DNA from: Oenococcus kitaharae
GTDB lineage: Bacteria; Bacillota; Bacilli; Lactobacillales; Lactobacillaceae
DNA length: 64,000 nt
Reading direction: 5' to 3'
Assembly: GCF_025758695.1 (NCBI RefSeq)
Contig: NZ_JANJQP010000003.1
Span: 124,001-188,000, forward strand
Part shown: positions 1 to 64,000 of the stretch, one piece after another
Position numbering within the stretch: position 1 is the stretch's first letter
Layout of the letters: every line of letters begins with the position of its first letter
Notes under the pieces: model-generated
What the model saw: the letters and a program-made list of their open reading frames with translations, nothing else
Told to the model about the DNA's origin: nothing
The model's database searches: none
Position numbers and translations under genes: made by a program

Positions 1-1
1 C

Positions 2-841
2 GCTTTGTTTTTAACTTTTAGAATTCTCAATTTCCCCGACATGACTGTCGAGGGTACTTTTCCTCTGGGAGCCGCAATAGCTGTTAGTCTGATCACACAT
101 GGTGTTGATCCATTTATTGCCAGCCTTGCGGCTTTTGTGACCGGTATGCTGGCCGGCGCGATTACTGCCTTCTTATATACCAAAGGCAGAATTCCGATTT
201 TACTAGCCGGTATTCTGGTCATGACAGCCTGCTTATCTGTGAATCTGCGTATTATGGGCTCAGCTAATATTTCTTTGATCGGCCGGCAAACGATTTTCTC
301 ATCCCTTTCGCAGATGCCACGCTATTTTGATGCGATTATCGTCGGCCTTGTCTCGGTTACCATTGTGACATTGTTGTTAATCTATTTTTTGCAAAGTGAT
401 CTGGGACAAGCCTTCATTGTTACAGGCGACAATCCGACAATGGCGCGTTCGATCGGGATTAATACTGATCGAATGACGATTTTAGGATTGATGGTTTCAA
501 ACGGTTTGGTCGCTCTCGGTGGTGCAATCATTGCGCAAAACAACGGCTATGCCGATATCAATATGGGTATCGGGATCATCGTTGTCGCCTTGGCTTCCAT
601 CATTATCGGTGAAGTGGTCTTTGGCAATTTGACAATGAATCAGCGTCTGGTTGCGATTACTTTAGGTTCAATTATTTATCGTTTTGTCCTGCTGATCGTC
701 CTGCAGCTAGGTTTTTCGACCAACGATCTGAATTTACTGTCGTCGATTCTGTTAGCTATCTGCCTGATGCTGCCGCGTCTGAGCCATTTGCTTCATTTTG
801 ACAATTTAATTAAGCGGGGAGTTTCAAACAGCCATGACTAA
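2..841 (+). CDS. ABC transporter permease, TrpY-like (5' partial)
   Basis: Integral membrane permease of the COG4120 family, which works with a lipoprotein binding subunit and a COG1101 ATPase. In streptococci the related set is called TrpXYZ and imports tryptophan. The reading frame is already open at base 2 and no start codon with a Shine-Dalgarno (SD) sequence is visible, so the N-terminus lies outside the window. The visible 279 residues begin inside the conserved family stretch FRILNFPDMTVEGTFPLG and show about eight hydrophobic segments. The next gene overlaps it by 8 bp, so the two are translationally coupled. The substrate is inferred from the family only. The solitary trpB at 27.8 kb makes tryptophan or indole plausible, but amino-acid specificity cannot be read from the permease. 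Confidence 0.8.
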   Translation, partial: ALFLTFRILNFPDMTVEGTFPLGAAIAVSLITHGVDPFIASLAAFVTGMLAGAITAFLYTKGRIPILLAGILVMTACLSVNLRIMGSANISLIGRQTIFSSLSQMPRYFDAIIVGLVSVTIVTLLLIYFLQSDLGQAFIVTGDNPTMARSIGINTDRMTILGLMVSNGLVALGGAIIAQNNGYADINMGIGIIVVALASIIIGEVVFGNLTMNQRLVAITLGSIIYRFVLLIVLQLGFSTNDLNLLSSILLAICLMLPRLSHLLHFDNLIKRGVSNSHD

Positions 842-1610
842 TACGAATGCAATTTTGTCTTTAAAAAATGTCACAGTCAAGGTTCATTCTGATAACGGCA
901 GCGAGACAGAAATTTTGAAAAACTTCAATTTGGATGTGGCTGATGGTGATTTTATTACAGTCCTTGGTGCCAACGGTGCTGGGAAATCAACTTTCTTCAA
1001 TGTGATTGCTGGTACTTTACCGGCTGATAGCGGCCAGATTTTTCATGCCGGCCAGGATATTACGTCTGTGTCAGCTGAGAAACGGACAGCTTTTCTCAGT
1101 CGTGTCTTCCAAGACCCGAAGATGGGGACCAGTCCGCGTATGACCGTTGCTGAAAATTTGTTACTGGCTGCTAAGCGAGGTGAAAAACGCCGTTTACTGC
1201 CGCGTCATTTGAGTTCAAAAATGGCGGATTTCAAGCGTATCACAGCTCCAATGGGCAATAAACTAGATCAGCGTTTAAATACAGCGACTGAAAATTTATC
1301 TGGTGGTCAGCGTCAAGCCTTGAGTTTTCTCATGGCGACCTACAAAAAGCCGGATATTTTACTATTAGATGAGCACACGGCTGCCTTGGATCCAAAGACC
1401 AGTGCCGAACTAATGCAGAAAACGGCCCAGCGGGTCAACGAGGATCATCTGACCTGCCTCATGATTACGCACCGCATGGACGATGCTTTAAAATACGGCA
1501 ACCGTCTGATTGTGATTGATAATGGTGCCGTTTCACATGATTTTAATCGTGATGAAAAGGCTGCTTTGACAAAAGATAAACTCTTCTCATTTTTCGATGC
1601 AGAGGCCTAA
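834..1610 (+). CDS. ABC transporter ATP-binding protein, TrpZ-like
   Basis: Cytoplasmic ATPase partner of the preceding permease, 258 aa. It shows the Walker A motif GANGAGKST (about residue 45), the signature LSGGQRQAL (about 155), Walker B ILLLDEHTAALD and the H-loop ITHRMDD. The D-loop and switch region look intact, so the subunit should be active. The ATG lies inside the end of the permease gene (8-bp overlap). It belongs to COG1101, whose members are almost always paired with COG4120 permeases and COG2984 binding proteins. The binding protein is expected just upstream of the window. No terminator is obvious before the next gene, which starts 74 bp downstream with its own strong SD. Confidence 0.88.
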   Translation: MTNTNAILSLKNVTVKVHSDNGSETEILKNFNLDVADGDFITVLGANGAGKSTFFNVIAGTLPADSGQIFHAGQDITSVSAEKRTAFLSRVFQDPKMGTSPRMTVAENLLLAAKRGEKRRLLPRHLSSKMADFKRITAPMGNKLDQRLNTATENLSGGQRQALSFLMATYKKPDILLLDEHTAALDPKTSAELMQKTAQRVNEDHLTCLMITHRMDDALKYGNRLIVIDNGAVSHDFNRDEKAALTKDKLFSFFDAEA

Positions 1611-1684
1611 AGCGGCTGACCGACCGATTTATGACGCGATTAAGATAAAATAAAGATAGAAGCAATGTGAGGAGGAGTCCGAAA

Positions 1685-2248
1685 ATGTGCGGTCGGTATA
1701 CTTTTCAATCTGATTTTTCGCCAGAAATCAGCCAAATCACACGGTTGGCTCAGGCTAACGGCTATGAAATCAAGACCGGCGAAGTTTTCCCAGGAGATAC
1801 AACGGCTGTAGTCATTGCCGATCAAGGGAAAATTAAAGTTGTGGGGATGGCCTGGGGTTTTCCAATTTTCGACAACAAACGACTTTTGATTAATGCGCGT
1901 TCAGAGACTTTGCTAGAGAAACGGACTTTTGCTGAAAGCTTTAAAAAACGGCGCTGTGTTTATCCAACGACAGGATTCTTTGAATGGAACTTAGACAAGG
2001 AAAAGGTCTGGTTCAATTATGCGAACCATCATGAGGCACTTTATATTGCCGGATGTTACAACTTTTTTGATGGTCAAGCACGAAGTGTCTTGTTTACAAC
2101 TGAGCCCAATCAGTCGGTTGCACCAGTCCATAATCGCATGCCCTTGATTTTAAAGAAAACACAAATTGCCGCCTGGCTCTCGGATTTTAATGCCGCTAGC
2201 GAGATGATTGCGAATCCAATGCCCGAACTTTTTTCTAAAAAAGTATAA
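1685..2248 (+). CDS. SRAP domain protein (YedK/HMCES-type abasic-site sensor)
   Basis: An SRAP (DUF159) protein of 187 aa. The family forms a covalent thiazolidine crosslink between Cys2 and abasic sites in single-stranded DNA, shielding them during replication. Catalytic residues are visible: Cys2 in MCGRYTF, Asn in NARSE (about residue 69), Glu in GFFEWN (about 100) and His in VHNRMPLIL (about 150). The start is fixed by chemistry, because the cysteine must follow the initiator Met. It is also supported by an AGGAGG SD at about 1670-1678; an upstream GTG in frame would bury the cysteine. It stands as a single gene between the transporter and the aquaporin. Confidence 0.92.
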   Translation: MCGRYTFQSDFSPEISQITRLAQANGYEIKTGEVFPGDTTAVVIADQGKIKVVGMAWGFPIFDNKRLLINARSETLLEKRTFAESFKKRRCVYPTTGFFEWNLDKEKVWFNYANHHEALYIAGCYNFFDGQARSVLFTTEPNQSVAPVHNRMPLILKKTQIAAWLSDFNAASEMIANPMPELFSKKV

Positions 2249-2355
2249 TTTTGTACGTATATTTGGCCACATTCACGTAAATTACAGCAATAACTTTCTT
2301 TTATCAATGAAAAAACTTAAAATAAAGTTATTCTCTTTTCTTGGAAGGATATCGC

Positions 2356-3009
2356 ATGAGAAAATATGTGAGCGAGTTTCTAGGCACCTTTTTATTGGTT
2401 TTCATTGGCACGAGCTCAGTTGTGATTGCTCGCGGCAGTGTTTTGACGATCGCACTGGCTTTTGGATTGGCGGTCACAATTTCTGCCTATGCTTTTGGCG
2501 GTATTTCCGGCGGCCACTTCAATCCAGCCGTGACGACTGCGATGTGGTTGAATAAGCGCATTGGTTTGGCTGATGCAATTGGCTACATTGTGTCTCAGAT
2601 TATCGCGGCCTGCTTAGCTTCTTGGCTTGTCCAACTGTTTGCCAAAGGACTAGGCCAAGCTGCCAATCAATTGGGTCAGACAGATTTTCCGAAAATTTCT
2701 GTCGGGCTGGCATTCACAGTTGAAACGTTAGCCACTTTCCTGTTCTTGACAATTATTCTTAACGTCACTAGCAAAGAACACGGCAATAGCGATTTTGCCG
2801 GCTTAATTATTGGCCTTACTTTGGCTTTAATGATTGTGTTTTCCTTAAATCTGACTGGCGGGTCATTGAACCCGGCACGTTCGATTGGGCCGGCACTTTT
2901 CGCTGGCGGTTCGGCCTTATCGCACTTGTGGCTTTATATCATCGCCCCAGAAGTCGGTGCGATCATTGCAGCATACGTGTCAAAATTTTTGCTGCAAAGC
3001 GAAGATTAA
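2356..3009 (+). CDS. Aquaporin (MIP family, AqpZ-like)
   Basis: Water or small-neutral-solute channel in the cytoplasmic membrane, 217 aa with six membrane helices. Both half-helix motifs are present: HFNPAVTTA after helix 2 and SLNPARSIGPALF after helix 5. The residues around the second NPA (ARSIGPA) look more like AqpZ-type water channels than GlpF. Lactic acid bacterial MIPs can also conduct lactic acid or H2O2, so the substrate is open. ATG 2356 is preceded by GGAAGGA at a good distance; an in-frame codon at 2341 would be too close to that SD. A strong bidirectional terminator follows. Confidence 0.9.
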   Translation: MRKYVSEFLGTFLLVFIGTSSVVIARGSVLTIALAFGLAVTISAYAFGGISGGHFNPAVTTAMWLNKRIGLADAIGYIVSQIIAACLASWLVQLFAKGLGQAANQLGQTDFPKISVGLAFTVETLATFLFLTIILNVTSKEHGNSDFAGLIIGLTLALMIVFSLNLTGGSLNPARSIGPALFAGGSALSHLWLYIIAPEVGAIIAAYVSKFLLQSED

Positions 3010-3014
3010 AAAAA

Positions 3015-3039
3015 CGAACCCAGAGAGGTTCGCTTTTTT
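3015..3039. terminator. Bidirectional intrinsic terminator (aquaporin / small protein)
   Basis: CGAACC (3015-3020) pairs with GGTTCG (3027-3032), with a 6-nt loop, A-run on the left and T-run 3034-3039 on the right. It serves the aquaporin gene and the convergent small gene whose stop codon lies in the T-run. Confidence 0.85.
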
Positions 3040-3241
3040 ATGATTTATTTTTTTTGAAAGGGTCTCTTTGATCGTGATGATCCTGATACCATTTCTCAGC
3101 TTGTTCAGTCGCGATTGCAATAGCCCTTTGATCGCTATAGCCTTTCTCTTTTAAAGCGTTAGCAATGTCGACAGCTTTATCACGAGCGACTTTTTTCAAA
3201 TTCTTCATTGAGGTTGGATACTCTTTCTCACTCCAAGGCAT
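3038..3241 (-). CDS. Conserved small protein, unknown function
   Basis: 67 aa, charged, no membrane segment. It contains the stretches MPWSEKEYPTSMKNL and RAIAIATEQAEKW, a pattern I recognise from small uncharacterised proteins of lactobacilli and bacilli ('MPW..DYP.SMKNL...RAIAIA..QAE'). I cannot name a function. The start is supported by AGGAGG 6-8 nt upstream. It converges on the aquaporin gene and its TAA sits within the shared terminator. It is monocistronic. Confidence 0.75.
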   Translation of the reverse strand: MPWSEKEYPTSMKNLKKVARDKAVDIANALKEKGYSDQRAIAIATEQAEKWYQDHHDQRDPFKKNKS

Positions 3242-3325
3242 TAGATTTCCTCCGATTATTTAAAGTTCAACCTATAGATAATGATAGCAAGGCAACTTTA
3301 AAAGAAGGTAAAAGTTTGGCAATCA

Positions 3326-3353
3326 AAAAAAGACGGCACATAGTCGTCTTTTA
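3326..3353 (-). terminator. Intrinsic terminator after pepF
   Basis: AAAGACG (3330-3336) pairs with CGTCTTT (3346-3352). Read on the minus strand the stem is followed by a T-run (complement of the A-run 3326-3332). It lies 12 bp past the pepF stop codon. Confidence 0.75.
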
Positions 3354-3364
3354 ATTTCTAAATA

Positions 3365-5167
3365 TTAAAGATTTTCAGTCAAATCCAAGAACTCATCGAC
3401 ATCTTTTTTAATCAGATCAGCGCCAGCCTGCCAGAAATCAGGTTGAGTCAGATCAACACCGAGATGTTTTTTCGCTAATTCTTCAGAACTCATGTTGGCA
3501 GTGTCGCGCAGCAAGGAGATATAAGCAGTCTCAAAATCCTGCTGTTTTTGTGCCCAAGCGAAGATACCTAAGCTGAACAAATAGCCGAAGGTATATGGGA
3601 AGTTGTAGAAGGGCACATCGTCAATGTAAAAATGCAGCTTGGAGGTCCAAAAATGGGGATGAACACCTTGATCAGATAAGGCACCGGCAAAGGCCTCTTT
3701 TTGTGCTGCGACCATGAGCTGATTCAGCTGTGCAGGCGTCAAGACACCTTTTTGGCGTTCTTTATAAAAATTGCTTTCAAAGATGAAACGGGCGCGAATG
3801 TTCATAAACATAGCTGTTGCATTGGACATTTTGGCATCCAACAGAGTAATTTTTTCAGCATCTGATTGTGCTGCTTCAACATTAGCCGTATTGATAATCG
3901 TTTCGGCAAAAGTGGAAGCTGTCTCAGCCACGTTCATGGCGTAATTTTGACGCCACTGCGGCAGATCATACAGATTATGCGAGTGAAAGGCATGGCCCAA
4001 TTCATGTGCAATGGTTGCGGCATCGTTGACTGATCCAGTGAAGGTCAGGAAAATACGGTCTTCTTTTAAAGCGGGAATCGATTCGTCCCAGCCGCCAGGC
4101 TGCTTGCCAGGACGGTCTTCGGATTCAATCCATTGATTTTCAAAGGCATGTTTGGCAAAAGCGCCCATTTTTGGCGAGTATTTGGAAAAATTATCGATAA
4201 TAAAATTGGCAGCTTGATCGTAAGTCAAGGTCCGCGGCTGATAACCAGGAACCTGCACGGGAGCTGTCTGATCCTGCCAGGAGATCTGGTCAGAATCCAA
4301 TCCCAACAGTTTGGCTTTGCGGGCAAAGAATTTGACCAGCATGCCTTCGTTTTTAGCAACTGTGTCCCACATGGTTGTCAGAGAGGCTTTGGAGAGACGA
4401 TTCAATTCCAAGGGTTTTTCCAGAAAATCAGAAATACCGTGGGCTTTGTAGTCAGTCAGACGGGCACCAGCTAAATGATTCAGTGTGTCAGCGGACAGGT
4501 TTTCAGCTTTTCCCCACATTTTTTCATAGTTTTTCATCAAGTCGGCACGTGCATCTTTGTCTTTGATGCCGTCCAGCAGGTTCAGTGCTTGGCCAGCCGA
4601 GACTTCTTGGATTTTGCCATCTGTATCTGTGTAGCTGGTCTTCAAACCTGCAGAAATCGTGTCATAATGTGCTGACCAGGCATGCAGTGCATCTACTTGA
4701 AATTCGTTGATTAGTTTTTCCGTCTGATCATCAAGCAGTTTAGCGGCTTTTTCTCGGCTTTCATTTAAAATAAAGGCAATCGGCTTGGCTTTATCATCGG
4801 CTAAAAGTTCTTTAAAACGTGTATCAGACAAGGCAGCTAAAAATTTACCCCACTTTTGTTCTTGTACTGTGTAGTCAATCTCGATTTTTGATAAACGGTC
4901 GAACTTAGGGCCGATTTCACTTTTACCGTAATTGACTGAGCTCCAGGCATTCAAGTAAAAACCAATTGTATGCAGTTTACCTTCAGCTGTCTGCAGCGAA
5001 TCAGCAGCAGCCAAAATGGCCTGATTGCTCGATGCTTGGGATAATGCAGTTAGTTCAGATGCCAGGGACGGATTTTCGCCTTCAGCCGCTTGAAAGGCTG
5101 ATTCGAGTTCCTTAGAATCCAGCCCTGGGAACACGCGATCAATGTTCCAATTTTGTGAGTACGTCAT
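3365..5167 (-). CDS. pepF: Oligoendopeptidase F (M3B zinc metallopeptidase)
   Basis: Cytoplasmic endopeptidase of 600 aa that cleaves oligopeptides of roughly 7-20 residues and takes part in peptide nitrogen use and turnover of signal peptides. The zinc-binding motif HELGHAFH is at about residue 387, with the M3 C-terminal helical domain after it. The length matches the family (about 600 aa). ATG is preceded by AAGGAG, and a good sigma-A promoter lies 25-52 bp upstream. It is flanked by its own terminator and appears to be a single-gene unit, although rpoN ends only 53 bp upstream on the same strand. Confidence 0.95.
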   Translation of the reverse strand: MTYSQNWNIDRVFPGLDSKELESAFQAAEGENPSLASELTALSQASSNQAILAAADSLQTAEGKLHTIGFYLNAWSSVNYGKSEIGPKFDRLSKIEIDYTVQEQKWGKFLAALSDTRFKELLADDKAKPIAFILNESREKAAKLLDDQTEKLINEFQVDALHAWSAHYDTISAGLKTSYTDTDGKIQEVSAGQALNLLDGIKDKDARADLMKNYEKMWGKAENLSADTLNHLAGARLTDYKAHGISDFLEKPLELNRLSKASLTTMWDTVAKNEGMLVKFFARKAKLLGLDSDQISWQDQTAPVQVPGYQPRTLTYDQAANFIIDNFSKYSPKMGAFAKHAFENQWIESEDRPGKQPGGWDESIPALKEDRIFLTFTGSVNDAATIAHELGHAFHSHNLYDLPQWRQNYAMNVAETASTFAETIINTANVEAAQSDAEKITLLDAKMSNATAMFMNIRARFIFESNFYKERQKGVLTPAQLNQLMVAAQKEAFAGALSDQGVHPHFWTSKLHFYIDDVPFYNFPYTFGYLFSLGIFAWAQKQQDFETAYISLLRDTANMSSEELAKKHLGVDLTQPDFWQAGADLIKKDVDEFLDLTENL

Positions 5168-5191
5168 TTTTTCTCCTTATAATATGAAACT

Positions 5192-5219
5192 ATTATAGCT
5201 TTCCTTGGCCTGATGACAA
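5192..5219 (-). promoter_or_regulatory. Sigma-A promoter of pepF
   Basis: On the minus strand, -35 TTGTCA (5219-5214) and -10 TATAAT (5197-5192) are separated by 16 bp. They lie directly between the rpoN stop codon and pepF. Confidence 0.7.
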
Positions 5220-5220
5220 T

Positions 5221-6525
5221 TTATTTTAATGTTCGATGGCGCGCAGCCGGAATTTTAAGCTGCAGCCGGTATTTAGCCACAGTTCGACGAGAAATTGGCA
5301 TATTTTCTTTGACTAATATGGCAGTCAGTTCGCTGTCCGAATAGGGTGATTTAGGATCCTCTTGTGCGATTAGTTTCAGCAGCCGGGTTTGAATTTCTTG
5401 ATCGGAGTGTGTTTCAAAAAATGACCGGCGTGTAAAGAAATCTCTTAATGGAAAAATCCCGAAATCGGTTTGGAGGGCTTTTAAACGAATCGTGCGGCTG
5501 ATTGTGGATTCGCTTTTATGTAACTGCCAGGCGACTTCCCGCATCAATAAAGGTGCAATCGGATGATCATCTTGCGTGAAAAAGGCCAGCTGTTTATCAG
5601 CTAGTACCTGCCCAACAGCTAAAAGCGTCTGCTGCCTTTGATCGAGGCTAGCTGTTAGCCAGTCATATTGCTGGCGCTGAGTTTTAAGATAACTGTCTAA
5701 ATCAATGTCTTTATTTGGCGAAGTTTGCAAACGATTGAAGTAGCTTTCGTTGAACTTTAATTCTGGTTGATTAACTTTGAGAATTTCGACGACTGGATGG
5801 TCAGCTACCAGATGGATAGCAATATCCGGAATCAGCAGTACTTCGGTTCGCGGCTGATTGAAAAAAGCGCCCGGTGCAGGTGATAAACGCTGCAGGTAAT
5901 GTAATGCCTCAGATATCTGAGCGGTGCTGCTATGATGCCTGTCGGCTAATAACTGCAAATCCTGATTTTTTAATAAATCAGGCTCATCCTGCATGAGTAC
6001 AGCGGCTAATTTCGGTGCTTGGGGATCGCGTTGAATTTGCAGATCCATTGCTTGGCTGAGTGATTGTGCACCGATACCAGGCGGGTCTAACTGCTGAAGC
6101 AGTGTTAAGGCATCCATGGCTTGGACTTTGGAAATGGCCAGTTCTCGTTGGATATCAGATAGTGAAAGTGGCAATATACCATTCTCATCAAGCTGAAAAA
6201 CAAGCGCAATCACCCAATCTCTCAAAGGTGCATCGCGCATAGTTAAATTAATTTGATCAAGCAGGTAGTTATCTAAAGATTGATCTCGATCTGCTTGTGC
6301 TTCGATCCAGCTATTGTTGTCAGCAGAAACAAGCCCATCCAGAGAATTTTGATACCAAGCGGGTAGTTTGACATCTAAAAAGGGATTATTATTGCTGGCA
6401 TCATTAAGAAAGCTGGTTAGTTCTTGATTGGTCAGCTGAAGCATTTGAATGGATTGCTGCAGCTGCTGCGTCATTGTGAATCCTTGGCGCTGCTGCGGCC
6501 GCTGGGATAAATTCTGCTGTCTCAC
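5221..6525 (-). CDS. rpoN: RNA polymerase sigma-54 factor
   Basis: Alternative sigma factor of 434 aa that recognises -24/-12 promoters and needs an AAA+ activator for open-complex formation. The glutamine-rich region I (start of protein, QQLQQSIQMLQL), the central core-binding region and the C-terminal RpoN box (SRRTVAKYR near residue 417) are all present. The start is GTG with GAAGAGAG upstream. The only activator in the window is LevR at 7.5 kb and the only convincing target is the PTS operon at 10.4 kb. This fits the dedicated role of RpoN in many Lactobacillales. Confidence 0.95.
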   Translation of the reverse strand: MRQQNLSQRPQQRQGFTMTQQLQQSIQMLQLTNQELTSFLNDASNNNPFLDVKLPAWYQNSLDGLVSADNNSWIEAQADRDQSLDNYLLDQINLTMRDAPLRDWVIALVFQLDENGILPLSLSDIQRELAISKVQAMDALTLLQQLDPPGIGAQSLSQAMDLQIQRDPQAPKLAAVLMQDEPDLLKNQDLQLLADRHHSSTAQISEALHYLQRLSPAPGAFFNQPRTEVLLIPDIAIHLVADHPVVEILKVNQPELKFNESYFNRLQTSPNKDIDLDSYLKTQRQQYDWLTASLDQRQQTLLAVGQVLADKQLAFFTQDDHPIAPLLMREVAWQLHKSESTISRTIRLKALQTDFGIFPLRDFFTRRSFFETHSDQEIQTRLLKLIAQEDPKSPYSDSELTAILVKENMPISRRTVAKYRLQLKIPAARHRTLK

Positions 6526-6669
6526 TGAAAACTCTCTTCTCTATCACTCAATGATAGAACTACGCATATAAACTATATAACACAATTTACTTCGATATGG
6601 TTCACATGCCTCCATCGGGAAAAAAGATGGCCTTGTATTTAGACGATCCGTATGGATCTTTTGATCATT

Positions 6670-6888
6670 TTAATGGTTCCTTGGCCTGCGTGCCCTTAAA
6701 GAATGGTGCCAGATCATATGGGCCAGCAGGATGACGACAAACAAAATGAACCAGGTGCTTAAAGACGCAGCTTGATTAGCCGCGTTATTAGCGGCGCCTG
6801 AGCCATCAGCTCGGCGAAACCATAAAAATAAGGCACCAATCACGAAAATAATTGACCAGGTCCAGGAACTGATTTTCCAAACTTTCAT
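6670..6888 (-). CDS. Small two-TM membrane protein, DUF3923-like
   Basis: 72 aa with two hydrophobic segments (about residues 9-22 and 45-62) and a basic C-terminus (RARRPRNH). The N-terminus MKVWKISSWTW and the FRRADGSGA loop resemble DUF3923 proteins of Firmicutes, whose function is unknown. ATG 6888 has GGAGGC 4-9 nt upstream, so a longer frame reaching to 6945 is not needed. It lies upstream of rpoN on the same strand (144-bp gap). Confidence 0.65.
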   Translation of the reverse strand: MKVWKISSWTWSIIFVIGALFLWFRRADGSGAANNAANQAASLSTWFILFVVILLAHMIWHHSLRARRPRNH

Positions 6889-6956
6889 GCTGCCTCCATC
6901 TATGATAATATTTTGCTCCCAGCTCAAAACGGCTGTTTCATCCAATTATACATACG

Positions 6957-6968
6957 TGTTTTAAAACA
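6957..6968. promoter_or_regulatory. 12-bp palindrome TGTTTTAAAACA upstream of the levR unit
   Basis: A perfect palindrome identical to the one at 10366-10377 in front of the PTS operon. It lies about 85 bp before the 132-aa gene that precedes levR, so it may be an autoregulatory operator. The binding protein is inferred, not shown. Confidence 0.5.
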
Positions 6969-7052
6969 GGTTTACAACAATTTTGTTTTCACACACAATT
7001 TAGAGGAAAATGGATATGTGAGGGAATTTGTTTTAAGTTAAGGAGACAGCCG

Positions 7053-7451
7053 ATGGGCTTATTTATTAAAGAAGCATTATTCAAAACATATATGCAGCAA
7101 GTAGATCCTAAATTGGTGTATGAACCAGGTCATGCCGTGATTTCTGTGAATATTGTGAATTTAAATCCAGTCACAAATTGCGTCTATATCGGTGATGATT
7201 TTTTCTTTGCAGCTCGCTATAATGACGCTTTCGATGCATTTTCAAACGGTTTTGTGCTTACAAAAAATCAGATTGCCAGTATCACTCTCAAAAGCAAAGC
7301 ACTGGCGGATCAATTAATCATCGAAACAACCGAAGAGGACCCGCATAGTCATCAGCCGTTAACCTTAAAAATGAGCCTGCCGAAAATCAATCAAACATCT
7401 TGGCACGTAAAGAATTTAAAACTGCTGCGGCAGCGTTTGGCCAAAGCCTAA
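7053..7451 (+). CDS. Hypothetical protein preceding levR
   Basis: 132 aa, no signal peptide and no membrane segment. I do not recognise a family. The sequence alternates short hydrophobic stretches and charged residues (VISVNIVNLN, CVYIGDDFFFAARY, LIIETTEED) in a way that suggests a beta-rich fold ending in a basic helix (NLKLLRQRLAKA). That ending recalls PH-like domains, but this is only an impression. It has a strong SD (AAGGAG). Its stop is 16 bp before the LevR ATG, so the two form an operon and may be functionally linked to control of the downstream PTS. Confidence 0.7.
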   Translation: MGLFIKEALFKTYMQQVDPKLVYEPGHAVISVNIVNLNPVTNCVYIGDDFFFAARYNDAFDAFSNGFVLTKNQIASITLKSKALADQLIIETTEEDPHSHQPLTLKMSLPKINQTSWHVKNLKLLRQRLAKA

Positions 7452-7467
7452 TTCTTTGGAGGGTCTT

Positions 7468-10311
7468 ATGAAACGAATCGATAAGATCGAGAGAAGCCTG
7501 AATGACAGCTGGGTCCAGCAGACGATTGATCAAGCAAAAAAACGACCCGGCAGCACAGCTGAAGAATTAGCTGCTCAGACACAAGTGAGCCGTGCGAATT
7601 GTTCTTTAGAATTAAATAAACTCGTGAGGCTCAAAAAAGCGGTGAAAATCAAGAGTTTTCCGGTACGTTTTCTGCCTATATCCTGGGTGCGGGAAAAATT
7701 CGGTATCTCAGATTTGGCTTATTATGAATTTACAGATTTACAGCAGCTGGAATCGAGCTTAACTGCTAAAGCAGCAGCTGGCGTACCAGCTAATGTATCT
7801 GCACAAAAAATCGCTATTGACCTCCATGGCGACCCATTTGCACAGGTCATCGGTGCCCAAGGGAGTTTGAAAAACGCCATTTCTCAAGCTAAAGCCGCCG
7901 CTTCCTATCCACCGCACGGCCTGCATATGCTGCTGGTCGGACAGACAGGTTCCGGGAAAACCTTCTTTGCGAGGAAAATTTACGATTTTGCCAAAGCCCG
8001 CGGCTTATTAAGTGCAGACGCGCCGATGATGGCTTTTAACTGTGCTGATTATTATAACAACCCTCAGTTGCTGATGTCTCAGCTTTTCGGTTACGTGAAA
8101 GGTGCTTATACAGGTGCTGACAAAGATACGCCTGGCCTAGTTGAACAAGCCGATCACGGCATCTTGCTGTTGGATGAAATTCATCGCCTGCCTCCTGAAG
8201 GACAGGAAATGCTGTTTTATTTCATTGATAACGGCCACTTCAGCCGCTTGGGCGAAAGCAGCAAGGATCGTACGGCCAATGTCTTAATTATTGGTGCCAC
8301 AACCGAGGATCCGGCTTCCGCACTCTTAAGTACTTTTCTGCGTCGGATTCCCATGACGATTCGTATTCCTTCTTTGGCCGAACGGACTTTATCCGAAAAG
8401 GTTTCTTTAGCCAAGTATTTGTTTCAACAAGAAGCGCAAAGAATCAAAAAACAGCTGGTAGTAGCCATTGATGTCTTGACGGCTTTGATTACGGTCAACA
8501 ATTACGGTAATGTTGGCCAACTAAAATCTCAGATTCAGCTGGTTTGTGCGCAAGCTTTTTTAAACAGTTTGAATACAACGGATAGGGTCTTAGTTAAAGT
8601 TAATGATCTGCCTGAAGAAATTCGCCAAGAATGGCTATCAAGCAGTTCTAATCTGAAAAAATCCAAGGAATTGCTGTCGCTCGTTGATACAAATACGGTT
8701 TTTAATGTCGACGGTTCGGCTGATCAGCCTGAGAATAGCGAAGGCAATATCTATAGCGAAATTGAAAACAAAGTCGGTTTGTTAAAGTCACACGGCGTTT
8801 CAGACGACGAAATTCACCAATATATCATGACTGATCTGCATTTGCACATCAAAAATTTCTTTGATCAAGGACGTGTCGAACAGAATTTAGCAAAATTTGT
8901 CTCGCCGGAATTACTGGATTTCACTCATGAGCTGAAAAAATTGGCCGAAGAAAAACTGCATACGCAGCTGGATCAGCGTTTTATCTATTATATGGGCATG
9001 CATATTGACGCTTTTTTCAAACGCGGCCTTAAAACAGACTTGCTGCTGGAACCGGAAATCCAAGAGATTAAAAAGAGCCATGCTAAAGAGTATCAAGTGG
9101 CCAAGTTGTTTGCTATGAGAATTAAAAGTAGTTTTGACGTTTACCTGCCGGATATTGAAGTCATTTACCTGACGATGCTGTTGGCTTCGATTGAGACACT
9201 GTCTGTTGACCACAAAGTTGGTGTGCTCGTGGTCTCGCATGGCAATAGTACGGCTTCTTCGATGGTGCAGGTAGCCAATGAATTGTTCGGCGGCCATTAT
9301 GCACAAGCGCTGGACATGCCGCTTAATTTGTCGCCGGAAGATATTTTTCGCAAGATGACTGCGATCGTACCTCGTTTGGATCAAGGCAAAGGCGTCCTGC
9401 TGCTCGTTGATATGGGTTCTTTAGCGATGTTAGAACAGCGTTTAACAGCCGAAACAGGCGTCGCAATTAAAACGATCGCAAATGTCACAACTTCGATTGT
9501 GCTGGATGTGATTCGCAAGGTGAATTATTTGAATATGGATCTTGGCTCGATTTATAATTCTGTCCGCGAAGATTTTCGCGAATTGGTGATGCAGGGCGAT
9601 CTGCCCAATGAAACTGCCGCACAAAAAGTGATTCTGGCTATTTGCACAACAGGCAGCGGGACTGCCAAAAAAATCCAGGACATATTGGAACAAATTATTC
9701 ACAGCAATACAAAGGAAGCAATCAGCGTTAAGACGGTTTCGGCTTTAAAAATGACGGAACAGATTGCTAAAATCGTACTTGACTATCAGGTCATCGCAGC
9801 TGTTGGGACAAAACGGCCAAGCCTGCCGGTACCTTACGTGTCGTTAGAGGAACTCATTGGTGGAAATGGCGAGGATGTGTTGAAGGCTGTCTTGCGCCAT
9901 GAACCAACTTTGCCTCAGCAGCAGCCTTCGTCTGACAAGACGATTGTGGCTTATGACTTATGCGAAGATATTTTAAAAGCACATTTGGTCTACTTGAATC
10001 CTTATTTAATTAATCAATTGCTGAATAATTGGATTGACCAGGTCCAGCAGCGTTTGAATCACCGTTTTTCCAATAGCCTGATTATCAAAAGTATTGTTCA
10101 TACGGCTTTTGCTTTTGAGCGTTCATTGCGTCAAGACAATTTGACTTTCACGGAACCGACCACCCCTGCCTTGGCGCGTGCGGAAAAATTTATTAGCCAG
10201 TCGCTGACTTATTATGAGAAAGAATTAGCTGTCACGCTGCCCTTGGACGAAAAGAAATATATTGCTTCGATATTTCTTGATGAAGGGGAAAGTGTTTCAA
10301 AGTTGTTTTAA
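7468..10311 (+). CDS. levR: LevR-type sigma-54 activator with PRD and PTS domains
   Basis: Transcriptional activator of 947 aa. In order: an N-terminal HTH region; an AAA+ domain with Walker A GQTGSGKT (about 158), the sigma-54 contact loop as GAYTGA instead of GAFTGA (about 211) and Walker B GILLLDEIH (about 235); a PRD (about 430-540); an EIIA(Man)-like domain with its His in VVSHGNS (about 590); an EIIB-like segment with Cys in ICTTGSG (about 725); and a second PRD (about 830-930). PRD phosphorylation by HPr and EII ties activity to carbon state. The start has GGAGGG upstream. It is followed directly by its probable target, a sigma-54 promoter and a mannose-family PTS. Confidence 0.93.
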   Translation: MKRIDKIERSLNDSWVQQTIDQAKKRPGSTAEELAAQTQVSRANCSLELNKLVRLKKAVKIKSFPVRFLPISWVREKFGISDLAYYEFTDLQQLESSLTAKAAAGVPANVSAQKIAIDLHGDPFAQVIGAQGSLKNAISQAKAAASYPPHGLHMLLVGQTGSGKTFFARKIYDFAKARGLLSADAPMMAFNCADYYNNPQLLMSQLFGYVKGAYTGADKDTPGLVEQADHGILLLDEIHRLPPEGQEMLFYFIDNGHFSRLGESSKDRTANVLIIGATTEDPASALLSTFLRRIPMTIRIPSLAERTLSEKVSLAKYLFQQEAQRIKKQLVVAIDVLTALITVNNYGNVGQLKSQIQLVCAQAFLNSLNTTDRVLVKVNDLPEEIRQEWLSSSSNLKKSKELLSLVDTNTVFNVDGSADQPENSEGNIYSEIENKVGLLKSHGVSDDEIHQYIMTDLHLHIKNFFDQGRVEQNLAKFVSPELLDFTHELKKLAEEKLHTQLDQRFIYYMGMHIDAFFKRGLKTDLLLEPEIQEIKKSHAKEYQVAKLFAMRIKSSFDVYLPDIEVIYLTMLLASIETLSVDHKVGVLVVSHGNSTASSMVQVANELFGGHYAQALDMPLNLSPEDIFRKMTAIVPRLDQGKGVLLLVDMGSLAMLEQRLTAETGVAIKTIANVTTSIVLDVIRKVNYLNMDLGSIYNSVREDFRELVMQGDLPNETAAQKVILAICTTGSGTAKKIQDILEQIIHSNTKEAISVKTVSALKMTEQIAKIVLDYQVIAAVGTKRPSLPVPYVSLEELIGGNGEDVLKAVLRHEPTLPQQQPSSDKTIVAYDLCEDILKAHLVYLNPYLINQLLNNWIDQVQQRLNHRFSNSLIIKSIVHTAFAFERSLRQDNLTFTEPTTPALARAEKFISQSLTYYEKELAVTLPLDEKKYIASIFLDEGESVSKLF

Positions 10312-10365
10312 ATTCCGGCCAACTTGTTTCAAAAAAATCGTAAATCGTTCCAAATAATCATCAGT

Positions 10366-10440
10366 TGTTTTAAAACACCCCTGTTCTGCTTTTTTTACGG
10401 ATGACAGAGGTATTTTTTTCGTCTTTTTTTGTTTAAAACA
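10366..10440. promoter_or_regulatory. Candidate upstream activating sites for LevR
   Basis: Palindrome TGTTTTAAAACA (10366-10377) and a related TGTTTAAAACA (10430-10440) precede the -24/-12 promoter by about 68 bp and 4 bp. Looser copies (TTGTTTTAAA near 10303 and CTTGTTTCAAAA near 10323) lie just upstream. LevR family activators use inverted-repeat UAS elements in this position. The assignment is by position and symmetry. Confidence 0.55.
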
Positions 10441-10444
10441 AGTC

Positions 10445-10460
10445 TGGCACGCTGTTTGCA
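10445..10460 (+). promoter_or_regulatory. Sigma-54 (-24/-12) promoter of the PTS operon
   Basis: TGGCAC (10445-10450), five bases, then TTGCA (10456-10460). This is an exact match to TGGCAC-N5-TTGCW with the GG and GC dinucleotides 12 bp apart. The EIIA start codon is 25 bp downstream with a GAGGAGG SD. Confidence 0.93.
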
Positions 10461-10485
10461 TGTAGATAAGTGAGGAGGAATAAGA

Positions 10486-10923
10486 ATGGTAACAATAATT
10501 CTGAGTGGTCACGGACAAGCAGCACCTGGTCTGCTAAGTGCTTTTGAGATGATTTTCGGTCACAGTGACCAGATTCATGTTGTGACATTTTCAAAGGGTG
10601 AGGGTGTTGATGATTTAAAAGCACATTATCAAACGGTCTTAGGCACATTAGCGCCAGGCAGCGAGGTTTTGTTTCTTGTCGATCTTTTTGGCGGCAGCCC
10701 CTACAACGCAGCGACGCAACTGGTCTATGGTCATACGGAGCGCGATATTGTAGCTGGAGTTAATCTGCCAATGCTGCTGGAGGCAGGTTCAATGCTGGCT
10801 GGATCACTGTCAGCTATCGTATCGCATCTGAAGGAAATTGCACCTGGAACTGTACGCGTCTTTAGTGACGAGATTAAAAGTGTGAACACGACAGCTAGCG
10901 ACGAAGGAGGGGATACATTATGA
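10486..10923 (+). CDS. PTS mannose-family EIIA component
   Basis: 145-aa cytoplasmic phosphocarrier of the mannose/fructose/sorbose family. It accepts phosphate from HPr on the N-terminal His within IILSGHGQAAPG (His9 region) and passes it to EIIB. The EIIA(Man) core LFGGSPYNAATQL is visible near residue 65. It is the first gene of a four-gene operon (A, B, C and D as separate proteins, unlike E. coli ManX). It overlaps EIIB by 4 bp and is expressed from the sigma-54 promoter just upstream. The sugar cannot be told from sequence; mannose, fructose or a related hexose are possible. Confidence 0.93.
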   Translation: MVTIILSGHGQAAPGLLSAFEMIFGHSDQIHVVTFSKGEGVDDLKAHYQTVLGTLAPGSEVLFLVDLFGGSPYNAATQLVYGHTERDIVAGVNLPMLLEAGSMLAGSLSAIVSHLKEIAPGTVRVFSDEIKSVNTTASDEGGDTL

Positions 10924-11405
10924 AAGTAACAGTGACAAGAATTGACGACCGTTATATCCACGGCCAGGTTTTGACCAAGTGGATCAAGTTGCTGCCGGCA
11001 GACCGTATTATCGTCGTTAGTAAAGAAGTTGCTGATGATCCGATGCGTAAAACACTGGTTTTGTCTGTGGCGCCGTCTAATGTGAAAGCCAGTGCAGTCA
11101 GCCCGGAAAAAATGGGGCGGGTGTTTCAAAACCCTAAATATGAAGATACAACAGCCATGCTGATTTTTGGTAATCCGACAGAATTGCTGGAGGCAGTTAA
11201 CGCTGGCGTTGGAGTTAAAAAAGTGAATGTTGGCGGTATGCGTTTTGCGCCGGACAAAATCCACGTGACAGAGTCAGTCAGTGTGACACCAGAGGATGTT
11301 AAGGCCTTTCGTGCACTGGCCGATAAAGGGATCAGTCTGGATCTGCAGCAGCTGCCGGGGGATGCCAGCAAAGACTTCATGAAAATCCTCGACGATAAAT
11401 CATAA
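10920..11405 (+). CDS. PTS mannose-family EIIB component
   Basis: 161-aa phosphotransferase subunit that transfers phosphate from EIIA to the incoming sugar. The phosphorylated His is in the N-terminal motif RIDDRYIHGQVLTKW (about residue 15). Length and C-terminal pattern match the family. The start ATG overlaps the EIIA stop (ATGA-type coupling). A GTG-started EIIC gene follows after 15 bp. Confidence 0.93.
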   Translation: MKVTVTRIDDRYIHGQVLTKWIKLLPADRIIVVSKEVADDPMRKTLVLSVAPSNVKASAVSPEKMGRVFQNPKYEDTTAMLIFGNPTELLEAVNAGVGVKKVNVGGMRFAPDKIHVTESVSVTPEDVKAFRALADKGISLDLQQLPGDASKDFMKILDDKS

Positions 11406-11420
11406 AGGAGATAACGGAAA

Positions 11421-12248
11421 GTGAATATTATACAGGGTATTTTAGTTTTGTTAGTGGCCGGCATTGCTGGCGTCGGTTCCGTTTTGGATGAAGGACAGAC
11501 GCATCGGCCGCTTGTTGCCTGCACGCTGGTGGGTTTGATTTTGGGCAACTTGAACATGGGCATCATTTTGGGCGGTACTTTGGAAATGATGGCCTTAGGC
11601 TGGATGAATGTCGGTCTGGCTATGGCACCGGATACCGCCTTGGCCTCAATTGTGTCAACGCTGCTGGTTATCAACACACACGCCAACATTGGTGAGGGTA
11701 TTGCGATTGCTGTGCCGCTGGCTGCAGCCGGTCAGGCATTAACGATCTTTGTTCGGACGATTGTGGTTTTCTTTGTTCATAAAGGTGATGATTTTGCCAA
11801 GAAGGGCAATTACCGCGCAATTGAATGGATGCATGTAATTTCCATGGGTCTGCAGGCATTGCGCGTGATGGTGCCGACAGCTATTGTCATGATGATTAGT
11901 ACGAGTGCTGTTGAGGCGGGATTAAAAGCAATTCCAACTGTTATCACAGGTGGTTTGCAGATTGCCGGCGGTATCATCGTGGTTGTCGGATATGCGATGG
12001 TGATCAACATGATGGATGTACCGCATTTGAAGCCTTTCTTCTATTTAGGATTCTTGTTTGCTGCATTTACGAACTTCAACCTAGTTGGTTTTGGCGGCTT
12101 GGGTTTGATCTTTGCTCTGCTTTACATCCAGCTGAAGTACAACAACAATAATGGAAACAATCATCATAGCAGCGGTACTAGTGAGAAACTGGCAACGGCT
12201 TCTGCTTCAAACGGCGATGATGACTTAGATGACGATTTGGATGATTGA
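11421..12248 (+). CDS. PTS mannose-family EIIC component
   Basis: 275-aa membrane subunit that forms the translocation channel with EIID. It starts with GTG after AAAGGAGATA. The N-terminal re-entrant signature region (GVGSVLDEGQTHRPLVACTL) and about six to seven hydrophobic segments are typical of ManY. The C-terminus carries a long low-complexity tail, first Asn/His/Ser-rich and ending in repeated Asp (DDDLDDDLDD), which is longer than in most EIIC proteins. EIIC of this family is also a receptor for class IIa bacteriocins in other lactic acid bacteria. Confidence 0.93.
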   Translation: MNIIQGILVLLVAGIAGVGSVLDEGQTHRPLVACTLVGLILGNLNMGIILGGTLEMMALGWMNVGLAMAPDTALASIVSTLLVINTHANIGEGIAIAVPLAAAGQALTIFVRTIVVFFVHKGDDFAKKGNYRAIEWMHVISMGLQALRVMVPTAIVMMISTSAVEAGLKAIPTVITGGLQIAGGIIVVVGYAMVINMMDVPHLKPFFYLGFLFAAFTNFNLVGFGGLGLIFALLYIQLKYNNNNGNNHHSSGTSEKLATASASNGDDDLDDDLDD

Positions 12249-12259
12249 GAGGAGACATA

Positions 12260-13093
12260 ATGGATAATGCAATAGCAAATACAGACACAAAAAAGACTTT
12301 AACCAAAAGCGATCTGCGCCACATGTACGTACGTTCCTGGTTTCTGCTTGGTTCATTTAACTTTGAGCGTGCGCAGAACATGGGCTACTGCTTTGTTATG
12401 ATTCCGGCTATCAAGCGCTTTTATGCACCGGGCAAAGAGCGTAATGAGGCTTTGGAACGGCACATGGAATGGTTTAACACACATCCTTGGCTGACAGCAC
12501 CTATCTTTGGTGTTACATCAGCCATGGAAGAGGAAAAAGCTAATGGCGGCAAGGTTGACGGCACTGCGATTGCCGCCATGAAAATCGGGCTCATGGGCCC
12601 GCTGGCTGGTGTCGGTGATCCACTGCTTTGGGGAACGGCAAGGCCAGTGCTGGCAGCTTTAGGTGCTGGTATTGCTAAAACAGGCAGTATCTTAGGGCCG
12701 CTTTTGTTCTTTGTTTTAATCAACGCCATTCGTCTTTCTATCAAGTGGTATCTGCTCAAGTACGGATATCAAAAAGGCAGTGAGATTATCAGCGATATGG
12801 CTGGCGATCGCATCAAGAAGCTGACTGAAGGCGCCTCTATCATGGGATTATTCGTCATGGGTGCTTTGGTCTCCAAGTGGACGACGATTAATATTCCTAT
12901 TGTTGCAACAAGGATTAGCGGCAAAACGCAAACGATACAAAATATATTGGATACGGTTCTGCCGGGCGCGTTGGCGCTGGTATTAACACTGTTTGTTTCT
13001 TGGCTGCTGAAAAAAGGCGTCAGTCCTTTGACAATTATCTTTGGTATTTTCGCTTTAGGTATTATCGGCAAGTGGTTAGGATTTCTTGGTTAA
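12260..13093 (+). CDS. PTS mannose-family EIID component
   Basis: 277-aa membrane subunit found only in the mannose PTS family. The N-terminal part is cytosolic (SDLRHMYVRSWFLLGSFNFERAQN), followed by the conserved MGPLAGVGDPLLWGTARP loop and C-terminal hydrophobic helices. ATG 12260 is preceded by GAGAGGAG; an in-frame TTG at 12245 sits on top of that SD and is unlikely. It is the last gene of the operon, closed by a strong terminator. Confidence 0.93.
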   Translation: MDNAIANTDTKKTLTKSDLRHMYVRSWFLLGSFNFERAQNMGYCFVMIPAIKRFYAPGKERNEALERHMEWFNTHPWLTAPIFGVTSAMEEEKANGGKVDGTAIAAMKIGLMGPLAGVGDPLLWGTARPVLAALGAGIAKTGSILGPLLFFVLINAIRLSIKWYLLKYGYQKGSEIISDMAGDRIKKLTEGASIMGLFVMGALVSKWTTINIPIVATRISGKTQTIQNILDTVLPGALALVLTLFVSWLLKKGVSPLTIIFGIFALGIIGKWLGFLG

Positions 13094-13107
13094 ATCGTTG
13101 TTTGTAC

Positions 13108-13138
13108 AAATCTGCTCTGAAAGGAGCAGATTTTTTTT
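13108..13138 (+). terminator. Intrinsic terminator of the PTS operon
   Basis: AAATCTGCTC (13108-13117) pairs perfectly with GAGCAGATTT (13124-13133) and is followed by eight T residues (13131-13138). Confidence 0.92.
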
Positions 13139-13178
13139 GGCTGCTTTTCGTTTTGATCATAGCAGCGGCTGTTGTAAG

Positions 13179-14420
13179 ATGAAGGAAACCTTGGCAGCCT
13201 TGTTGACACAATTGGAACACTGGCAGAACGCGATGAACAAAGTTTCTTTCTTTGCAGCTTTTTATGCAGCTTTGAAAAAAATGCTGCCTTTTGTCGTTGT
13301 GACGGTTTTTTTCCACCTGTTTGTGTCTATTTTCTTGACGCAACCGGGCTTTTTTCTGACCGTATTTAATATCAAACTACCGGCTTTTTTACAAGCTCCG
13401 GCAATCGAATTATCTCAATTGGACTTTTACTTGACGCGTCTGCTGCTGCCTTTGTTTGCTTTTTTCTATGCTAAGCATTTAATGGAGCCCCTTGACCATG
13501 ACAACCGCCATGATTTAATTCCTCTGGTTAATTTTATTGTGACTTTTTTGTTGTTCAGCAACGATTTTCTTTTTCAAGCTTCCGGCCAAAACCTGCTCGT
13601 TGTGGCAGCAGTCACTTTTGTGCTCACGCGCTGTATGCAGCTATTGATTCGGCATCCGAATACGTTTAATCGGCAATTATTGATCATGTTTTGTCTCTTA
13701 TGCCTGGTTTCGGCAGCCTTAGCGGCGGCATATCTTTTAAAAAATCACCAATTTGCCCAGATGGTTAATCTGGGACAGTGGTTTAATGACCGTTTTGTCT
13801 ACTTGCTGTCAACAAATTTTGCTGGTGTTCTCCTGCTGGCCATCACGGCGAGTCTTTTCTTGTGGCTGGGATTACCGGTACCACTGGCTTTAACACGTAA
13901 CACTTTTTCTCTTCCGGCAGCGATTGGTAATTTGAACGCTTCTTTGGACAATAAAGTTTCAACCGTGCCAAACGTCTTAAGCCTGCACACGCTTTATGAT
14001 GCTTTTGCAGTTTTTGGCGGCGTTTCGATGAGTTTCGCCTTAATTCTGCTTTTATTGTTGAAGGGGCGCGCGCAATCCAAAAAAATGGCTAAGATTGCTC
14101 TGTTGCCCAGCCTTTTTAATAGCAATCAGATTCTGGCCTTCGCACTGCCGATTTTTTTCAATCCTTTGCTGCTGCTGCCTGCTGTATTGGCACCTTTAGC
14201 AGCTGTATCGATCTCAGCAATTGCCTTAAAAATGAATTTGGTTAATCCTGCTGTTTATCAGCTTCCTCAGCGAACACCGAGTCTGTTCGTGGCTTTTTTA
14301 TCATCAGGTGCTGATTGGCGAAATCTGCTGCTGGTTGTTATCAATTTAGCAGTGGGGATGCTGATCTATTTTCCTTTTGTGAATCGCTGGTTAGAAAGGG
14401 ATCGCGATGAAAAAGATTAA
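13179..14420 (+). CDS. Orphan PTS EIIC-like membrane protein (lactose/cellobiose type)
   Basis: 413 aa with about ten hydrophobic segments. The organisation resembles CelB/LacE-type EIIC, with the PLALTRNTFSLPAAIG and FNSNQILAFALPIFFNPLLLLP regions corresponding to the substrate site. No EIIA or EIIB domain is fused or adjacent. A frame extending to 13086 would run through the PTS terminator, so ATG 13179 is preferred despite a weak SD (GTAAG). The next gene starts 14 bp before its stop, so the EIIC is co-translated with a membrane-anchored hydrolase rather than a phospho-glycosidase. It may transport a non-phosphorylated compound or borrow an EIIB from elsewhere. Confidence 0.75.
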   Translation: MKETLAALLTQLEHWQNAMNKVSFFAAFYAALKKMLPFVVVTVFFHLFVSIFLTQPGFFLTVFNIKLPAFLQAPAIELSQLDFYLTRLLLPLFAFFYAKHLMEPLDHDNRHDLIPLVNFIVTFLLFSNDFLFQASGQNLLVVAAVTFVLTRCMQLLIRHPNTFNRQLLIMFCLLCLVSAALAAAYLLKNHQFAQMVNLGQWFNDRFVYLLSTNFAGVLLLAITASLFLWLGLPVPLALTRNTFSLPAAIGNLNASLDNKVSTVPNVLSLHTLYDAFAVFGGVSMSFALILLLLLKGRAQSKKMAKIALLPSLFNSNQILAFALPIFFNPLLLLPAVLAPLAAVSISAIALKMNLVNPAVYQLPQRTPSLFVAFLSSGADWRNLLLVVINLAVGMLIYFPFVNRWLERDRDEKD

Positions 14421-15264
14421 AAATGTGTCTGCTGGATTATTTCTGCTGCTTTTCTCACTGGCATCGTTGTTCGTCGGCCGCAATTGGGTGCGGCAGAGTA
14501 TTCAAAACCAGGCAGTTGTCTATAATTCTAGATTGAATCCTACGATTATGATTCCTGGCTCGGCTGCCAGCAATACGCGTTTTAATAACTTGATTCTAAT
14601 TCTGAACAGCAAAAGTACGCCGCACTCTTTATTGCGCGTCAGAGTCAATACGAATAACACAATTACTTATTCCGGCCGTATCAAAGCTAATGACCAGCAG
14701 CCTTATATTGTGATTGGTTTTCAAAATAACAGCGATGGTTATGAGACGATTAAGCGTCAGGCACGTTGGCTGAATTTAGCCATGCAGGCTTTGCAGAAAC
14801 GTTATCATTTCAATCATTTCAATGCCTTTGGTCACTCCAATGGTGGATTAGATTGGACAATTTACTTAGAAAATTACTTTAACAGCAAAAAAAATACGGT
14901 TGGTACTTTGATGACTGTTGGTTCACCCTACAATTTTTCTGAAAGTTCGCCCAATGATCGGACACAGTTGCTAACCGATTTGATAAAAAGGCGTCATCAT
15001 CTACCGCCTTCTCTTGTTGTATATTCGATTGCCGGCACTGAGACCTACAAAGATGATGGGATTGTGCCGATCGAGAGTGTCCTTGCCGGCCGCTATATTT
15101 TTCAAAACGTTGTTCATTCTTATACGCAAATTACGGTTTCTGGCGCTGATTCTCAACATTCTGACCTACCCACTAATCCACAAATCATTGAATTAATTCA
15201 AAGACGTATCCTTGATTTTCCAATTTCCCCATTGCCGAATACGAATAATGGTGGGACCAACTAA
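14407..15264 (+). CDS. DUF915 alpha/beta hydrolase, exported
   Basis: 285 aa with an N-terminal signal anchor (MKKIKNVSAGLFLLLFSLASLFVG), so it should act outside the membrane. The alpha/beta-hydrolase nucleophile elbow GHSNGG (Ser about 143), the acid in YKDDGIVP and the His in QHSDLP form the expected triad of DUF915 proteins, which are lipase-like enzymes of lactic acid bacteria with poorly known substrates. The start overlaps the orphan EIIC by 14 bp with AGAAAGGGAT as SD. It is followed by the dlt promoter. Confidence 0.85.
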   Translation: MKKIKNVSAGLFLLLFSLASLFVGRNWVRQSIQNQAVVYNSRLNPTIMIPGSAASNTRFNNLILILNSKSTPHSLLRVRVNTNNTITYSGRIKANDQQPYIVIGFQNNSDGYETIKRQARWLNLAMQALQKRYHFNHFNAFGHSNGGLDWTIYLENYFNSKKNTVGTLMTVGSPYNFSESSPNDRTQLLTDLIKRRHHLPPSLVVYSIAGTETYKDDGIVPIESVLAGRYIFQNVVHSYTQITVSGADSQHSDLPTNPQIIELIQRRILDFPISPLPNTNNGGTN

Positions 15265-15284
15265 ACTTATTTTTTGTTACAAAT

Positions 15285-15313
15285 TTGCAATAGAGATGTA
15301 ATTAATGTAACAT
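15285..15313 (+). promoter_or_regulatory. Promoter of the dlt operon
   Basis: -35 TTGCAA (15285-15290), 17 bp, -10 TAACAT (15308-15313), 27 bp before dltX. An inverted repeat TGTTAC (15275-15280) / GTAACA (15307-15312) brackets the promoter and may be an operator. Confidence 0.6.
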
Positions 15314-15340
15314 GATTTGAGATTACGAAAAGGAGAAGGC

Positions 15341-15487
15341 GTGAAGATTTTGTTTGATTTTTTCCATCGTCCAGCCGTTCAATTTTTGTTAGAAACAGTA
15401 TTTTATTTTGTCGTGCTGGTCATTTTGCTTTATTTATATGGATATACCGGTATTAACGATGGCGGATTTATCTATAACGAGTTTTAA
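15341..15487 (+). CDS. dltX: D-alanyl-lipoteichoic acid biosynthesis protein DltX
   Basis: 48 aa starting with GTG behind AAGGAGAAGG. It has one transmembrane helix (FYFVVLVILLYLYGY) and ends in the conserved motif FIYNEF, which in the Dlt pathway acts at the extracellular face with DltB and DltD to hand D-alanine to teichoic acid. Size, position as first gene of the operon and the C-terminal motif identify it although the reading frame is very short. The stop is 9 bp before the dltA ATG. Confidence 0.92.
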   Translation: MKILFDFFHRPAVQFLLETVFYFVVLVILLYLYGYTGINDGGFIYNEF

Positions 15488-15496
15488 CAGGTGATT

Positions 15497-17023
15497 ATGA
15501 TTAAAAATATTTTAGAAACAATCAATGCACAAGCCGCTATCCATCCTGATTCACCGGCATATGATTATTTGGGCAGACATAACAGTTATCGCGACCTCAA
15601 AGAATATTCTGATTCCTTGGCTGCTTATATCGATTGTCAGCCAATCAAAACAAATGCACCGATCATGATTTTTGGTGGTCAGGAATTTTCGATGATTGCG
15701 AGTTTTTTGGCTGCTGCTAAATCTGGTCACGCTTATATCCCTGTCGATGTAAACTCGCCTAGCGAGCGGCTAACGGCGATTTTAACCATTGCTGATCCCG
15801 CTCTTGTGATTGCCTGTGATGCGTTGCCGATAAAAATTTCAGACCGGCCGGTGATTCAAGCTGATCAGCTGGCAAATATTTTTTTGCAGCAGACTGCCTA
15901 CAAGATGACTCATGCCGTCACTGGTGATGATACCTTCTACATCATTTTTACATCTGGTACAACGGGTCAACCCAAGGGCGTACAGATCAGCAGCAGCAAC
16001 ATTTTAAGTTTTGCCAATTGGCAACTAGGTTCTGATTTTAATCTTCCTGAACATGCCTCCACTTTAGCCCAAGCACCTTTCTCTTTTGATTTATCTGTCA
16101 TGGACTGGATTCCGGCATTGTTAGCCGGCGGGCAGCTGCGGGCTTTGCCAAAAGAAGTTGCTGATAATTTCAAAAAACTCTTTGAGATTCTGCCGCAGTA
16201 TGATTTGCAGGTTTTTGTTTCGACGCCTTCTTTTGCAGAAGTCTGTCTGATAAATCCGGATTTCGATCAAGTTCATTTACCTCAACTGAGTCATTTTCTT
16301 TTCTGCGGTGAGGAGCTGACTAAAAAGACTGCCGACAAGCTGCAAGAACGTTTTCCTGGCGCTAAAATTTTTAACACGTACGGGCCGACTGAGGCTACTG
16401 TAGCTGTTTCGGGAGTTCAAATAACTCAGCAGCTTGTAAATCAATTCGATCGTCTGCCTGTGGGCTATGTCAAATCTGATACGCAAGTCACGATTTTTGA
16501 TGAGCAAGGGAAACCCGTACCTTGTGGCCAATCTGGGGAGATCATTATTTACGGCCCAAGTGTTTCAAAGGGCTATCTGAACAATCCAAAAAAGACTGCA
16601 GCAGCCTTTTTCCATTATCAAGGGCAGCGGGCTTATCGTACCGGAGACTTAGGCAGTTTGGATGCACGCGGTCTGCTGCATTATGAGGGCCGTAAAGATT
16701 TTCAGATCAAACTGCACGGCTACCGGATCGAGCTTGAGGAAGTGAACCATGGTTTAAGTCAAAGTGATTTGGTCAAACAAGCCGTGGCTATTCCACGATA
16801 CGATTCGGATCATAAAGTTGCCCAATTACTGGCATGGGTCGTGCCCAAAGATAATCAGTTTGCCAAGGATGCTGATTTAACAAAAGCGCTTAAAGAAGAT
16901 TTGAAAGAACGGATGATGTCCTATATGATTCCCAGCCGTTTTGTTTACAAAGACAGTTTGCCGATTTCAGCCAACGGAAAAATTGACATCAAAAAGGCCA
17001 TCGCTGAGGTCAATAATGTTTGA
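15497..17023 (+). CDS. dltA: D-alanine--D-alanyl carrier protein ligase DltA
   Basis: 508-aa adenylating enzyme that activates D-alanine with ATP and loads it on the DltC phosphopantetheine arm. The P-loop FTSGTTGQPKGV (about residue 150), the YRTGDLG motif and the hinge/lysine region GRKDFQIKLHGYRIE are present. ATG 15497 is preceded by AGGTG; a GTG two codons upstream is possible but overlaps the SD. It overlaps dltB by 8 bp. Confidence 0.96.
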   Translation: MIKNILETINAQAAIHPDSPAYDYLGRHNSYRDLKEYSDSLAAYIDCQPIKTNAPIMIFGGQEFSMIASFLAAAKSGHAYIPVDVNSPSERLTAILTIADPALVIACDALPIKISDRPVIQADQLANIFLQQTAYKMTHAVTGDDTFYIIFTSGTTGQPKGVQISSSNILSFANWQLGSDFNLPEHASTLAQAPFSFDLSVMDWIPALLAGGQLRALPKEVADNFKKLFEILPQYDLQVFVSTPSFAEVCLINPDFDQVHLPQLSHFLFCGEELTKKTADKLQERFPGAKIFNTYGPTEATVAVSGVQITQQLVNQFDRLPVGYVKSDTQVTIFDEQGKPVPCGQSGEIIIYGPSVSKGYLNNPKKTAAAFFHYQGQRAYRTGDLGSLDARGLLHYEGRKDFQIKLHGYRIELEEVNHGLSQSDLVKQAVAIPRYDSDHKVAQLLAWVVPKDNQFAKDADLTKALKEDLKERMMSYMIPSRFVYKDSLPISANGKIDIKKAIAEVNNV

Positions 17024-18245
17024 TTTTTTCGGAAATCAACTGCCTAATTTACAGCCCTATGCGGATCCGACTTACTTTATTTACCTGTTGATAGCCATAC
17101 TGCCTTTAGCCATCGGTTTATATTTCGGCCGGCGTTTTAAGATTTATGAAGCCGTCTTTTCGTTAGTTTTCATTGTTTTAATGTTTACAGACGATAAGCT
17201 GGGTCAGGGATTAGCTCTAATCGGCTATATTATCTGGCAGCTGCTAGCCGTCTGGCTGTATCATGTCTACCGGAATCGCCAAAATAAGGCCTGGGTTTTC
17301 TATCTAGCTGTGTTCGCCTCCATTCTGCCCTTGATCATTGTGAAAATGACGCCAGCCATCGATGAAGGCGCCAAATCGATCATCGGTTTTCTTGGTATTT
17401 CTTATCTGACCTTTCGTGCGGTCGGCGTGATTATGGAAATGCGGGACGGTGTCCAAAAAGATTTCAAAGCTTGGCATTTTTTTAGATTCATGGTTTTTAT
17501 GCCGACCTTTTCTTCGGGCCCGATTGATCGTTATCGGCGTTTTGAAAAAGATTATCAGCAGATTCCGGACCGGAACCATTATGTGGATTTGGTTGGCAAA
17601 GCTGTTAAATATCTGTTTATCGGTTTTTTGTATAAATTCGTATTGTCTTATATCTTCGGCAGCTTAATGCTTCCTAATGCTGAAAATATGGCTTTGGCGG
17701 CTGGCAAGGGGCCATCATTTGAACTTTTGTGGGTCATGTATATTTATGGTTTTTACTTGTTCTTTGATTTTGCGGGCTACTCCTTATTCGCTGTCGCCAT
17801 TTCGTATTTAATGGGCGTCGAAACGCCAATGAACTTTAAGGCTCCTTTTAAGTCAAAAAACCTGAAAGAGTTCTGGAATCGTTGGCACATCAGCTTGAGT
17901 TTTTGGTTTCGAGATTACGTTTTCATGCGGATGGTCTTCGCCATGAAGAAAAAACGATTATTCAAAAAATCCACCACTTATTCAAGTGTGGCTTATGTCT
18001 TGAATATGCTGCTGATGGGTTTTTGGCATGGCATCACTTGGTACTATATTGCCTATGGCCTATTTCATGGCTTGGGTCTAATGATTAACGATGCCTGGCT
18101 GCGTTATAAGCGCCGCCATCTAAAATGGCTGAAGTCTAATTGGTTGACACAAGGCATTGCGATTATCTTTACTTTTCACGTGGTGATGTTCAGTTTCTTG
18201 TTGTTCTCGGGATTCTTGAATGTTTTATGGTTTATCAAAAAATAG
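17016..18245 (+). CDS. dltB: DltB, MBOAT-family D-alanyl transferase
   Basis: 409-aa polytopic MBOAT protein that passes D-alanine across the membrane from DltC. Recognisable elements are the FRAVGVIMEMRDG and FMPTFSSGPIDRYRRF segments, FWNRWHISLSFWFRDYVF, and the catalytic His in GFWHGITWYYIAYG (about residue 337). The ATG at 17016 overlaps dltA and starts MFDFFGNQLP. An upstream in-frame extension has no SD and would overlap dltA much further, so it is rejected. Confidence 0.95.
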   Translation: MFDFFGNQLPNLQPYADPTYFIYLLIAILPLAIGLYFGRRFKIYEAVFSLVFIVLMFTDDKLGQGLALIGYIIWQLLAVWLYHVYRNRQNKAWVFYLAVFASILPLIIVKMTPAIDEGAKSIIGFLGISYLTFRAVGVIMEMRDGVQKDFKAWHFFRFMVFMPTFSSGPIDRYRRFEKDYQQIPDRNHYVDLVGKAVKYLFIGFLYKFVLSYIFGSLMLPNAENMALAAGKGPSFELLWVMYIYGFYLFFDFAGYSLFAVAISYLMGVETPMNFKAPFKSKNLKEFWNRWHISLSFWFRDYVFMRMVFAMKKKRLFKKSTTYSSVAYVLNMLLMGFWHGITWYYIAYGLFHGLGLMINDAWLRYKRRHLKWLKSNWLTQGIAIIFTFHVVMFSFLLFSGFLNVLWFIKK

Positions 18246-18255
18246 AGGTGTAAAA

Positions 18256-18489
18256 ATGGAAAAAGAAGTTCTAGAAATTTTAAAAAATATTGCTGGTGAA
18301 GATTTGTCTGACCAGCGTGATGAGAATTTTTTTGAAAATGGTCTCATAGATTCAATGGCGACTGTTGATTTGATTTTAGCTTTGCAGGAAAAGTTCTCGA
18401 TCAATGTACCAGTCTCTGAATTCGATCGCAGCCAATGGGATACGCCCAATAAAGTGATTGCGCAGGTCAAGGAGCTGATGAATCACTAA
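18256..18489 (+). CDS. dltC: D-alanyl carrier protein DltC
   Basis: 77-aa acyl-carrier-like protein. The phosphopantetheine-accepting Ser lies in ENGLIDSMATVDL (about residue 36), the conserved DSM motif. ATG 18256 follows AGAGGTG. The stop TAA overlaps the dltD ATG by one base (TAATG), giving tight coupling. Confidence 0.96.
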   Translation: MEKEVLEILKNIAGEDLSDQRDENFFENGLIDSMATVDLILALQEKFSINVPVSEFDRSQWDTPNKVIAQVKELMNH

Positions 18490-19778
18490 TGGGGAAAAAG
18501 CTCTGGAGAATTTTTGGACCCGTACTGCTGGCTGTCGCGATTCTGCTTGTTTTGTTATTTGCGCCTTTTAATTATTCTCACTTTTCATCCAAAGATGAAC
18601 AGCGGGCAGCAGTTGCTTTGAATTCTGTCGTTTTTAAGAATCAGCAGTTAAAAAAACAAGCGTTATCGGATCAGCATATGCGTTACATTCCTTTTTTCGG
18701 GTCTTCTGAATGGGAACGTATGGATGCCTTCCATCCTTCAGTGCTAGCGGTTAAATATCAACGCAGTTACCGGCCGTTTTTATTAGGCCGGCGGGGAACA
18801 CAGTCACTGACACAATATTTTGGCATGCAGACCATTTTGCCGCAATTACAAAATAAGCAGGCTGTTTTTGTTATTTCGCCGCAGTGGTTTGATCATGTTG
18901 GAGCTGAACCTGCAGCTTTTGACTTTTATTTTTCCAATCTGCAAGGTGCTGATTGGCTATGCCGTGCAAGGAATACAGCTGTCGATCGATATGCAGCTCG
19001 TCGCTTTCTTGCGTTGCAGGGCAAAGGCCGCAAAGATGATTTAGCCGCTATGTATCGGCGGATTGCCCAAGGAAAAGCCTTGACCCCTTTTCAAAAATGG
19101 GAAATCCGAACTCGAAAAAATGTTTTAGAACATGAAGATGAGCTATTCAGTAATTTTCATATCAATGATAATTATGACCGGCGAATTTTAAAGCAAAGCC
19201 AATACCTGCCAAAGAAATTTTCTTATGGTCGCCTAAGCCGCATAGCAGGCCGTATGGCAGCTAGGGGGAGCAGCAACAACGCATTTGGTATTTCTAATCG
19301 TTTCTATCGCAGCAAAATTCGGCCGATTGGCGTGCGGCGTTTGCGCGGCGTTCAAAGGAGAGCCAGTTACCTGCGTTCACCGGAGTATGGCGATTTGCAG
19401 TTGCTGCTGACTCAATTTGCTCAGTCCAATATCAATGTCATGATTGTAATACCACCTGTTAATCATAAATGGGCTGCCTATACAGGCTTAAAAGAAGCGC
19501 GTTATCAGCGTGCTGTGCGTAAAATCAAATATCAACTGCATGAGCAATCTTTCAACCGGGTATTGGATTTGTCCAAAGATGGTGACCAGCCTTATTTCAT
19601 GGAAGATACGATTCACCTAGGCTGGCGCGGCTGGTTGGCTTTTGATAAGGGTGTATATCCTTTTCTCACCAAAAAGCAGAAGCAGCCTCACTATCGGATT
19701 AATAATCGTTTCCTATCCAAAAAATGGCAGCAGCTGCGTTTTACAGAATCAGATGCACGCAAGCTGATTAAAAAATAA
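18489..19778 (+). CDS. dltD: DltD, teichoic acid D-alanylation protein
   Basis: 429 aa with one N-terminal membrane anchor (about residues 9-27) and a large extracellular SGNH-like domain; it completes transfer of D-alanine to lipoteichoic acid. The serine-containing FFGSSEWERMD motif (about residue 73) and the C-terminal MEDTIHLGWRGW (catalytic Asp-x-x-His) are visible. It is the last gene of the operon, ended by a bidirectional terminator shared with hsp20. Confidence 0.95.
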   Translation: MGKKLWRIFGPVLLAVAILLVLLFAPFNYSHFSSKDEQRAAVALNSVVFKNQQLKKQALSDQHMRYIPFFGSSEWERMDAFHPSVLAVKYQRSYRPFLLGRRGTQSLTQYFGMQTILPQLQNKQAVFVISPQWFDHVGAEPAAFDFYFSNLQGADWLCRARNTAVDRYAARRFLALQGKGRKDDLAAMYRRIAQGKALTPFQKWEIRTRKNVLEHEDELFSNFHINDNYDRRILKQSQYLPKKFSYGRLSRIAGRMAARGSSNNAFGISNRFYRSKIRPIGVRRLRGVQRRASYLRSPEYGDLQLLLTQFAQSNINVMIVIPPVNHKWAAYTGLKEARYQRAVRKIKYQLHEQSFNRVLDLSKDGDQPYFMEDTIHLGWRGWLAFDKGVYPFLTKKQKQPHYRINNRFLSKKWQQLRFTESDARKLIKK

Positions 19779-19790
19779 ATTTGGACAAAC

Positions 19791-19822
19791 AAAAAGCCGC
19801 TGATCATCACAGTGGCTTTTTT
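19791..19822. terminator. Bidirectional terminator between dltD and hsp20
   Basis: AAAAAGCCGCTG (19791-19802) pairs with CAGTGGCTTTTT (19810-19821), one G-T pair, flanked by A- and T-runs on either side. Confidence 0.88.
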
Positions 19823-19826
19823 GGAT

Positions 19827-20273
19827 TTACTGAATTTCAATATGATGTGCTTGATTCTCATCAGACTTTGGTAAAACAAGCTTCAAGATGCCATCTTCAT
19901 ACTTAGCGCTGATCTTGCTTTCATCAACACCAGGGAGATAGTAGCTGCGAGAATAACTGCCAGAGCGGCGCTCACTGGCAACGAGATGATTTTTCTTATC
20001 TCTTTGCTCCGAATCACGATTCAGCGTGCCCGATACGGACAGATTATTGTTAGCGTAATCTATTTTAATATCCTTTTTGTCTAATCCGGGCAGTTCAATC
20101 TGTAAAGCGTAAGCTTTGTCATCCTCGGAAACATCGGTCCGCATCAAAGGATTACTCCGACGCATACCGTTCCAAAACTCATCACGCGGGCCAAAGAAAT
20201 TATTCATCAAATTTCCCATCATATCGCCGACGTCCATCAGTCCATCATTCCTATCAATTAAATCATTTGCCAT
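19827..20273 (-). CDS. Small heat-shock protein Hsp20 (Lo18-like)
   Basis: 148-aa alpha-crystallin chaperone. The core domain runs from about residue 42 (VSEDDKAYALQIELPGL) and includes the YEDGILKLVLPK motif near the C-terminus. The acidic N-terminus and the size agree with Lo18 of O. oeni, a chaperone that also stabilises membranes in stress. The ATG at 20273 has AGGAGG at 7 bp; a TTG six bases upstream is disfavoured. A CtsR-type repeat lies about 75 bp upstream, as expected for class III heat-shock control. Confidence 0.93.
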   Translation of the reverse strand: MANDLIDRNDGLMDVGDMMGNLMNNFFGPRDEFWNGMRRSNPLMRTDVSEDDKAYALQIELPGLDKKDIKIDYANNNLSVSGTLNRDSEQRDKKNHLVASERRSGSYSRSYYLPGVDESKISAKYEDGILKLVLPKSDENQAHHIEIQ

Positions 20274-20342
20274 ATTCAATACCTCCTATTGCTAAGTGAT
20301 ATATCATATCTATCGCTTACACCTATTATAATAGTCAGTATT

Positions 20343-20367
20343 GGTCAGAAAGTCAATAAAGGTCAAA
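20343..20367. promoter_or_regulatory. CtsR box / hsp20 promoter region
   Basis: Direct heptads AGTCAAT (20351-20357) and GGTCAAA (20361-20367), 3 bp apart, match the CtsR operator (A/GGTCAAA-NAN-A/GGTCAAA) with one mismatch. A third heptad GGTCAGA is at 20343-20349. Overlapping on the minus strand are -35 TTGACT and an AT-rich -10 (TATTAT/TATAAT near 20333-20325). Confidence 0.75.
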
Positions 20368-20439
20368 CAAAAATCTGAAAGTTTTTGATTACGTTTCGTA
20401 TGAATGAAGTGTTGTCCTGTACGATGCTAAAATTGGCTT

Positions 20440-23400
20440 ATGACCTTAAAGATTATCCGAGCCTTTGCTGATAGTGATTTTCGCTCCGAGTTATTGGCTC
20501 GTATACATAAAAAATATCAGGCGGATCCGCAGGCGCGTTTTTTCTATGTGGTACCCAACCATATTAAATTTTCGTCAGAGGTCGGTGTTTTAAAGGATTT
20601 TGGAGGCTTATTGGGCGCAAAAACTCAAGATAACCAGGCCTTTTCACGCTTGCAGGTTTACTCTTTCTCACGCCTGGCTTGGGCCTTGACCAAACAAGAA
20701 GAGGGGAAAACGGCGCTGACTGATTTATCAATCGCCATTCTAGTTGGACAAGTCTTGCGGGATCTGCCCTTAGCACAATTGGGAATTTTTGCGCGTTCTG
20801 CCCGTTTGCCAGGGTTTGTGGCCAATGTTGCCGCACAGCTGCAGGAAATTTGGGATTCCGGATTGACTGCCGCTGAGTTAGGGGTAACACATAGCGGCCA
20901 AGATCGTTTAGCTGACAAAATTCATTTTCTGGCGATTATTGAAGCACAAGTTCTGCCTTTACTGGCAGACTTTGAGCTGCCTGAGGATAAGCTGAAAAAT
21001 TTTGCTGAAGATTTGGCAGATTTAGACTTATCGCACGCAAATTTCTATTTTGAAGGTTTTTCTAATTTTACCAATACTGAGATGTCTGTTTTACAAGCAA
21101 TTATTGCCTTGGATAGACAAGGCAGACTAGGCAGTGATTCTGAAGTGACGGTCGCTTTGATCGGCGATAGTGCCAGTGATCGTTTTGGGGATGGCAATCT
21201 CTTTTTTAAGACGAATCGCCTGATTAGAGAAAATTTTCCTGATGCCCAGATCGAGCGGATTCATCGCGATCGAAATTTATCTATGTCGCAGCAGAATTTT
21301 GAAAAGAGCTGGCGTGAATTAGAAACACAGGGTTTTGCCCAAGAAAAACGCCCATTGCCTCAGATGTCGATCAGGGCCGTCAGCAGCCAGGAAAACGAAG
21401 CGGCTTTTGTTGCCCGCTCGATTCGCCGCAAATTGGTCGACGATCCAACTTTGCGGGCACGTGACATTTTGGTGATTGCTCAGCGTTTGGACAATTACAA
21501 AGATATTCTGCCGCACTTTTTCCAGCGCTATGATCTGCCTTATTTCTTGGATAGTGATACCCGCATGTCTGATCATCCTTTAGCTTCTGTTTTAGAAAGT
21601 TTGTTGACACCAAGTGCAGAATTCGATTACGAACGGGTTATGCGGATTTTAAAAAGCGGCCTATTCCAATGGGAATCCGAAACGAATTTTCAAGATTCTT
21701 TGGATTATCTGGAAAACTTTGTTCTGGCAGCTAACCCTAAAGAGGCTCTTTGGCGTAATGGTGATTTTCAGTATGTCGCGGTCAGTGATGAACAAGATGT
21801 GGCCAAAAGCGATCCACAAGACCAGCGAATCAACCAAATGGTTAATCAGATGCGTGTCTATATTGTGCAGCTGCTGGATAGTTTTAAGGACCGTTTTGCA
21901 AAAGTGACTACTTATGGGCAGGCGGTCAGGACCTTAATGACTTGGCTGCTGGACTTTAAAGTCGATCAGGTCTTTATTGCACAAGCCAATCGCGGCGATG
22001 ACCGAGGCGTTCAGGCTTGGAAAATGCTGATAAACAGCCTAGAACAGATCGATCATTTGATTGCCGACAAGGAATTTGTTGGCCAGGATTTTTTGCAGAT
22101 GTTAAAAGATGGTTTTGCAGCGGCCACCTTTTCAGGTATTCCGGCCAGTCTGGATCAGATTACGATTTCCGAAAGCGGAATTGTCCAACGGCAGGATTAC
22201 CGCCTGCTTTACTTTATTGGTGCGACTTCAGACAGTCTGCCGGCGCAGATTGATTCTAAAAGCCTATTGGATGATTCTGATCGTCAGCAATTAGTCAGTG
22301 ATTTTGCTGAAGCCAAAAAAGATTATTTTTTGCAGGACACGAGCCGTCAGCAGATGGCCGCCGAGAATCTACGTTTTTATTCGACCGTCTTATCTGCTAC
22401 AGAATCAGTTGTCTTCAGTTATCCAAAATTTAGAAGCGATGGCAAAAAAAATGAGCTTTCGCCATATTTGTCCCGCCTGTCATTGCCGGAAGTCTCGGAC
22501 TTGCACGAAGTCAAAGTGCCGGATCTGCCTGAAAAGAAGGCGGATCTCGTCAATTATTTGGGCAATGCCAATAGCTCGGTTACTGCCGTCAGCCGCAGTG
22601 CAAAAGCATATGGGACTGCTTTTATTGACGGTTTATATTCGTTAATTGCCTTGCGAAACGCCAACTTTAAGAAAGTTTTGGCCGCGAGCCATTATGAAAA
22701 TCAAGTTGTGACTTTGAGAAAAGACCTGGTCGATAAGCTTTTTGGCAAAGATTTGCGTTTATCAATTTCTCAAATCGAACGCTATTTCAGTAATCCTTAT
22801 GAATATTTTCTGCAGTATGGCCTGCGTTTGAAAAAACGGAGCCAATTTACCCTGGATCCTGCGCTTTCAGGCAGTTACTATCATGCGATTTTTGAAAAAG
22901 TCGTTGATAGGATGATCGAAAAAAAAGTCGCATTTCGCGATTTAAGCAATCAAGAACTGGATGAAAGCAGTCGTCAGGCTGCTGAGAGCCTGCTGCAGCA
23001 AGAAGATTTTCAGATTCTGGATTCAGATGACCATTTCCAGGCTGTTGCTAAAAGCCTCACACAGGATGTTGCATTGACTTTCCGTCTGATGCGGCTGTCC
23101 AATGCCTTTAACCAATCACGCCCTATCCGCACTGAGGCAGCTTTTGGCCGCTTGGATCAGGATAACAAGCAGGCGCCTTTGATTGGTCTGGATTTCACTT
23201 TGGAAAACGGCAACCGCTTATATCTTCGCGGGAAAGTCGACCGCATTGATAGCCAGGATCAGAATCATGATTTTGCGACAATTATTGATTACAAGTCCAA
23301 TGGCAAACAATTTAATTTTCGCGATGCTTATGTTGGCAGTGAGCTGCAGTTGTTGACTTATTGGATGGATCTTTTAAAAAATACACAGCAGCTGGGATTT

Positions 23401-23919
23401 CGCCAGTTGGGCGGGGCTGTTTTCGCCCAGATTAAAAATCAGCCGGCCACAATCGCAGATATGCTGTCCAAGGGTGTGCCGCTGGACCAGGTCTTTGGCC
23501 AAAATGCACAGTTTCAGCGGCCGGATTTCCAATTCCGTGGTCTTTTACTGGACGATTCAGCCTATTTGGATAATTTGCAGCATCTGGAAGCTGGCGAGAA
23601 GGCCGATTTTTATCATTTTTCGTTAACAAAAAATGAACAGCATGCTGCTAGCGATGATGTCTTATCTAAAGAAGATCTGCAATTATTGATGAAACATGAC
23701 CAGGACAAACTGGTCCAAGCCGGCAATGCCATTAGTCAAGGGCGTTTTCCTTTGTATCCTTTGCGGGAGGGCGACCAGAGATCTGCACTGACTTATTCCG
23801 ATTATAAGGAAGTTATGAATTTCGATCGTTCTTTTGGCGATCGTTATCATGATTTGAATGTTTATCCCAATAACAGAAAAGGCATTTTGGCCTTATTGAA
23901 AAAGGAGCAGGAAAAATGA
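20440..23919 (+). CDS. rexB: ATP-dependent nuclease subunit B (RexB/AddB)
   Basis: 1159-aa subunit of the RexAB (AddAB) double-strand-break resection enzyme, the Gram-positive counterpart of RecBCD. The N-terminal inactivated-helicase-like part is divergent and lacks a usable Walker A, as in other lactic RexB proteins. The C-terminal PD-(D/E)XK nuclease is visible as IIDYKSNGK (about residue 950), preceded by RLYLRGKVDRID. No SD is present; instead TAAAAT ends 6 nt before the ATG, suggesting a leaderless message. rexA overlaps by 4 bp. Confidence 0.92.
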   Translation: MTLKIIRAFADSDFRSELLARIHKKYQADPQARFFYVVPNHIKFSSEVGVLKDFGGLLGAKTQDNQAFSRLQVYSFSRLAWALTKQEEGKTALTDLSIAILVGQVLRDLPLAQLGIFARSARLPGFVANVAAQLQEIWDSGLTAAELGVTHSGQDRLADKIHFLAIIEAQVLPLLADFELPEDKLKNFAEDLADLDLSHANFYFEGFSNFTNTEMSVLQAIIALDRQGRLGSDSEVTVALIGDSASDRFGDGNLFFKTNRLIRENFPDAQIERIHRDRNLSMSQQNFEKSWRELETQGFAQEKRPLPQMSIRAVSSQENEAAFVARSIRRKLVDDPTLRARDILVIAQRLDNYKDILPHFFQRYDLPYFLDSDTRMSDHPLASVLESLLTPSAEFDYERVMRILKSGLFQWESETNFQDSLDYLENFVLAANPKEALWRNGDFQYVAVSDEQDVAKSDPQDQRINQMVNQMRVYIVQLLDSFKDRFAKVTTYGQAVRTLMTWLLDFKVDQVFIAQANRGDDRGVQAWKMLINSLEQIDHLIADKEFVGQDFLQMLKDGFAAATFSGIPASLDQITISESGIVQRQDYRLLYFIGATSDSLPAQIDSKSLLDDSDRQQLVSDFAEAKKDYFLQDTSRQQMAAENLRFYSTVLSATESVVFSYPKFRSDGKKNELSPYLSRLSLPEVSDLHEVKVPDLPEKKADLVNYLGNANSSVTAVSRSAKAYGTAFIDGLYSLIALRNANFKKVLAASHYENQVVTLRKDLVDKLFGKDLRLSISQIERYFSNPYEYFLQYGLRLKKRSQFTLDPALSGSYYHAIFEKVVDRMIEKKVAFRDLSNQELDESSRQAAESLLQQEDFQILDSDDHFQAVAKSLTQDVALTFRLMRLSNAFNQSRPIRTEAAFGRLDQDNKQAPLIGLDFTLENGNRLYLRGKVDRIDSQDQNHDFATIIDYKSNGKQFNFRDAYVGSELQLLTYWMDLLKNTQQLGFRQLGGAVFAQIKNQPATIADMLSKGVPLDQVFGQNAQFQRPDFQFRGLLLDDSAYLDNLQHLEAGEKADFYHFSLTKNEQHAASDDVLSKEDLQLLMKHDQDKLVQAGNAISQGRFPLYPLREGDQRSALTYSDYKEVMNFDRSFGDRYHDLNVYPNNRKGILALLKKEQEK

Positions 23920-26900
23920 ACTATTCTGAAAACCAAAAAGCTGTTATTTTTCATGCTCCTGATGAAAATCTGCTGGTTGCTGCTTCGGCTGGTTCTGGCA
24001 AGACAACCGTTTTAATTGAACATGTCTACCAGCAGCTGTTGGCAGGCCAGGATATTGATCGTTTTCTGATTTCGACTTTTACAGATGCCGCAGCTTCGGA
24101 AATGAAAAGTCGTCTGGAAAAACGCATTCGTCAAGGGATCGGAGAGACTAGCGCAGAGGCCGATAAAAAACATTTACAGGCGCAGCTGCTATCGTTAAAT
24201 AGCGCGGCAATCGGGACTTTAGACGCTTTTTCATTAAAAATTATCGAACGATATTATGCGGCAATCGGCTTGGACCCGCGCTATCGCATTTTGGCTGATC
24301 AGACCGAAAAAGATTTGCTGATTCAAGAAGTGATTGATAATACTTTTAATTCGTCATATAAAGACAGCCGTTTTCTGGAACTGCTCGCGAATTTTTCTTC
24401 AGCCAGCCGAGATCAGGATTTGAAAAAACTGGTCATTAGATTGAATTCGATGGCCGAAGCGCGTGCCGAAGCCGATGAGTGGCTGGATTCGCTCGGCCGC
24501 CATTATCGCTTGGGAAATAGTTTGACTGCTGGCGATTTTTGGCAGCGTTTATTAGCACCACAATTGTCTGATAAGGTTGTCGAAGCTTATTACCAGATCG
24601 TCTCAGCCAAAGAGAAGATTGAAAAATTGCAGGATTATGGCAGTTACGAACCTTATTTGACTGATGTTGCCGCCATGATGCAGGGGCTGATTAACAGTTT
24701 TAAAAGTAATGACTGGCAGCAGATTCGCAATTATTATGATCAGCATCCTTGGCCGAAATCCGCTCGCAAAAAGGGCAATACACCTGGTGAAGCTGAGTAT
24801 TTTCATCAGTTTGTCGATAAGCAGATCAAGGCCGCTCGGGACTCGTATCGCTCAATTGCCACGGATTTCCTGCTTCTTAACGAAAATCAATGGCTGCTGA
24901 TTAGCCAAAATGCCGATAAAATTGTCACAGAATTAGTTGGGCTGACAAAACTATTTCGGAAACATTTTGCTGCTAAAAAACGCGATCTATCGCTGCTGGA
25001 TTTTTCAGATGGCGAGCAGTTTGCCTATCAGATTCTCAAAGTTCCCAGTATTCGTGAAGAAGTTCAAAGCAGTTATCATGAAGTGCTTGTCGATGAATAC
25101 CAAGATATTAATGATTTGCAGGAAAGTATTCTCACGAGTGTGGCAAACAGCCACAATATGTTTATGGTTGGCGACTTAAAACAGAGTATTTACGGTTTTC
25201 GTCAAGCTGACCCGAAGAAGTTTACGGAAAAATATCGTGCCTATGGTCGGCATCAAGGCGGTCGTCTGATCGAATTAGCTGATAATTATCGTTCAGAAAA
25301 AAATGTCACGCAGTTTTCGAATTCCGTTTTTGATCAATTAATGGACCAGAAATTAGGCGGAATTGATTACAAAGGGGATGTCCAATTAAAGGCGGCCAAC
25401 AAAGATTATCCGGCCGACTTGAAGAAAGTTGCTGAGATGTCGATCGTGATTGATGACGGCCAACAGACAGAGGCGGATTTTGGCAAGACTGACGCCGAAC
25501 TTGAATTAATTGCGGCTAAAATTCAGGATTTAGTTGGCCACGAGCAGCTTTTTGACCGCGACTCAAAAAGCATGCGGCCAGTTCAATTTAAAGATATTAC
25601 CATTCTTGGGCGCTCGCATGCTTGGGAAAACGAGCTGCAGGCTGTTTTTTTCAAACACAATATTCCAGTGAATGTCGCGGCTGGTAATTTTCTGCAGGAA
25701 TTTGAAATTTCTGTGATTTTAAGTTTCTTAAAAATTATTGACAACCCGCATCAGGATATTCCTTTGGCAGCTGTTTTACGGTCACCGATTTATGGCTTGG
25801 ACGAAAATAAATTGGCCGAGATTCGCACAGTGGATTTAAAACACGATTATTTTACAGCCGTGAAAACGTATGCTGAAACCGGCACCGACGCTGATTTAAA
25901 AGATTTACTGATCAACTTTCTCCAGCAGCTGAATCGTTATCGGGAAATCGCGGCTGATAACCGGATTGTTGATTTGATTTGGCAGATTTACGATGACACG
26001 AATTGGCCAGAATATGTTTCGGCGATGGTCGGCGGAACACAACGTTTAGCCAACTTGCACGCTTTATACGAATACGCTCAGCAATTATCAGACAATCGTT
26101 TTGTTGGTTTATTCAGTTTTATTCGCTATGTCGAACAGTTGATGAACGCGACTGAAGACTTTTCCCAAGCGCCGGCGGATATGGGTGAGCAAGCTGTCTC
26201 AGTTATGACGATTCATGCAGCCAAAGGTTTGGAATTTCCAATCGTCTTTCTTTTGAACCTTGACAAAAAAATTGATGCGCGCGATACGCAAGGCGCGATG
26301 GTGGCAGATTTTGACGAAGGCATCGGGATTGATCTGGTTGATCCGGTTTCGCGTGTAAAAATTCCGACCCTGCAAAAAATGGTTGTTGCAGAAAAGATTA
26401 AGGAAAAAAACTGGGCTGAAGAGATGCGGCTCTTGTACGTTGCTTTAACGCGTGCCGAACAGCGCCTGTATCTAATTGGTGCTAGCGGATCGCAGACTGA
26501 TTTAGCTTTATCTTGGGAGACACCTGTTTCAAAAGACCCGGCCGTGCTGGCTGTGCAGGATCGATTGCGTGCGACGAGCTATCAGCAGTGGATTGGTATG
26601 GCTTTAGCTAAGACTGGCCGGATTGATTTGACGGATTTGGTCAAACAAGCTGATCAATCCGACTTGGTATTTTCAATCAAACTGGTTGACTATAGCCAAA
26701 TTATAGACATGGCTGCACAAGAAACGGAAAACGATACGGCCGCAGTGACGGCTTCAGATATTAAATCCGACCCGGAAATTAATTTATCACGGGCAGAAAA
26801 AATTCTCGATTACCGATATCCCTTTCAGACAGAAAGTAATCTGGCGGCCTATCATAACGTCAGTGAATTAAAACGTGTTTTTGAGGATCCAGACGCTTTG

Positions 26901-27500
26901 CTTTTGCCGGAAATGGATGACGATGACCAACCAGCTGCAGAAATCACGGAATTGCCTAAGCCGGATTTCGCCCAGTCCAGCCAGGGAACACATATCAGTT
27001 CGACAGATAAAGGGACTGCCACGCATTTAATCTTGGAAAAAATTGACTGGCATAAAGAACTGACCACAGATTACCTGACGAATTTAATTCATCAGACTAT
27101 TAGTGATCCCGAGCTGGCCCAAGCGATTGAATTAGACAAGCTGGAATGGCTGATACATTCTGAGTTAGGCAGGCAGATTCAAGCGCATGTTGACAGTCTC
27201 AGACGTGAGGAAACGTTTGCCATGCTCCTGCCGGCCGAAAAACTCTATCAGGGTATCAGTAGCGGCGATCAAGTCTTAGTTCACGGTATTATTGACGGCT
27301 ATTTTATTGACGGTGATGATGTTATCTTGTTTGACTACAAGACGGATCGTTTGACGAAAAATTATATGGCTGATTTGTCGGCGCGTTATGCCGGGCAGCT
27401 GAATATTTATGCAACTGCTTTGGCAAGCATGTATCCAGGCAAAAAGGTGGCTGATCGCGTGATAGCAGGCTTAGAGGGCGAGAAACTGATTCACTTATAA
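23916..27500 (+). CDS. rexA: ATP-dependent helicase/nuclease subunit A (RexA/AddA)
   Basis: 1194-aa UvrD/RecB-type helicase-nuclease. Helicase motif I AASAGSGKTTVLIEH (about residue 24), motif II EVLVDEYQDIND, motif III/IV MVGDLKQSIYGFRQA and motif V/VI (MTIHAAKGLEFPIVFL, RLLYVALTRAEQRLYL) are intact. The C-terminal nuclease domain shows LVHGIIDGYF and LFDYKTDR. It works with RexB to process DNA ends to a Chi-type site for RecA. The ATG overlaps the rexB stop by 4 bp. The trp leader promoter starts about 30 bp downstream with no clear terminator between. Confidence 0.96.
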   Translation: MNYSENQKAVIFHAPDENLLVAASAGSGKTTVLIEHVYQQLLAGQDIDRFLISTFTDAAASEMKSRLEKRIRQGIGETSAEADKKHLQAQLLSLNSAAIGTLDAFSLKIIERYYAAIGLDPRYRILADQTEKDLLIQEVIDNTFNSSYKDSRFLELLANFSSASRDQDLKKLVIRLNSMAEARAEADEWLDSLGRHYRLGNSLTAGDFWQRLLAPQLSDKVVEAYYQIVSAKEKIEKLQDYGSYEPYLTDVAAMMQGLINSFKSNDWQQIRNYYDQHPWPKSARKKGNTPGEAEYFHQFVDKQIKAARDSYRSIATDFLLLNENQWLLISQNADKIVTELVGLTKLFRKHFAAKKRDLSLLDFSDGEQFAYQILKVPSIREEVQSSYHEVLVDEYQDINDLQESILTSVANSHNMFMVGDLKQSIYGFRQADPKKFTEKYRAYGRHQGGRLIELADNYRSEKNVTQFSNSVFDQLMDQKLGGIDYKGDVQLKAANKDYPADLKKVAEMSIVIDDGQQTEADFGKTDAELELIAAKIQDLVGHEQLFDRDSKSMRPVQFKDITILGRSHAWENELQAVFFKHNIPVNVAAGNFLQEFEISVILSFLKIIDNPHQDIPLAAVLRSPIYGLDENKLAEIRTVDLKHDYFTAVKTYAETGTDADLKDLLINFLQQLNRYREIAADNRIVDLIWQIYDDTNWPEYVSAMVGGTQRLANLHALYEYAQQLSDNRFVGLFSFIRYVEQLMNATEDFSQAPADMGEQAVSVMTIHAAKGLEFPIVFLLNLDKKIDARDTQGAMVADFDEGIGIDLVDPVSRVKIPTLQKMVVAEKIKEKNWAEEMRLLYVALTRAEQRLYLIGASGSQTDLALSWETPVSKDPAVLAVQDRLRATSYQQWIGMALAKTGRIDLTDLVKQADQSDLVFSIKLVDYSQIIDMAAQETENDTAAVTASDIKSDPEINLSRAEKILDYRYPFQTESNLAAYHNVSELKRVFEDPDALLLPEMDDDDQPAAEITELPKPDFAQSSQGTHISSTDKGTATHLILEKIDWHKELTTDYLTNLIHQTISDPELAQAIELDKLEWLIHSELGRQIQAHVDSLRREETFAMLLPAEKLYQGISSGDQVLVHGIIDGYFIDGDDVILFDYKTDRLTKNYMADLSARYAGQLNIYATALASMYPGKKVADRVIAGLEGEKLIHL

Positions 27501-27531
27501 ACAACTATTTTTAATTTATTGCCTTTTTTTC

Positions 27532-27560
27532 TTGACTTCATGATCTAAACAGATAATAAT
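27532..27560 (+). promoter_or_regulatory. Promoter of the trp leader / trpB
   Basis: -35 TTGACT (27532-27537) and -10 AATAAT (27555-27560) with 17-bp spacing, preceded by a T-rich tract. It starts a leader of about 250 nt before trpB. Confidence 0.75.
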
Positions 27561-27588
27561 AAACACAACTTTTAAGAAAGGAAATCTG

Positions 27589-27639
27589 ATGATGGCAATT
27601 ACTTTGAATCGTTGGCAAAACTGGCGTAGCAGAAAGTAA
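27589..27639 (+). CDS. Trp-containing leader peptide of the trpB attenuator
   Basis: A 16-aa reading frame MMAITLNRWQNWRSRK followed by TAA. It has its own SD (AAGGA at 27578-27582, 6 nt before the first ATG) and lies directly behind a good promoter. Two Trp codons (27613-27615 and 27622-27624) are placed two codons apart, far above the background frequency of Trp, just before alternative RNA hairpins and a terminator in front of a tryptophan synthase gene. This is the layout of ribosome-mediated attenuation. Translation of the peptide and its role are inferred. Confidence 0.8.
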   Translation: MMAITLNRWQNWRSRK

Positions 27640-27650
27640 GTTTACTCTAA

Positions 27651-27759
27651 GCGTAGACTTGCTTTGATTTGTATTGAAGAGAGTCTATGCCGTCACGATT
27701 TCCTTTTGAATCGAATTCAGCCGCATAGCTAAGATGGATCAATCGCTATGCGGCTTTTT
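27651..27759 (+). promoter_or_regulatory. Attenuator: alternative hairpins and intrinsic terminator before trpB
   Basis: Three mutually exclusive pairings can be drawn. First hairpin: 27651-27659 with 27682-27690 (9 bp, one G-U). Alternative: 27685-27690 (CTATGC) with 27723-27728 (GCATAG), enclosing a small hairpin 27696-27701/27708-27713. Terminator: 27719-27729 with 27745-27755 (GCCGCATAGC/GCTATGCGGC core), then T5. The second Trp codon region 27623-27629 can also pair with 27685-27691. Segment 27685-27690 is therefore the switch strand. Confidence 0.8.
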
Positions 27760-27818
27760 GTATCTAAATGGTCGTCCGTCTAGACTCCGTAAAAATAAAA
27801 ATAATGAGGAATTAGACA

Positions 27819-29027
27819 ATGACAGAAGAAAATACAGCAGCACAAGTAAAAAGAACCGGCTATTTTGGTGATTACGGTGGACAATATGTCCCTGAAGCCG
27901 TCAAAACAGCTTTGAATAAATTGGAAAAGGTTTATCTGCAATATAAAGATGATCCCGAATTCCGCACAGAGTTGGCTGGATATTTAAAGGACTATTCCGG
28001 CAGGGAAACGCCGCTCTATTACGCCGAATCACTGACCAAATATTTGGGCGGCGCAAAAGTCTACTTAAAGCGTGAGGACTTAAACCATTTGGGTGCCCAC
28101 AAATTAAATAATGTTTTGGGACAAATTTTATTAGCACGGCGCATGGGCAAAAAGAGGGTCGTGGCCGAAACAGGGGCTGGCCAGCACGGTGTCGCTACAG
28201 CCGCGGCAGCTGCTAAATTTGGTATGTCCTGCGATATTTTTATGGGTGCCATGGATATGCAGCGGCAAAAATTGAATGTTTTTCGCATGGAAATGATGGG
28301 CGCAACGGTTCATTCTGTTTCAGCTGGAACAGCCACCTTAAAAAACGCAGTTGATGCAGCCTTAGGCTACTACGCTCAGCACCTAGACGATACTTTTTAC
28401 GTCTTAGGTTCAGCAGTCGGCCCGCACCCTTATCCGACGATTGTCAAAGACTTCCAGAGTGTCATCAGCAAAGAAGCTCGTCGCCAGATTCTTGAAAAAG
28501 AAGGCCGCCTGCCCGATGCGATTATTGCCTGCATTGGCGGCGGATCAAATGCCATTGGTGCCTTTGCAGAATTTATTCCTGACAAAAATGTGCGTTTGAT
28601 TGGTGCTGAGGCAGCCGGCAAAGGTGTTGATACGCCAGAAAACGCCGCTACGATGACTAACGGCCGCCCTGGTATTGCTGATGGTATGTTTTCCTATCTT
28701 TTACAAGATGCACAAGGCGGCGTGCTGCCAGCTTATTCAATTTCTGCAGGTCTTGATTATCCAGGCGTTGGTCCTGAACATTCATTTTTGAAAGATACGC
28801 ATCGCGCTGAATACTACGCAATCACGGATAAAGAAGCCGTTGACGCATTTCTATTGTTGTCGAAGCTGGAAGGCATTATTCCGGCCCTTGAGAGTTCACA
28901 CGCTGTGGCCCAAGCTGTCAAGATGGTGCCAAAAATGTCTAAAGACCAGATTGTGATTATTAATCTGTCGGGACGAGGCGATAAAGATGTTGAACAAGTT
29001 GCCCACTATATCGGCCGGGACTTGTGA
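27819..29027 (+). CDS. trpB: Tryptophan synthase beta chain, solitary
   Basis: 402-aa PLP enzyme that joins indole and serine to give tryptophan. The PLP lysine is in [18 protein letters not shown] (about residue 94), the phosphate-binding loop is [12 protein letters not shown] (about 240) and the C-terminal region [11 protein letters not shown] is typical of TrpB1. No trpA or other trp gene is adjacent, so it probably salvages indole rather than completing the pathway, unless a trpA lies elsewhere. The start has TGAGGA upstream. It is controlled by the leader described above. There is no clear terminator in the 130 bp before the alpha-galactosidase gene. Confidence 0.94.
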
Positions 29028-29092
29028 AAAAAGGATTATGGCTGCTGAATGATTGAAATTAAGCCCTAGGTTCAATACAATAATCATATACG

Positions 29093-29104
29093 GTAAGCGC
29101 TTAC
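29093..29104. promoter_or_regulatory. cre-like / LacI-family operator upstream of aga
   Basis: Palindrome GTAAGCGCTTAC with the central CG typical of CcpA and other LacI/GalR-family sites. A second, looser copy (TGTAAGCGATGCTT) lies at 29122-29135, only 24 bp before the aga start. Catabolite or galactoside control is likely; which protein binds is not decidable. Confidence 0.65.
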
Positions 29105-29158
29105 TTATTTTGCAAGTATTATGTAAGCGATGCTTTAAATGATTATAAGGGGTAATTC

Positions 29159-31384
29159 ATGTCAATTAGTGTCAATCAGCAAGCAAAAGTGTTTCATCTG
29201 CAGACAGCTCACAGCAGCTATATTTTTCATGTGATGGCAAACGGTGATTTAGGCCAATTATACTTTGGCCGCAAAATCCATGTTAAAGATCACTATGACA
29301 ATCTGGCCAAACGCGAGCGGCGCGAAGCGATGGTTGCCTGGGGAAAGGACTTTGATGATTTTCAGCCCGATAATTTGAAGACCGAATATGCTGCTTTTGG
29401 CCGCGGCGATTTTAGAGATCCCGCTTATCAGATTGCAGCAGAGAACGGCAGCCGAATCAGTGAATTGGCATATGCCGGCTATCATATCGAAGACGGTAAG
29501 GCACGTTTGTCCGAACTGCCTTCAGCATTTAGCCAACCATCTGAAGGTGTGCAGACGTTGACGATTGATCTTGCTGACCCATTGACTGGTTTGCAAGCCA
29601 GCCTGCATTACAGTGTCTTTGAACAGGAAGATGTGATCGTCCGAAGCACGACTTTTAGTAATTTAAGTGACAACAAAATTATTTTAAGGCGGGCTATGAG
29701 TGCACAATTGGATCTGCCGGACAGCCGTTTCCAGATGATTAGTTTTGCCGGTTCTTGGGCGCGAGAAAGACAAGAAGTCAAAAATGCTCTAAAGCCCGGT
29801 ATCCAGAGTGTCGGCAGCCTGCGAACCGCTTCGAGCCATCAGGAAAATCCTTTTATCATGCTGGCACGGCCAGAAACTAGCGAAGATACAGGCGACGTCT
29901 TTGCCTTTAATCTAATTTATTCTGGTAATTTTCTTGATCAGGTCGAAGTGAATCATTATGATCTGACACGTGTTTTAATTGGCATTCACCCTGAAGAGTT
30001 TGCTTGGACGCTTGATCCCAACGAGAGTTTTCAAACACCTGAAGCCGTCTTGAGCTTTTCTAAGCAGGGTTTTAACCAATTGAGCCAGCAGCTGACGAAT
30101 TTTTATGCCAATCATTTAGTCAATCCGCGTTTTGCCAAACAGCCGCGGCCGATTTTAGTCAACAATTGGGAAGCGACTTACTTTGATTTTAATGAAGATA
30201 AATTATTGGCAATCGCCAAGAAAGCTGCTGAATTAGGCATTGAGCTTTTCGTCCTGGATGACGGCTGGTTTGGCCATCGCGATGACGACCACACGTCTTT
30301 GGGTGATTGGTTCGTCGACAAAAAGAAACTGCCTCAAGGCTTGCCTCATCTAGCTGACGCTGTGCACGGGCTGGGTCTGAAATTCGGTCTCTGGTTTGAA
30401 CCAGAAATGATTTCCATGGCCAGTGAGCTTTACAAAAAGCATCCAGACTGGCTAATCGTTTCGCCAAAACGTCAGCCAATCGCTGGCCGCAATCAGTATG
30501 TTCTCGATTTTACGCGTAATGAAATTGTTGACACTGTTTTCCAAATGATGGCGCAGCGCATTGAAGAATCGCATCTGGATTATGTGAAATGGGACATGAA
30601 TCGCTACATTACTGATATGTTCGGCAGCCAATTACCAGCTGACCGGCAATTAGAAATGGCACATCGTTACATCTTGGGTGTTTATCATCTATACCAGCGT
30701 CTGATTGATCGTTTCCCAGATGTCTTATTTGAATCCTGTGCTTCGGGCGGTGGCCGCTTTGATTTGGGCATGATGTATTACGCACCGCAGGCTTGGACCA
30801 GTGACAACACCGATGCACTTTCACGGATCCAAATCCAATATGGGACTTCTTATGGTTATGCACCGTCGATGATGGGGGCCCACGTTTCTGACGTACCTAA
30901 TTATCAGACTGGTCGCATCACGCCGCTATCGACACGGGGACGCGTTGCCTATTTCGGTGATTTGGGTTACGAACTGGACATCACAAAGCTGTCCGAAAAA
31001 GAACAGCAGGAAATTAAAAAACAGGTTGCTTTTTACAAACGGCATCGGCAGCTTTTCCAATTCGGTACTTTTTATCGCTTACAGAGTCCTTTTGCCGGCG
31101 ATAAAAATGTCGCCAGCTGGGAAGTTGTCAATGCTGACCGGACACTAGCAATTGCGGCGAGATACCAGTTTCTCAATCGGCCTAATCCAGCCTATCTGCG
31201 CCTGTATTTTATGGGCTTATCGCCAGATCGCCTATATCGCATCAATGGCAGTGAGGAAACATTTTTCGGTGACGAACTGGAAGACGCCGGTTACGCCGTT
31301 GATCAGATTTTAGACATTAATCAGCCAATGACTGCTTCAGCAGATTTCAGTGCCCATCTATTCATTGCACAAGCTGTCGAGTAA
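29159..31384 (+). CDS. aga: Alpha-galactosidase (GH36)
   Basis: 741-aa cytoplasmic retaining glycosidase acting on melibiose and raffinose-type galactosides. The N-terminal beta-supersandwich runs to about residue 320. The TIM barrel carries VLDDGWFGHRDDDHTSLGDW, the nucleophile Asp in YVKWDMNRYI (about 478), ESCASGGGRFDLG, and the acid/base Asp in WTSDNTDA (about 547). The SD AAGGGG is well placed. It is monocistronic with a strong terminator. No sugar transporter or galactose genes adjoin it, so the substrate probably enters through a distant system. Confidence 0.95.
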   Translation: MSISVNQQAKVFHLQTAHSSYIFHVMANGDLGQLYFGRKIHVKDHYDNLAKRERREAMVAWGKDFDDFQPDNLKTEYAAFGRGDFRDPAYQIAAENGSRISELAYAGYHIEDGKARLSELPSAFSQPSEGVQTLTIDLADPLTGLQASLHYSVFEQEDVIVRSTTFSNLSDNKIILRRAMSAQLDLPDSRFQMISFAGSWARERQEVKNALKPGIQSVGSLRTASSHQENPFIMLARPETSEDTGDVFAFNLIYSGNFLDQVEVNHYDLTRVLIGIHPEEFAWTLDPNESFQTPEAVLSFSKQGFNQLSQQLTNFYANHLVNPRFAKQPRPILVNNWEATYFDFNEDKLLAIAKKAAELGIELFVLDDGWFGHRDDDHTSLGDWFVDKKKLPQGLPHLADAVHGLGLKFGLWFEPEMISMASELYKKHPDWLIVSPKRQPIAGRNQYVLDFTRNEIVDTVFQMMAQRIEESHLDYVKWDMNRYITDMFGSQLPADRQLEMAHRYILGVYHLYQRLIDRFPDVLFESCASGGGRFDLGMMYYAPQAWTSDNTDALSRIQIQYGTSYGYAPSMMGAHVSDVPNYQTGRITPLSTRGRVAYFGDLGYELDITKLSEKEQQEIKKQVAFYKRHRQLFQFGTFYRLQSPFAGDKNVASWEVVNADRTLAIAARYQFLNRPNPAYLRLYFMGLSPDRLYRINGSEETFFGDELEDAGYAVDQILDINQPMTASADFSAHLFIAQAVE

Positions 31385-31416
31385 AAACCTCAACGATTAT
31401 TTTCGTTGAGGTTTTT
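31383..31416 (+). terminator. Intrinsic terminator of aga
   Basis: AAAAACCTCAACGA (31383-31396) pairs with TCGTTGAGGTTTTT (31403-31416), a perfect 14-bp stem whose first bases overlap the aga stop codon. Confidence 0.92.
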
Positions 31417-31445
31417 ACTATATATAATGAGAACAAGGAGCCCTT

Positions 31446-31601
31446 ATGACGATAATCATTGTTCTGGCACTGTTGCTGATTGCGGTTGTTTTGTTGCTCG
31501 TTTTTGCAAGAAGGTCATACAGAGAAGCTCGACAGGCTGGCAAAAATCCGATTATTGCAGCTTTTTCGGCCATATGGGATTTACTTTTAGAGCGTCTTTA
31601 A
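31446..31601 (+). CDS. Small single-TM membrane protein
   Basis: 51 aa starting at ATG 31446 behind a good SD (AGGAG, 31436-31440). One N-terminal hydrophobic helix (IIIVLALLLIAVVLLLVF) is followed by ARRSYREARQAGKN and an amphipathic C-terminus (SAIWDLLLERL). I do not recognise a family. It sits alone between the aga terminator and the convergent MFS gene, and the two genes overlap tail-to-tail by 4 bp. It is too short for standard gene callers, but the SD and the membrane-protein composition support it. Confidence 0.6.
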   Translation: MTIIIVLALLLIAVVLLLVFARRSYREARQAGKNPIIAAFSAIWDLLLERL

Positions 31602-33001
31602 GCGGTTTGCCTGCTAGTCTTGTCCTTGCCTTTGATTTGAAAGGCGACGATTAGAATCAGAACAGCCAGTACAAAAGCGAAAATAAAGGCAAAGCGCGAA
31701 GCAGACATGAATCTGGCTGCTGTGTTTTGCAGCGGATGCAGTGTCCCGCCGAAGACCAGCAGGCTATTTGTAATTGAAGTTGATAAAGCACCCATAATCT
31801 GCTGACAGGTATTCATAATTGTGCTGCCGTCACTGGAATGTGCGGCTGACAGGCTTCTCAGTGAATAACTTTGAGCCGGCGGAAACAGCATGGCCGAGCC
31901 TGACAGCAGCATACTTTGGGCAGAGATAATATAAGGAATGCCGCTTTTTAAATTGATGATCGACATCATAATCAAGCCGGCGATAAAAATCACAGTACCT
32001 GTCAAGACGAGATATCGAGCACCGAAACGGTCAGATAGACGGCCGGCGATCACGGAAATCACGGCGTTTAACACACCGGCTGGTAGTAAAATCCAGCCCG
32101 TCGTATTTGCTTTCTGGCCTAAACCGTTTTGCAGCATTTGCGGCAATAAGTACATGGCGGCCAGCACAATACCGAAGTTAAAAATAACAATCAAAGTGCC
32201 ATTGCGATAGCGCGAATTGGTTAGTATTTTGAAATTCAAGATGGGACGGTTGATACGCAATTGCCGATGGATATAAATAAACAAAATCAATAGGGATAGC
32301 AAAATCAGAATGATCACGATCGGAGAGGCGATGCCTAAGTTGCTGATAAGGCCGACCGAACTGACCAGCAAGCCGAAACCAAGCATAGACAAGATAACCG
32401 ACAGCCAATCAACTCTTGGATGTGTCTGTTCGATCACATTAGGCATCGTGAAAATCGTCAAGAGCAGTGATAATAGCAGAAAAGGCAAAAAGAGCCAAAA
32501 AATCCAGCGCCAAGACAAAGAATCAATAATAATTCCTGATAAAGTCGGGCCGATGACTGGTGCAAAACCCATAACGACACCAATCACACCCATGACGCTG
32601 CCGAATTTATTGCTGGGAAAAATAATCGTGGCAATTGTGAACATAAGGGGAATGAAGAGACCGGTAGCGATTCCTTGGATGGTTCGGCCGATCAATAAGA
32701 CGGTAAAACTGTTTGCGCAGGCCGCAATCACCGATCCTAGAGCGAAAATAAAAATCGCAAAAATAATAATATCTTTGGTCTTAAACCAGTGTGAAATTAG
32801 AGTCGATAGTGGTAACGCTAAACCGATCATCAGCATATAAGCGATGACCAGCCACTGTATCGCTGCTGACGAGACCGAAAAAGTCTCGCGCAAGACGGGC
32901 AGCGCGATGTTAAGCGAAGTCTCGGAAAATAATCCGAGAAAATTAACGACTAAAATACCTAAAATGACCACAAAGGGCCGACGAACTTGTTTATTTGCCA
33001 T
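31598..33001 (-). CDS. MFS multidrug transporter, DHA2 (EmrB/QacA) family
   Basis: 467-aa proton-coupled exporter with about 14 membrane helices. Motif A/C-like stretches are visible (LIGRTIQGIATGLFIPLMF, GVIGVVMGFAPVIGPTLSG, and SWRWIFWLFLP after it), which are hallmarks of DHA2 drug exporters. ATG follows AGGAGC. The marR gene ends 22 bp upstream on the same strand, so the two form an operon that is probably self-repressed through the MarR operator at 33461. The substrate is unknown. Confidence 0.92.
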   Translation of the reverse strand: MANKQVRRPFVVILGILVVNFLGLFSETSLNIALPVLRETFSVSSAAIQWLVIAYMLMIGLALPLSTLISHWFKTKDIIIFAIFIFALGSVIAACANSFTVLLIGRTIQGIATGLFIPLMFTIATIIFPSNKFGSVMGVIGVVMGFAPVIGPTLSGIIIDSLSWRWIFWLFLPFLLLSLLLTIFTMPNVIEQTHPRVDWLSVILSMLGFGLLVSSVGLISNLGIASPIVIILILLSLLILFIYIHRQLRINRPILNFKILTNSRYRNGTLIVIFNFGIVLAAMYLLPQMLQNGLGQKANTTGWILLPAGVLNAVISVIAGRLSDRFGARYLVLTGTVIFIAGLIMMSIINLKSGIPYIISAQSMLLSGSAMLFPPAQSYSLRSLSAAHSSDGSTIMNTCQQIMGALSTSITNSLLVFGGTLHPLQNTAARFMSASRFAFIFAFVLAVLILIVAFQIKGKDKTSRQTA

Positions 33002-33023
33002 TTTTTGCTCCTGAAAGATAGAT

Positions 33024-33443
33024 TTATGATTGATCGCTGATTTTATTTAATAAATCAGCGAGCTCCTGCTTTTGCTGGTCATTGAGCCGATTTAAAATTG
33101 TCCGGCCGGCCTGGCTGCCGTTTATCTGCAATTCATGACACAGCTGGCGGCCTTTTTCTGTCAGATAAACTTGTTTGACACGCTTATCTGCGCTTGAAAT
33201 ACCTGTCTGAAGCAAAGATTTGCTTTTTAGGCGCTCAATCATTCGGCATGCAGCCTGATGACTGATTTTGAGATAATTTTTTAGATCAACAATATCCGCA
33301 TCCGGATGTGCACGAAAGTAAAACAAAGTCTCTGATTGGTTGGACGTCAACTGATGCTTTTTGAGGTCGACGCTGCGCCAAGCAATCAGCTGATGACCCA
33401 GTTTTAAAATTTGGCGTTCAAGTGTAAAGTCCTGGTCTGACAA
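33024..33443 (-). CDS. MarR-family transcriptional regulator
   Basis: 139-aa winged-helix repressor. It shows the MarR wing (SADKRVKQVYLTEKGR, about residues 85-100) and the recognition helix region ISHQAACRMIERLKSKSLL. The start is TTG with GGAGG 4 nt upstream. It is the first gene of the operon with the MFS exporter. A 24-bp perfect inverted repeat just upstream is the obvious operator, so the module should respond to a small-molecule ligand or oxidant and derepress the pump. The ligand is unknown; no conserved redox Cys pair is seen. Confidence 0.9.
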   Translation of the reverse strand: MSDQDFTLERQILKLGHQLIAWRSVDLKKHQLTSNQSETLFYFRAHPDADIVDLKNYLKISHQAACRMIERLKSKSLLQTGISSADKRVKQVYLTEKGRQLCHELQINGSQAGRTILNRLNDQQKQELADLLNKISDQS

Positions 33444-33460
33444 AGGAACCTCCGTTCAAG

Positions 33461-33484
33461 AATTATACAACAGGTTGTATAATT
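33461..33484. promoter_or_regulatory. Perfect inverted-repeat operator of the marR-MFS operon
   Basis: Arms AATTATACAAC (33461-33471) and GTTGTATAATT (33474-33484) are separated by 2 bp. On the minus strand the element contains a TATAAT -10 hexamer, so bound repressor would cover the promoter. Confidence 0.85.
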
Positions 33485-33566
33485 TGAGAAACAGTTCGCA
33501 GTCAGAACCAACCAGCTTCACGTTTGATACTGCACAATCCAGATGAATTTTCGTTACTATTTAACT

Positions 33567-34235
33567 ATGAGTAAACTTGTTTTAATTCGTCATGGCCAAT
33601 CAACCGCTAATCGTGATAATGTCTTTACGGGTTGGTCGGATGCACCTTTGACTGATAAAGGCATTGCCCAAGCGCATATTGCCGGGCGTGAGTTAGCAGA
33701 ATCGGACACTCAATTTGATATCGTCCTCACTTCAGTCCTGCAGCGCGCAATCGTTACCAGCTACATTGTGATGGACGAAATTCATCAGCCTTGGCTGCCG
33801 ATTATAAAAAGCTGGCGTTTAAATGAACGCCATTATGGCGCTTTGAAAGGCTTAAACAAGGCTAAGACTGCCAAAAAATATGGCGACCAGCAGGTTCGTG
33901 AATGGCGCCGCAGCTATACCTTGATGCCGCCGCTTTTACAGCATCCTGATCAGGACCGCCGTTATCGGGCATCGGCCGTGATCGAACCTTTGGGCGAATC
34001 AGCTGAGATGTCTTGGCAACGTGTCAAACCTTTTTGGGAGGACCAAATCGCGGCAAACTTAAGGGCATCGAAAAATGTTTTGCTGGTCGCTCACGGCTCT
34101 TCCATTCGCGTTCTTTTAAAATTCTTGGATCGGGTTAATGATGCGGATTTTATGAATGTCGAAGTTGGAAACGGTGAGCCGATTGTCTATGATTTTGATA
34201 ATCAATTGCACATTCTCTCTAAGACCAATCTGTAA
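33567..34235 (+). CDS. gpmA: 2,3-bisphosphoglycerate-dependent phosphoglycerate mutase-like
   Basis: 222-aa histidine phosphatase superfamily member that interconverts 3- and 2-phosphoglycerate in glycolysis. The phospho-His is in LVLIRHGQSTANRDNVFTGW (about residue 9), the partner Glu in WRLNERHYGALKGLNK and the second His in LLVAHGSSIRVLLK. It is shorter and more divergent than typical lactobacillar GpmA, so it may be a paralogue. ATG 33567 gives the family start MSKLVLIRHG but has no SD; TACTAT ends 6 nt upstream, suggesting a leaderless transcript. Confidence 0.88.
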   Translation: MSKLVLIRHGQSTANRDNVFTGWSDAPLTDKGIAQAHIAGRELAESDTQFDIVLTSVLQRAIVTSYIVMDEIHQPWLPIIKSWRLNERHYGALKGLNKAKTAKKYGDQQVREWRRSYTLMPPLLQHPDQDRRYRASAVIEPLGESAEMSWQRVKPFWEDQIAANLRASKNVLLVAHGSSIRVLLKFLDRVNDADFMNVEVGNGEPIVYDFDNQLHILSKTNL

Positions 34236-34366
34236 AATTAGTACCGAAAATGCCCACAGACATTGTTTTGCAGATACAGCTTTCGATTGATTAAAGTTCA
34301 AGTCCCTATATTTTAATTTATTTTCATGCAATACTAGGCAGTATAAAATGAATTGAGGAGGTAATT

Positions 34367-34651
34367 ATGGATGATCAAACATTAATGAAGAAAGCGCTGC
34401 TGTCGACGGCCTTGCATTTTTCTTATAAAAATCTGAATCTGCCTGTCTGGATTTCGGCCATCAATGGTGAATTTATTTCTGCAGCCGAATCTTACGACGC
34501 CGATGTGACGGATGTCCAATTGTATTTCACAGGATCTAAAAGCGGCGATAATTACCACGCATCGGGTTCCTTTGAATTTGCAGGCGGTACTCAGACGGCT
34601 GATCTTGATATTCCGCTTAGTGATGGCCAGGCTGAGGCTGAGGCTGAATAA
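34367..34651 (+). CDS. Hypothetical protein
   Basis: 94 aa, no membrane segment, acidic. Sequence features include LHFSYKNLNLPVWISAINGEFI and an acidic tail AEAEAE. I do not recognise a family. The SD is very strong (GAGGAGGT) and there is a probable -10 (TATAAA near 34345), so it is likely expressed. The repeated GCTGAG codons of the tail supply GAGG sequences that could act as SD for the directly abutting tag gene (stop TAA then GTG start). Confidence 0.7.
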   Translation: MDDQTLMKKALLSTALHFSYKNLNLPVWISAINGEFISAAESYDADVTDVQLYFTGSKSGDNYHASGSFEFAGGTQTADLDIPLSDGQAEAEAE

Positions 34652-35263
34652 GTGACGGTTTTATCGACACAATCTTTAAAAGCCGATGATGGCAAACGGC
34701 GTTGTCAATGGCTGACAAACTATAAAGTTTGGGACGATATGACTGCTTATCATGATAATGAGTGGGGCCGTCCTAGCCATAATGACCGTTATTTATTCGA
34801 GCTGCTTTGTTTGGAGACTTATCAGGCTGGTTTGAGCTGGGAAATTGTTTTGAAAAAACGCGCTGCATTTCAACGTGCTTTTTTTAATTTTGATATTCAA
34901 AAGGTCGCCGAATTAACCTCAATCGATTCTTTGATGGCTGATAGCGGCCTGATTCGCAACCGCCTAAAACTACAGGCGACAATTAACAATGCGCGTGCCG
35001 TTTTAAACACGCAGAAGCAGTATGGCTCTTTTGATAACTATCTTTGGCATTTTACCGATGGTCAGATAATTGACCACCACATTACCGATCCTGTCCAGAT
35101 TCCGGCACAAAATGATTTATCGCAGTTGGTAGCCAAACAGATGAAAAAAGATGCCTTCAAGTTTACCGGCCCGGTGACAATATACTCTTATCTGCAAGGC
35201 GCCGGCGTTATCAATGATCATGAAGCTGTTTGTGCTTTCAACCCAAATCGGCAATTAGACTAA
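34652..35263 (+). CDS. tag: DNA-3-methyladenine glycosylase I
   Basis: 203-aa base-excision repair enzyme that removes 3-methyladenine. It carries the Tag signature CQWLTNYKVWDDMTAYHDNEWG (Cys and His are zinc ligands), LCLETYQAGLSWEIVLKKRAAF with the catalytic Glu/Tyr region, and the C-terminal zinc ligands in INDHEAVCAF. It starts with GTG immediately after the stop of the preceding 94-aa gene, so it is translationally coupled to it. A roughly 20-residue N-terminal extension (VLSTQSLKADDGKRR) precedes the usual start of the domain. Confidence 0.93.
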   Translation: MTVLSTQSLKADDGKRRCQWLTNYKVWDDMTAYHDNEWGRPSHNDRYLFELLCLETYQAGLSWEIVLKKRAAFQRAFFNFDIQKVAELTSIDSLMADSGLIRNRLKLQATINNARAVLNTQKQYGSFDNYLWHFTDGQIIDHHITDPVQIPAQNDLSQLVAKQMKKDAFKFTGPVTIYSYLQGAGVINDHEAVCAFNPNRQLD

Positions 35264-35401
35264 TTATCATTTTTCTATTCAAAAATTAAAATATTGTCAA
35301 ATATCCGTTTGCTGCAGTGAATTTTTGTTCTAATTGTCCGTAACAGCCCTTTCGTCCTTTGGACCGTCAAGTGACAAAAAATATGAAAGCAGGTCATATA
35401 T

Positions 35402-36436
35402 ATGGATGATTTTATCCAATTTTTAAAACGGAAGAATGTCAAGCTCTATCTGACACTAGCACTTTTAATTCTTGTGATTTACTTTTTACGTGCTTTCATG
35501 GGGATTGTTCTATTGACAACAATTTTCGCTTATTTAGCCATTAAATCCAGCTTGTATTTTAAAAAACGCTTTCAAGTTCCTTATCTGCTTGCCGTGGTGT
35601 CCTTGTACATATTGATCTTGGGATTATTGGCGGCAGCTATTTCTTACGCTGCGCCTTTGCTAGTCGACCAGCTTAAGGTCATTCCACAAATGGTTTCCAA
35701 AGCGATCATTAACCACCCGCTTTTAAATCGCAGTATTAACCGATTAGTGAATCGCTTCATTCATAGTAGCGAGATGGTGTCCAATAGCCGGAACGTCGTG
35801 GTAACGGGTTTTCGTGAAGCCGGCCATGTCGGCCGCGGATTGACACATTTTGTGCTGGCTGTTTTTCTTAGCTTTGTTTACAGCATTTCCCGCCCACGGA
35901 TTCTTTCATTCGGCAAAGAATTTTTGAAATCGCCTTATCACGAATTTTTCGGAAATGTGCATTTTCTGGCACGCAAATTTGTGTTGATCTTAGGCAAAAT
36001 TATCGAAACGCAGCTGCTGATCTGTACGATTAATACTTTTTTAATGACTATCGGTCTTTTCTTTTTGAGAATGCCTGACTTGCTCCTGCTGGCAATTATC
36101 GTCTTTCTTCTTGGCCTGATACCCGTTGCAGGCGTTTTAATTTCTGTCATTCCACTGACAGTGATTGCTTTTGCTTCTGGCGGCCTTATTCGTGTTGCCG
36201 AAGTGATTGTGCTGGTTATCGTGATTCACATGTTCGAATCATATTTTCTGCATCCACGCCTTATGGCCGACCGGACGGATTTACCTGTCTTCATTGCTTT
36301 TATTACCTTAATCGTGATGAGCAAGCTAATTGGTGATTGGGGACTGATTGTGGGATTACCGATTGTCTCCTTTTTCTTGGATATTTTTGGTATTCACAGC
36401 TCTGAAAAAAGCCGCAAGCCGAAAAATAATGGTTGA
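35402..36436 (+). CDS. AI-2E family (PerM/YdiK-like) membrane transporter
   Basis: 344-aa polytopic protein with the family topology: paired N-terminal helices, a long amphipathic stretch (about residues 90-140) and a C-terminal cluster of helices including FLLGLIPVAGVLISVIPL and the ESYFLHPRLMADRTDLPVF signature. Members are variously linked to autoinducer-2 export, sodium/proton exchange or are unassigned, so the function stays open. The ATG has AGGT 8 nt upstream. A GNAT gene converges on it with a 5-bp gap. Confidence 0.88.
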   Translation: MDDFIQFLKRKNVKLYLTLALLILVIYFLRAFMGIVLLTTIFAYLAIKSSLYFKKRFQVPYLLAVVSLYILILGLLAAAISYAAPLLVDQLKVIPQMVSKAIINHPLLNRSINRLVNRFIHSSEMVSNSRNVVVTGFREAGHVGRGLTHFVLAVFLSFVYSISRPRILSFGKEFLKSPYHEFFGNVHFLARKFVLILGKIIETQLLICTINTFLMTIGLFFLRMPDLLLLAIIVFLLGLIPVAGVLISVIPLTVIAFASGGLIRVAEVIVLVIVIHMFESYFLHPRLMADRTDLPVFIAFITLIVMSKLIGDWGLIVGLPIVSFFLDIFGIHSSEKSRKPKNNG

Positions 36437-36441
36437 GTATT

Positions 36442-36732
36442 TTATGCTTTAAAAGTAAGTTTGGCGTATTCGGGATTTTTTAAAAATGCTGCTTTAGCAT
36501 AGGGACAAACAGGCTTGACGCGTTTTCCTGCAGCAGCAGCATCGCTTACTGCCTGTTTGAGTATTCTGCTCGCTAAGCCGTGCCCGCGATAGTCGGGATC
36601 TACTCGAATACTGTCGATACTGATCGCATTCTTTCCAGCGATTTCGCTGTATAACAGCTCGGCTATTGTTTTGCCATCCGAATTTTCAATGAAATAGCGG
36701 CCATGTTCCTGCTTAATTGCATTTTCTGTCAT
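36442..36732 (-). CDS. GNAT-type N-acetyltransferase (COG2388, YjdJ-like)
   Basis: 96-aa minimal acetyltransferase. The acetyl-CoA binding pattern SIRVDPDYRGHGLASRILKQAV and the Cys-containing KPVCPYAKAAFLKNPEY motif are diagnostic of this short family, whose substrates are unknown. It has no SD; TAAAAT (36744-36739 on the minus strand) ends 6 nt before the ATG, as for several other genes here. It is monocistronic and converges with the AI-2E permease gene. Confidence 0.85.
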   Translation of the reverse strand: MTENAIKQEHGRYFIENSDGKTIAELLYSEIAGKNAISIDSIRVDPDYRGHGLASRILKQAVSDAAAAGKRVKPVCPYAKAAFLKNPEYAKLTFKA

Positions 36733-36840
36733 AAGTCTATTTTACAAAGCTTCGATGGCTTTTATAATGGGGTTGTAGCTATTAATTTTGGGAACAAATA
36801 AAAAATCTCCAATCAGATTTATCGCAATAGGGAGAGCAAT

Positions 36841-37023
36841 ATGAACATGAAATTTGTCAAACGCGGTCATTATACGGCTGAGGAGTTACGGGATATTCAT
36901 TCTGGTACGGCTCAGCAAATGGACTACTTGAACAAACACATCGAGAGCATGGAACAAACCTACGAGCGGCATATGCCTAGTGGTGATCATATGCTGGATG
37001 AGTATTCAGAAAACAGCAAGTAA
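36841..37023 (+). CDS. Small hypothetical protein
   Basis: 60 aa, soluble, charged, probably helical (EELRDIHSGTAQQMDYLNKHIESMEQ). No recognised family. It has a good SD (AGGGAG) and its own terminator directly downstream, so it looks like a real single-gene unit. A second ATG two codons in would also fit the SD. Met- and His-rich (MPSGDHMLDEY). Confidence 0.6.
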   Translation: MNMKFVKRGHYTAEELRDIHSGTAQQMDYLNKHIESMEQTYERHMPSGDHMLDEYSENSK

Positions 37024-37026
37024 ATT

Positions 37027-37049
37027 AACCGAAGACAGCTTCGGTTTTT
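37027..37049 (+). terminator. Intrinsic terminator
   Basis: AACCGAAG (37027-37034), loop ACAG, CTTCGGTT (37039-37046), T-run 37045-37049. It follows the 60-aa gene. Confidence 0.9.
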
Positions 37050-37096
37050 ATTTTGGCCTTTTTTAAATAATCAGCTGATTCCGTATAATGAGTTAT

Positions 37097-37549
37097 ATGA
37101 CAAAAGAACGCGGATTTGAAATTGTTACAAAATACGAGCAGGCAGGTATTCAATTACCAAAAAGAGCCACTGCTCATGCCGCTGGCTATGATATCCAAGC
37201 AGCTGCTGATATGCTGATCCCGGCAGACGGCACAATCAAATTGGTTCCAACCGGTTTGAAGGCTTATATGCAGACGAACGAAGTCCTGTATTTGATCAAT
37301 CGTTCTTCAGGACCGTATAAGCGCGGCCTGGTGCTGCCTAATTCAGTCGGTGTGATTGATGCTGACTACTATAATAATGAAAAAAATGAGGGCGAGATCT
37401 TTGTGCAGATACAGTCAATCTCTGGCCAAAATGTTCAGATTAAAAAAGGCGACCGGATCGTGCAGGCAATCTTCATGCCCTTTTTGACTGTGGACGATGA
37501 TCGTGCAGCCGGCCTCCGTCAAGGCGGATTTGGTTCGACAGGGGAGTAA
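37097..37549 (+). CDS. dut: dUTP diphosphatase
   Basis: 150-aa trimeric dUTPase that hydrolyses dUTP to dUMP and keeps uracil out of DNA. Motifs in order: [11 protein letters not shown] (I), [11 protein letters not shown] (II), [10 protein letters not shown] (III, catalytic Asp), GDRIVQAIF (IV) and GGFGSTG (V). TATAAT (37084-37089) ends 7 nt before ATG 37097, so a transcript from it would be leaderless. An ATG at 37088 would lie inside the -10 box and is therefore not preferred. It forms an operon with radA, which starts 2 bp after the stop. Confidence 0.93.
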
Positions 37550-37551
37550 AG

Positions 37552-38958
37552 TTGGCAAAACAAAAAACACAATTTGTCTGTTCTAACTGTGGATATACGA
37601 GTGCCGGTTATTTAGGACGCTGCCCGAATTGTGGTCAGTGGAATACGTTAGTCGAAGAAAAAATTGTGCCGGATACCGTTGTTAACCGCAAGGCTAGAAT
37701 CAGTCTTGATGGCCGCGTGGCCAAGCCGCAACGTATATCGGAAATTTCTGGCAACGAAACACCGCGTGTTCAGACCGGCATGCAGGAATTAAATCGTGTC
37801 CTAGGCGGTGGTATTGTACCGGGCAGCCTGGTTCTAATCGGTGGGGATCCTGGCATTGGCAAATCTACCTTGATGCTGCAGGTATCCGGCCAGCTGACCG
37901 AGACCGGTGGCAGTGTTCTCTATGTTTCTGGTGAAGAATCGGCCAACCAGATTAAACTGCGAGCTGATCGGCTGGGTGTTGGTTCTGACGATTTTGTTGT
38001 CTATCCGGAGACAGATATGCAGCAGATCGAATCTGTGATTCAGCAGATGGAGCCTGATTTTTTGGTGATTGACTCTGTTCAAACAATGCAGGAACCCGAT
38101 TTGCAGTCTCCAATCGGATCTGTTGCCCAAGTTCGTGAAGTGACGGCTGATCTGATGCAGATTGCCAAGACGAACGGAATTACGATTTTTATTGTTGGCC
38201 ATGTGACAAAAGACGGTGCAATTGCCGGGCCGAAGATTTTGGAACATATGGTGGATACGGTTCTTTATTTTGAAGGGGATGCCAATTACAAATACCGTAT
38301 TTTAAGAACGGTCAAGAATCGTTTTGGGTCAACCAACGAATTAGGTATTTTTGAGATGCGTGATCGCGGCCTGCGCGAAGTATCTAATCCTTCAGAAATT
38401 TTTCTAGAAGAACGCTTGGCCGGCGCGACAGGGTCCTCAATCACGGCCAGTATGGAAGGCACGCGACCGATTTTAGTTGAAGTACAAGCTTTGGTCGCGC
38501 CGACTGTCTTTGGTAATGCACAGCGTGTCACGACTGGTGTTGATCGTAATCGTGTCGCTCAAATCCTGGCTGTTTTGGAAAAACACGCTAATCTGCTGCT
38601 GCAGAACCAAGATGCCCACGTGCGGATTACAGGCGGCGTCAAAATTGATGAACCGGCGGCTGATTTGGCAATTGCACTAGCCGTGGCGAGTTCTTATCAT
38701 GAAAAAGCGACCAGCCCTTCGGATGTCTTTTTAGGTGAAGTCGGCTTGGGTGGTGAAGTCCGCTCGATTTCATTGATTGAAGATCGTCTCAAAGAGACAG
38801 CCAAGCTGGGTTTTAAGCGTGCGATTATTTCCAAAAATAATCTTCCGGGAACGATTCTGCCTGAGGGTCTGCAAGTGATTGGTGTCGCGACGCTGGAAGA
38901 AGCGCTGAAAATCGGGCTGGGCTTGCAGCGTTATACGAGGCAGGACAATTTGAACTGA
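37552..38958 (+). CDS. radA: DNA repair protein RadA (Sms)
   Basis: 468-aa branch-migration helicase acting with RecA in recombination and transformation. An N-terminal C4 zinc finger ([21 protein letters not shown]), Walker [11 protein letters not shown] (about residue 100), the RadA-specific KNRFGS motif (about 255) and the C-terminal Lon-protease-like domain ([12 protein letters not shown]) are all present. It starts with TTG, with GGGGAG upstream inside the end of dut. The dut-radA order is common in lactic acid bacteria. Confidence 0.95.
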
Positions 38959-38984
38959 TTTATAATAGCTTTGCGAGGTAATTT

Positions 38985-39656
38985 ATGGCAGTTTTTTCTG
39001 ATATCAAAGGAATGACTTTTGATTTGGATGGCGTCATCACAGATACGGCCAGTTTTCACGAGAAGGCTTGGCACCAGACAGCTAATGAAGTTGGTACTGT
39101 TTGGACACAAGCTTTGGCTGATCAGCTTAAGGGTCTATCGAGAATGGATTCTTTGGCTTTAATCTTAAAAGCTGGTCATCATGAAGACGACTATACACAG
39201 GCCGAGAAAGTATCATTGGCTGAGAAAAAGAATCGTTACTATCAGCAACTGATTACAAAATTAACCGCCGATGATTTGCTGCCGGGCATTGGGGCTTTTT
39301 TAAATGAATTGAGGTCGGCCGGATACCGAATGAGTATTGCCAGTGCTTCTAAAAATGCAGTCACTATTCTCAAACAACTGCAGATCACGGATTATTTTCA
39401 AGGCATTGTCGATCCAGCTAGTCTTAGTGCCGGCAAACCCGATCCGGAGATTTTTATCAAGGCTGGAGAATTGCTTGCGCTTCCGCCAATGGCTCTGATT
39501 GGGTTGGAGGATGCGGCCGCTGGTGTCCAGTCGATTAAAGCGGCTGGTCAAACGGCTTTAGGCATTGGTTTAGCAGCTAAAAAAGCTGAACCGGACTTAT
39601 ATTTTGACCGAACTCAAGACATTACTTTGGCAGCCATTCATGACAAAATGAATTGA
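38985..39656 (+). CDS. pgmB: Beta-phosphoglucomutase (HAD family)
   Basis: 223-aa HAD-superfamily enzyme converting beta-glucose-1-phosphate, released by maltose or trehalose phosphorylases, into glucose-6-phosphate. The catalytic Asp pair is in TFDLDGVITDTASFHEKAW (nucleophile and general acid), motif II in SIASASKN, and the C-terminal motif in IGLEDAAAGVQSIKAAG. The SD is GAGG. No phosphorylase gene is adjacent, so its link with disaccharide use is only by family. A terminator follows. Confidence 0.9.
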   Translation: MAVFSDIKGMTFDLDGVITDTASFHEKAWHQTANEVGTVWTQALADQLKGLSRMDSLALILKAGHHEDDYTQAEKVSLAEKKNRYYQQLITKLTADDLLPGIGAFLNELRSAGYRMSIASASKNAVTILKQLQITDYFQGIVDPASLSAGKPDPEIFIKAGELLALPPMALIGLEDAAAGVQSIKAAGQTALGIGLAAKKAEPDLYFDRTQDITLAAIHDKMN

Positions 39657-39663
39657 TTGCATT

Positions 39664-39690
39664 AAAAGCGCCAAAGACAGGCGTTTTTTT
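39664..39690 (+). terminator. Intrinsic terminator of pgmB
   Basis: AAAAGCGCC (39664-39672) pairs with GGCGTTTT (39680-39687), 7-nt loop, seven T residues in total at the end. Confidence 0.85.
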
Positions 39691-39705
39691 ACTATCATAA
39701 AACAT

Positions 39706-40287
39706 ATGAATAAAATAATTCTCGCAAGCAAAAACGCTGGTAAGACAGAAGAAATTCAATCTTTGCTGGGAGATCAATTTCAAATTGTTGATCTCAACCA
39801 TTTGAACAAAGTTCCTGAAATTAATGAAACTGGTCGCAGTTTCAAAGAAAATGCTCAAATCAAAGCACGTGCTGTAGCTCAAGCCTATCCGAATAATTTT
39901 GTCATGGCTGAAGATACGGGCTTGGTCATTGATGCTTTGGATGGCCGACCGGGTATCTACTCGGCCCGTTATGCTGGTGATCACGATGACAAAGCTAATA
40001 TTCAAAAAGTGCTGACCGAATTAGAAGGCGTCCCAGCAGAAAAACGCACAGCTCATTTTACAACCGTGATCGTTTTAATCGGCTTGGCAAAAGAAATTGT
40101 TGCCCAAGGTCACAGTCAAGGCCTGATCTTAGATCATGAAGAAGGCAAAGATGGTTTTGGTTACGATCCGATTTTCTTCTCGACAGAGTTGCACAAGACT
40201 TTCGGCCAGGCCACGAAAGCAGAAAAGAACACAGTTTCTCATCGCGCCAGAGCCTTAAAAGATTTAATTTCGCAAATTACAGCTTGA
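39706..40287 (+). CDS. rdgB: XTP/dITP diphosphatase (RdgB/HAM1)
   Basis: 193-aa house-cleaning pyrophosphatase that removes deaminated purine nucleotides. Family motifs are ILASKNAGKTEEI at the N-terminus, AEDTGLVIDALDGRPGIYSARYAG in the middle, GFGYDPIFF and the C-terminal SHRARALKDL. There is no SD: TATCAT (39693-39698) ends 7 nt before the ATG, close behind the pgmB terminator, so transcription must start almost at the initiation codon. gltX follows after 22 bp with the same arrangement. Confidence 0.92.
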   Translation: MNKIILASKNAGKTEEIQSLLGDQFQIVDLNHLNKVPEINETGRSFKENAQIKARAVAQAYPNNFVMAEDTGLVIDALDGRPGIYSARYAGDHDDKANIQKVLTELEGVPAEKRTAHFTTVIVLIGLAKEIVAQGHSQGLILDHEEGKDGFGYDPIFFSTELHKTFGQATKAEKNTVSHRARALKDLISQITA

Positions 40288-40309
40288 TCGCGTAAACTAT
40301 ACTATTGTT

Positions 40310-41803
40310 ATGACTGAAAAAATTCGTGTTAGATACGCTCCTAGTCCGACGGGGCACTTACATATTGGTAATGCTCGGACAGCGATTTTTAATTGGCTTT
40401 TTGCACGCCATTATCAAGGGCAATTTGTTATTCGTATTGAGGATACTGACTTAGCCCGCAATGTGGCCGGCGGAGAGAAAAGCCAGCTGGATAATCTGAA
40501 ATGGTTAGGCGTTGATTGGGACGAAGGGCCGGACAAACCAAATCCGGAATATGCGCCTTATCGGCAGACCGAACGCGCTAAATTAGGCATTTATGACCGT
40601 TACATCCAGGAACTTTTGGATCAAGGCAAAGCCTATAAATCCTATAAGACTGAAGAGACTTTAAAGGCTGAACGAGAAGCACAAGCCGCTGCTCATCAGG
40701 CACCACATTATGTCTATGAATATGCAGGCATGGACGCTGACCAGATTAAAGCTGCTCAGGTAAAAGATGAAGCCGCCGGCTTAAAAGCCGTTGTCCGTTT
40801 TCGCGTGTCTGAAGATCACGACTACCAGTGGCAGGACATTGTTAAGGGCAAAGTCAAAATCAATTCCAAAGAGATCGGCGGCGATTGGGTTATTCAAAAA
40901 GCCGATGGCATGCCGACTTATAATTTTGCCGTTGTGATTGATGATCATTTGATGGAAATTACTCATGTTCTGCGCGGCGATGACCATGTCAGCAATACGC
41001 CTAAACAGCTGATGGTTTATGATGCTTTAGGCTGGCAAGCACCTAAGTTCGGTCACATGGCACTGATTATTAAAGCCGAGACGGGTAAAAAACTGTCCAA
41101 ACGTGATGAAGATACGCTGCAGTTTATTGAACAATATCGTGAACTGGGTTATCTGCCGGAAGCCATGTTCAACTTCATCGGCCTGCTAGGTTGGTCGCCG
41201 GTTGGTGAAAATGAAATCTTCACACGCGAACAGTTTAAGGACATGTTTGACGAGACACGTTTTACAAAAGCCAATGCTAAATTTGATGCCAAAAAACTGG
41301 CTTGGGTCAATAACCAGTGGATGCGGGCTGAAAAAGACCGTGTCATGCCGCAATTGATCGCTGAATTGGTCAAAGCCGGATTGATCAGCCAACAAGAAGC
41401 GGATCAACAAGCCGATCATTTGGCCAAGATTATTGAAATTGCTGGCGTTGATGGGATTAAAGCCACGAGTGAAATTGCGCCTTTGGCCACTTATCCATTT
41501 TTCAAATTACACGATATTTCAGACGAAGATAAAGCTGCCTGGCTGGATACGGAAGCAGGTAAACAAGTGACATCCGCTTTTGCAAAAGCCGCTGCTGCAT
41601 TAACTGCTGATGACTTCACAGCTGAAAATCTCATGAAACTGATTCGTCAATTACAAACTGACCTGGCGATTAAGGGCCGTCCCTTGTGGAATCCGATTCG
41701 CTTGATCACGACACACGAAGTGCAAGGACCGAATCTGCCGGAAATTCTGGCTGTGATGGGCCGGGATTGGACCTTGAAAAACATTCAGGAAACATTGGTC
41801 TAA
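40310..41803 (+). CDS. gltX: Glutamyl-tRNA synthetase
   Basis: 497-aa class I aminoacyl-tRNA synthetase. The HIGH motif appears as PTGHLHIGNART (about residue 15) and KMSKS as KKLSKRDED (about 262). Oenococcus and relatives normally use the non-discriminating enzyme to charge both tRNA-Glu and tRNA-Gln, then amidate by GatCAB; this is family knowledge. TATACT (40298-40303) ends 6 nt before the ATG and no SD is visible. The C-terminal anticodon-binding domain is complete. Confidence 0.95.
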   Translation: MTEKIRVRYAPSPTGHLHIGNARTAIFNWLFARHYQGQFVIRIEDTDLARNVAGGEKSQLDNLKWLGVDWDEGPDKPNPEYAPYRQTERAKLGIYDRYIQELLDQGKAYKSYKTEETLKAEREAQAAAHQAPHYVYEYAGMDADQIKAAQVKDEAAGLKAVVRFRVSEDHDYQWQDIVKGKVKINSKEIGGDWVIQKADGMPTYNFAVVIDDHLMEITHVLRGDDHVSNTPKQLMVYDALGWQAPKFGHMALIIKAETGKKLSKRDEDTLQFIEQYRELGYLPEAMFNFIGLLGWSPVGENEIFTREQFKDMFDETRFTKANAKFDAKKLAWVNNQWMRAEKDRVMPQLIAELVKAGLISQQEADQQADHLAKIIEIAGVDGIKATSEIAPLATYPFFKLHDISDEDKAAWLDTEAGKQVTSAFAKAAAALTADDFTAENLMKLIRQLQTDLAIKGRPLWNPIRLITTHEVQGPNLPEILAVMGRDWTLKNIQETLV

Positions 41804-41882
41804 TTCATACTCTAAGGCAATATAATCCGATCTTGCAACTGTTCGTAATGGCTTACTTTATAATAGTTAAGAAGGAGGAATT

Positions 41883-42701
41883 ATGCCAAAGTATTTTTAC
41901 CGCACGATTGATGATTTAAACAATTTAATTAAGGAAAATTTGGCCAGACTGCAGTCTTATAATTTTGATTTGATTGTCGGTTTACCAAGACGAGGCATGA
42001 TTCCGGCCACCTTGATTGGTTTATTTTTAAATAAACCGGTTGTCAGCTTTAACGAACTAAATGCCAATATGGCTAGTGAAAAAATTGGTTATCGTTTGCA
42101 GGAAGAATCAGCCAAATTTCCGAAATCCTACAGCAATATCCTGTTAGTTGACGATTCGACCGACGAGGGTACCGTCTTTGAACAGGCCGCGGCTAAACTA
42201 GATGACGCGACAGCTAAAAAAGTGACGACTTTATCTGTCTATGCGACGGAAAAAGGCGGCCATCGTGTCGATCTTCACTTGGAAACATTAGAAGAACCCA
42301 AACTTTACGAGTGGAATATCCTGCACAAAAAAGCCGCTTTAGCCGATGCCGCGATGCGTTTTGAAGGAATTATTGCGACAAATGCCTTGACTGGCGAATG
42401 GATTCCGGTCACTTTGCCCAGTTATCCGATCAAAGTCATCTATTCTGGATTGCGGGAAAAGCACTGCGACAAGCTGGAAAGCTTTTTGAACCGTCATGGT
42501 GTTCATTTTGATGAATTGAAGATGGAGATTGTTTCATCGCGTCAATTGAAGCAGATTGTGGCTGACGAAAAAATTGATTTGGTTTACGAAAACGATATGT
42601 TTATCACGCGTTCTTTGGCTGACACAGTGGCCGTATACAACGTTGCCGGCAATTTCTTGGATAACGCCAATGCCACTGATGAATTGAGTTATGACGATTA
42701 A
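41883..42701 (+). CDS. Phosphoribosyltransferase fused to HAD-like domain
   Basis: 272 aa. The N-terminal half is a type I phosphoribosyltransferase: FDLIVGLPRRGMIPATLIG and the PRPP-binding loop NILLVDDSTDEGTVF (about residue 85). The C-terminal half (from about 180: PIKVIYSGLREKHCDKLESFLNRHG) looks like a degenerate HAD/phosphatase Rossmann domain ending in LVYENDMFITRSLADTVAVYNV. Similar two-domain proteins occur in polysaccharide or nucleotide-related loci, where their substrate is unknown. Strong SD (AGAAGGAGG). The next gene, a membrane protein, starts 28 bp later and is likely co-transcribed. Confidence 0.75.
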   Translation: MPKYFYRTIDDLNNLIKENLARLQSYNFDLIVGLPRRGMIPATLIGLFLNKPVVSFNELNANMASEKIGYRLQEESAKFPKSYSNILLVDDSTDEGTVFEQAAAKLDDATAKKVTTLSVYATEKGGHRVDLHLETLEEPKLYEWNILHKKAALADAAMRFEGIIATNALTGEWIPVTLPSYPIKVIYSGLREKHCDKLESFLNRHGVHFDELKMEIVSSRQLKQIVADEKIDLVYENDMFITRSLADTVAVYNVAGNFLDNANATDELSYDD

Positions 42702-42729
42702 AGCGGACTAGTTGACTAGGTAGGATGCG

Positions 42730-43290
42730 ATGAATAAAGCCGAGTGGATAGAAGAATTCAAAAAAATCAACGGTCGCGATCCCAGGCCTAGCGAGTTTCG
42801 CGAAGCTTTGAACCGTCAGGAGTTCAGCCTTGATGATAGTGGCGCTGATCAACCTTTGCCTGCTGTTGGCGAAGATGAGAGCCAATTAAGCCGCAAAGAA
42901 AAACGCCGTTTGGAAAAAGCGGCACGTGGCAAGAACCGGCACAATGGCATTAATGCCTTAATCTTATCAATGCTAAGTCTGCTGTTTACGCTGTCGCCAA
43001 TTCTGATTGTGCTCAATCCCCGTGTAATTTTAAACGCGGGCAGCGTCAGCAGCAATGATAATACCGGGTCATTTGTGGCCGCTTTATTCTTCTTTGGCGT
43101 GCTGCTTTTGCTGCTATCATTACTGTTTGCGATCATGAGCCTCTTTGAGAGCCCCAGGCAGATGGCTATTATTGCTTTTGTGTTTTCTCTGATCAACGCT
43201 TTTTATGTGTATACAGTTGTAAACTTTACACAGTTTTCTGCCATGGACTTTCAAAAGGTCGTCAGCATTTTCCAAAATATTTTCCGTTAA
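42730..43290 (+). CDS. Membrane protein with N-terminal cytosolic helical domain
   Basis: 186 aa. The first 75 residues are soluble and charged and begin with a motif seen in other lactic membrane proteins (EWIEEFKKINGRDPRPSEF), followed by a Lys/Arg-rich stretch (RKEKRRLEKAARGKNRHN). Three to four hydrophobic helices follow (about residues 78-97, 117-138, 146-165). Function unknown. It is co-oriented with the phosphoribosyltransferase gene and ends in a terminator. Confidence 0.7.
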   Translation: MNKAEWIEEFKKINGRDPRPSEFREALNRQEFSLDDSGADQPLPAVGEDESQLSRKEKRRLEKAARGKNRHNGINALILSMLSLLFTLSPILIVLNPRVILNAGSVSSNDNTGSFVAALFFFGVLLLLLSLLFAIMSLFESPRQMAIIAFVFSLINAFYVYTVVNFTQFSAMDFQKVVSIFQNIFR

Positions 43291-43304
43291 ATTGAACGAA
43301 ATTG

Positions 43305-43344
43305 AAAAAGGATATCTTTAACAACGATTAAGGGTATCTTTTTT
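43305..43344 (+). terminator. Intrinsic terminator
   Basis: AAAAAGGATATC (43305-43316) pairs with GGTATCTTTTTT (43333-43344), 12 bp with two G-T pairs. It marks the end of the housekeeping block and the left edge of the AT-rich island. Confidence 0.75.
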
Positions 43345-43397
43345 GTTATTCTTAAATTGCTATTGGTGGTTCATACTGTCGCTGGAAAGGACAAAAT

Positions 43398-43787
43398 ATG
43401 GCAGCAGATGCAATTCAATCAATTCGTTCATATTTTCAAATGTGGGTTGATCGAGATTTTTTAAATATTGACTGTCTCTTTGACTGGGATATTTATTATC
43501 GTGAATGTTACGGTGCATGTTATAGAAATTTAGATGAACTTCATTTATGGATCGAAAGTCAGCTAAAAAAACAAGTAGTGTTAGACTGGCACCTTCACGA
43601 TGTCTATGAGGATGGCCATTATTTTTTTGTCACATGGACTTTTCGAGCAAAAGAGAAGGAAACATATGTTTTTGATGGTTTGTCCAAAATAAAATTTAAC
43701 AGTCAAAATAAAATTTCGGAGATTATTGAATATGAGACAAAACATGACGTATTTTATCCCTTTAAAAAGAGTTCCTATGGTCGATAA
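43398..43787 (+). CDS. NTF2/SnoaL-like domain protein
   Basis: 129 aa, a single alpha+beta cone fold judged from the N-terminal helix (IQSIRSYFQMWVDRDFLNIDCLF), the aromatic-rich middle and the terminal strands (YFFVTWTFRAKEKETYVFDGLSKIKFN). Such proteins are often small isomerases or ligand-binding proteins, and no specific role can be assigned. The SD AAAGGAC is good. The composition is distinctly AT-richer than the preceding genes. The stop codon overlaps the start of a 23-aa frame (TAATG). Confidence 0.65.
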   Translation: MAADAIQSIRSYFQMWVDRDFLNIDCLFDWDIYYRECYGACYRNLDELHLWIESQLKKQVVLDWHLHDVYEDGHYFFVTWTFRAKEKETYVFDGLSKIKFNSQNKISEIIEYETKHDVFYPFKKSSYGR

Positions 43788-43858
43788 TGATGACGATAGC
43801 AAAAAAAGAAGTTGAAAATCTGAATCAATTAATTAAGCAGAATGGCAGTAAGAACTGA
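43787..43858 (+). CDS. 23-aa peptide ORF coupled between two genes
   Basis: Frame MMTIAKKEVENLNQLIKQNGSKN. It starts one base into the stop codon of the NTF2-like gene (TAATG) and its own stop overlaps the start of the next gene (TGATG), so it links the two by translational coupling. It could be a small functional peptide, a remnant of a decayed gene, or only a coupling device. Conservation would decide. Confidence 0.35.
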   Translation: MMTIAKKEVENLNQLIKQNGSKN

Positions 43859-44067
43859 TGAAAAAAATTATTTACAAAAAAATTCTTGGCCAAGCCATGA
43901 TTATGTGGCTGTTGCAGATTTTATTTGCAAGCTTTGTGGCAATCTATAGGCTCAATGTTTTTAAAATGTCTATCGATTTTGCTTTTACCGTGGGAACTGT
44001 GTTGATCATCGCTTACGCATTAAGCGTAGCTGGATATCTCGGTTATCGCAGAAACACTGCTAAATGA
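43858..44067 (+). CDS. Small two-TM membrane protein
   Basis: 69 aa with two hydrophobic helices (AMIMWLLQILFASFVAIYRL and AFTVGTVLIIAYALSVAGYLGY), a basic N-terminus (MKKIIYKKILG) and a basic end (RRNTAK). No recognised family. It has a weak SD and relies on coupling with the 23-aa frame. It is followed after about 120 bp by a long bidirectional terminator. Confidence 0.55.
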   Translation: MKKIIYKKILGQAMIMWLLQILFASFVAIYRLNVFKMSIDFAFTVGTVLIIAYALSVAGYLGYRRNTAK

Positions 44068-44188
44068 TGAATGATGGATAATACGGGTTGCCTATACCAA
44101 GGAAAATCACTTTTTAAAGTAGAAAGAAAAGTTATAAAACTTGTCCGGATTGCCGAACATATGAACTTATATTTTAATTTTAAGCAAG

Positions 44189-44222
44189 AAAAACCTATCT
44201 AGTTGGAACTAGATAGGTTTTT
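44189..44222. terminator. Long bidirectional terminator
   Basis: AAAAACCTATCTAGTT (44189-44204) and its exact reverse complement (44207-44222) are separated by 2 bp. It separates the plus-strand genes from the convergent minus-strand cluster of small genes. Confidence 0.9.
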
Positions 44223-44229
44223 CTGGTCT

Positions 44230-44377
44230 TTAGAACCGTTTAACTCTGCCAATGATAATCCAAATAACCAGGAAAGCAATGATGTAGATAACAGACTTTG
44301 TTGAAAGGGCTAAAAGCAGAGCTAAAGCTGAAAGCGCTGCTAAGAAGCCACTAAGGCCTTTTTTATTTTGATGTCAT
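44230..44377 (-). pseudogene. Frameshifted small membrane protein gene
   Basis: A good SD (GGAAAG) 7 nt before ATG 44377 opens MTSK and then hits TAA. Removing one A from the AAAA run (44366-44369) would open a 48-aa protein MTSNKKGLSGFLAALS..., with a long hydrophobic segment (STKSVIYIIAFLVIWIIIG) and ending VKRF at 44230. The downstream frame keeps membrane-protein composition throughout. It is either a recently broken gene or a homopolymer sequencing error. Confidence 0.45.
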
Positions 44378-44447
44378 GACGATACTTTCCTTTCGTTTTC
44401 ACTGAATTTTATAAAAGTCTATGCTGTTTGCTACTTGCTGACTTGGT

Positions 44448-44768
44448 TCAATATTTTCTTGTCAAAACAAGCCCATCTGGCTTTCCGCTGATGTCATATG
44501 CTCTGAGAATCTGCAGCAGGACATCAGCGGAAAGCAGGCGAATAACTCGATAAGCTTGCAGCAAGGGGATACCGGCCTCGGTGAGGACTCGGCGTAGTTG
44601 ATGATCAAAGCTGATATTGGCTGAAGGGGAATAATTGATTTTTTCAATGTTGCCGGCTTTGACTTTCATTAAACAACGCAGCTTTTTAGCCAGAGTGCCA
44701 GTCACTTGAATCTCTGTTTCTTTGTTGTTGATCTGCAATTGTAAAATTTGTTTGTCTTGTCTGATCAA
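44448..44768 (-). CDS. Hypothetical protein in the rgg island
   Basis: 106 aa, soluble, basic, no recognised family. It starts with TTG behind AGGAG. The C-terminal half (RRVLTEAGIPLLQAYRVIRLLSADVLLQIL) is probably helical. The first 35 residues (ILQLQINNKETEIQVTGTLAKKL) look beta-rich. It is the only clearly non-membrane product of the minus-strand group downstream of the 45.5-kb promoter repeat, so it may be a regulator or accessory protein. Confidence 0.55.
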   Translation of the reverse strand: MIRQDKQILQLQINNKETEIQVTGTLAKKLRCLMKVKAGNIEKINYSPSANISFDHQLRRVLTEAGIPLLQAYRVIRLLSADVLLQILRAYDISGKPDGLVLTRKY

Positions 44769-44819
44769 TAATCAGCTCCTATGGTTAAAGGATCATCCGG
44801 ATCATTCTTCTATCAGCTT

Positions 44820-45077
44820 TCATTTAGGATTAGTGTTACTGACATTGGCTCGTTTTTTAGCCTGGTGTTTTCGATAAGAATATTCTACCCAGCCCCAAAA
44901 GAAAAAGAAGATAAAAGTGTTGGGCATGTCTAAGATACTTCGTTTGACATAAGTAGCAACTTGATAACCGTGGCCGGCTACAAGGTCGATGATGCCGCGA
45001 AGACCAAAAGAGATCACTAAATCAAAAATCAGGAAAAAGAGGACGTAACCTAAAGTTGCCTTGATAAGTTTTTTCAA
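44820..45077 (-). CDS. Small two-TM membrane protein
   Basis: 85 aa if started at TTG 45077, which has AGAGGA 9 nt upstream. An in-frame TTG at 45104 gives 94 aa but has no SD. Two hydrophobic helices (GYVLFFLIFDLVISFGL and MPNTFIFFFFWGWVEY) with a basic tail (RKHQAKKRAN). No recognised family. It is 13 bp or more downstream of the 67-aa gene and probably in one transcript with it. Such proteins often serve as immunity or transport accessories beside peptide genes, but nothing in the sequence proves this. Confidence 0.6.
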   Translation of the reverse strand: MKKLIKATLGYVLFFLIFDLVISFGLRGIIDLVAGHGYQVATYVKRSILDMPNTFIFFFFWGWVEYSYRKHQAKKRANVSNTNPK

Positions 45078-45117
45078 ATTTGCGTTTCCTCTTTTCTTAG
45101 ACAAGTTGTATCAAGGA

Positions 45118-45321
45118 TTACTTCTCTTGGTGATCTTTATTATCTAGATGTTTAGCTGTATAGCCCGCAAGGAAAGCCGCAATCAAGACAACGATGATTT
45201 GTGTGATGAACAACCAAGTACCCTTTAAAAACGTGTTGAGGAAAAATTCATTGATGCAGCCAGCAATTAAGACACTGATTCCAGCTGCTAAAGCCGCTGC
45301 TTGTGCATTTTTGTTTTTCAT
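45118..45321 (-). CDS. Small two-TM membrane protein
   Basis: 67 aa with two hydrophobic segments (ALAAGISVLIAGCI and FITQIIVVLIAAFLAGYTA) and a charged C-terminus. The start is placed at ATG 45321, with AAGGAGGA 6 nt upstream; the ATG at 45327 touches the SD itself. No recognised family. It precedes the 85-aa gene in the same direction. Confidence 0.6.
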   Translation of the reverse strand: MKNKNAQAAALAAGISVLIAGCINEFFLNTFLKGTWLFITQIIVVLIAAFLAGYTAKHLDNKDHQEK

Positions 45322-45465
45322 TCGCATTCCTCCTTATTTTGGCGAAGAGATGATAATCGGTGACCAATTTTTTTGAATAGACTATCTGGAGAAGGTTAAC
45401 CAAGAATCTTACTAGTAGATATATTTACCCATAAATTCCACCATGGTCAATGCCATTTGCTAACA

Positions 45466-45846
45466 TCACGATACCGCCTTTGCCCTTCTAACGAAGGCCA
45501 CAATCAAATTCAGTATGATCCAGATCACTAAGACAGCAGCATAACTAAGAAGAGTCAAAGTCCAATGATCAATGTGAAAAATAGCCAAGGCTTCTGTAGG
45601 CAGATAGAGACACAAGAAAATAATCAGGCCTGCTTTTGTCTTGCCTAAACGCTGGAAACTATGGTCCAGTCTCATAAACAATAGCGGAAAAGCAATCGTA
45701 AAACTAACAAAAGCAGAATTGAGTGAAACAGTTGATTGCCCTTGAATCAAAAAGACAGTTAAGCCTATCAACAGCCAGACGAACAAGGCTGTTTGACAGA
45801 CCGTTTTCACGTATTGAACTGGCTGAAATTTGCTTGTCTTTTCCAT
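45466..45846 (-). CDS. Four-TM membrane protein
   Basis: 126 aa with four hydrophobic helices and Lys/Arg-rich ends (RRAKAVS). The SD AAGGTG is well placed. It follows one copy of the duplicated promoter block (45891-46000). The topology and the IAFPLL segment resemble the 114-aa membrane protein beside the second rgg (57543-57887, IAFPII), so the two may be distant paralogues attached to Rgg loci. Function unknown; an immunity-type role is a guess from context. Confidence 0.6.
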   Translation of the reverse strand: MEKTSKFQPVQYVKTVCQTALFVWLLIGLTVFLIQGQSTVSLNSAFVSFTIAFPLLFMRLDHSFQRLGKTKAGLIIFLCLYLPTEALAIFHIDHWTLTLLSYAAVLVIWIILNLIVAFVRRAKAVS

Positions 45847-45890
45847 GATGGCACCTTAGTAGGTTCGATACTCTGACCTGATTAGGCTTT

Positions 45891-46000
45891 CCCTTCTTAG
45901 AATTAAGTTCAGATTAGCACTTTCAATATGCGTTTAAGCAAAACTAGCTAAATGAGCGAATTAGCAACTCTGTTCGTCACTTATTTTACGAACAGCGTTT
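45891..46000 (-). repeat. Promoter block copy A (duplicated upstream region)
   Basis: About 105 bp that aligns over its whole length with 47096-47204. Shared landmarks in plus orientation are CTTAGAATTAAGTTCAGA, AATATGC, GCTAAAT-AGCGAATTAGC and the CAACTCT-TTC stretch. It contains an inverted repeat GCTAA...TTAGC and a second one GTTCGT...ACGAAC. It lies before the four-TM gene and after the 57-aa gene. Confidence 0.75.
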
Positions 46001-46173
46001 TATTTTTTATTTTGACGATCCAGATGGCTACCCCAAAAACCAACTAACACGCCAAGCACGATCAATACATAGCCGGCTAAGTCATGATAGGGAAGCTTAA
46101 GACGATTACTAACCCATAAGATGACTAACAGAATGATCACTGAGATTGTGCGAAAGCAAAAACCTTTTTTCAT
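46000..46173 (-). CDS. Small two-TM membrane protein
   Basis: 57 aa, MKKGFCFRTISVIILL... with two hydrophobic segments and a charged end (SHLDRQNKK). ATG 46173 follows AGGAT/TAGGAT. It is separated from the upstream 131-aa gene by a terminator (46236-46259), so it would need read-through or its own promoter. No recognised family. Confidence 0.55.
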   Translation of the reverse strand: MKKGFCFRTISVIILLVILWVSNRLKLPYHDLAGYVLIVLGVLVGFWGSHLDRQNKK

Positions 46174-46235
46174 ATCCTATCATCCTTCAATGAAATTACC
46201 TCTGTTATCCTCTCTGAATTCTGATTTGGCACAGA

Positions 46236-46259
46236 AAAACCCATCTTTAGATGGGTTTT
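46236..46259 (-). terminator. Intrinsic terminator in the rgg island
   Basis: AAAACCCATCT (46236-46246) and AGATGGGTTTT (46249-46259). Read on the minus strand the stem ends in a T-run. It closes the two-gene unit 46678-47082 plus 46279-46674. Confidence 0.85.
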
Positions 46260-46278
46260 AATAGATGAAACCTTAATA

Positions 46279-46674
46279 TTAGTAGCGGTCTAGGAAGAAC
46301 AAGTTCCTAAACCAGTGTTTAAAATTTGCTTTGAACCAGGCTGGGCTGGGCATAAAGATCATGATCGATAGATAAAAAGACAAATAGAGTAAGAGCCCTG
46401 TCATAAATTGGCCGACCGGCTGGATTTGTAAAACTGAGATGGGCCATAAGATCAAAGCGACAACATCCGAGATGATCGTCCACAGTAAGCGACGAGACGG
46501 GTTATAACTGTTGTACAAGAAATAAAAACGTGCCACAGCCCATAAGGTTAGTAGGATAAAAGCGATACTAGCCAGATTGGTTGGTCTCAGTATTTTCGGT
46601 TCGCTGATCATGGTGAGCAAAAACAGACTCAAAGCCAGCCATTTACCTATCATTGTTATTTTTGATAAAGTCAT
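46279..46674 (-). CDS. Four-TM membrane protein, partner of the secreted peptide
   Basis: 131 aa with four hydrophobic helices and a basic aromatic C-terminus (WFKANFKHWFRNLFFLDRY). Its SD (GAGGT) overlaps the stop codon of the secreted-peptide gene and the two genes are 3 bp apart, so they are translationally coupled. The peptide-plus-small-membrane-protein pairing is the usual layout of bacteriocin and immunity genes, but no known immunity family is recognised. Confidence 0.65.
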   Translation of the reverse strand: MTLSKITMIGKWLALSLFLLTMISEPKILRPTNLASIAFILLTLWAVARFYFLYNSYNPSRRLLWTIISDVVALILWPISVLQIQPVGQFMTGLLLYLSFYLSIMIFMPSPAWFKANFKHWFRNLFFLDRY

Positions 46675-46677
46675 TTT

Positions 46678-47082
46678 CTACCTCACTACGTGTATACCAT
46701 AGAATTTATGTGTTTTGTAATTGAAAGATAACTCTACATATTTATAGTTTACTTGAGAAACATTATAACCAATTGCACCAATAATAAAACTTAGAGCAGG
46801 TGCGGCCTCACCTGATGCAAGCCCAACAATTGTGCCACCGATATAAAATAGTGCATCCACTTGGCTTTTAGTGATTCTAATAGAAACGTAACCAGATGTT
46901 TTTTCTAGAACTTTGCCTACCGCGGCTCCTTGCCCAACATTCGGGCTCATATAAGGCTGATTATAAGTTATGGCTATGTTGCTATTAATCGGACTAGCAG
47001 TGTCCGCAAAGGCTGCTAGTGGCGTGACTGCTGTCGACAGTGTTACTGCAACCAAGGCTGAAGCTAGAATTTTCTTCTTCGT
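46678..47082 (-). CDS. Secreted bacteriocin-like peptide with non-standard start (ACG)
   Basis: 134 aa if read from ACG 47082. The N-terminus [M]KKKILASALVAVTLS... is an ideal Sec signal peptide, with cleavage expected after PLAAFA. The mature part is about 108 aa, with a Gly/Ala-rich hydrophobic centre (FYIGGTIVGLASGEAAP, FIIGAIGY) and a Tyr/Lys-rich end (YKYVELSFNYKTHKFYG). The ACG stands where ATG is expected, 11 nt after AAGGGAG, with a stop codon just upstream in frame. An in-frame TTG at 47055 would cut off half the signal and has no SD. No named bacteriocin family is recognised. Confidence 0.6.
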   Translation of the reverse strand, partial: TKKKILASALVAVTLSTAVTPLAAFADTASPINSNIAITYNQPYMSPNVGQGAAVGKVLEKTSGYVSIRITKSQVDALFYIGGTIVGLASGEAAPALSFIIGAIGYNVSQVNYKYVELSFNYKTHKFYGIHVVR

Positions 47083-47095
47083 TTTTTAATTTTCT

Positions 47096-47204
47096 CCCTT
47101 TCTTAGAATTAAGTTCAGACTACTGCTTTTAATATGCATTCAAAAAAATTCGCTAAATAAGCGAATTAGCAACTCTTTTCATTACCTTTTTTGCGAGTAA
47201 AGCT
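47096..47204 (-). repeat. Promoter block copy B (duplicated upstream region)
   Basis: Second copy of the block at 45891-46000, filling the gap between rgg and the secreted-peptide gene. It contains the perfect interrupted palindrome AATTCGCT-5 nt-AGCGAATT, overlapping GCTAA...TTAGC. The conserved right end carries the AAAGGGAG SD of the peptide gene. Confidence 0.75.
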
Positions 47205-48086
47205 TCATTTGTTAGAGCTTAAGTATTTTTGAAGATAATCTTCATAGGAAGAAGCTAGGCGATCAGCGCCTAAGTCACGAAGCTGTTGGATCAAAATGCG
47301 ATTCTTGTCACGACCTTTTTCGATGTCTAGCTCAAATAAGTTTTCTAGAAATTGGACTTTGAAACGTACAAGCAGCAGAGGCTCATCTTTACCTAATAGG
47401 TGTTTGACCTTAGCGAGCATTGCTTTCGCCTCTTTTTGTTGGTTTTTTCTGAATAAAAGGTCAACAATATTAGTCAAAGTAGTCAAAATATTGCTATGTA
47501 AAGGGCCTACCTGATCCTTATAAACGAGTTCTTTTGCGACCACTTCTATCATTTTAGTGGAAGCCAGGGGTGCTGTATTATTAAAAACTGATAAATTGAA
47601 GGCATCCCAATTTTGAAGCTGCATAAAATGGTCTTCTAATTGCTCAACGATTGTCTCTTTAAGATGGAACCGCCCTTCTGATTCTTTAATTAATGCAGCA
47701 AGCGTTGTTAATTCGATCAGATTGAGCACATTACCATCGTGTCCAAAATCTTCTTGCAACTGCTTGGCGTTAGTTTCTATCGTACTTAAATCGTTAGCCT
47801 CGTAATCACGTCTGACTTCTCTTAGAAATTGCCCATACCGACCCCTGAGACTTAAATCAATTTCCTTTGTCGAAGAAACTTGTTCGTAAAAGGAATCTAA
47901 ATCTACATTCATCCTTTTTAAGAGCCGGGCTAAATCCAAAAAGGTAAGATGATTTTTGCCCACTTCAAATTTGTTTAACGAGGAATAAGAGATGATTCCT
48001 TGAGCTAGTTCCTGTCCTGAAATGTGATTGTCTTTTCTAATTTCTCTGAACAGCTTGCCGGCTTTTTTAAAATCTTCCTCGTACAT
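47205..48086 (-). CDS. Rgg/GadR/MutR-family transcriptional regulator (copy 1)
   Basis: 293-aa quorum-sensing type regulator. The N-terminal XRE HTH (LFREIRKDNHISGQELAQGIISYSSLNKFEVGKNHLTF, about residues 12-50) is followed by helical TPR-like repeats that bind short hydrophobic peptides in characterised relatives. It lacks an SD; AT-rich -10-like bases lie 5-8 nt before the ATG. A hydrophobic 42-aa ORF starts 56 bp away in the opposite direction. Downstream lies promoter block B, the probable target. Confidence 0.9.
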   Translation of the reverse strand: MYEEDFKKAGKLFREIRKDNHISGQELAQGIISYSSLNKFEVGKNHLTFLDLARLLKRMNVDLDSFYEQVSSTKEIDLSLRGRYGQFLREVRRDYEANDLSTIETNAKQLQEDFGHDGNVLNLIELTTLAALIKESEGRFHLKETIVEQLEDHFMQLQNWDAFNLSVFNNTAPLASTKMIEVVAKELVYKDQVGPLHSNILTTLTNIVDLLFRKNQQKEAKAMLAKVKHLLGKDEPLLLVRFKVQFLENLFELDIEKGRDKNRILIQQLRDLGADRLASSYEDYLQKYLSSNK

Positions 48087-48142
48087 TTGGAATTATTATG
48101 ACATATATCTGATAGTATGGTAAACAAAAAAGGGCTAATATC

Positions 48143-48271
48143 ATGAAAAAACTAATTCGAAATTTCCAATTATTATTTCTGACCATTTTGGGTGTATATA
48201 TCATTATCGATCCAGATGGACAAGGAAGTGAATATATTAAAAATGCTTTTAATATCTTGATTATCAAGTAA
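48143..48271 (+). CDS. Candidate SHP-type pheromone precursor (copy 1)
   Basis: 42-aa hydrophobic frame starting MKKLIRNFQLLFLTILGVY and ending NAFNILIIK, divergent from rgg. The basic N-terminus, the hydrophobic core and the aliphatic C-terminal end preceded by a polar stretch (IDPDGQGSEYIK) resemble precursors of short hydrophobic peptides sensed by Rgg proteins, although it is longer than typical SHPs. The SD is weak (AGGG, 10 nt upstream). The call rests on position and composition. Confidence 0.5.
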   Translation: MKKLIRNFQLLFLTILGVYIIIDPDGQGSEYIKNAFNILIIK

Positions 48272-48328
48272 AATTTTCGCACAAGCAGATGGGGTTCAAG
48301 TTAGATTTTCGGCCTGCCTGTCTTTTGC

Positions 48329-48356
48329 TTGTCTTCAAACAGAAAAGTGCTATATT
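48329..48356 (+). promoter_or_regulatory. Promoter of the immunity-like gene
   Basis: -35 TTGTCT (48329-48334), 16 bp, -10 TATATT (48351-48356), about 120 bp before the start codon at 48478. The leader between them has no obvious terminator. Confidence 0.5.
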
Positions 48357-48477
48357 ATTAAGCTAATGGCTGGATATACTCAAAGCATATAGATGGTCAC
48401 ATACGGTTAGCTGCTGGATACAGTTTTCAAAAGCGTGCGAAAGATTAAATCATTCAATCGAGAGAAAGGGCACAATC

Positions 48478-48771
48478 ATGAAAAAAGATAAGGGTTTGAG
48501 TAATGAAGACCACATCCTGCAGGAAATCAATCTGATTTTAACAACCGATATTCGTGATGACGAACGATCACTTTTGATTGATGGTCAGCATGCCTTGGAA
48601 AAGAAACAGTATTTTCCCAGAATTGTCAGTAGGCTGCAAGGTGGCCTGACACCTCTGGCTGTTAGCCGAAAAATGTCAGAGAGCGTCAAGGGACTTTATC
48701 TAGAACTGATGAAATTTAGTGATAAAGGCTTTGGCGGTGGCTTATTTACCGTCTGGGGAACTTCTTTTTAA
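48478..48771 (+). CDS. Bacteriocin immunity protein (enterocin A immunity-like)
   Basis: 97-aa soluble protein, predicted four-helix bundle. The pattern DDERSLLIDGQHALEKKQYFPRIVSRL, then LTPLAVSRKMSESVKGLYLELMKF and a flexible aromatic tail (GLFTVWGTSF), fits the class IIa immunity family. Those proteins bind the mannose PTS EIIC/EIID complex with bacteriocin attached and block pore formation. SD AAAGGG. No class IIa bacteriocin (YGNGV peptide) is present in the window, so it is an orphan immunity gene. The EIIC/EIID receptor type is encoded at 11.4-13.1 kb. Confidence 0.7.
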   Translation: MKKDKGLSNEDHILQEINLILTTDIRDDERSLLIDGQHALEKKQYFPRIVSRLQGGLTPLAVSRKMSESVKGLYLELMKFSDKGFGGGLFTVWGTSF

Positions 48772-48946
48772 GTAACACGTGAATCTTAGCAGTCTCGCGC
48801 CTGCATGAGAGAAATGATTCTGATCATGCGCACGAAAAATGATTTCTAACTAAAAAGCGTTTAGTTGCCGCCGAACGCCATTCAAAATGAACCGGCAGTT
48901 GCTAGCTTAACGGTGTAACATTGCGTTTTTTCAAAAATAAACATAG

Positions 48947-49540
48947 TCATTCATGTTCTAAATAAATCGGTAGAATAATCTCATCGATGAGCAGTTCTAG
49001 TGCGGCTTGATCGGTATTTTCTCTAACAAAGACGCGATAGCGCAGCCAATCAAAAGGAAGCAATTTCAGTGTTCTTGATAGATTTTGTTTGACGGGTTCT
49101 CCACGATTAGCTGCTCGTTGCAAAACACGGTCAATCGCATGAATATCAATGTCGGAATTTTCGCCGATGATCCCAGGAAGAGAATCGGTATACATATCGG
49201 GCTCGGTCAGAATTTCTCTGATCAGGCTTTTGCCAATGACATCCACACTTACCAAAAAACGCTTCATCACTTGGAAAAGGTCTTCGCGCAGATCGCTGCC
49301 GCTAAGGGTTACTTCATCCACTTTACCGTTGTTTTCCCGGCGAATTTGGTCTTGAAGTGCGGCCAAAGCCAGTTCAAAAGGTGTCTTCCAGCGACGATAA
49401 ATAACCGGTTTGCCGGTTGCAGCTTGCTGAGCGACTCGCTCAAATGTTAAAGCCCGAAATCCATCTTCATTAATAATTTTTCGTGCGGTAATAAATATAT
49501 CTTTTTCTAGTTCCTGCCCGCGTCGTCTTTTTCCAGCCAT
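48947..49540 (-). CDS. TetR-family transcriptional regulator
   Basis: 197-aa repressor with an N-terminal HTH (IFITARKIINEDGFRALTFERVAQQAATGKPVIYRRW, about residues 15-50). The C-terminal ligand domain is of the TetR_C class seen with drug exporters. It is transcribed divergently from an MFS exporter, with two copies of a 22-bp operator in the 108-bp gap. It is therefore most likely a local repressor of the pump and of itself. Confidence 0.92.
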   Translation of the reverse strand: MAGKRRRGQELEKDIFITARKIINEDGFRALTFERVAQQAATGKPVIYRRWKTPFELALAALQDQIRRENNGKVDEVTLSGSDLREDLFQVMKRFLVSVDVIGKSLIREILTEPDMYTDSLPGIIGENSDIDIHAIDRVLQRAANRGEPVKQNLSRTLKLLPFDWLRYRVFVRENTDQAALELLIDEIILPIYLEHE

Positions 49541-49550
49541 GATTTTCCCA

Positions 49551-49631
49551 TTAAGAAACTTTAAGTATCTTATTGACTTTTTGTCCTAAGAGTAATATAA
49601 CATTTCTTGTTAAGAAACTTTTAGTATCTTA
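49551..49631. promoter_or_regulatory. Two 22-bp operators between tetR and the MFS gene
   Basis: The element starting TTAAGAAACTTT and ending AGTATCTTA occurs at 49551-49572 and 49610-49631 with one mismatch. Each is an imperfect palindrome (TAAGAAAC...GTATCTTA). The spacing (59 bp start to start) places one near each divergent promoter. Confidence 0.85.
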
Positions 49632-49648
49632 AACAAAAAGGAGACATC

Positions 49649-51130
49649 GTGCAGAAAAGAGAAAATACCATTTCCAAATCCACGATGGTAACTGCTTGGA
49701 TTTTGGTTTTGGGAGCGATTGCACCTTTATTAGATTCGACAATGGTGAATATCGCAATTCATAGCCTGGTTAAAAATTTGAACAGCTCAATTTCAACCAT
49801 ACAGTGGACTATTACAGGTTATGTGTTAGCAACGGGAATAGCTGTCCCTTTTTCCAGCTGGTTGTTAAACAAATTTGATGGCAAATTTGTTTTTGTATCC
49901 GGTGAAATACTATTTGTCCTGGGTTCTATTCTTTCAGCTTTAGCTGGCAACGCACAATTTTTAATTGGTGCGCGTTTAGTGCAAGGATTTGCTGGCGGTA
50001 TTATCATGCCTTTATTGACGACTTTACTGGTTCAAACGGCTGGTCAAAAAGTTATGGGGCAAATGATGGCAACTGTTGGGCTGCCGATTATTCTAGGGCC
50101 TTTGGTGGGGCCGGTAATTGGCGGTGTCATTATTCGATATTTATCTTGGCAGTGGATTTTTTGGGTTAATGTCCCTGTAGCACTGATTGCGATCATTTTG
50201 ATTCTGTTAAAAATGCCGAATTACCCGGCACAAAATAAATCGGCCAAAATGGATTTTGTCGGTATATTTTTCATTGCTGCAGCGACAACGAGTATTATTT
50301 ATGCGATTGTGCGTGCAGCACGAGATGCCAGTTTCTTAAATCAAAGCACGCTCTGGTTCATGGGCTTGGGCCTGATTTTATTGCTTTTGTACTTAGCTTG
50401 GGCCTTTCGGCTCAAAGAAAAAGCTGTTTTGCCTCTCAGTTTATTTAAATATCGTTCGTTTAATGGATCGGTGCTTGGATTATTAATTGCTGGCACTGTT
50501 TTAAATGGCGCTATGCTGGTTTTACCTTTGTTTTTCCAAAACATCCGCGGTATGAGCGTGATGGCGGCCGGATTAGCTTTAATTCCACAAGGCATTGGCA
50601 TGCTAGTCTCTAGGACGCTCACTGGCAGATTAACGGATAAGATTGGAGCTAAATATGTGGTTTTAGCGAGTCTGGTGATCACTTTTGCGGGTACGATTCC
50701 TTTTTATTGGATTGATGGCCAAACACCATATTGGCTGATCGCTTTTGTTCTTTTAATTAGAGGAATCGGTGCTGGCGGTATCTTGATGCCTTTAATGGCT
50801 GACTCGTATACAGGTATGGAGGGCCGATTAATTCCGGCCGCTTCGATTGGTTCGCGTACCATTCAAAACATTGGCAGTGCCTTTGGATCGGCGATTGTCA
50901 CGACCTTAATGACGGCTTACTCGCACACTCAGATAAAACAATTCAAAGTGAATTTAGCGGGTGGTCACTTTCAAATGAAATCGTTCAAGATGCACGAATT
51001 TATTCTGCAGCACTTGGATCTGATCCAAACACATTCCTTTCAGTATGCCTTTCTGTGCATTGCGATCGCTGCTTTATTAATTGCTTTGCCATGTATTCTT
51101 TTAACCAACAGAATGAAGAGCGACAAATGA
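49649..51130 (+). CDS. MFS multidrug transporter, DHA2 (EmrB/QacA) family
   Basis: 493-aa exporter with about 14 helices. DHA2 hallmarks: LDSTMVNIAIHSL at the N-terminus, IGARLVQGFAGGIIMPLL, VGLPIILGPLVGPVIGG followed by SWQWIFWVNVP. It starts with GTG behind AAGGAGAC. Divergent from tetR. It is the second such pump in the window, after the marR-linked one; the two share only the family pattern. Confidence 0.93.
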   Translation: MQKRENTISKSTMVTAWILVLGAIAPLLDSTMVNIAIHSLVKNLNSSISTIQWTITGYVLATGIAVPFSSWLLNKFDGKFVFVSGEILFVLGSILSALAGNAQFLIGARLVQGFAGGIIMPLLTTLLVQTAGQKVMGQMMATVGLPIILGPLVGPVIGGVIIRYLSWQWIFWVNVPVALIAIILILLKMPNYPAQNKSAKMDFVGIFFIAAATTSIIYAIVRAARDASFLNQSTLWFMGLGLILLLLYLAWAFRLKEKAVLPLSLFKYRSFNGSVLGLLIAGTVLNGAMLVLPLFFQNIRGMSVMAAGLALIPQGIGMLVSRTLTGRLTDKIGAKYVVLASLVITFAGTIPFYWIDGQTPYWLIAFVLLIRGIGAGGILMPLMADSYTGMEGRLIPAASIGSRTIQNIGSAFGSAIVTTLMTAYSHTQIKQFKVNLAGGHFQMKSFKMHEFILQHLDLIQTHSFQYAFLCIAIAALLIALPCILLTNRMKSDK

Positions 51131-51162
51131 ACGGCTTATGATGACCGTTAATGGAGTAATAA

Positions 51163-51186
51163 AAAAAGACCTCAAGTGGTCTTTTT
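51163..51186. terminator. Bidirectional terminator
   Basis: AAAAAGACC (51163-51171) pairs with GGTCTTTTT (51178-51186). It serves the MFS gene on the plus strand. On the minus strand it serves the 44-aa gene, whose TGA stop codon lies in the loop. Confidence 0.85.
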
Positions 51187-51306
51187 ATTATTGTTTGTTA
51201 TTTTTTGTTTAGTTGTCTGCTGCTGAATTTGGTGTCGCTTCTGAACTTTTCGAAGTTTTGCCTGTTCAAGTATTTCTGCCGAAGCAGTCTTCGTATTTGT
51301 CTGCAT
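51172..51306 (-). CDS. Small basic hypothetical protein
   Basis: 44 aa, strongly basic and glutamine/asparagine-rich, helical in the middle (AEILEQAKLRKVQKRHQIQQQ). ATG 51306 has AAGGAG 10 nt upstream. The stop codon falls in the loop of the terminator hairpin, an economical arrangement seen with real small genes. I do not recognise it; it could be a nucleic-acid-binding micro-protein or a chance frame. Confidence 0.45.
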   Translation of the reverse strand: MQTNTKTASAEILEQAKLRKVQKRHQIQQQTTKQKITNNNKKTT

Positions 51307-51477
51307 AATTGATTTGACTCCTTTATTCATCAACTCAAAGCCAGACAACAGTATAGCAAGCCGAAATTAAACCATGATTAAGATCAAGTGAAGCCACGAT
51401 ATCTCGTTGATGCTGTTTGCCTGGCACCCAGGTATAAAATTAAGCTAATGTGATTAATAAAGTAGAGGCAAACAGTC

Positions 51478-52446
51478 ATGAAAATAGTTCTTTTAGATGG
51501 TTATGCTTTGAATCACGATCTTGATTGGCAGCAACTAGATCGGTTGGGAGAGTTTGACCATTATGATCGAACGTCCGTTGATAACGATGAAGAAATTCTC
51601 CAAAGAATCGGTCAAACAGAGATTGTCCTGACACATAAAACGCCTTTAAACGACCGGGTGATTAGTCAGGCACCCCGATTGCGCTACATTGGCATCATGG
51701 GCACAGGCTACGATGCTGTTGATATTCAGAGCGCTGATCGCAATCATGTTGCCGTAACGAATGTGCCCACTTACGCCACCGATGCGGTTGCGCAATTTAC
51801 TTTTGCTTTATTGCTTGAAGTGACGAGCCAGGTAGGCCTGCATAACCGTTTGGTACACGAAGGCAAATGGCTGCGTGTTCCTGATTTTACTTTCTGGGAC
51901 CGGCCTTTATTCGAGCTGCAGGGCAAGACTTTGGGACTAATCGGTTACGGCCATATTGCTGAAAAAGTCGCTGAACTTGGGCATACTTTTGCCATGAAAG
52001 TCATTTTTTACAATCATCGCCCGAAAAAGGATCACCCATCATGGGTTGAACAGGTGGATTTGGATGAACTGTTGACAAGGTCTGATGTCATCAGCCTGCA
52101 CACCATTCAGACTCCGGATACAGTTAATTTAATCAATCGCAGCAGTCTTCAGAAAATGAAAAAGAGCGCGATTTTGTTAAACACAGCACGCGGCAAACTG
52201 GTTAACGAAGCTGACCTCGCTGAGGCGCTGAATCGGGGAGATATTGATGCTTTTGCTACGGATGTCGTTGGCACTGAACCGATTAGCGCCGATAATCCCT
52301 TGCTGAAAGCTAAAAATTGCTACATCACGCCGCATATCGCCTGGGCACCCTTTGAGACTCGAAGGCGGTTATTGGATATCAGCATCAGTAACTTGGCTAA
52401 TTACCTATCCGGCAAGCCAAGCAATCTTGTCCATTATTATAGGTAG
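51478..52446 (+). CDS. D-isomer-specific 2-hydroxyacid dehydrogenase
   Basis: 322-aa NAD(P)-dependent dehydrogenase, nearest in style to glycerate/hydroxypyruvate dehydrogenases. NAD-binding motif GLIGYGHIAEKVAELG (about residue 155); catalytic Arg in LLNTARGKLVNEADL, Glu in VVGTEPISADNPLL and His in ITPHIAWAPFETR. SD AGAGG. It is monocistronic. The exact substrate (glycerate, lactate-type or branched hydroxyacids) cannot be read from sequence. Confidence 0.92.
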   Translation: MKIVLLDGYALNHDLDWQQLDRLGEFDHYDRTSVDNDEEILQRIGQTEIVLTHKTPLNDRVISQAPRLRYIGIMGTGYDAVDIQSADRNHVAVTNVPTYATDAVAQFTFALLLEVTSQVGLHNRLVHEGKWLRVPDFTFWDRPLFELQGKTLGLIGYGHIAEKVAELGHTFAMKVIFYNHRPKKDHPSWVEQVDLDELLTRSDVISLHTIQTPDTVNLINRSSLQKMKKSAILLNTARGKLVNEADLAEALNRGDIDAFATDVVGTEPISADNPLLKAKNCYITPHIAWAPFETRRRLLDISISNLANYLSGKPSNLVHYYR

Positions 52447-52555
52447 AAAAAAGACCTTCGGCTAGCAATATCAATCATTAACACATGTTTTGTCAGCAGC
52501 CGACGCTGCAAAAATACGCACAAAAGCACACACTTATCGGGTGAGGATAAACAGA

Positions 52556-54262
52556 ATGCCTTTTAGACAAGCGCACAAAAGAAAAATGTCTAGCAGCATG
52601 GACATGACGATTATCGTTATTTTAGTTTTTCTGCTGGCTTTTAATTGGTTGGCAAATTTTTTGTTTCAATTAGCTAATCAATTGATGCCACAGATAGACC
52701 ATATTTTGAGTTGGCCTTTAAGCAGCTGGCTTAATTTATTTTTAGGCTTAGCTTGCTATATCCTCATCTGGCTGGCTTTTGTTTGGTCAATCCAATTGTT
52801 CTTTTTTTATTTTCTTGCCATTAAGCATCGCAATACCCGCTGGTCTGGCATGCGGCTGCGATATTTTCATCCAGGCCTGCACATGATGTGCTTGTGGCTA
52901 TTGTTAGCTGCCTTACCCTTAGCAAACATTGGTTATAAATTGCCTTTGGCAACTTTGATCAAACTGCCTGATTTTATCATTCAGCCATTTGCTGGCAACA
53001 TTTTTCTGATAGCTGCTATTTTATTAGGCCTGGTATGTTTTTGGCTATTCACGATCAAATTTCTGCAGGTCATTCCGGCTGTGATGTCCGGTCAATCTTT
53101 CTTTCAAGCTCTCCGATATAGCTGGAAAGAGATGCCGACTAAAAAAATCCTTCATTTGTGTTTGATATTATTTATCAATGTCATCGTGCTGTCTGTCATA
53201 ACAGGAATTGTGTTTGCCGCGCAGACTCTCGTTGATCACTTGGCATTTTTATCGGCTCGCCTGTTTGCTAATAGCCTGATGATTTTATTCACAGCTATTT
53301 TATATGCTGCGACTTATGAATTGCTGAAAAATATTTTTAGACAATCTTTTCCTGTCGAAAATCATTTTCTCTATCAGAAACGCCGCTCTCGTATTTCTTT
53401 TCAGCAAGCCGCTGCAGCTGTCTTGGCTACGGTCGCTGTTGGCGCGGCTTCTTGTCTATTAGCTGATAATTTCTTTCCCCGACTGGACAGAATACCTCTT
53501 GTAATCTCACATAAAGGTTCCAATGGCAATAACGGTGTGCCAAACAGCCTGCAAAGCCTCGTATCAACGGTGCGTGTTAAGCCTGACTACATCGAATTAG
53601 ATGTTCACTATACAAAGGATCACCAATTTGTTGTAGTGCACGATGATAACCTGAAGACTTTGACTGGCCACAAACTGCAGGCTGAGCATGTGACTTTAAA
53701 GCGATTGAAGAGGCTTACGATGGCCTACCGTGGTCATAAAGCGAAAATGGTTTCTTTGCGCGAATACATGAATCGCGCCCAAGACCATCAGCAAAAATTA
53801 CTCGTCGAGATTAAAACACCACCCATGGTGCAACAGTCTTCGACCTTGACAAAAACTTTCTTGCGTCAGTATGGCAGTGCTTTGCTTCGACATGGTGATT
53901 TATTGCATTCTTTGAACCAGAATGTGATGCGTCAGATCCACACGAAGCAGCCACGCTTAAAAGTTGGCTTTATTGTTTCTTATAATACGGAGTCTTTGCC
54001 AGGAGGAGACAACAATTTTTATACGACCGAGTACAGTACTTTGAATAATATGCTCGTGAAAAAGATTCACAGACAGCATAAACGTATTTTTGCTTGGACG
54101 GCCAATGATCGACAAGCTATGCAGTGGCTCAGTGTCATGAATGTGGACAGCATTATTACGGATTATCCACAAAGACTGAAAAGCATTCTAGCGGCCCCCA
54201 GGCGTCTATCATACAATCAAGCCTTGTTGCGTTATATGCTGACTATTCGCCAAGTGTATTAA
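52556..54262 (+). CDS. Membrane glycerophosphodiester phosphodiesterase
   Basis: 568 aa. The N-terminal half has about seven to eight membrane helices of the GDPD membrane domain. The C-terminal half (from about residue 315) is the GDPD TIM barrel: VISHKGSNGNNGVPNSLQS, PDYIELDVHYTKDHQFVVVHDDNL and LLVEIKTP. In this lactic subfamily the first motif is HKG rather than HRG and the Glu of ENT is replaced, as in many relatives. It hydrolyses glycerophosphodiesters or teichoic-acid-like polymers. ATG 52556 has GAGGA 8 nt upstream; a longer frame from 52490 lacks support. Confidence 0.88.
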   Translation: MPFRQAHKRKMSSSMDMTIIVILVFLLAFNWLANFLFQLANQLMPQIDHILSWPLSSWLNLFLGLACYILIWLAFVWSIQLFFFYFLAIKHRNTRWSGMRLRYFHPGLHMMCLWLLLAALPLANIGYKLPLATLIKLPDFIIQPFAGNIFLIAAILLGLVCFWLFTIKFLQVIPAVMSGQSFFQALRYSWKEMPTKKILHLCLILFINVIVLSVITGIVFAAQTLVDHLAFLSARLFANSLMILFTAILYAATYELLKNIFRQSFPVENHFLYQKRRSRISFQQAAAAVLATVAVGAASCLLADNFFPRLDRIPLVISHKGSNGNNGVPNSLQSLVSTVRVKPDYIELDVHYTKDHQFVVVHDDNLKTLTGHKLQAEHVTLKRLKRLTMAYRGHKAKMVSLREYMNRAQDHQQKLLVEIKTPPMVQQSSTLTKTFLRQYGSALLRHGDLLHSLNQNVMRQIHTKQPRLKVGFIVSYNTESLPGGDNNFYTTEYSTLNNMLVKKIHRQHKRIFAWTANDRQAMQWLSVMNVDSIITDYPQRLKSILAAPRRLSYNQALLRYMLTIRQVY

Positions 54263-54286
54263 TTAGGTGTATTTTTATTCTTAGAC

Positions 54287-56080
54287 ATGGCAAAAAGAAA
54301 ATCTCTAACAAAATATTTGGGCCTGTATTTTAAAAGTCTGCTGCTTTTTTGGCGGGCTGATAAACTCGATAGCAGTATTTTAATTTTAGTCATTCCGTTA
54401 AAAGCGCTGATACCGTCACTGCTGACTTTTTTTGCCCAAGAGATGCTCAATCAGCTGAGTGTTGGCCGTTTAAACTATGAAAATTTCTTATTTTGGGGAA
54501 TTAGTTTTTTTGTCTCTTTGATCACGATTCCGTTGGCAACTAATGTTCAGGGAGTTTTGACAGACCGCTTGATTGCTTTTGTGAATACGAGCCTCATGAA
54601 CAAGACGAAAGAACTGCAAGGCTTGGCTAACTTTGAAGATGCTGATTTTTACGATCAGGTTCAAGTCATTAATTCGCAAAGTTCTTGGCGGCCGGTTAAC
54701 TTGATTGTGTTTGGAACCAGCGTGATTAGCAGCTTTATTACGATTGTTTCCATGGGTGTGCTGTTGGCGACTTACAACCCACTGATTGCCTTACTGATCC
54801 TGGTCTCAATGATTCCTGAGAGCTTGGTTTCATATCGTGTACAGCAAGAAGCTTTTGAAACAATGGTCGGTGCAAGCAGTGACGCGAGAAAAATGCAGTA
54901 CGCCAGTCAAGCCGTGCTGAACAAGGACTTTACAAAAGAAATTCGCTTGTTTAATGCTTTTGACTTTTTTATTAAACGCTATCAGAGGATTTTTTGGCAG
55001 ATTCATCATGCTGTTAACCAAAGAAGAGCCAAGAAAATGATTATTGCTTTAGCTTCCATGACGGTTAGCAGCTTGATCAGTATTTTGGCTCTTTTATGGT
55101 TTGTTTTCTCGATTCAGGCTGGCCGTTTTCGCGTGGGTGCCTTATTAACACTTACCAGCGCGATTGGTTATATCGCCGAGAATATTTTTTCAATGATCGA
55201 AGACAGCAGCTTGCTGTATGACACTTTGCTCTACATGGAGAAGTATTTTAATTTCCTGAAAAGCAGCGATACGATCGATAAAAGAGGCACAACCAAAGTC
55301 GGCACAGTCAAAGGCATCAGTTTCAAACATGTTAGTTTTACTTATCCTCATAGTCCGCGGCCCGCTCTGAACGATGTGAATTTCGATGTGACTAAAGGCC
55401 AGAAAATTGCGATTGTCGGCGAAAATGGTTCCGGTAAAACAACTTTGATGAAATTGCTGCTGCGTTTTTATGATCCTAATCAAGGCCATATTCAATTGAA
55501 TGGCCAGACCGTCCAAGAATTTGATTTATTCAGTTATCGTTCTTTGTTTTCAGCCGTATTTCAAGATTATGCGAAGTTTTCACTGACGGTCAAAGAAAAT
55601 ATTGCCATCTCAGACCTGGACAAACAAGATGACAGTCAGGCTTTAATTGACGCCATGAAAATATCTGGCTTTGATCCAAATAAGGGTGTATCGGAAAGCT
55701 CCTTGCTCGATGTGCAGCTGGGTAAAGAATATGAAAATGGCACTGAGCTGTCTGGCGGAGAGTGGCAAAAATTAGCTTTGGCCAGGGGCATTTTTGCCAA
55801 TCGGCAAATCTTAATTCTCGATGAGCCGACAGCTTCGTTAGACCCGAGAAGCGAATACTCGCTGTTTCAAAAATTTGTCCGTATTGGCGCTGATAAAACT
55901 GTGTTCTTTATTACGCATCGCCTGAATTCTGTGACGATCGCTGATAAGGTCTTGGTTCTGAACAAAGGGAAAGTCGTGGCTTTTGATACGCATGAAAATC
56001 TTTTAAAAAATAATGATTATTATCGCGATTATTATTCAATTCAAAATAAAGCTTTAAAGAAAGAAGCGGATACTAAATAA
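54287..56080 (+). CDS. ABC exporter, fused permease and ATPase (half transporter)
   Basis: 597 aa. N-terminal membrane domain with about six helices, then an ATPase with Walker A VGENGSGKTTLMKLLLRF (about residue 385), signature ELSGGEWQKLALARG (a variant of LSGGQ), Walker B ILILDEPTASLD and ITHR. Homologues are often peptide or lantibiotic exporters. There is no SD; TATTCT ends 5 nt before the ATG, a possible leaderless start. It abuts tail-to-tail (no gap) with the MFS exporter gene. It may act as a homodimer or pair with the second half transporter at 59297. Confidence 0.88.
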   Translation: MAKRKSLTKYLGLYFKSLLLFWRADKLDSSILILVIPLKALIPSLLTFFAQEMLNQLSVGRLNYENFLFWGISFFVSLITIPLATNVQGVLTDRLIAFVNTSLMNKTKELQGLANFEDADFYDQVQVINSQSSWRPVNLIVFGTSVISSFITIVSMGVLLATYNPLIALLILVSMIPESLVSYRVQQEAFETMVGASSDARKMQYASQAVLNKDFTKEIRLFNAFDFFIKRYQRIFWQIHHAVNQRRAKKMIIALASMTVSSLISILALLWFVFSIQAGRFRVGALLTLTSAIGYIAENIFSMIEDSSLLYDTLLYMEKYFNFLKSSDTIDKRGTTKVGTVKGISFKHVSFTYPHSPRPALNDVNFDVTKGQKIAIVGENGSGKTTLMKLLLRFYDPNQGHIQLNGQTVQEFDLFSYRSLFSAVFQDYAKFSLTVKENIAISDLDKQDDSQALIDAMKISGFDPNKGVSESSLLDVQLGKEYENGTELSGGEWQKLALARGIFANRQILILDEPTASLDPRSEYSLFQKFVRIGADKTVFFITHRLNSVTIADKVLVLNKGKVVAFDTHENLLKNNDYYRDYYSIQNKALKKEADTK

Positions 56081-57361
56081 TTATTTCTGTTCCGATATTA
56101 GGGCCGTTTCCCGGTGATGATTAATTACGACAAAGGCCCAGCAGGAGAGCAGCAGCATCATAAACCCGCCAAAGATAAAGACGGCAAAAACATCTAATCG
56201 GTCAAACAAGATCCCGAAGACAATCGTTCCGGCTGGCATCAGCACTGAGCTGAGCGTCTCGTCCATGGAGAAGACGCGTCCCTGCATCTCTTCTGGGATA
56301 TGCTGCTGCATGTAGACTTCAACCGGTGTGTTTGAAAATACGAGCAGGAGGCCCAGTACAAGATTAATTGTGATAAACACTAAAGCATAAGCGGCTTTTG
56401 GCAAAGTCAACAGCGATGGCAGGCCAATCAGGGCAATGATTAAGGAAAAGACAGCCAAACTGAAGTAAGCCACTTTTAATGATTGGTTTTTCAAGGGCAG
56501 CCGGCTCAAAACCAGACCACCGAGGAACATGCCGCCAGCAAAGGCTGATTCTGTTAATCCATATTGTGTGTTGCTGAGATGTAGTCTGTCCACTAAAAAG
56601 AAAGGCAGGCCAACATTGATCGTTGCAAAGAAAAAATTGATGACGCCAGAGGATCCGGAAAACATCAGATATAATTTGTTTTCCCACAAGAATCTAAGGC
56701 CTGCCATAAAATTGGATCCGAGATGGTTTTCTGTGGCTTCAGTCTGCATGCCTTGATTGCTTATCGGACGACGAATCTTGGTAAACTTGAGAACTAGAAT
56801 TGCGATCAAGGCAACGGTTTCAAAAATCACTTCTAAATAAGCGAAGACATTTAGTGTGACAAGTGTGTACACCACAGCCCCGAGAACCGGTGCTAAAAAC
56901 TCGGCCAGTGACGAAATCGACTGGTTCAGTGAATTCGCTTTTTGAAGATCATCTTTATTGAAGAGCTGCGCCAGACTTGCCTGCACGGCTGTGGTCAAAA
57001 AACCATCAGTGATCGCTAGCAAGGCAATTAAGACGACCAGTATCAGGAAATAAGCTTGTGGAAAGGCAGTGAAACAAAAAGCAAACAATAATAGCGAGAT
57101 AATCGTACCAAGCTGCGATGCCACCATGATTTTTTTATGGCTATAGCTATCAACAGCGTAACCGACAAAGGGCGTCAGGCATACGCTGATTAGCGGCCCC
57201 GTGATCAAACTGACTCCCATGCCTAAGGCCGAGCCTGTTCGCCGCAGAATATACAAGCTAATCGCAAAGGAAAGCATTTCACTGCCAAAAGTACCAAAAA
57301 ATTTGATAATCAAAGTCTTGGTTAGATTGTTATTTACTGGCTGCATAGACATTGATTTCAT
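56081..57361 (-). CDS. MFS transporter (MFS_3 / macrolide-efflux type)
   Basis: 426 aa, 12 helices. The pattern near the N-terminus (FFGTFGSEMLSFAISLYILRRTGSALGMG), SHKKIMVASQLG after helix 2 and VEVYMQQHIPEEMQGRVFSMDETLSS before helix 11 identify the MefA/EntS-like group that exports macrolides, siderophores or peptides. No SD is found; TAAACT lies 6 nt before the first ATG. It shares its stop boundary with the ABC exporter. Confidence 0.9.
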   Translation of the reverse strand: MKSMSMQPVNNNLTKTLIIKFFGTFGSEMLSFAISLYILRRTGSALGMGVSLITGPLISVCLTPFVGYAVDSYSHKKIMVASQLGTIISLLLFAFCFTAFPQAYFLILVVLIALLAITDGFLTTAVQASLAQLFNKDDLQKANSLNQSISSLAEFLAPVLGAVVYTLVTLNVFAYLEVIFETVALIAILVLKFTKIRRPISNQGMQTEATENHLGSNFMAGLRFLWENKLYLMFSGSSGVINFFFATINVGLPFFLVDRLHLSNTQYGLTESAFAGGMFLGGLVLSRLPLKNQSLKVAYFSLAVFSLIIALIGLPSLLTLPKAAYALVFITINLVLGLLLVFSNTPVEVYMQQHIPEEMQGRVFSMDETLSSVLMPAGTIVFGILFDRLDVFAVFIFGGFMMLLLSCWAFVVINHHRETALISEQK

Positions 57362-57447
57362 ACTAACAGTTTAGTCTGCAGGAGGCATTTGGCTCGTTAA
57401 TGGAGCGACTTCGTCTGTGTGCCGTGAGCCTGCGATTCAGATCATAG

Positions 57448-57504
57448 TTATATTCTCATTTTGAAAAAGGCCTTAATTTTAAGCATTAATTCTAAATCAC
57501 TCAT
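57448..57504 (-). CDS. 18-aa peptide ORF downstream of the second rgg operon
   Basis: MSDLELMLKIKAFFKMRI, with AAGGA 8 nt before the ATG. It has an acidic start and a basic hydrophobic end. It lies 38 bp after the four-TM gene on the same strand. It may be a bioactive or signalling micro-peptide of the Rgg locus or a chance frame. Confidence 0.3.
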   Translation of the reverse strand: MSDLELMLKIKAFFKMRI

Positions 57505-57542
57505 TTCTGTGATTCCTTCATTGATACAAATAGACTGGTTCT

Positions 57543-57887
57543 TTATCTCTTGCGATAGTTGACGAGATCATAGCCAGCTTGTATCAGCAAGGCGATCAAA
57601 GAGACAAGGACAATGGCTAAAAAGTAATGAGGAGAGTGAGTGTTCACATGGAGTAGCAAACTAAAAATCAGGACATTCAATAACCAAGAGAAGGCAAAAA
57701 GTAAATCATGCTCAAGCTGCTGGGCAAGACCAGCCTGGATAATCGGAAAAGCGATATTAACCGTTAACACCGTGGCCGCACAACCCAGCTGCCAAAGGAA
57801 CCAGAGCAGGTCGTTATGAATGAATAATGCCAAAAGAGCTATAAAAACGATGTAAACAATTAGAACTTGATTCCGTCGATTGTTCAT
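57543..57887 (-). CDS. Four-TM membrane protein next to rgg copy 2
   Basis: 114 aa from ATG 57887 (MNNRRNQVLIVYIVF) with four hydrophobic helices and a basic tail (NYRKR). The start is uncertain. A strong GGGAGG lies about 22 nt upstream without an ATG at normal spacing, while only TAGG touches the chosen ATG; the frame stays open back to the rgg stop. Its resemblance in topology and in the IAFPI(I/L) segment to the protein at 45466-45846 suggests the same role at both Rgg loci. Confidence 0.55.
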   Translation of the reverse strand: MNNRRNQVLIVYIVFIALLALFIHNDLLWFLWQLGCAATVLTVNIAFPIIQAGLAQQLEHDLLFAFSWLLNVLIFSLLLHVNTHSPHYFLAIVLVSLIALLIQAGYDLVNYRKR

Positions 57888-58024
57888 CCTATTGGACGTA
57901 TTATTTTTCCTCCCAGTTAAAAATTGAATTAATCGTAACTCATTATTTTTCTTTTGGAAGAAAGCTATCTTATAGTCGTTATGTTCACCAAATTGAAAGT
58001 TTTTAACGCAAATACTACGCAATT

Positions 58025-58873
58025 CTAAGTATTCGGAAAGGAATGTTTGGTCATATAGACCTCAAAAGTAGAAGCCAAACTGTTTGAACCCAGAGATCTG
58101 AGCGACCCATCAATTAATTGCTGGTTCCTAACACGAGCTGTCGATGCATCTAAAGTTAAGAGATTCTTCATGAAGAGGAACTTAAAACGCGTAACTAGAT
58201 CGTTTTGATTCAAGCGTAAGTTTTCAACTTGCTTCACGATTTCTTTAGCCAGTTGATACTCCTGTCTCTGGTACATTAAATCAGCAACATTGATGAGCGC
58301 CAGCGCTGATACGCTTTGCGAATAAATTAATTCTTTAGTAATCGTTTTAACCATTTGAGAAGTTAGCAAAAAGGAACAATTGTTGAAAATGGCAACTTCT
58401 AATTTCCCCCAATAGTTAACTTTTAACAGGTATTCAGTGATTCTTTGAGTAATCAGTGGATTTGTTTCATAACTTTGGTCAACACTTTTGGTTAAAGAAA
58501 TTGCTGTCGCAGCCTGGATTAAACTTTGAAAATTCTGATCCTTTTCGTAAACGGCACACAATTCTTGACTCGCTTTTTTAAGAGTTGGCAGATCATTTTC
58601 CTGATAAATGCTTTCAAAACCATCGAGAAATTTTCTGTAGGACGCCGATGCAGAGCTTGTTTGCACTTGATTGTAAAAATCGTCAAGACTATAATCCATT
58701 TTCTGCAACAAAGGAGCCAAATTAAAAAAAGAGAGCTGAATCGTTCCGGCTTCGAATTTGTTAATCGTTGACGGAGAAAGAATCCCTGATGATAGTTGAG
58801 CAACGCTGAATCCTCGGTTGTTTCTAATTTTATGAAATAATTGACCAGCGTTTGTTTTTAATAATCTATCCAT
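58025..58873 (-). CDS. Rgg/GadR/MutR-family transcriptional regulator (copy 2)
   Basis: 282 aa, paralogous to copy 1. XRE HTH at the N-terminus (FHKIRNNRGFSVAQLSSGILSPSTINKFEAG), then helical repeats with the same landmarks (NYWGKLEVAIFNN versus QNWDAFNLSVFNN; KELIYSQSVSAL versus KELVYKDQVGPL). It lacks an SD; TAATAA/AATAAT lie 7-9 nt before the ATG. A 19-aa hydrophobic ORF starts 58 bp away on the opposite strand. Likely targets are the flanking membrane-protein, ABC and MFS genes. Confidence 0.9.
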   Translation of the reverse strand: MDRLLKTNAGQLFHKIRNNRGFSVAQLSSGILSPSTINKFEAGTIQLSFFNLAPLLQKMDYSLDDFYNQVQTSSASASYRKFLDGFESIYQENDLPTLKKASQELCAVYEKDQNFQSLIQAATAISLTKSVDQSYETNPLITQRITEYLLKVNYWGKLEVAIFNNCSFLLTSQMVKTITKELIYSQSVSALALINVADLMYQRQEYQLAKEIVKQVENLRLNQNDLVTRFKFLFMKNLLTLDASTARVRNQQLIDGSLRSLGSNSLASTFEVYMTKHSFPNT

Positions 58874-58931
58874 TTGCAGGTTATTATTACATAATCAGAA
58901 TTAAAAAGAAAAGGACCTCTTAAAAGCAGGA

Positions 58932-58991
58932 ATGAAGACATCATTACCTTTACTGGTGTTGGAATCAGTTATTATCAATTTTTTTGCATAA
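58932..58991 (+). CDS. Candidate SHP-type pheromone precursor (copy 2)
   Basis: MKTSLPLLVLESVIINFFA, 19 aa, divergent from rgg copy 2. Length, basic start, leucine-rich core and a Glu followed by aliphatic residues (ESVIINFF) fit SHP precursors (about 20-23 aa with Asp or Glu before a hydrophobic C-terminus). The terminal GG of many SHPs is absent. AGGA lies almost directly before the ATG, too close for a strong SD. Confidence 0.5.
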   Translation: MKTSLPLLVLESVIINFFA

Positions 58992-59066
58992 TTATGAAAC
59001 GCTGTGTATATCAACGAGTACAATAAGGCCATGATTAACTGACAACAACTTAACTGAGAAGGTCTC

Positions 59067-59240
59067 ATGATTTTATCTTCATCGTGTTTGGAACATGCAA
59101 ACACAAGAGATTTTTCAGAAGATGAGTTCTCAAGTGTAGTTGAGGTGTTGTTACATAAGTTAATAGATCTATCGTTTCATTTACATAAATTTATTTTTTC
59201 TAAGCGGACCTTTTCTATCCTGACAGACTCATTTTTTTAA
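59067..59240 (+). CDS. 57-aa ORF upstream of the ABC exporter
   Basis: Starts MILSSSCLEHANTRDFSEDEF with GAAGGT 7-10 nt upstream. The N-terminal part is acidic and polar; the C-terminal half is His/Phe/Leu-rich with a basic patch (HLHKFIFSKRTF) and ends SILTDSFF. An acidic leader-like half followed by a distinct C-terminal half, directly in front of an ABC exporter and beside an Rgg gene, is reminiscent of RiPP or bacteriocin precursors. There is no modification enzyme nearby and no double-Gly site. Confidence 0.4.
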   Translation: MILSSSCLEHANTRDFSEDEFSSVVEVLLHKLIDLSFHLHKFIFSKRTFSILTDSFF

Positions 59241-59296
59241 ACAGTTGCGGCTCTTCATAAATATAGTCAATCAAGAAAAGAAAGTGTGGTTTATCG

Positions 59297-60958
59297 GTGC
59301 CTTTAGCTAAATATATTCGTCGAGCTTGGAAAGAAAATTTAATCGTGTTGTTTTGGGTCGTGATCGGGTCATCCTGTACGACTTTGTATGGCCTCAGTAC
59401 TGCTAATATTTTAACCAGCGCTGTTGCCTTCAAATTTCGTGCTGTCATCATCTGGGTCGTGGTCCTGTTATTGACCAGCGTGATTTGGTCGCTGCAAATT
59501 TATTTTGAAGCGGTGACCTTAACTAAGTCGATCCAAAAAATGGATACCTTAATTCGTCAAGATATTACGAGTTCCTTATTGAACAGGTCTGTGAGTGCTT
59601 TTCATGAGAAGAGCAGCTCCGTCTACGTCTCTTGGCTGACAAATGATATTTCAACCATTAATGAATTCGGTTTTGGTAATCTGGAAATGGCCCTGAGCCA
59701 ATTTTTAACGATCCTCATGAGTATCGGTGCCATGCTGAGTTTTCATTATTCGATGATTATCACAATTATCGTTTTATCTGCTTTGATGTTGTTAGCTCCG
59801 AAGATTTTTACAGCTAAAATGAATCAGGCATCTTTAAAGGCCACACAAGCAGCTGAAAGAGCGACGAGCAAAATGTCTGATTTTTTGTTGGGCTTTGATG
59901 AATTAGTCATGATTAATCGTCCGCACCTTATCCATCGTGAAATCACAAAAGCTTCGCAGGATTTGGCCGATAAAAGAGTGAAATTTGCTAAAGCCAGTGC
60001 AACCATGTCTGCCAGCTCGAATTTCACGAGTCTGATTAGTCAAGTGATTTTAGTGGCCCAAGCTGCGCTGCTGTTTTTTATGCATCTCGTCTCAGCTGGT
60101 GCGATTAGCGGTGCCCGTTACTTTTCAGCGACGATTTTTGCTAGTCTCACTGGTATGATTGCTAACTTGGTTGAGGTGGGGACTGTGAAACCCGTGTTTG
60201 CTAAATATGGACAATTGCCTGAGATAAAAGAAGAACCAAGTAGTGTTCGCATGACGCCAACGGCCAATTTGAGCAACGCTGTTGATAGTGATGCTGCGAT
60301 TCAGTTAACGAATTTGTCTTTTAGCTATCCGAATAAAGAATCAGATATTCTTCACGGGCTGACGCTAAGCTTTCAAAAAGCAAAAAAATATGCGCTGGTC
60401 GGTGAATCCGGTAGTGGGAAAAGTACGTTGCTGGATTTGATTGCCGGCAAACTTGATCATTACCGTGGTGTGATTGCGGTCAATGGGCAAGATTTGCAAA
60501 ACATGACGCCAGCAGATCTGCGTAAACAACTGGTTTATTTAAATCAGAAACCACATATTTTTAATGAGTCGCTGCTTTTTAATCTCACTTTAGGCGAGCC
60601 AATTAACAAGAGCAGCCTGCAAAATGTACTTTTCAAAAGCGGCTTGATCAGCTTGATTGATTCCTTACCAGAAGGTTTGGATACGATCATTAGTGAAAAC
60701 GGCCGCAACTTATCCGGCGGGCAGCAGCAGCGGATTGCCATTGCTCGAGGCCTGATTGAGCAGGGCAGCATTTGGCTTGTCGATGAAGCAACTTCATCTT
60801 TGGACCGTGAGTCAGCCATTCAGATTGAACAGACTTTATTTAAGATCCAGGATATTACTTTAATCATCGTGACGCATCAGTTACACGATGCATCATCACG
60901 TTTGTTGGATCAAATTATTTATCTGAAAGATGTGAATCAGCCGGTCGATGCCGGTTAA
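59297..60958 (+). CDS. ABC exporter, fused permease and ATPase (half transporter)
   Basis: 553 aa. About six membrane helices in the first 290 residues, then the ATPase: Walker A GESGSGKSTLLDLIAG (about 375), signature LSGGQQQRIAIARG, Walker B SIWLVDEATSSLD and VTHQ. GTG start with poor SD and a stop codon 11 codons upstream in frame. It follows the 57-aa ORF by 56 bp. Peptide export under Rgg control is the likely role by context. Its last 44 bp overlap, tail-to-tail, the hydrolase gene. Confidence 0.87.
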   Translation: MPLAKYIRRAWKENLIVLFWVVIGSSCTTLYGLSTANILTSAVAFKFRAVIIWVVVLLLTSVIWSLQIYFEAVTLTKSIQKMDTLIRQDITSSLLNRSVSAFHEKSSSVYVSWLTNDISTINEFGFGNLEMALSQFLTILMSIGAMLSFHYSMIITIIVLSALMLLAPKIFTAKMNQASLKATQAAERATSKMSDFLLGFDELVMINRPHLIHREITKASQDLADKRVKFAKASATMSASSNFTSLISQVILVAQAALLFFMHLVSAGAISGARYFSATIFASLTGMIANLVEVGTVKPVFAKYGQLPEIKEEPSSVRMTPTANLSNAVDSDAAIQLTNLSFSYPNKESDILHGLTLSFQKAKKYALVGESGSGKSTLLDLIAGKLDHYRGVIAVNGQDLQNMTPADLRKQLVYLNQKPHIFNESLLFNLTLGEPINKSSLQNVLFKSGLISLIDSLPEGLDTIISENGRNLSGGQQQRIAIARGLIEQGSIWLVDEATSSLDRESAIQIEQTLFKIQDITLIIVTHQLHDASSRLLDQIIYLKDVNQPVDAG

Positions 60959-61736
60959 TAAAATCAATCACTACCTGGTTGAATTCGGGAGCTAGTTCCA
61001 AATGAGGGATGTGGCCCGCGCCTGCAAAGACATAACTTTCAGCTAGCGGATTCATCTCGGCTGCTGCTTTAGCCTGTCCGGCCGGCCATAATGGCGATTT
61101 TTCACCGGCTAAAAACAAGTGCGGCTCAGTTTCCAAAGGAATTTGATCCCGCCAATCTTGGCTTAAAGAATCGATCAAGAGCGGTTCGTTGAAGTCAAAA
61201 TCGAAAGGCTGATAGACTTTGCCTAGGGCAATCTTGAATTGCTGGTCAACGGGGATACGCGTGAATCTGGTCGTGCGGATTTGTTTGACTAACTCCAAGA
61301 AATTTGACCAGCTGCTGTCATATTGGCCAAATTGCCAACTGTTGTCGTTAATTGCCTTGGGTGATTGATCTTCCGTGACAACGGCTTGCAGACGCTGACT
61401 GCCGAATAAAGACAGATAGGCAAAAATAGTCGAAGCACCCATGGAGTGGCCAATCAGGACAATTTTTTGTTTCAACTGCAAATGGTCAATTAATTCAGCT
61501 AGATCCATGGCGTGACGAGAAATTCGCATACCGAAAGGGACGCTCTGGCTTTTGCCATGATTGCGCCGGTCATAAGTGATCACATGAAATCCAGCCTTCG
61601 TGAAATCAGAAATCTGTCCGACCCAAGTCATCTCGCTGCCGGAATAGCCCTCAATTAAAATCACAGGCAGTCCGGATGGATCACCGAGTTCGTGATAATC
61701 AAGTTTGACATGGTCATTTGTATAAAAAAAGCTCAT
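60915..61736 (-). CDS. Alpha/beta hydrolase
   Basis: 273-aa cytoplasmic serine hydrolase. Nucleophile elbow LIGHSMGAST (Ser about 97), oxyanion region LIEGYSGSEMTW, YDRRNHGKS after strand beta-4 and the catalytic His in GAGHIPHLE. It resembles esterases or C-C hydrolases of the 3-oxoadipate enol-lactonase type; the substrate is unknown. Its 3' end overlaps the ABC exporter gene by 44 bp on the opposite strand, so the last 14 codons are shared by two proteins. Confidence 0.88.
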   Translation of the reverse strand: MSFFYTNDHVKLDYHELGDPSGLPVILIEGYSGSEMTWVGQISDFTKAGFHVITYDRRNHGKSQSVPFGMRISRHAMDLAELIDHLQLKQKIVLIGHSMGASTIFAYLSLFGSQRLQAVVTEDQSPKAINDNSWQFGQYDSSWSNFLELVKQIRTTRFTRIPVDQQFKIALGKVYQPFDFDFNEPLLIDSLSQDWRDQIPLETEPHLFLAGEKSPLWPAGQAKAAAEMNPLAESYVFAGAGHIPHLELAPEFNQVVIDFINRHRPADSHLSDK

Positions 61737-62064
61737 GACTACAGTATATAAATTCTCGCGCCGGCTGTTTCAATTCGAGCGGCCTTTCTTGTGAAATGCA
61801 CATTTCTGATTTTAAAAAATATAATTTATGATTTAAAAATATTACTTTTCAAGGTACTTGTGTTGGATATGCTTTCCGATGTGAAACGCGGACTGATTGC
61901 CTGAAACATCGCTCATTTATGAACAATCACGCCGGTTAGAAAATTTTTTTAAAAGTCTTTTTATGAGCATGATGGCAGACTTATCTTGCAGTGTTAGAAT
62001 TGTCTTGTGAGATGAAAACGCTTACAAAAAGGGCAGACTGCATTTCACAAAGTAGAGGTAATCA
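61737..62064. other. Intergenic region with divergent promoters
   Basis: 328 bp, AT-rich, without a convincing gene. It should hold the hydrolase promoter on the left and, on the right, a weak -35/-10 pair ATGGCA (61972-61977) and TAGAAT (61995-62000) for lplA, with the cre box just downstream of it. Confidence 0.5.
62013..62026 (+). promoter_or_regulatory. Consensus cre box upstream of lplA-pdhA
   Basis: TGAAAACGCTTACA matches TGWNANCGNTNWCA at every position. It lies 39 bp before the lplA ATG and downstream of the likely promoter, a roadblock position for CcpA repression. Confidence 0.85.
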
Positions 62065-63084
62065 ATGCAATATATTAAATATTTTGGCACAGATGCTTAC
62101 ACAAATATCGCAATGGACAGCTGGCTTTTATATCATTTAAAGCCTGACCAACCGGTCTTCTCGCTCTGGCAGAATCGCAACGCTGTCATTGTCGGTCGGA
62201 ATCAGAACACCTTTGCCGAAGTAAATCAGGATTTTATTGATGAACACCACACACAGGTAGTCCGGCGGGTTTCTGGCGGCGGCGCTGTCTTTCATGATTT
62301 GGGGAATATTTGTTTCACTTTTTTTGTACCGGTCAAAAGTAGTGCTGAAGTCGATTTTCATAAGTTTGTCCGCCCGATGTATGATGCTTTGCACGAAGTC
62401 GGCATTGAGGCAGAGATCAGCGGCCGAAATGATTTAACGATTGACGGTAAAAAAATCAGCGGCAATGCACAGCGCTATGCCGGCGGTTACTTGATGCACC
62501 ACGGGACTTTGCTTTGGAATTCTGATGTTGACAGTATGGTGCGTTCGTTGAATGTTGCTGATGAGAAATTCATCTCAAAAGCTGCTAAATCAGTGCGCGC
62601 GCGAGTGGGCAATATCAAAGACTACGCGCCAGCTGATTTAACGCTGGAAAAATTCTGGCAGGCTTTGCAATATTATCTGACAGATGAAGGCCGTGATACA
62701 GAATACGTCTTATCTGATCAGCAGAAAAAAGGAATTTTGGATTTGCGCGATCAGCAGTTTGCGACTTGGGATTGGAATTACGGCACGAGTCCGAAATTTA
62801 ATTTTACGAACCATGAAAAGTTTACGGGTGGCGCCATTGATGTTTCTGCCAATGTTGACCAAGGCCGTATCCAGGCAATTGATTTTCGCGGTGATTTTCT
62901 CGGCGTACGGGATTGGCGCGAAATCAAGGATCGTTTTATCGGATTGCCCTTTGATCCGGATGCTGTTTATCAAGTATTGCATGCAAACGCCGGCGGGCAT
63001 TATTTCGGATCAATTGACGATCATGGTCTAGCCGCCATGTTCTCTGCTGGTGCTAAAAATGTTCAGGAGGAAGAAAATGTCTAA
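62065..63084 (+). CDS. lplA: Lipoate--protein ligase
   Basis: 339-aa enzyme that activates lipoate with ATP and attaches it to the E2 (and other lipoyl) domains. Lipoate-binding loop RRVSGGGAVFHDLGN (about residue 67), catalytic Lys in DGKKISGNAQRY (about 130) and the C-terminal accessory domain (from about 245) are present. SD AGAGG. It overlaps pdhA by 8 bp, so ligase synthesis is coupled to the pyruvate dehydrogenase complex whose E2 it modifies. Confidence 0.95.
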   Translation: MQYIKYFGTDAYTNIAMDSWLLYHLKPDQPVFSLWQNRNAVIVGRNQNTFAEVNQDFIDEHHTQVVRRVSGGGAVFHDLGNICFTFFVPVKSSAEVDFHKFVRPMYDALHEVGIEAEISGRNDLTIDGKKISGNAQRYAGGYLMHHGTLLWNSDVDSMVRSLNVADEKFISKAAKSVRARVGNIKDYAPADLTLEKFWQALQYYLTDEGRDTEYVLSDQQKKGILDLRDQQFATWDWNYGTSPKFNFTNHEKFTGGAIDVSANVDQGRIQAIDFRGDFLGVRDWREIKDRFIGLPFDPDAVYQVLHANAGGHYFGSIDDHGLAAMFSAGAKNVQEEENV

Positions 63085-64000
63085 CATCTCAAATCTTAAT
63101 CACCAGATTTTGGATTTTGCAACTCAGCTCAAGGCACAGGATGATAATTTTCCGACATTGTCCGTCTTAAATAATGATGGCCAGATTGTCGATGAAGAGG
63201 CTTTAAAGCGTGCTGATCTGAGCAATGACGATCTCGTTAAATTGTTCAGCAGTATGCTGTTGAACCGCCAATTGGATATTCGATCGACAAAATTGGCTAA
63301 ACAGGGCCGTTTCGGTTTCTTTGCGCCGACTGCCGGTCAAGAGGCTTCCCAGATGGGGACGGCTTTTGCGTTTCGTGCTGAGGATTGGCTGTTCCCGGGC
63401 TATCGGGATATTCCACAGGTTGTCGCTAAAGGCTGGCCGATTTATAAAGCCATTCTTTGGAGCCGCGGGCATGTGCTGGGCAATGAATTTAAAACAGAAG
63501 ATGGCCAGCCGGTTAATTCCTGGTTTCCGCAAATTATTATCGGCGCCCAATACGTGGAAGCAGCCGGTGTCGCTTTGGGCTTGAAAAAACGTGAACAAAA
63601 TGCAGTCGCTTATGCCTACACAGGAGATGGTGGCAGTTCGCAAGGCGACTTTTACGAGGCACTGAATTTTGCCGGCGCCTATCACGCTAATGCCGTCTTC
63701 TTTGTTCAAAATAATGGTTATGCAATCTCAATGCCGCGTGCTGATCAGACAGCAGCAGCGCATTTGGCAGCAAAGGGCTGGGCAGCTGGTTTGCCAAGTA
63801 TCGTCGTTGACGGCCAGGATGCCATCGCTGCTTATTTAGCGGCTAAAGAGGCACGCGCTTGGGCTGTTTCCGGCAAAGGCCCTGTTCTGATTGAACTGCT
63901 GACAAATCGTTTTGAAGCACACTCAACAGCCGGTGATGATCCGCTGCGTTACCGCAGCAAGGAAGATATTGCTGATTGGTGGAAGAAGGATCCTTTGATT
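63077..64000 (+). CDS. pdhA: Pyruvate dehydrogenase E1 component alpha subunit (3' partial)
   Basis: 308 residues are visible before the window ends in frame. It is the thiamine-diphosphate subunit that decarboxylates pyruvate. Motifs: GRFGFFAPTAGQEASQMG, PGYRDIPQ, and the ThDP/Mg2+ motif TGDGGSSQGDFYEALNF (about residue 183) ending in VQNNGYAIS. ATG 63077 follows AGGAGG inside the end of lplA. The remaining pdh genes (E1 beta, E2, E3) are expected just outside the window. Confidence 0.95.
   Translation, partial: MSNISNLNHQILDFATQLKAQDDNFPTLSVLNNDGQIVDEEALKRADLSNDDLVKLFSSMLLNRQLDIRSTKLAKQGRFGFFAPTAGQEASQMGTAFAFRAEDWLFPGYRDIPQVVAKGWPIYKAILWSRGHVLGNEFKTEDGQPVNSWFPQIIIGAQYVEAAGVALGLKKREQNAVAYAYTGDGGSSQGDFYEALNFAGAYHANAVFFVQNNGYAISMPRADQTAAAHLAAKGWAAGLPSIVVDGQDAIAAYLAAKEARAWAVSGKGPVLIELLTNRFEAHSTAGDDPLRYRSKEDIADWWKKDPLI

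Follow-up and report, generated by a model that had tools for sequence, protein, structure and literature searches.

A promoter-like element beside rgg start codons and tailed SHP-like precursors in Oenococcus

Two rgg genes of Oenococcus kitaharae share a short block of DNA directly ahead of their start codons, and this block is probably an extended -10 promoter of the rgg genes themselves, read into a leaderless mRNA. Its presence at both loci had been put forward as an argument for two paralogous peptide-signalling circuits; the same element stands at Rgg paralogs that have no recognizable peptide gene. On the account we favour, with a confidence somewhat above even, the two loci share rgg's own leaderless promoter, Rgg2 would most likely control the genes that flank it (a hydrophobic protein behind and an ABC exporter in front), the 19-aa open reading frame (ORF) divergent from rgg2 would be an accidental frame, and Rgg2 would be an orphan that answers the peptide of a sister locus or another signal. 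Leaderless transcription, the targets of Rgg2 and its orphan status we infer from sequence. Across the genus, six longer precursors beside rgg genes, that of rgg1 among them, resemble short hydrophobic peptides (SHPs) that carry an added tail.

Results

Rgg2 belongs to a set of Rgg paralogs

The window, that is, the whole 64,000-nt stretch of DNA analysed (G000:C3:124001-188000), is part of a 1.75-Mb genome in 7 contigs, whose nearest relative genome (G005) is 98.6% identical to it across 16.9 kb. As the initial annotation had proposed, both regulators (Table 1) are Rgg paralogs, each joining an N-terminal HTH to a C-terminal Rgg_C domain over the Pfam cut-offs. Rgg2 scores 107.6 bits against Rgg_C (cut-off 27) and 25.9 against HTH_3 (cut-off 23), Rgg1 scores 67.9 and 28.9 bits, and both pass the TIGR01716 cut-off of 36.9 bits, Rgg2 with 56. 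The Rgg2 sequence also matches nine distinct PDB sequences, the best being 4yv6 (E 3.3e-13), and an Rgg protein search of its own genome returned eight matches with E<=0.001, Rgg2 among them. Rgg2 is a genuine Rgg regulator and a member of a set of about eight copies in its own Oenococcus genome. Plasmid records contained only distant Rgg proteins (six records, identity <=26.8%), and Rgg2 found no relative in the genome-contig collection, from which near records may be missing.

Several paralogs have features of their own. K_58 (locus L058, about 2080-2111, on G000:C2) has an apparent frameshift near its start, possibly a sequencing error; the G005 copy (L039) is open from the ATG. At L047 (2371-3232, genome G006) a broken Rgg paralog with an interrupted frame has kept the promoter element described below and adjoins a gene for a secreted protein. 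Two DUF1430-type proteins, of which one passes the Pfam cut-off and the other falls below it, are encoded near a relative of the L047 Rgg in O. oeni (L049); the gene adjoining the L049 rgg was suspected of encoding a lactococcin-972, an identity without Pfam support that we do not retain.

Table 1. Features of the rgg1 and rgg2 loci and precursor genes of related loci. Positions are those of the window.
Feature	Position	Strand	Remarks
Rgg2, 282-aa Rgg-type regulator	58025..58873	-	Rgg_C, HTH_3, TIGR01716
rgg2 element TATGTAATAAT, probable extended -10 of leaderless mRNA or overlapping Rgg operator	58883..58893	-	ends 9 nt before rgg2 ATG
19-aa ORF MKTSLPLLVLESVIINFFA, candidate SHP-like precursor	58932..58991, stop included	+	ATG 58 bp from rgg2 ATG, divergent
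57-aa ORF between 19-aa ORF and ABC exporter	59067..59240	+	AAGG 4 nt before ATG
ABC exporter with fused membrane and ATPase domains	59297..60958	+	ABC_tran 102.6, ABC_membrane 51.2 bits
Hydrophobic protein downstream of rgg2	57543..58022	-	without family
Rgg1, 293-aa Rgg-type regulator	47205..48086	-	Rgg_C, HTH_3
rgg1 element TATGTCATAAT, same element as at rgg2	48095..48105	-	8 nt before rgg1 ATG
rgg1 precursor MKKLIRNFQLLFLTILGVYIIIDPDGQGSEYIKNAFNILIIK, 42 aa	48143..48271	+	AAGG 9 nt before ATG; start 56 bp from rgg1, divergent
Divergent precursors			rgg1 42 aa, K_59 40, K_60a 36, K_60b 40, G6_45 42
Precursor MKKTIAIILVIFDVVIIIQPHDITKLNTTNHNYSALQIQDQNNIQE at G005 locus L041, 46 aa		same as rgg	AAGGAG 5 nt before ATG

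The shared DNA lies next to the rgg start codons

The two intergenic regions are related, with CATTTG and TTATTAT-ACATA followed by ATC in both, and alignment of 48087-48142 with 58874-58931 shows more likeness than background (local P 0.0026, global P 0.001; 5,000 first-order Markov shuffles each), which bears out the similarity previously noted. This likeness is located in the 24 bp adjoining the rgg start (P 0.0033) and not in the remainder (P 0.27; 3,000 shuffles each). On the rgg strand the shared block reads TATGTNATAAT, lies 8-9 nt ahead of both ATGs and comes without a Shine-Dalgarno sequence. The rgg1 copy holds CATAAT with TG, plus a TTTACC/TTACCA box resembling a -35, and the pattern TATGTNATAAT-N8-ATG occurs a single time in the genome, at rgg1.

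The element recurs across a clade of Rgg paralogs that has moderate tree support (84/88). We compared 12 rows: the Rgg tree contributed 11 of its 12 rows for this clade, and the broken copy G6_47, which is not in the tree, was added; K_58, whose start is misassigned, was excluded, as were K_61 and G5_42, which fall outside the clade. Ten of the 12 rows, among which near-identical G000 and G005 loci are counted twice, combine TG with at least 5/6 letters of TATAAT, the end of the hexamer lying 7-9 nt ahead of the ATG. The exceptions are K_59 (5/6, no TG) and G3_52 (4/6, with TG). Among control genes the same combination, ending 5-10 nt before the start, is found in 4 of 242, and at least 5/6 letters with or without TG in 24 of 242. 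A Shine-Dalgarno match of at least 4 nt is missing in 11 of the 12 rows and present in 125 of 242 controls, a rough count that, with control starts taken as the first ATG of the frame, is probably too low.

With the extended -10 so placed, transcription would begin on the A of the rgg ATG or immediately beside it, and Rgg may itself bind at this element too. A promoter scan requiring a -35 box picks up the element of rgg1 but not that of rgg2, which counts against the promoter reading. Alternatively, the imperfect inverted repeat TTAT-NAC-ATAA could serve chiefly as an Rgg operator, its -10 likeness being secondary, with each Rgg repressing its own gene and regulating the divergent promoter; we consider this somewhat unlikely, and it would fit either view of the 19-aa ORF. 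An imperfect dyad can be seen by eye in many copies, and the position between divergent genes recalls group I and II Rgg loci as described in PMC13361665. However, the constant spacing to the ATG (7-9 nt), the TG and the AAT conserved at the end suit a -10 better, and the RopB sites described in PMC10518010 are palindromes of 25-26 bp upstream of the peptide promoter.

The element also stands upstream of G6_43, G2_49, G5_39, G2_50 and G6_44, where the peptide model described below finds nothing. It is therefore no evidence for a peptide at rgg2 or for two circuits, and the inference that the initial annotation drew from it is not supported.

Tailed precursors accompany several Oenococcus rgg genes

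In the genome and its same-genus relatives we found six precursors of 36-46 aa, each starting <=300 nt from an rgg start (Table 1). All six have a basic start, a hydrophobic stretch, a core of the form [GD]-[VI]-x-I-[IV]-[IV] and then a tail of 18-28 residues, and each is preceded by a Shine-Dalgarno match of 4-6 nt. The precursor at rgg1 is one of them and is very probably a real source of signal for Rgg1. The idea that the same arrangement is repeated at rgg2 stands as far as both genes have a divergent small ORF; the 42-aa peptide of rgg1 is, however, of another kind than the 19-aa ORF.

A five-row model of the family, run on 13 genomes, gave nine matches below 1e-4, every one adjoining an Rgg gene; eight are rows of the model or near-identical copies, and the ninth, from outside the model, is the L041 precursor (E 1.7e-5). 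At L041 a divergent 36-aa ORF (MIISVLIIINLSFG...) had been picked by its position and proved spurious, being antisense to the likely precursor MKKTIAIILVIFDVVIIIQPHDITKLNTTNHNYSALQIQDQNNIQE; choosing ORFs by place and hydrophobicity thus easily misleads. The wrong L041 row contaminated model A5, as it did alignment A1 and the first script model. Across 301 genomes of the family, the matches of A5 that we accept lie in Oenococcus only, in three of the five genomes with a match; a G020 match within a 743-aa frame and a G153 match with an internal stop were taken as chance from the match table only. When the family model is run on the short ORFs of the window that begin with ATG, it finds the rgg1 precursor only, a member by construction, and none near rgg2.

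Searching 395 genomes of the order with the six-row model gave four matches outside the genus with E<=0.001. G451 and G520, which belong to a single genus of another family, supply two of them, ORFs of 22 and 23 aa (MKKYYQIFLLLFDIIIIIGLYQ and a near copy). These ORFs (loci L119 and L121; MKKYYQIFLLL(L)FDIIIIIGLYQ) lie 35 nt from, and divergent to, a 291-aa Rgg_C protein (132.5 bits, Pfam having been run on L119 only), and they have the appearance of ordinary group I SHPs. We take the remaining two matches as chance: that in G329 has an internal stop, and that in G580 is the beginning of a 313-aa protein. The family model is short and has few rows, so true SHPs can escape it, and the searches set no limit to how widely the family may be spread. 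Separately, locus L013, from another family of the order, has a 29-aa hydrophobic ORF (MKKFVRNHFVDIVHILGILIVVSVPLVNL) divergent from and 61 nt away from an Rgg-type gene that starts near 1474 on the minus strand, a possible SHP.

The 19-aa ORF beside rgg2

The 19-aa ORF is divergent from rgg2 and 58 bp from its start, just as first described, so that, as in group II systems, a small divergent frame lies near rgg. It has Lys2, a central Glu11 and a hydrophobic end, and its final residue is Ala and not Gly. We consider it a possible signal peptide, a moderate candidate, and more likely an accidental frame, because the convincing signals of the genus are the 36-46-aa precursors with Shine-Dalgarno sequence, core and tail. 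We also weighed whether it encodes a true pheromone, a group II-like SHP that is the genuine signal precursor of Rgg2. The peptide would be exported by an EcsAB/PptAB-type transporter, cut before Glu11 by an RseP/Eep-type protease to give ESVIINFFA, brought back into the cell by an Opp permease to bind Rgg2, which would then switch on the divergent operon with the ABC exporter. This is a tentative proposition, and we regard it as doubtful without dismissing it.

Part of the evidence favours such a pheromone. The distance fits those between peptide and rgg at the sister loci (48, 56, 56, 63 and 83 bp); Lys2, the central Glu and the hydrophobic end agree with the description of SHPs in PMC12445099; and the best match among eight known mature SHPs is ESIIVIAVG. 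An ORF equally basic and hydrophobic arises rarely in shuffled sequence (P 0.008; 3,000 shuffles). The genome encodes an RseP-type protein (236 bits), an EcsB-type protein and five SBP_bac_5 (OppA-type) proteins, which speaks to presence and not to use, and a weak promoter-like site (TTAATA-18-TATTAT at 58858-58887; four sites found, 2.6 expected) lies upstream on the strand of the ORF.

Set against this, no match of at least 4 nt to AAGGAGGTGA occurs at 3-13 nt spacing before the ORF, whereas all six family precursors have a Shine-Dalgarno sequence; this is a weaker argument than it appears, because nothing better than GTGA precedes the SHP-like ORFs of L119 and L121. The ORF has only 19 aa and lacks the tail. 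Against the clean six-row model it reaches E 4.6 and rank 14 among 648 short ORFs of the window, no family match (with one wrong row the model had given E 1.9 and rank 5, so the clean model ranks the ORF worse), and in pairwise scores to the six precursors 98 of the 648 lie above it and 27 tie. Even against the mature SHPs, eight of the 648 outscore it and two tie. The Rgg relatives of highest identity have no comparable ORF: none is found at G6_43, and that of 17 aa at G2_49 scores 0.89 against 2.43. At G6_44 a 22-aa ORF was rejected as chance, its 85%-identical sister G2_50 being without it. The spurious ORF at L041, likewise picked by position, also counsels caution.

How often an SHP look arises by chance depends on the control. 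A threshold of 2.4 is reached by six of 91 real control upstream regions, three of which adjoin Rgg-type genes, and by 11 of 28 Rgg rows, a count that includes duplicates and the chance ORF at G6_44. Chance would produce such an ORF in about 1-7% of cases. The ORF does resemble a streptococcal SHP, but it lacks a Shine-Dalgarno sequence and does not match the family. Between 57400 and 61000, the window and G005 differ at six positions, none of them inside the ORF; with so close a relative, the intact frame does not speak for the ORF.

RopB responds to a leaderless communication peptide (LCP) of 8-10 aa, and it is very improbable that Rgg2 does likewise. Lactobacillaceae are known to have LCP systems, whose candidate targets include ABC transporters (PMC10518010). 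However, when 57400-59400 was scanned for ORFs of 8-90 aa preceded by a Shine-Dalgarno sequence, a search that an LCP ORF without one would escape, no hydrophobic ORF of 8-10 aa divergent to rgg2 was found. The 19-aa ORF is itself too long for an LCP and has a leader-like start.

Flanking genes as likely targets

Judged by its position, the ABC exporter is a plausible target of Rgg2. Nine further exporter matches (E<=1e-40) are spread over G000, G003 and G005. Near another Rgg of the set, at about 1.6 to 3 kb, are one match in G000 (L058, with other genes in between) and two pieces in G005 (L039), and in each of these two genomes a relative lies at 1.6 kb; the remaining six are >10 kb from Rgg matches. 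The hydrophobic protein on the other side of rgg2 has matches in its own genome and G005 only, among eight genomes searched. Control of bacteriocin and export genes by Rgg proteins is a reasonable supposition.

Genes of related kinds lie at other rgg loci. Behind the K_60b Rgg, which has a tailed peptide of its own, is a Lactococcin_972 bacteriocin gene (80.7 bits; L060 4480-4779, plus strand, near 185000 on G000:C2). A protein of the enterocin A immunity type (48478-48771; 33.6 bits, cut-off 22.1) is encoded 0.4 kb from rgg1, beyond its peptide, and a secreted-looking protein without family (46678-47055) lies behind rgg1.

Discussion

The Oenococcus loci share several traits with known Rgg systems. 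Rgg/SHP signalling is concentrated in streptococci, according to PMC13361665, and SHPs are described in PMC12445099 as peptides of 20-26 aa with an N-terminal Lys, a hydrophobic C-terminus and often a final Gly and/or a central Asp/Glu; ESIIVIAVG is given there as a secreted SHP of S. thermophilus. As in the streptococcal groups I and II (S. pyogenes Rgg2/Rgg3-SHP, S. thermophilus Rgg1358-SHP1358), an Rgg_C regulator has a small hydrophobic precursor nearby, divergent in five of the six Oenococcus cases. The cores LDIIIIIKP, FDVVIIIQP and FGVIIVIGG are like the streptococcal DIIIIVGG, and the end of the 19-aa ORF, ESVIINFFA, is like ESIIVIAVG. Unlike streptococcal SHPs, which end after the core, the Oenococcus precursors continue into their tail, and in four of the six the acidic residue of the core is replaced by Gly. 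The 19-aa ORF departs from streptococcal SHPs in other ways, with no Shine-Dalgarno sequence and no C-terminal Gly.

Two further families of signals invite comparison. PapR/TprA-like precursors, such as the 45-aa PapR of S. thermophilus (PMC12445099), are similar in length and likewise have a basic start, a hydrophobic stretch and a polar tail, and PMC12445099 describes a peptide from the C-terminal end of PapR detected extracellularly. Their receptors are, however, PlcR/TprA proteins, whereas those of Oenococcus are Rgg_C proteins. RopB/LCP systems (PMC10518010) pair an Rgg-type receptor with a mostly divergent peptide, as in Oenococcus, and the LCP of Lysinibacillus sphaericus is described there with eight extra C-terminal residues; LCPs are mostly 8-10 aa and leaderless, whereas the Oenococcus precursors have a leader.

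The tailed precursors of Oenococcus thus resemble an SHP-like core to which a tail has been added, and would be a new form of Rgg/SHP signalling. Tailed-precursor Rgg circuits were not found in the literature searched, although supplements of RRNPP surveys may list such loci. The word Oenococcus is absent from the main texts of PMC10518010, PMC10075063 and PMC13361665, and neither Rgg nor quorum occurs in that of PMC3250461, which concerns O. kitaharae DSM 17330. Our searches returned no paper on Oenococcus kitaharae with Rgg and none on Oenococcus with RRNPP, within the same caveat about survey supplements; in the portions of the literature covered, Oenococcus with Rgg yielded single mentions of Rgg only.

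A broader picture would have Oenococcus run several parallel Rgg circuits with tailed SHP precursors, the rgg2 locus carrying a tail-less derivative that would coexist with them in one genome, and leaderless rgg promoters being common to the paralogs. We think this combination unlikely as a whole. Our preferred account keeps the leaderless promoter and treats the 19-aa frame as probably accidental, and it carries a warning: a short hydrophobic frame at the right distance, even with similar intergenic DNA, is insufficient for claiming a circuit, because the rgg promoter itself occupies that region.

The set of tailed-precursor Rgg loci in Oenococcus, one of them beside a bacteriocin gene, would extend Rgg/SHP signalling to a genus of wine bacteria. 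Maturation of such precursors could then not follow the usual trimming from the front only. If the tailed-precursor reading is true, the signal would have to be freed on both sides, or the end of the tail would itself be the signal.
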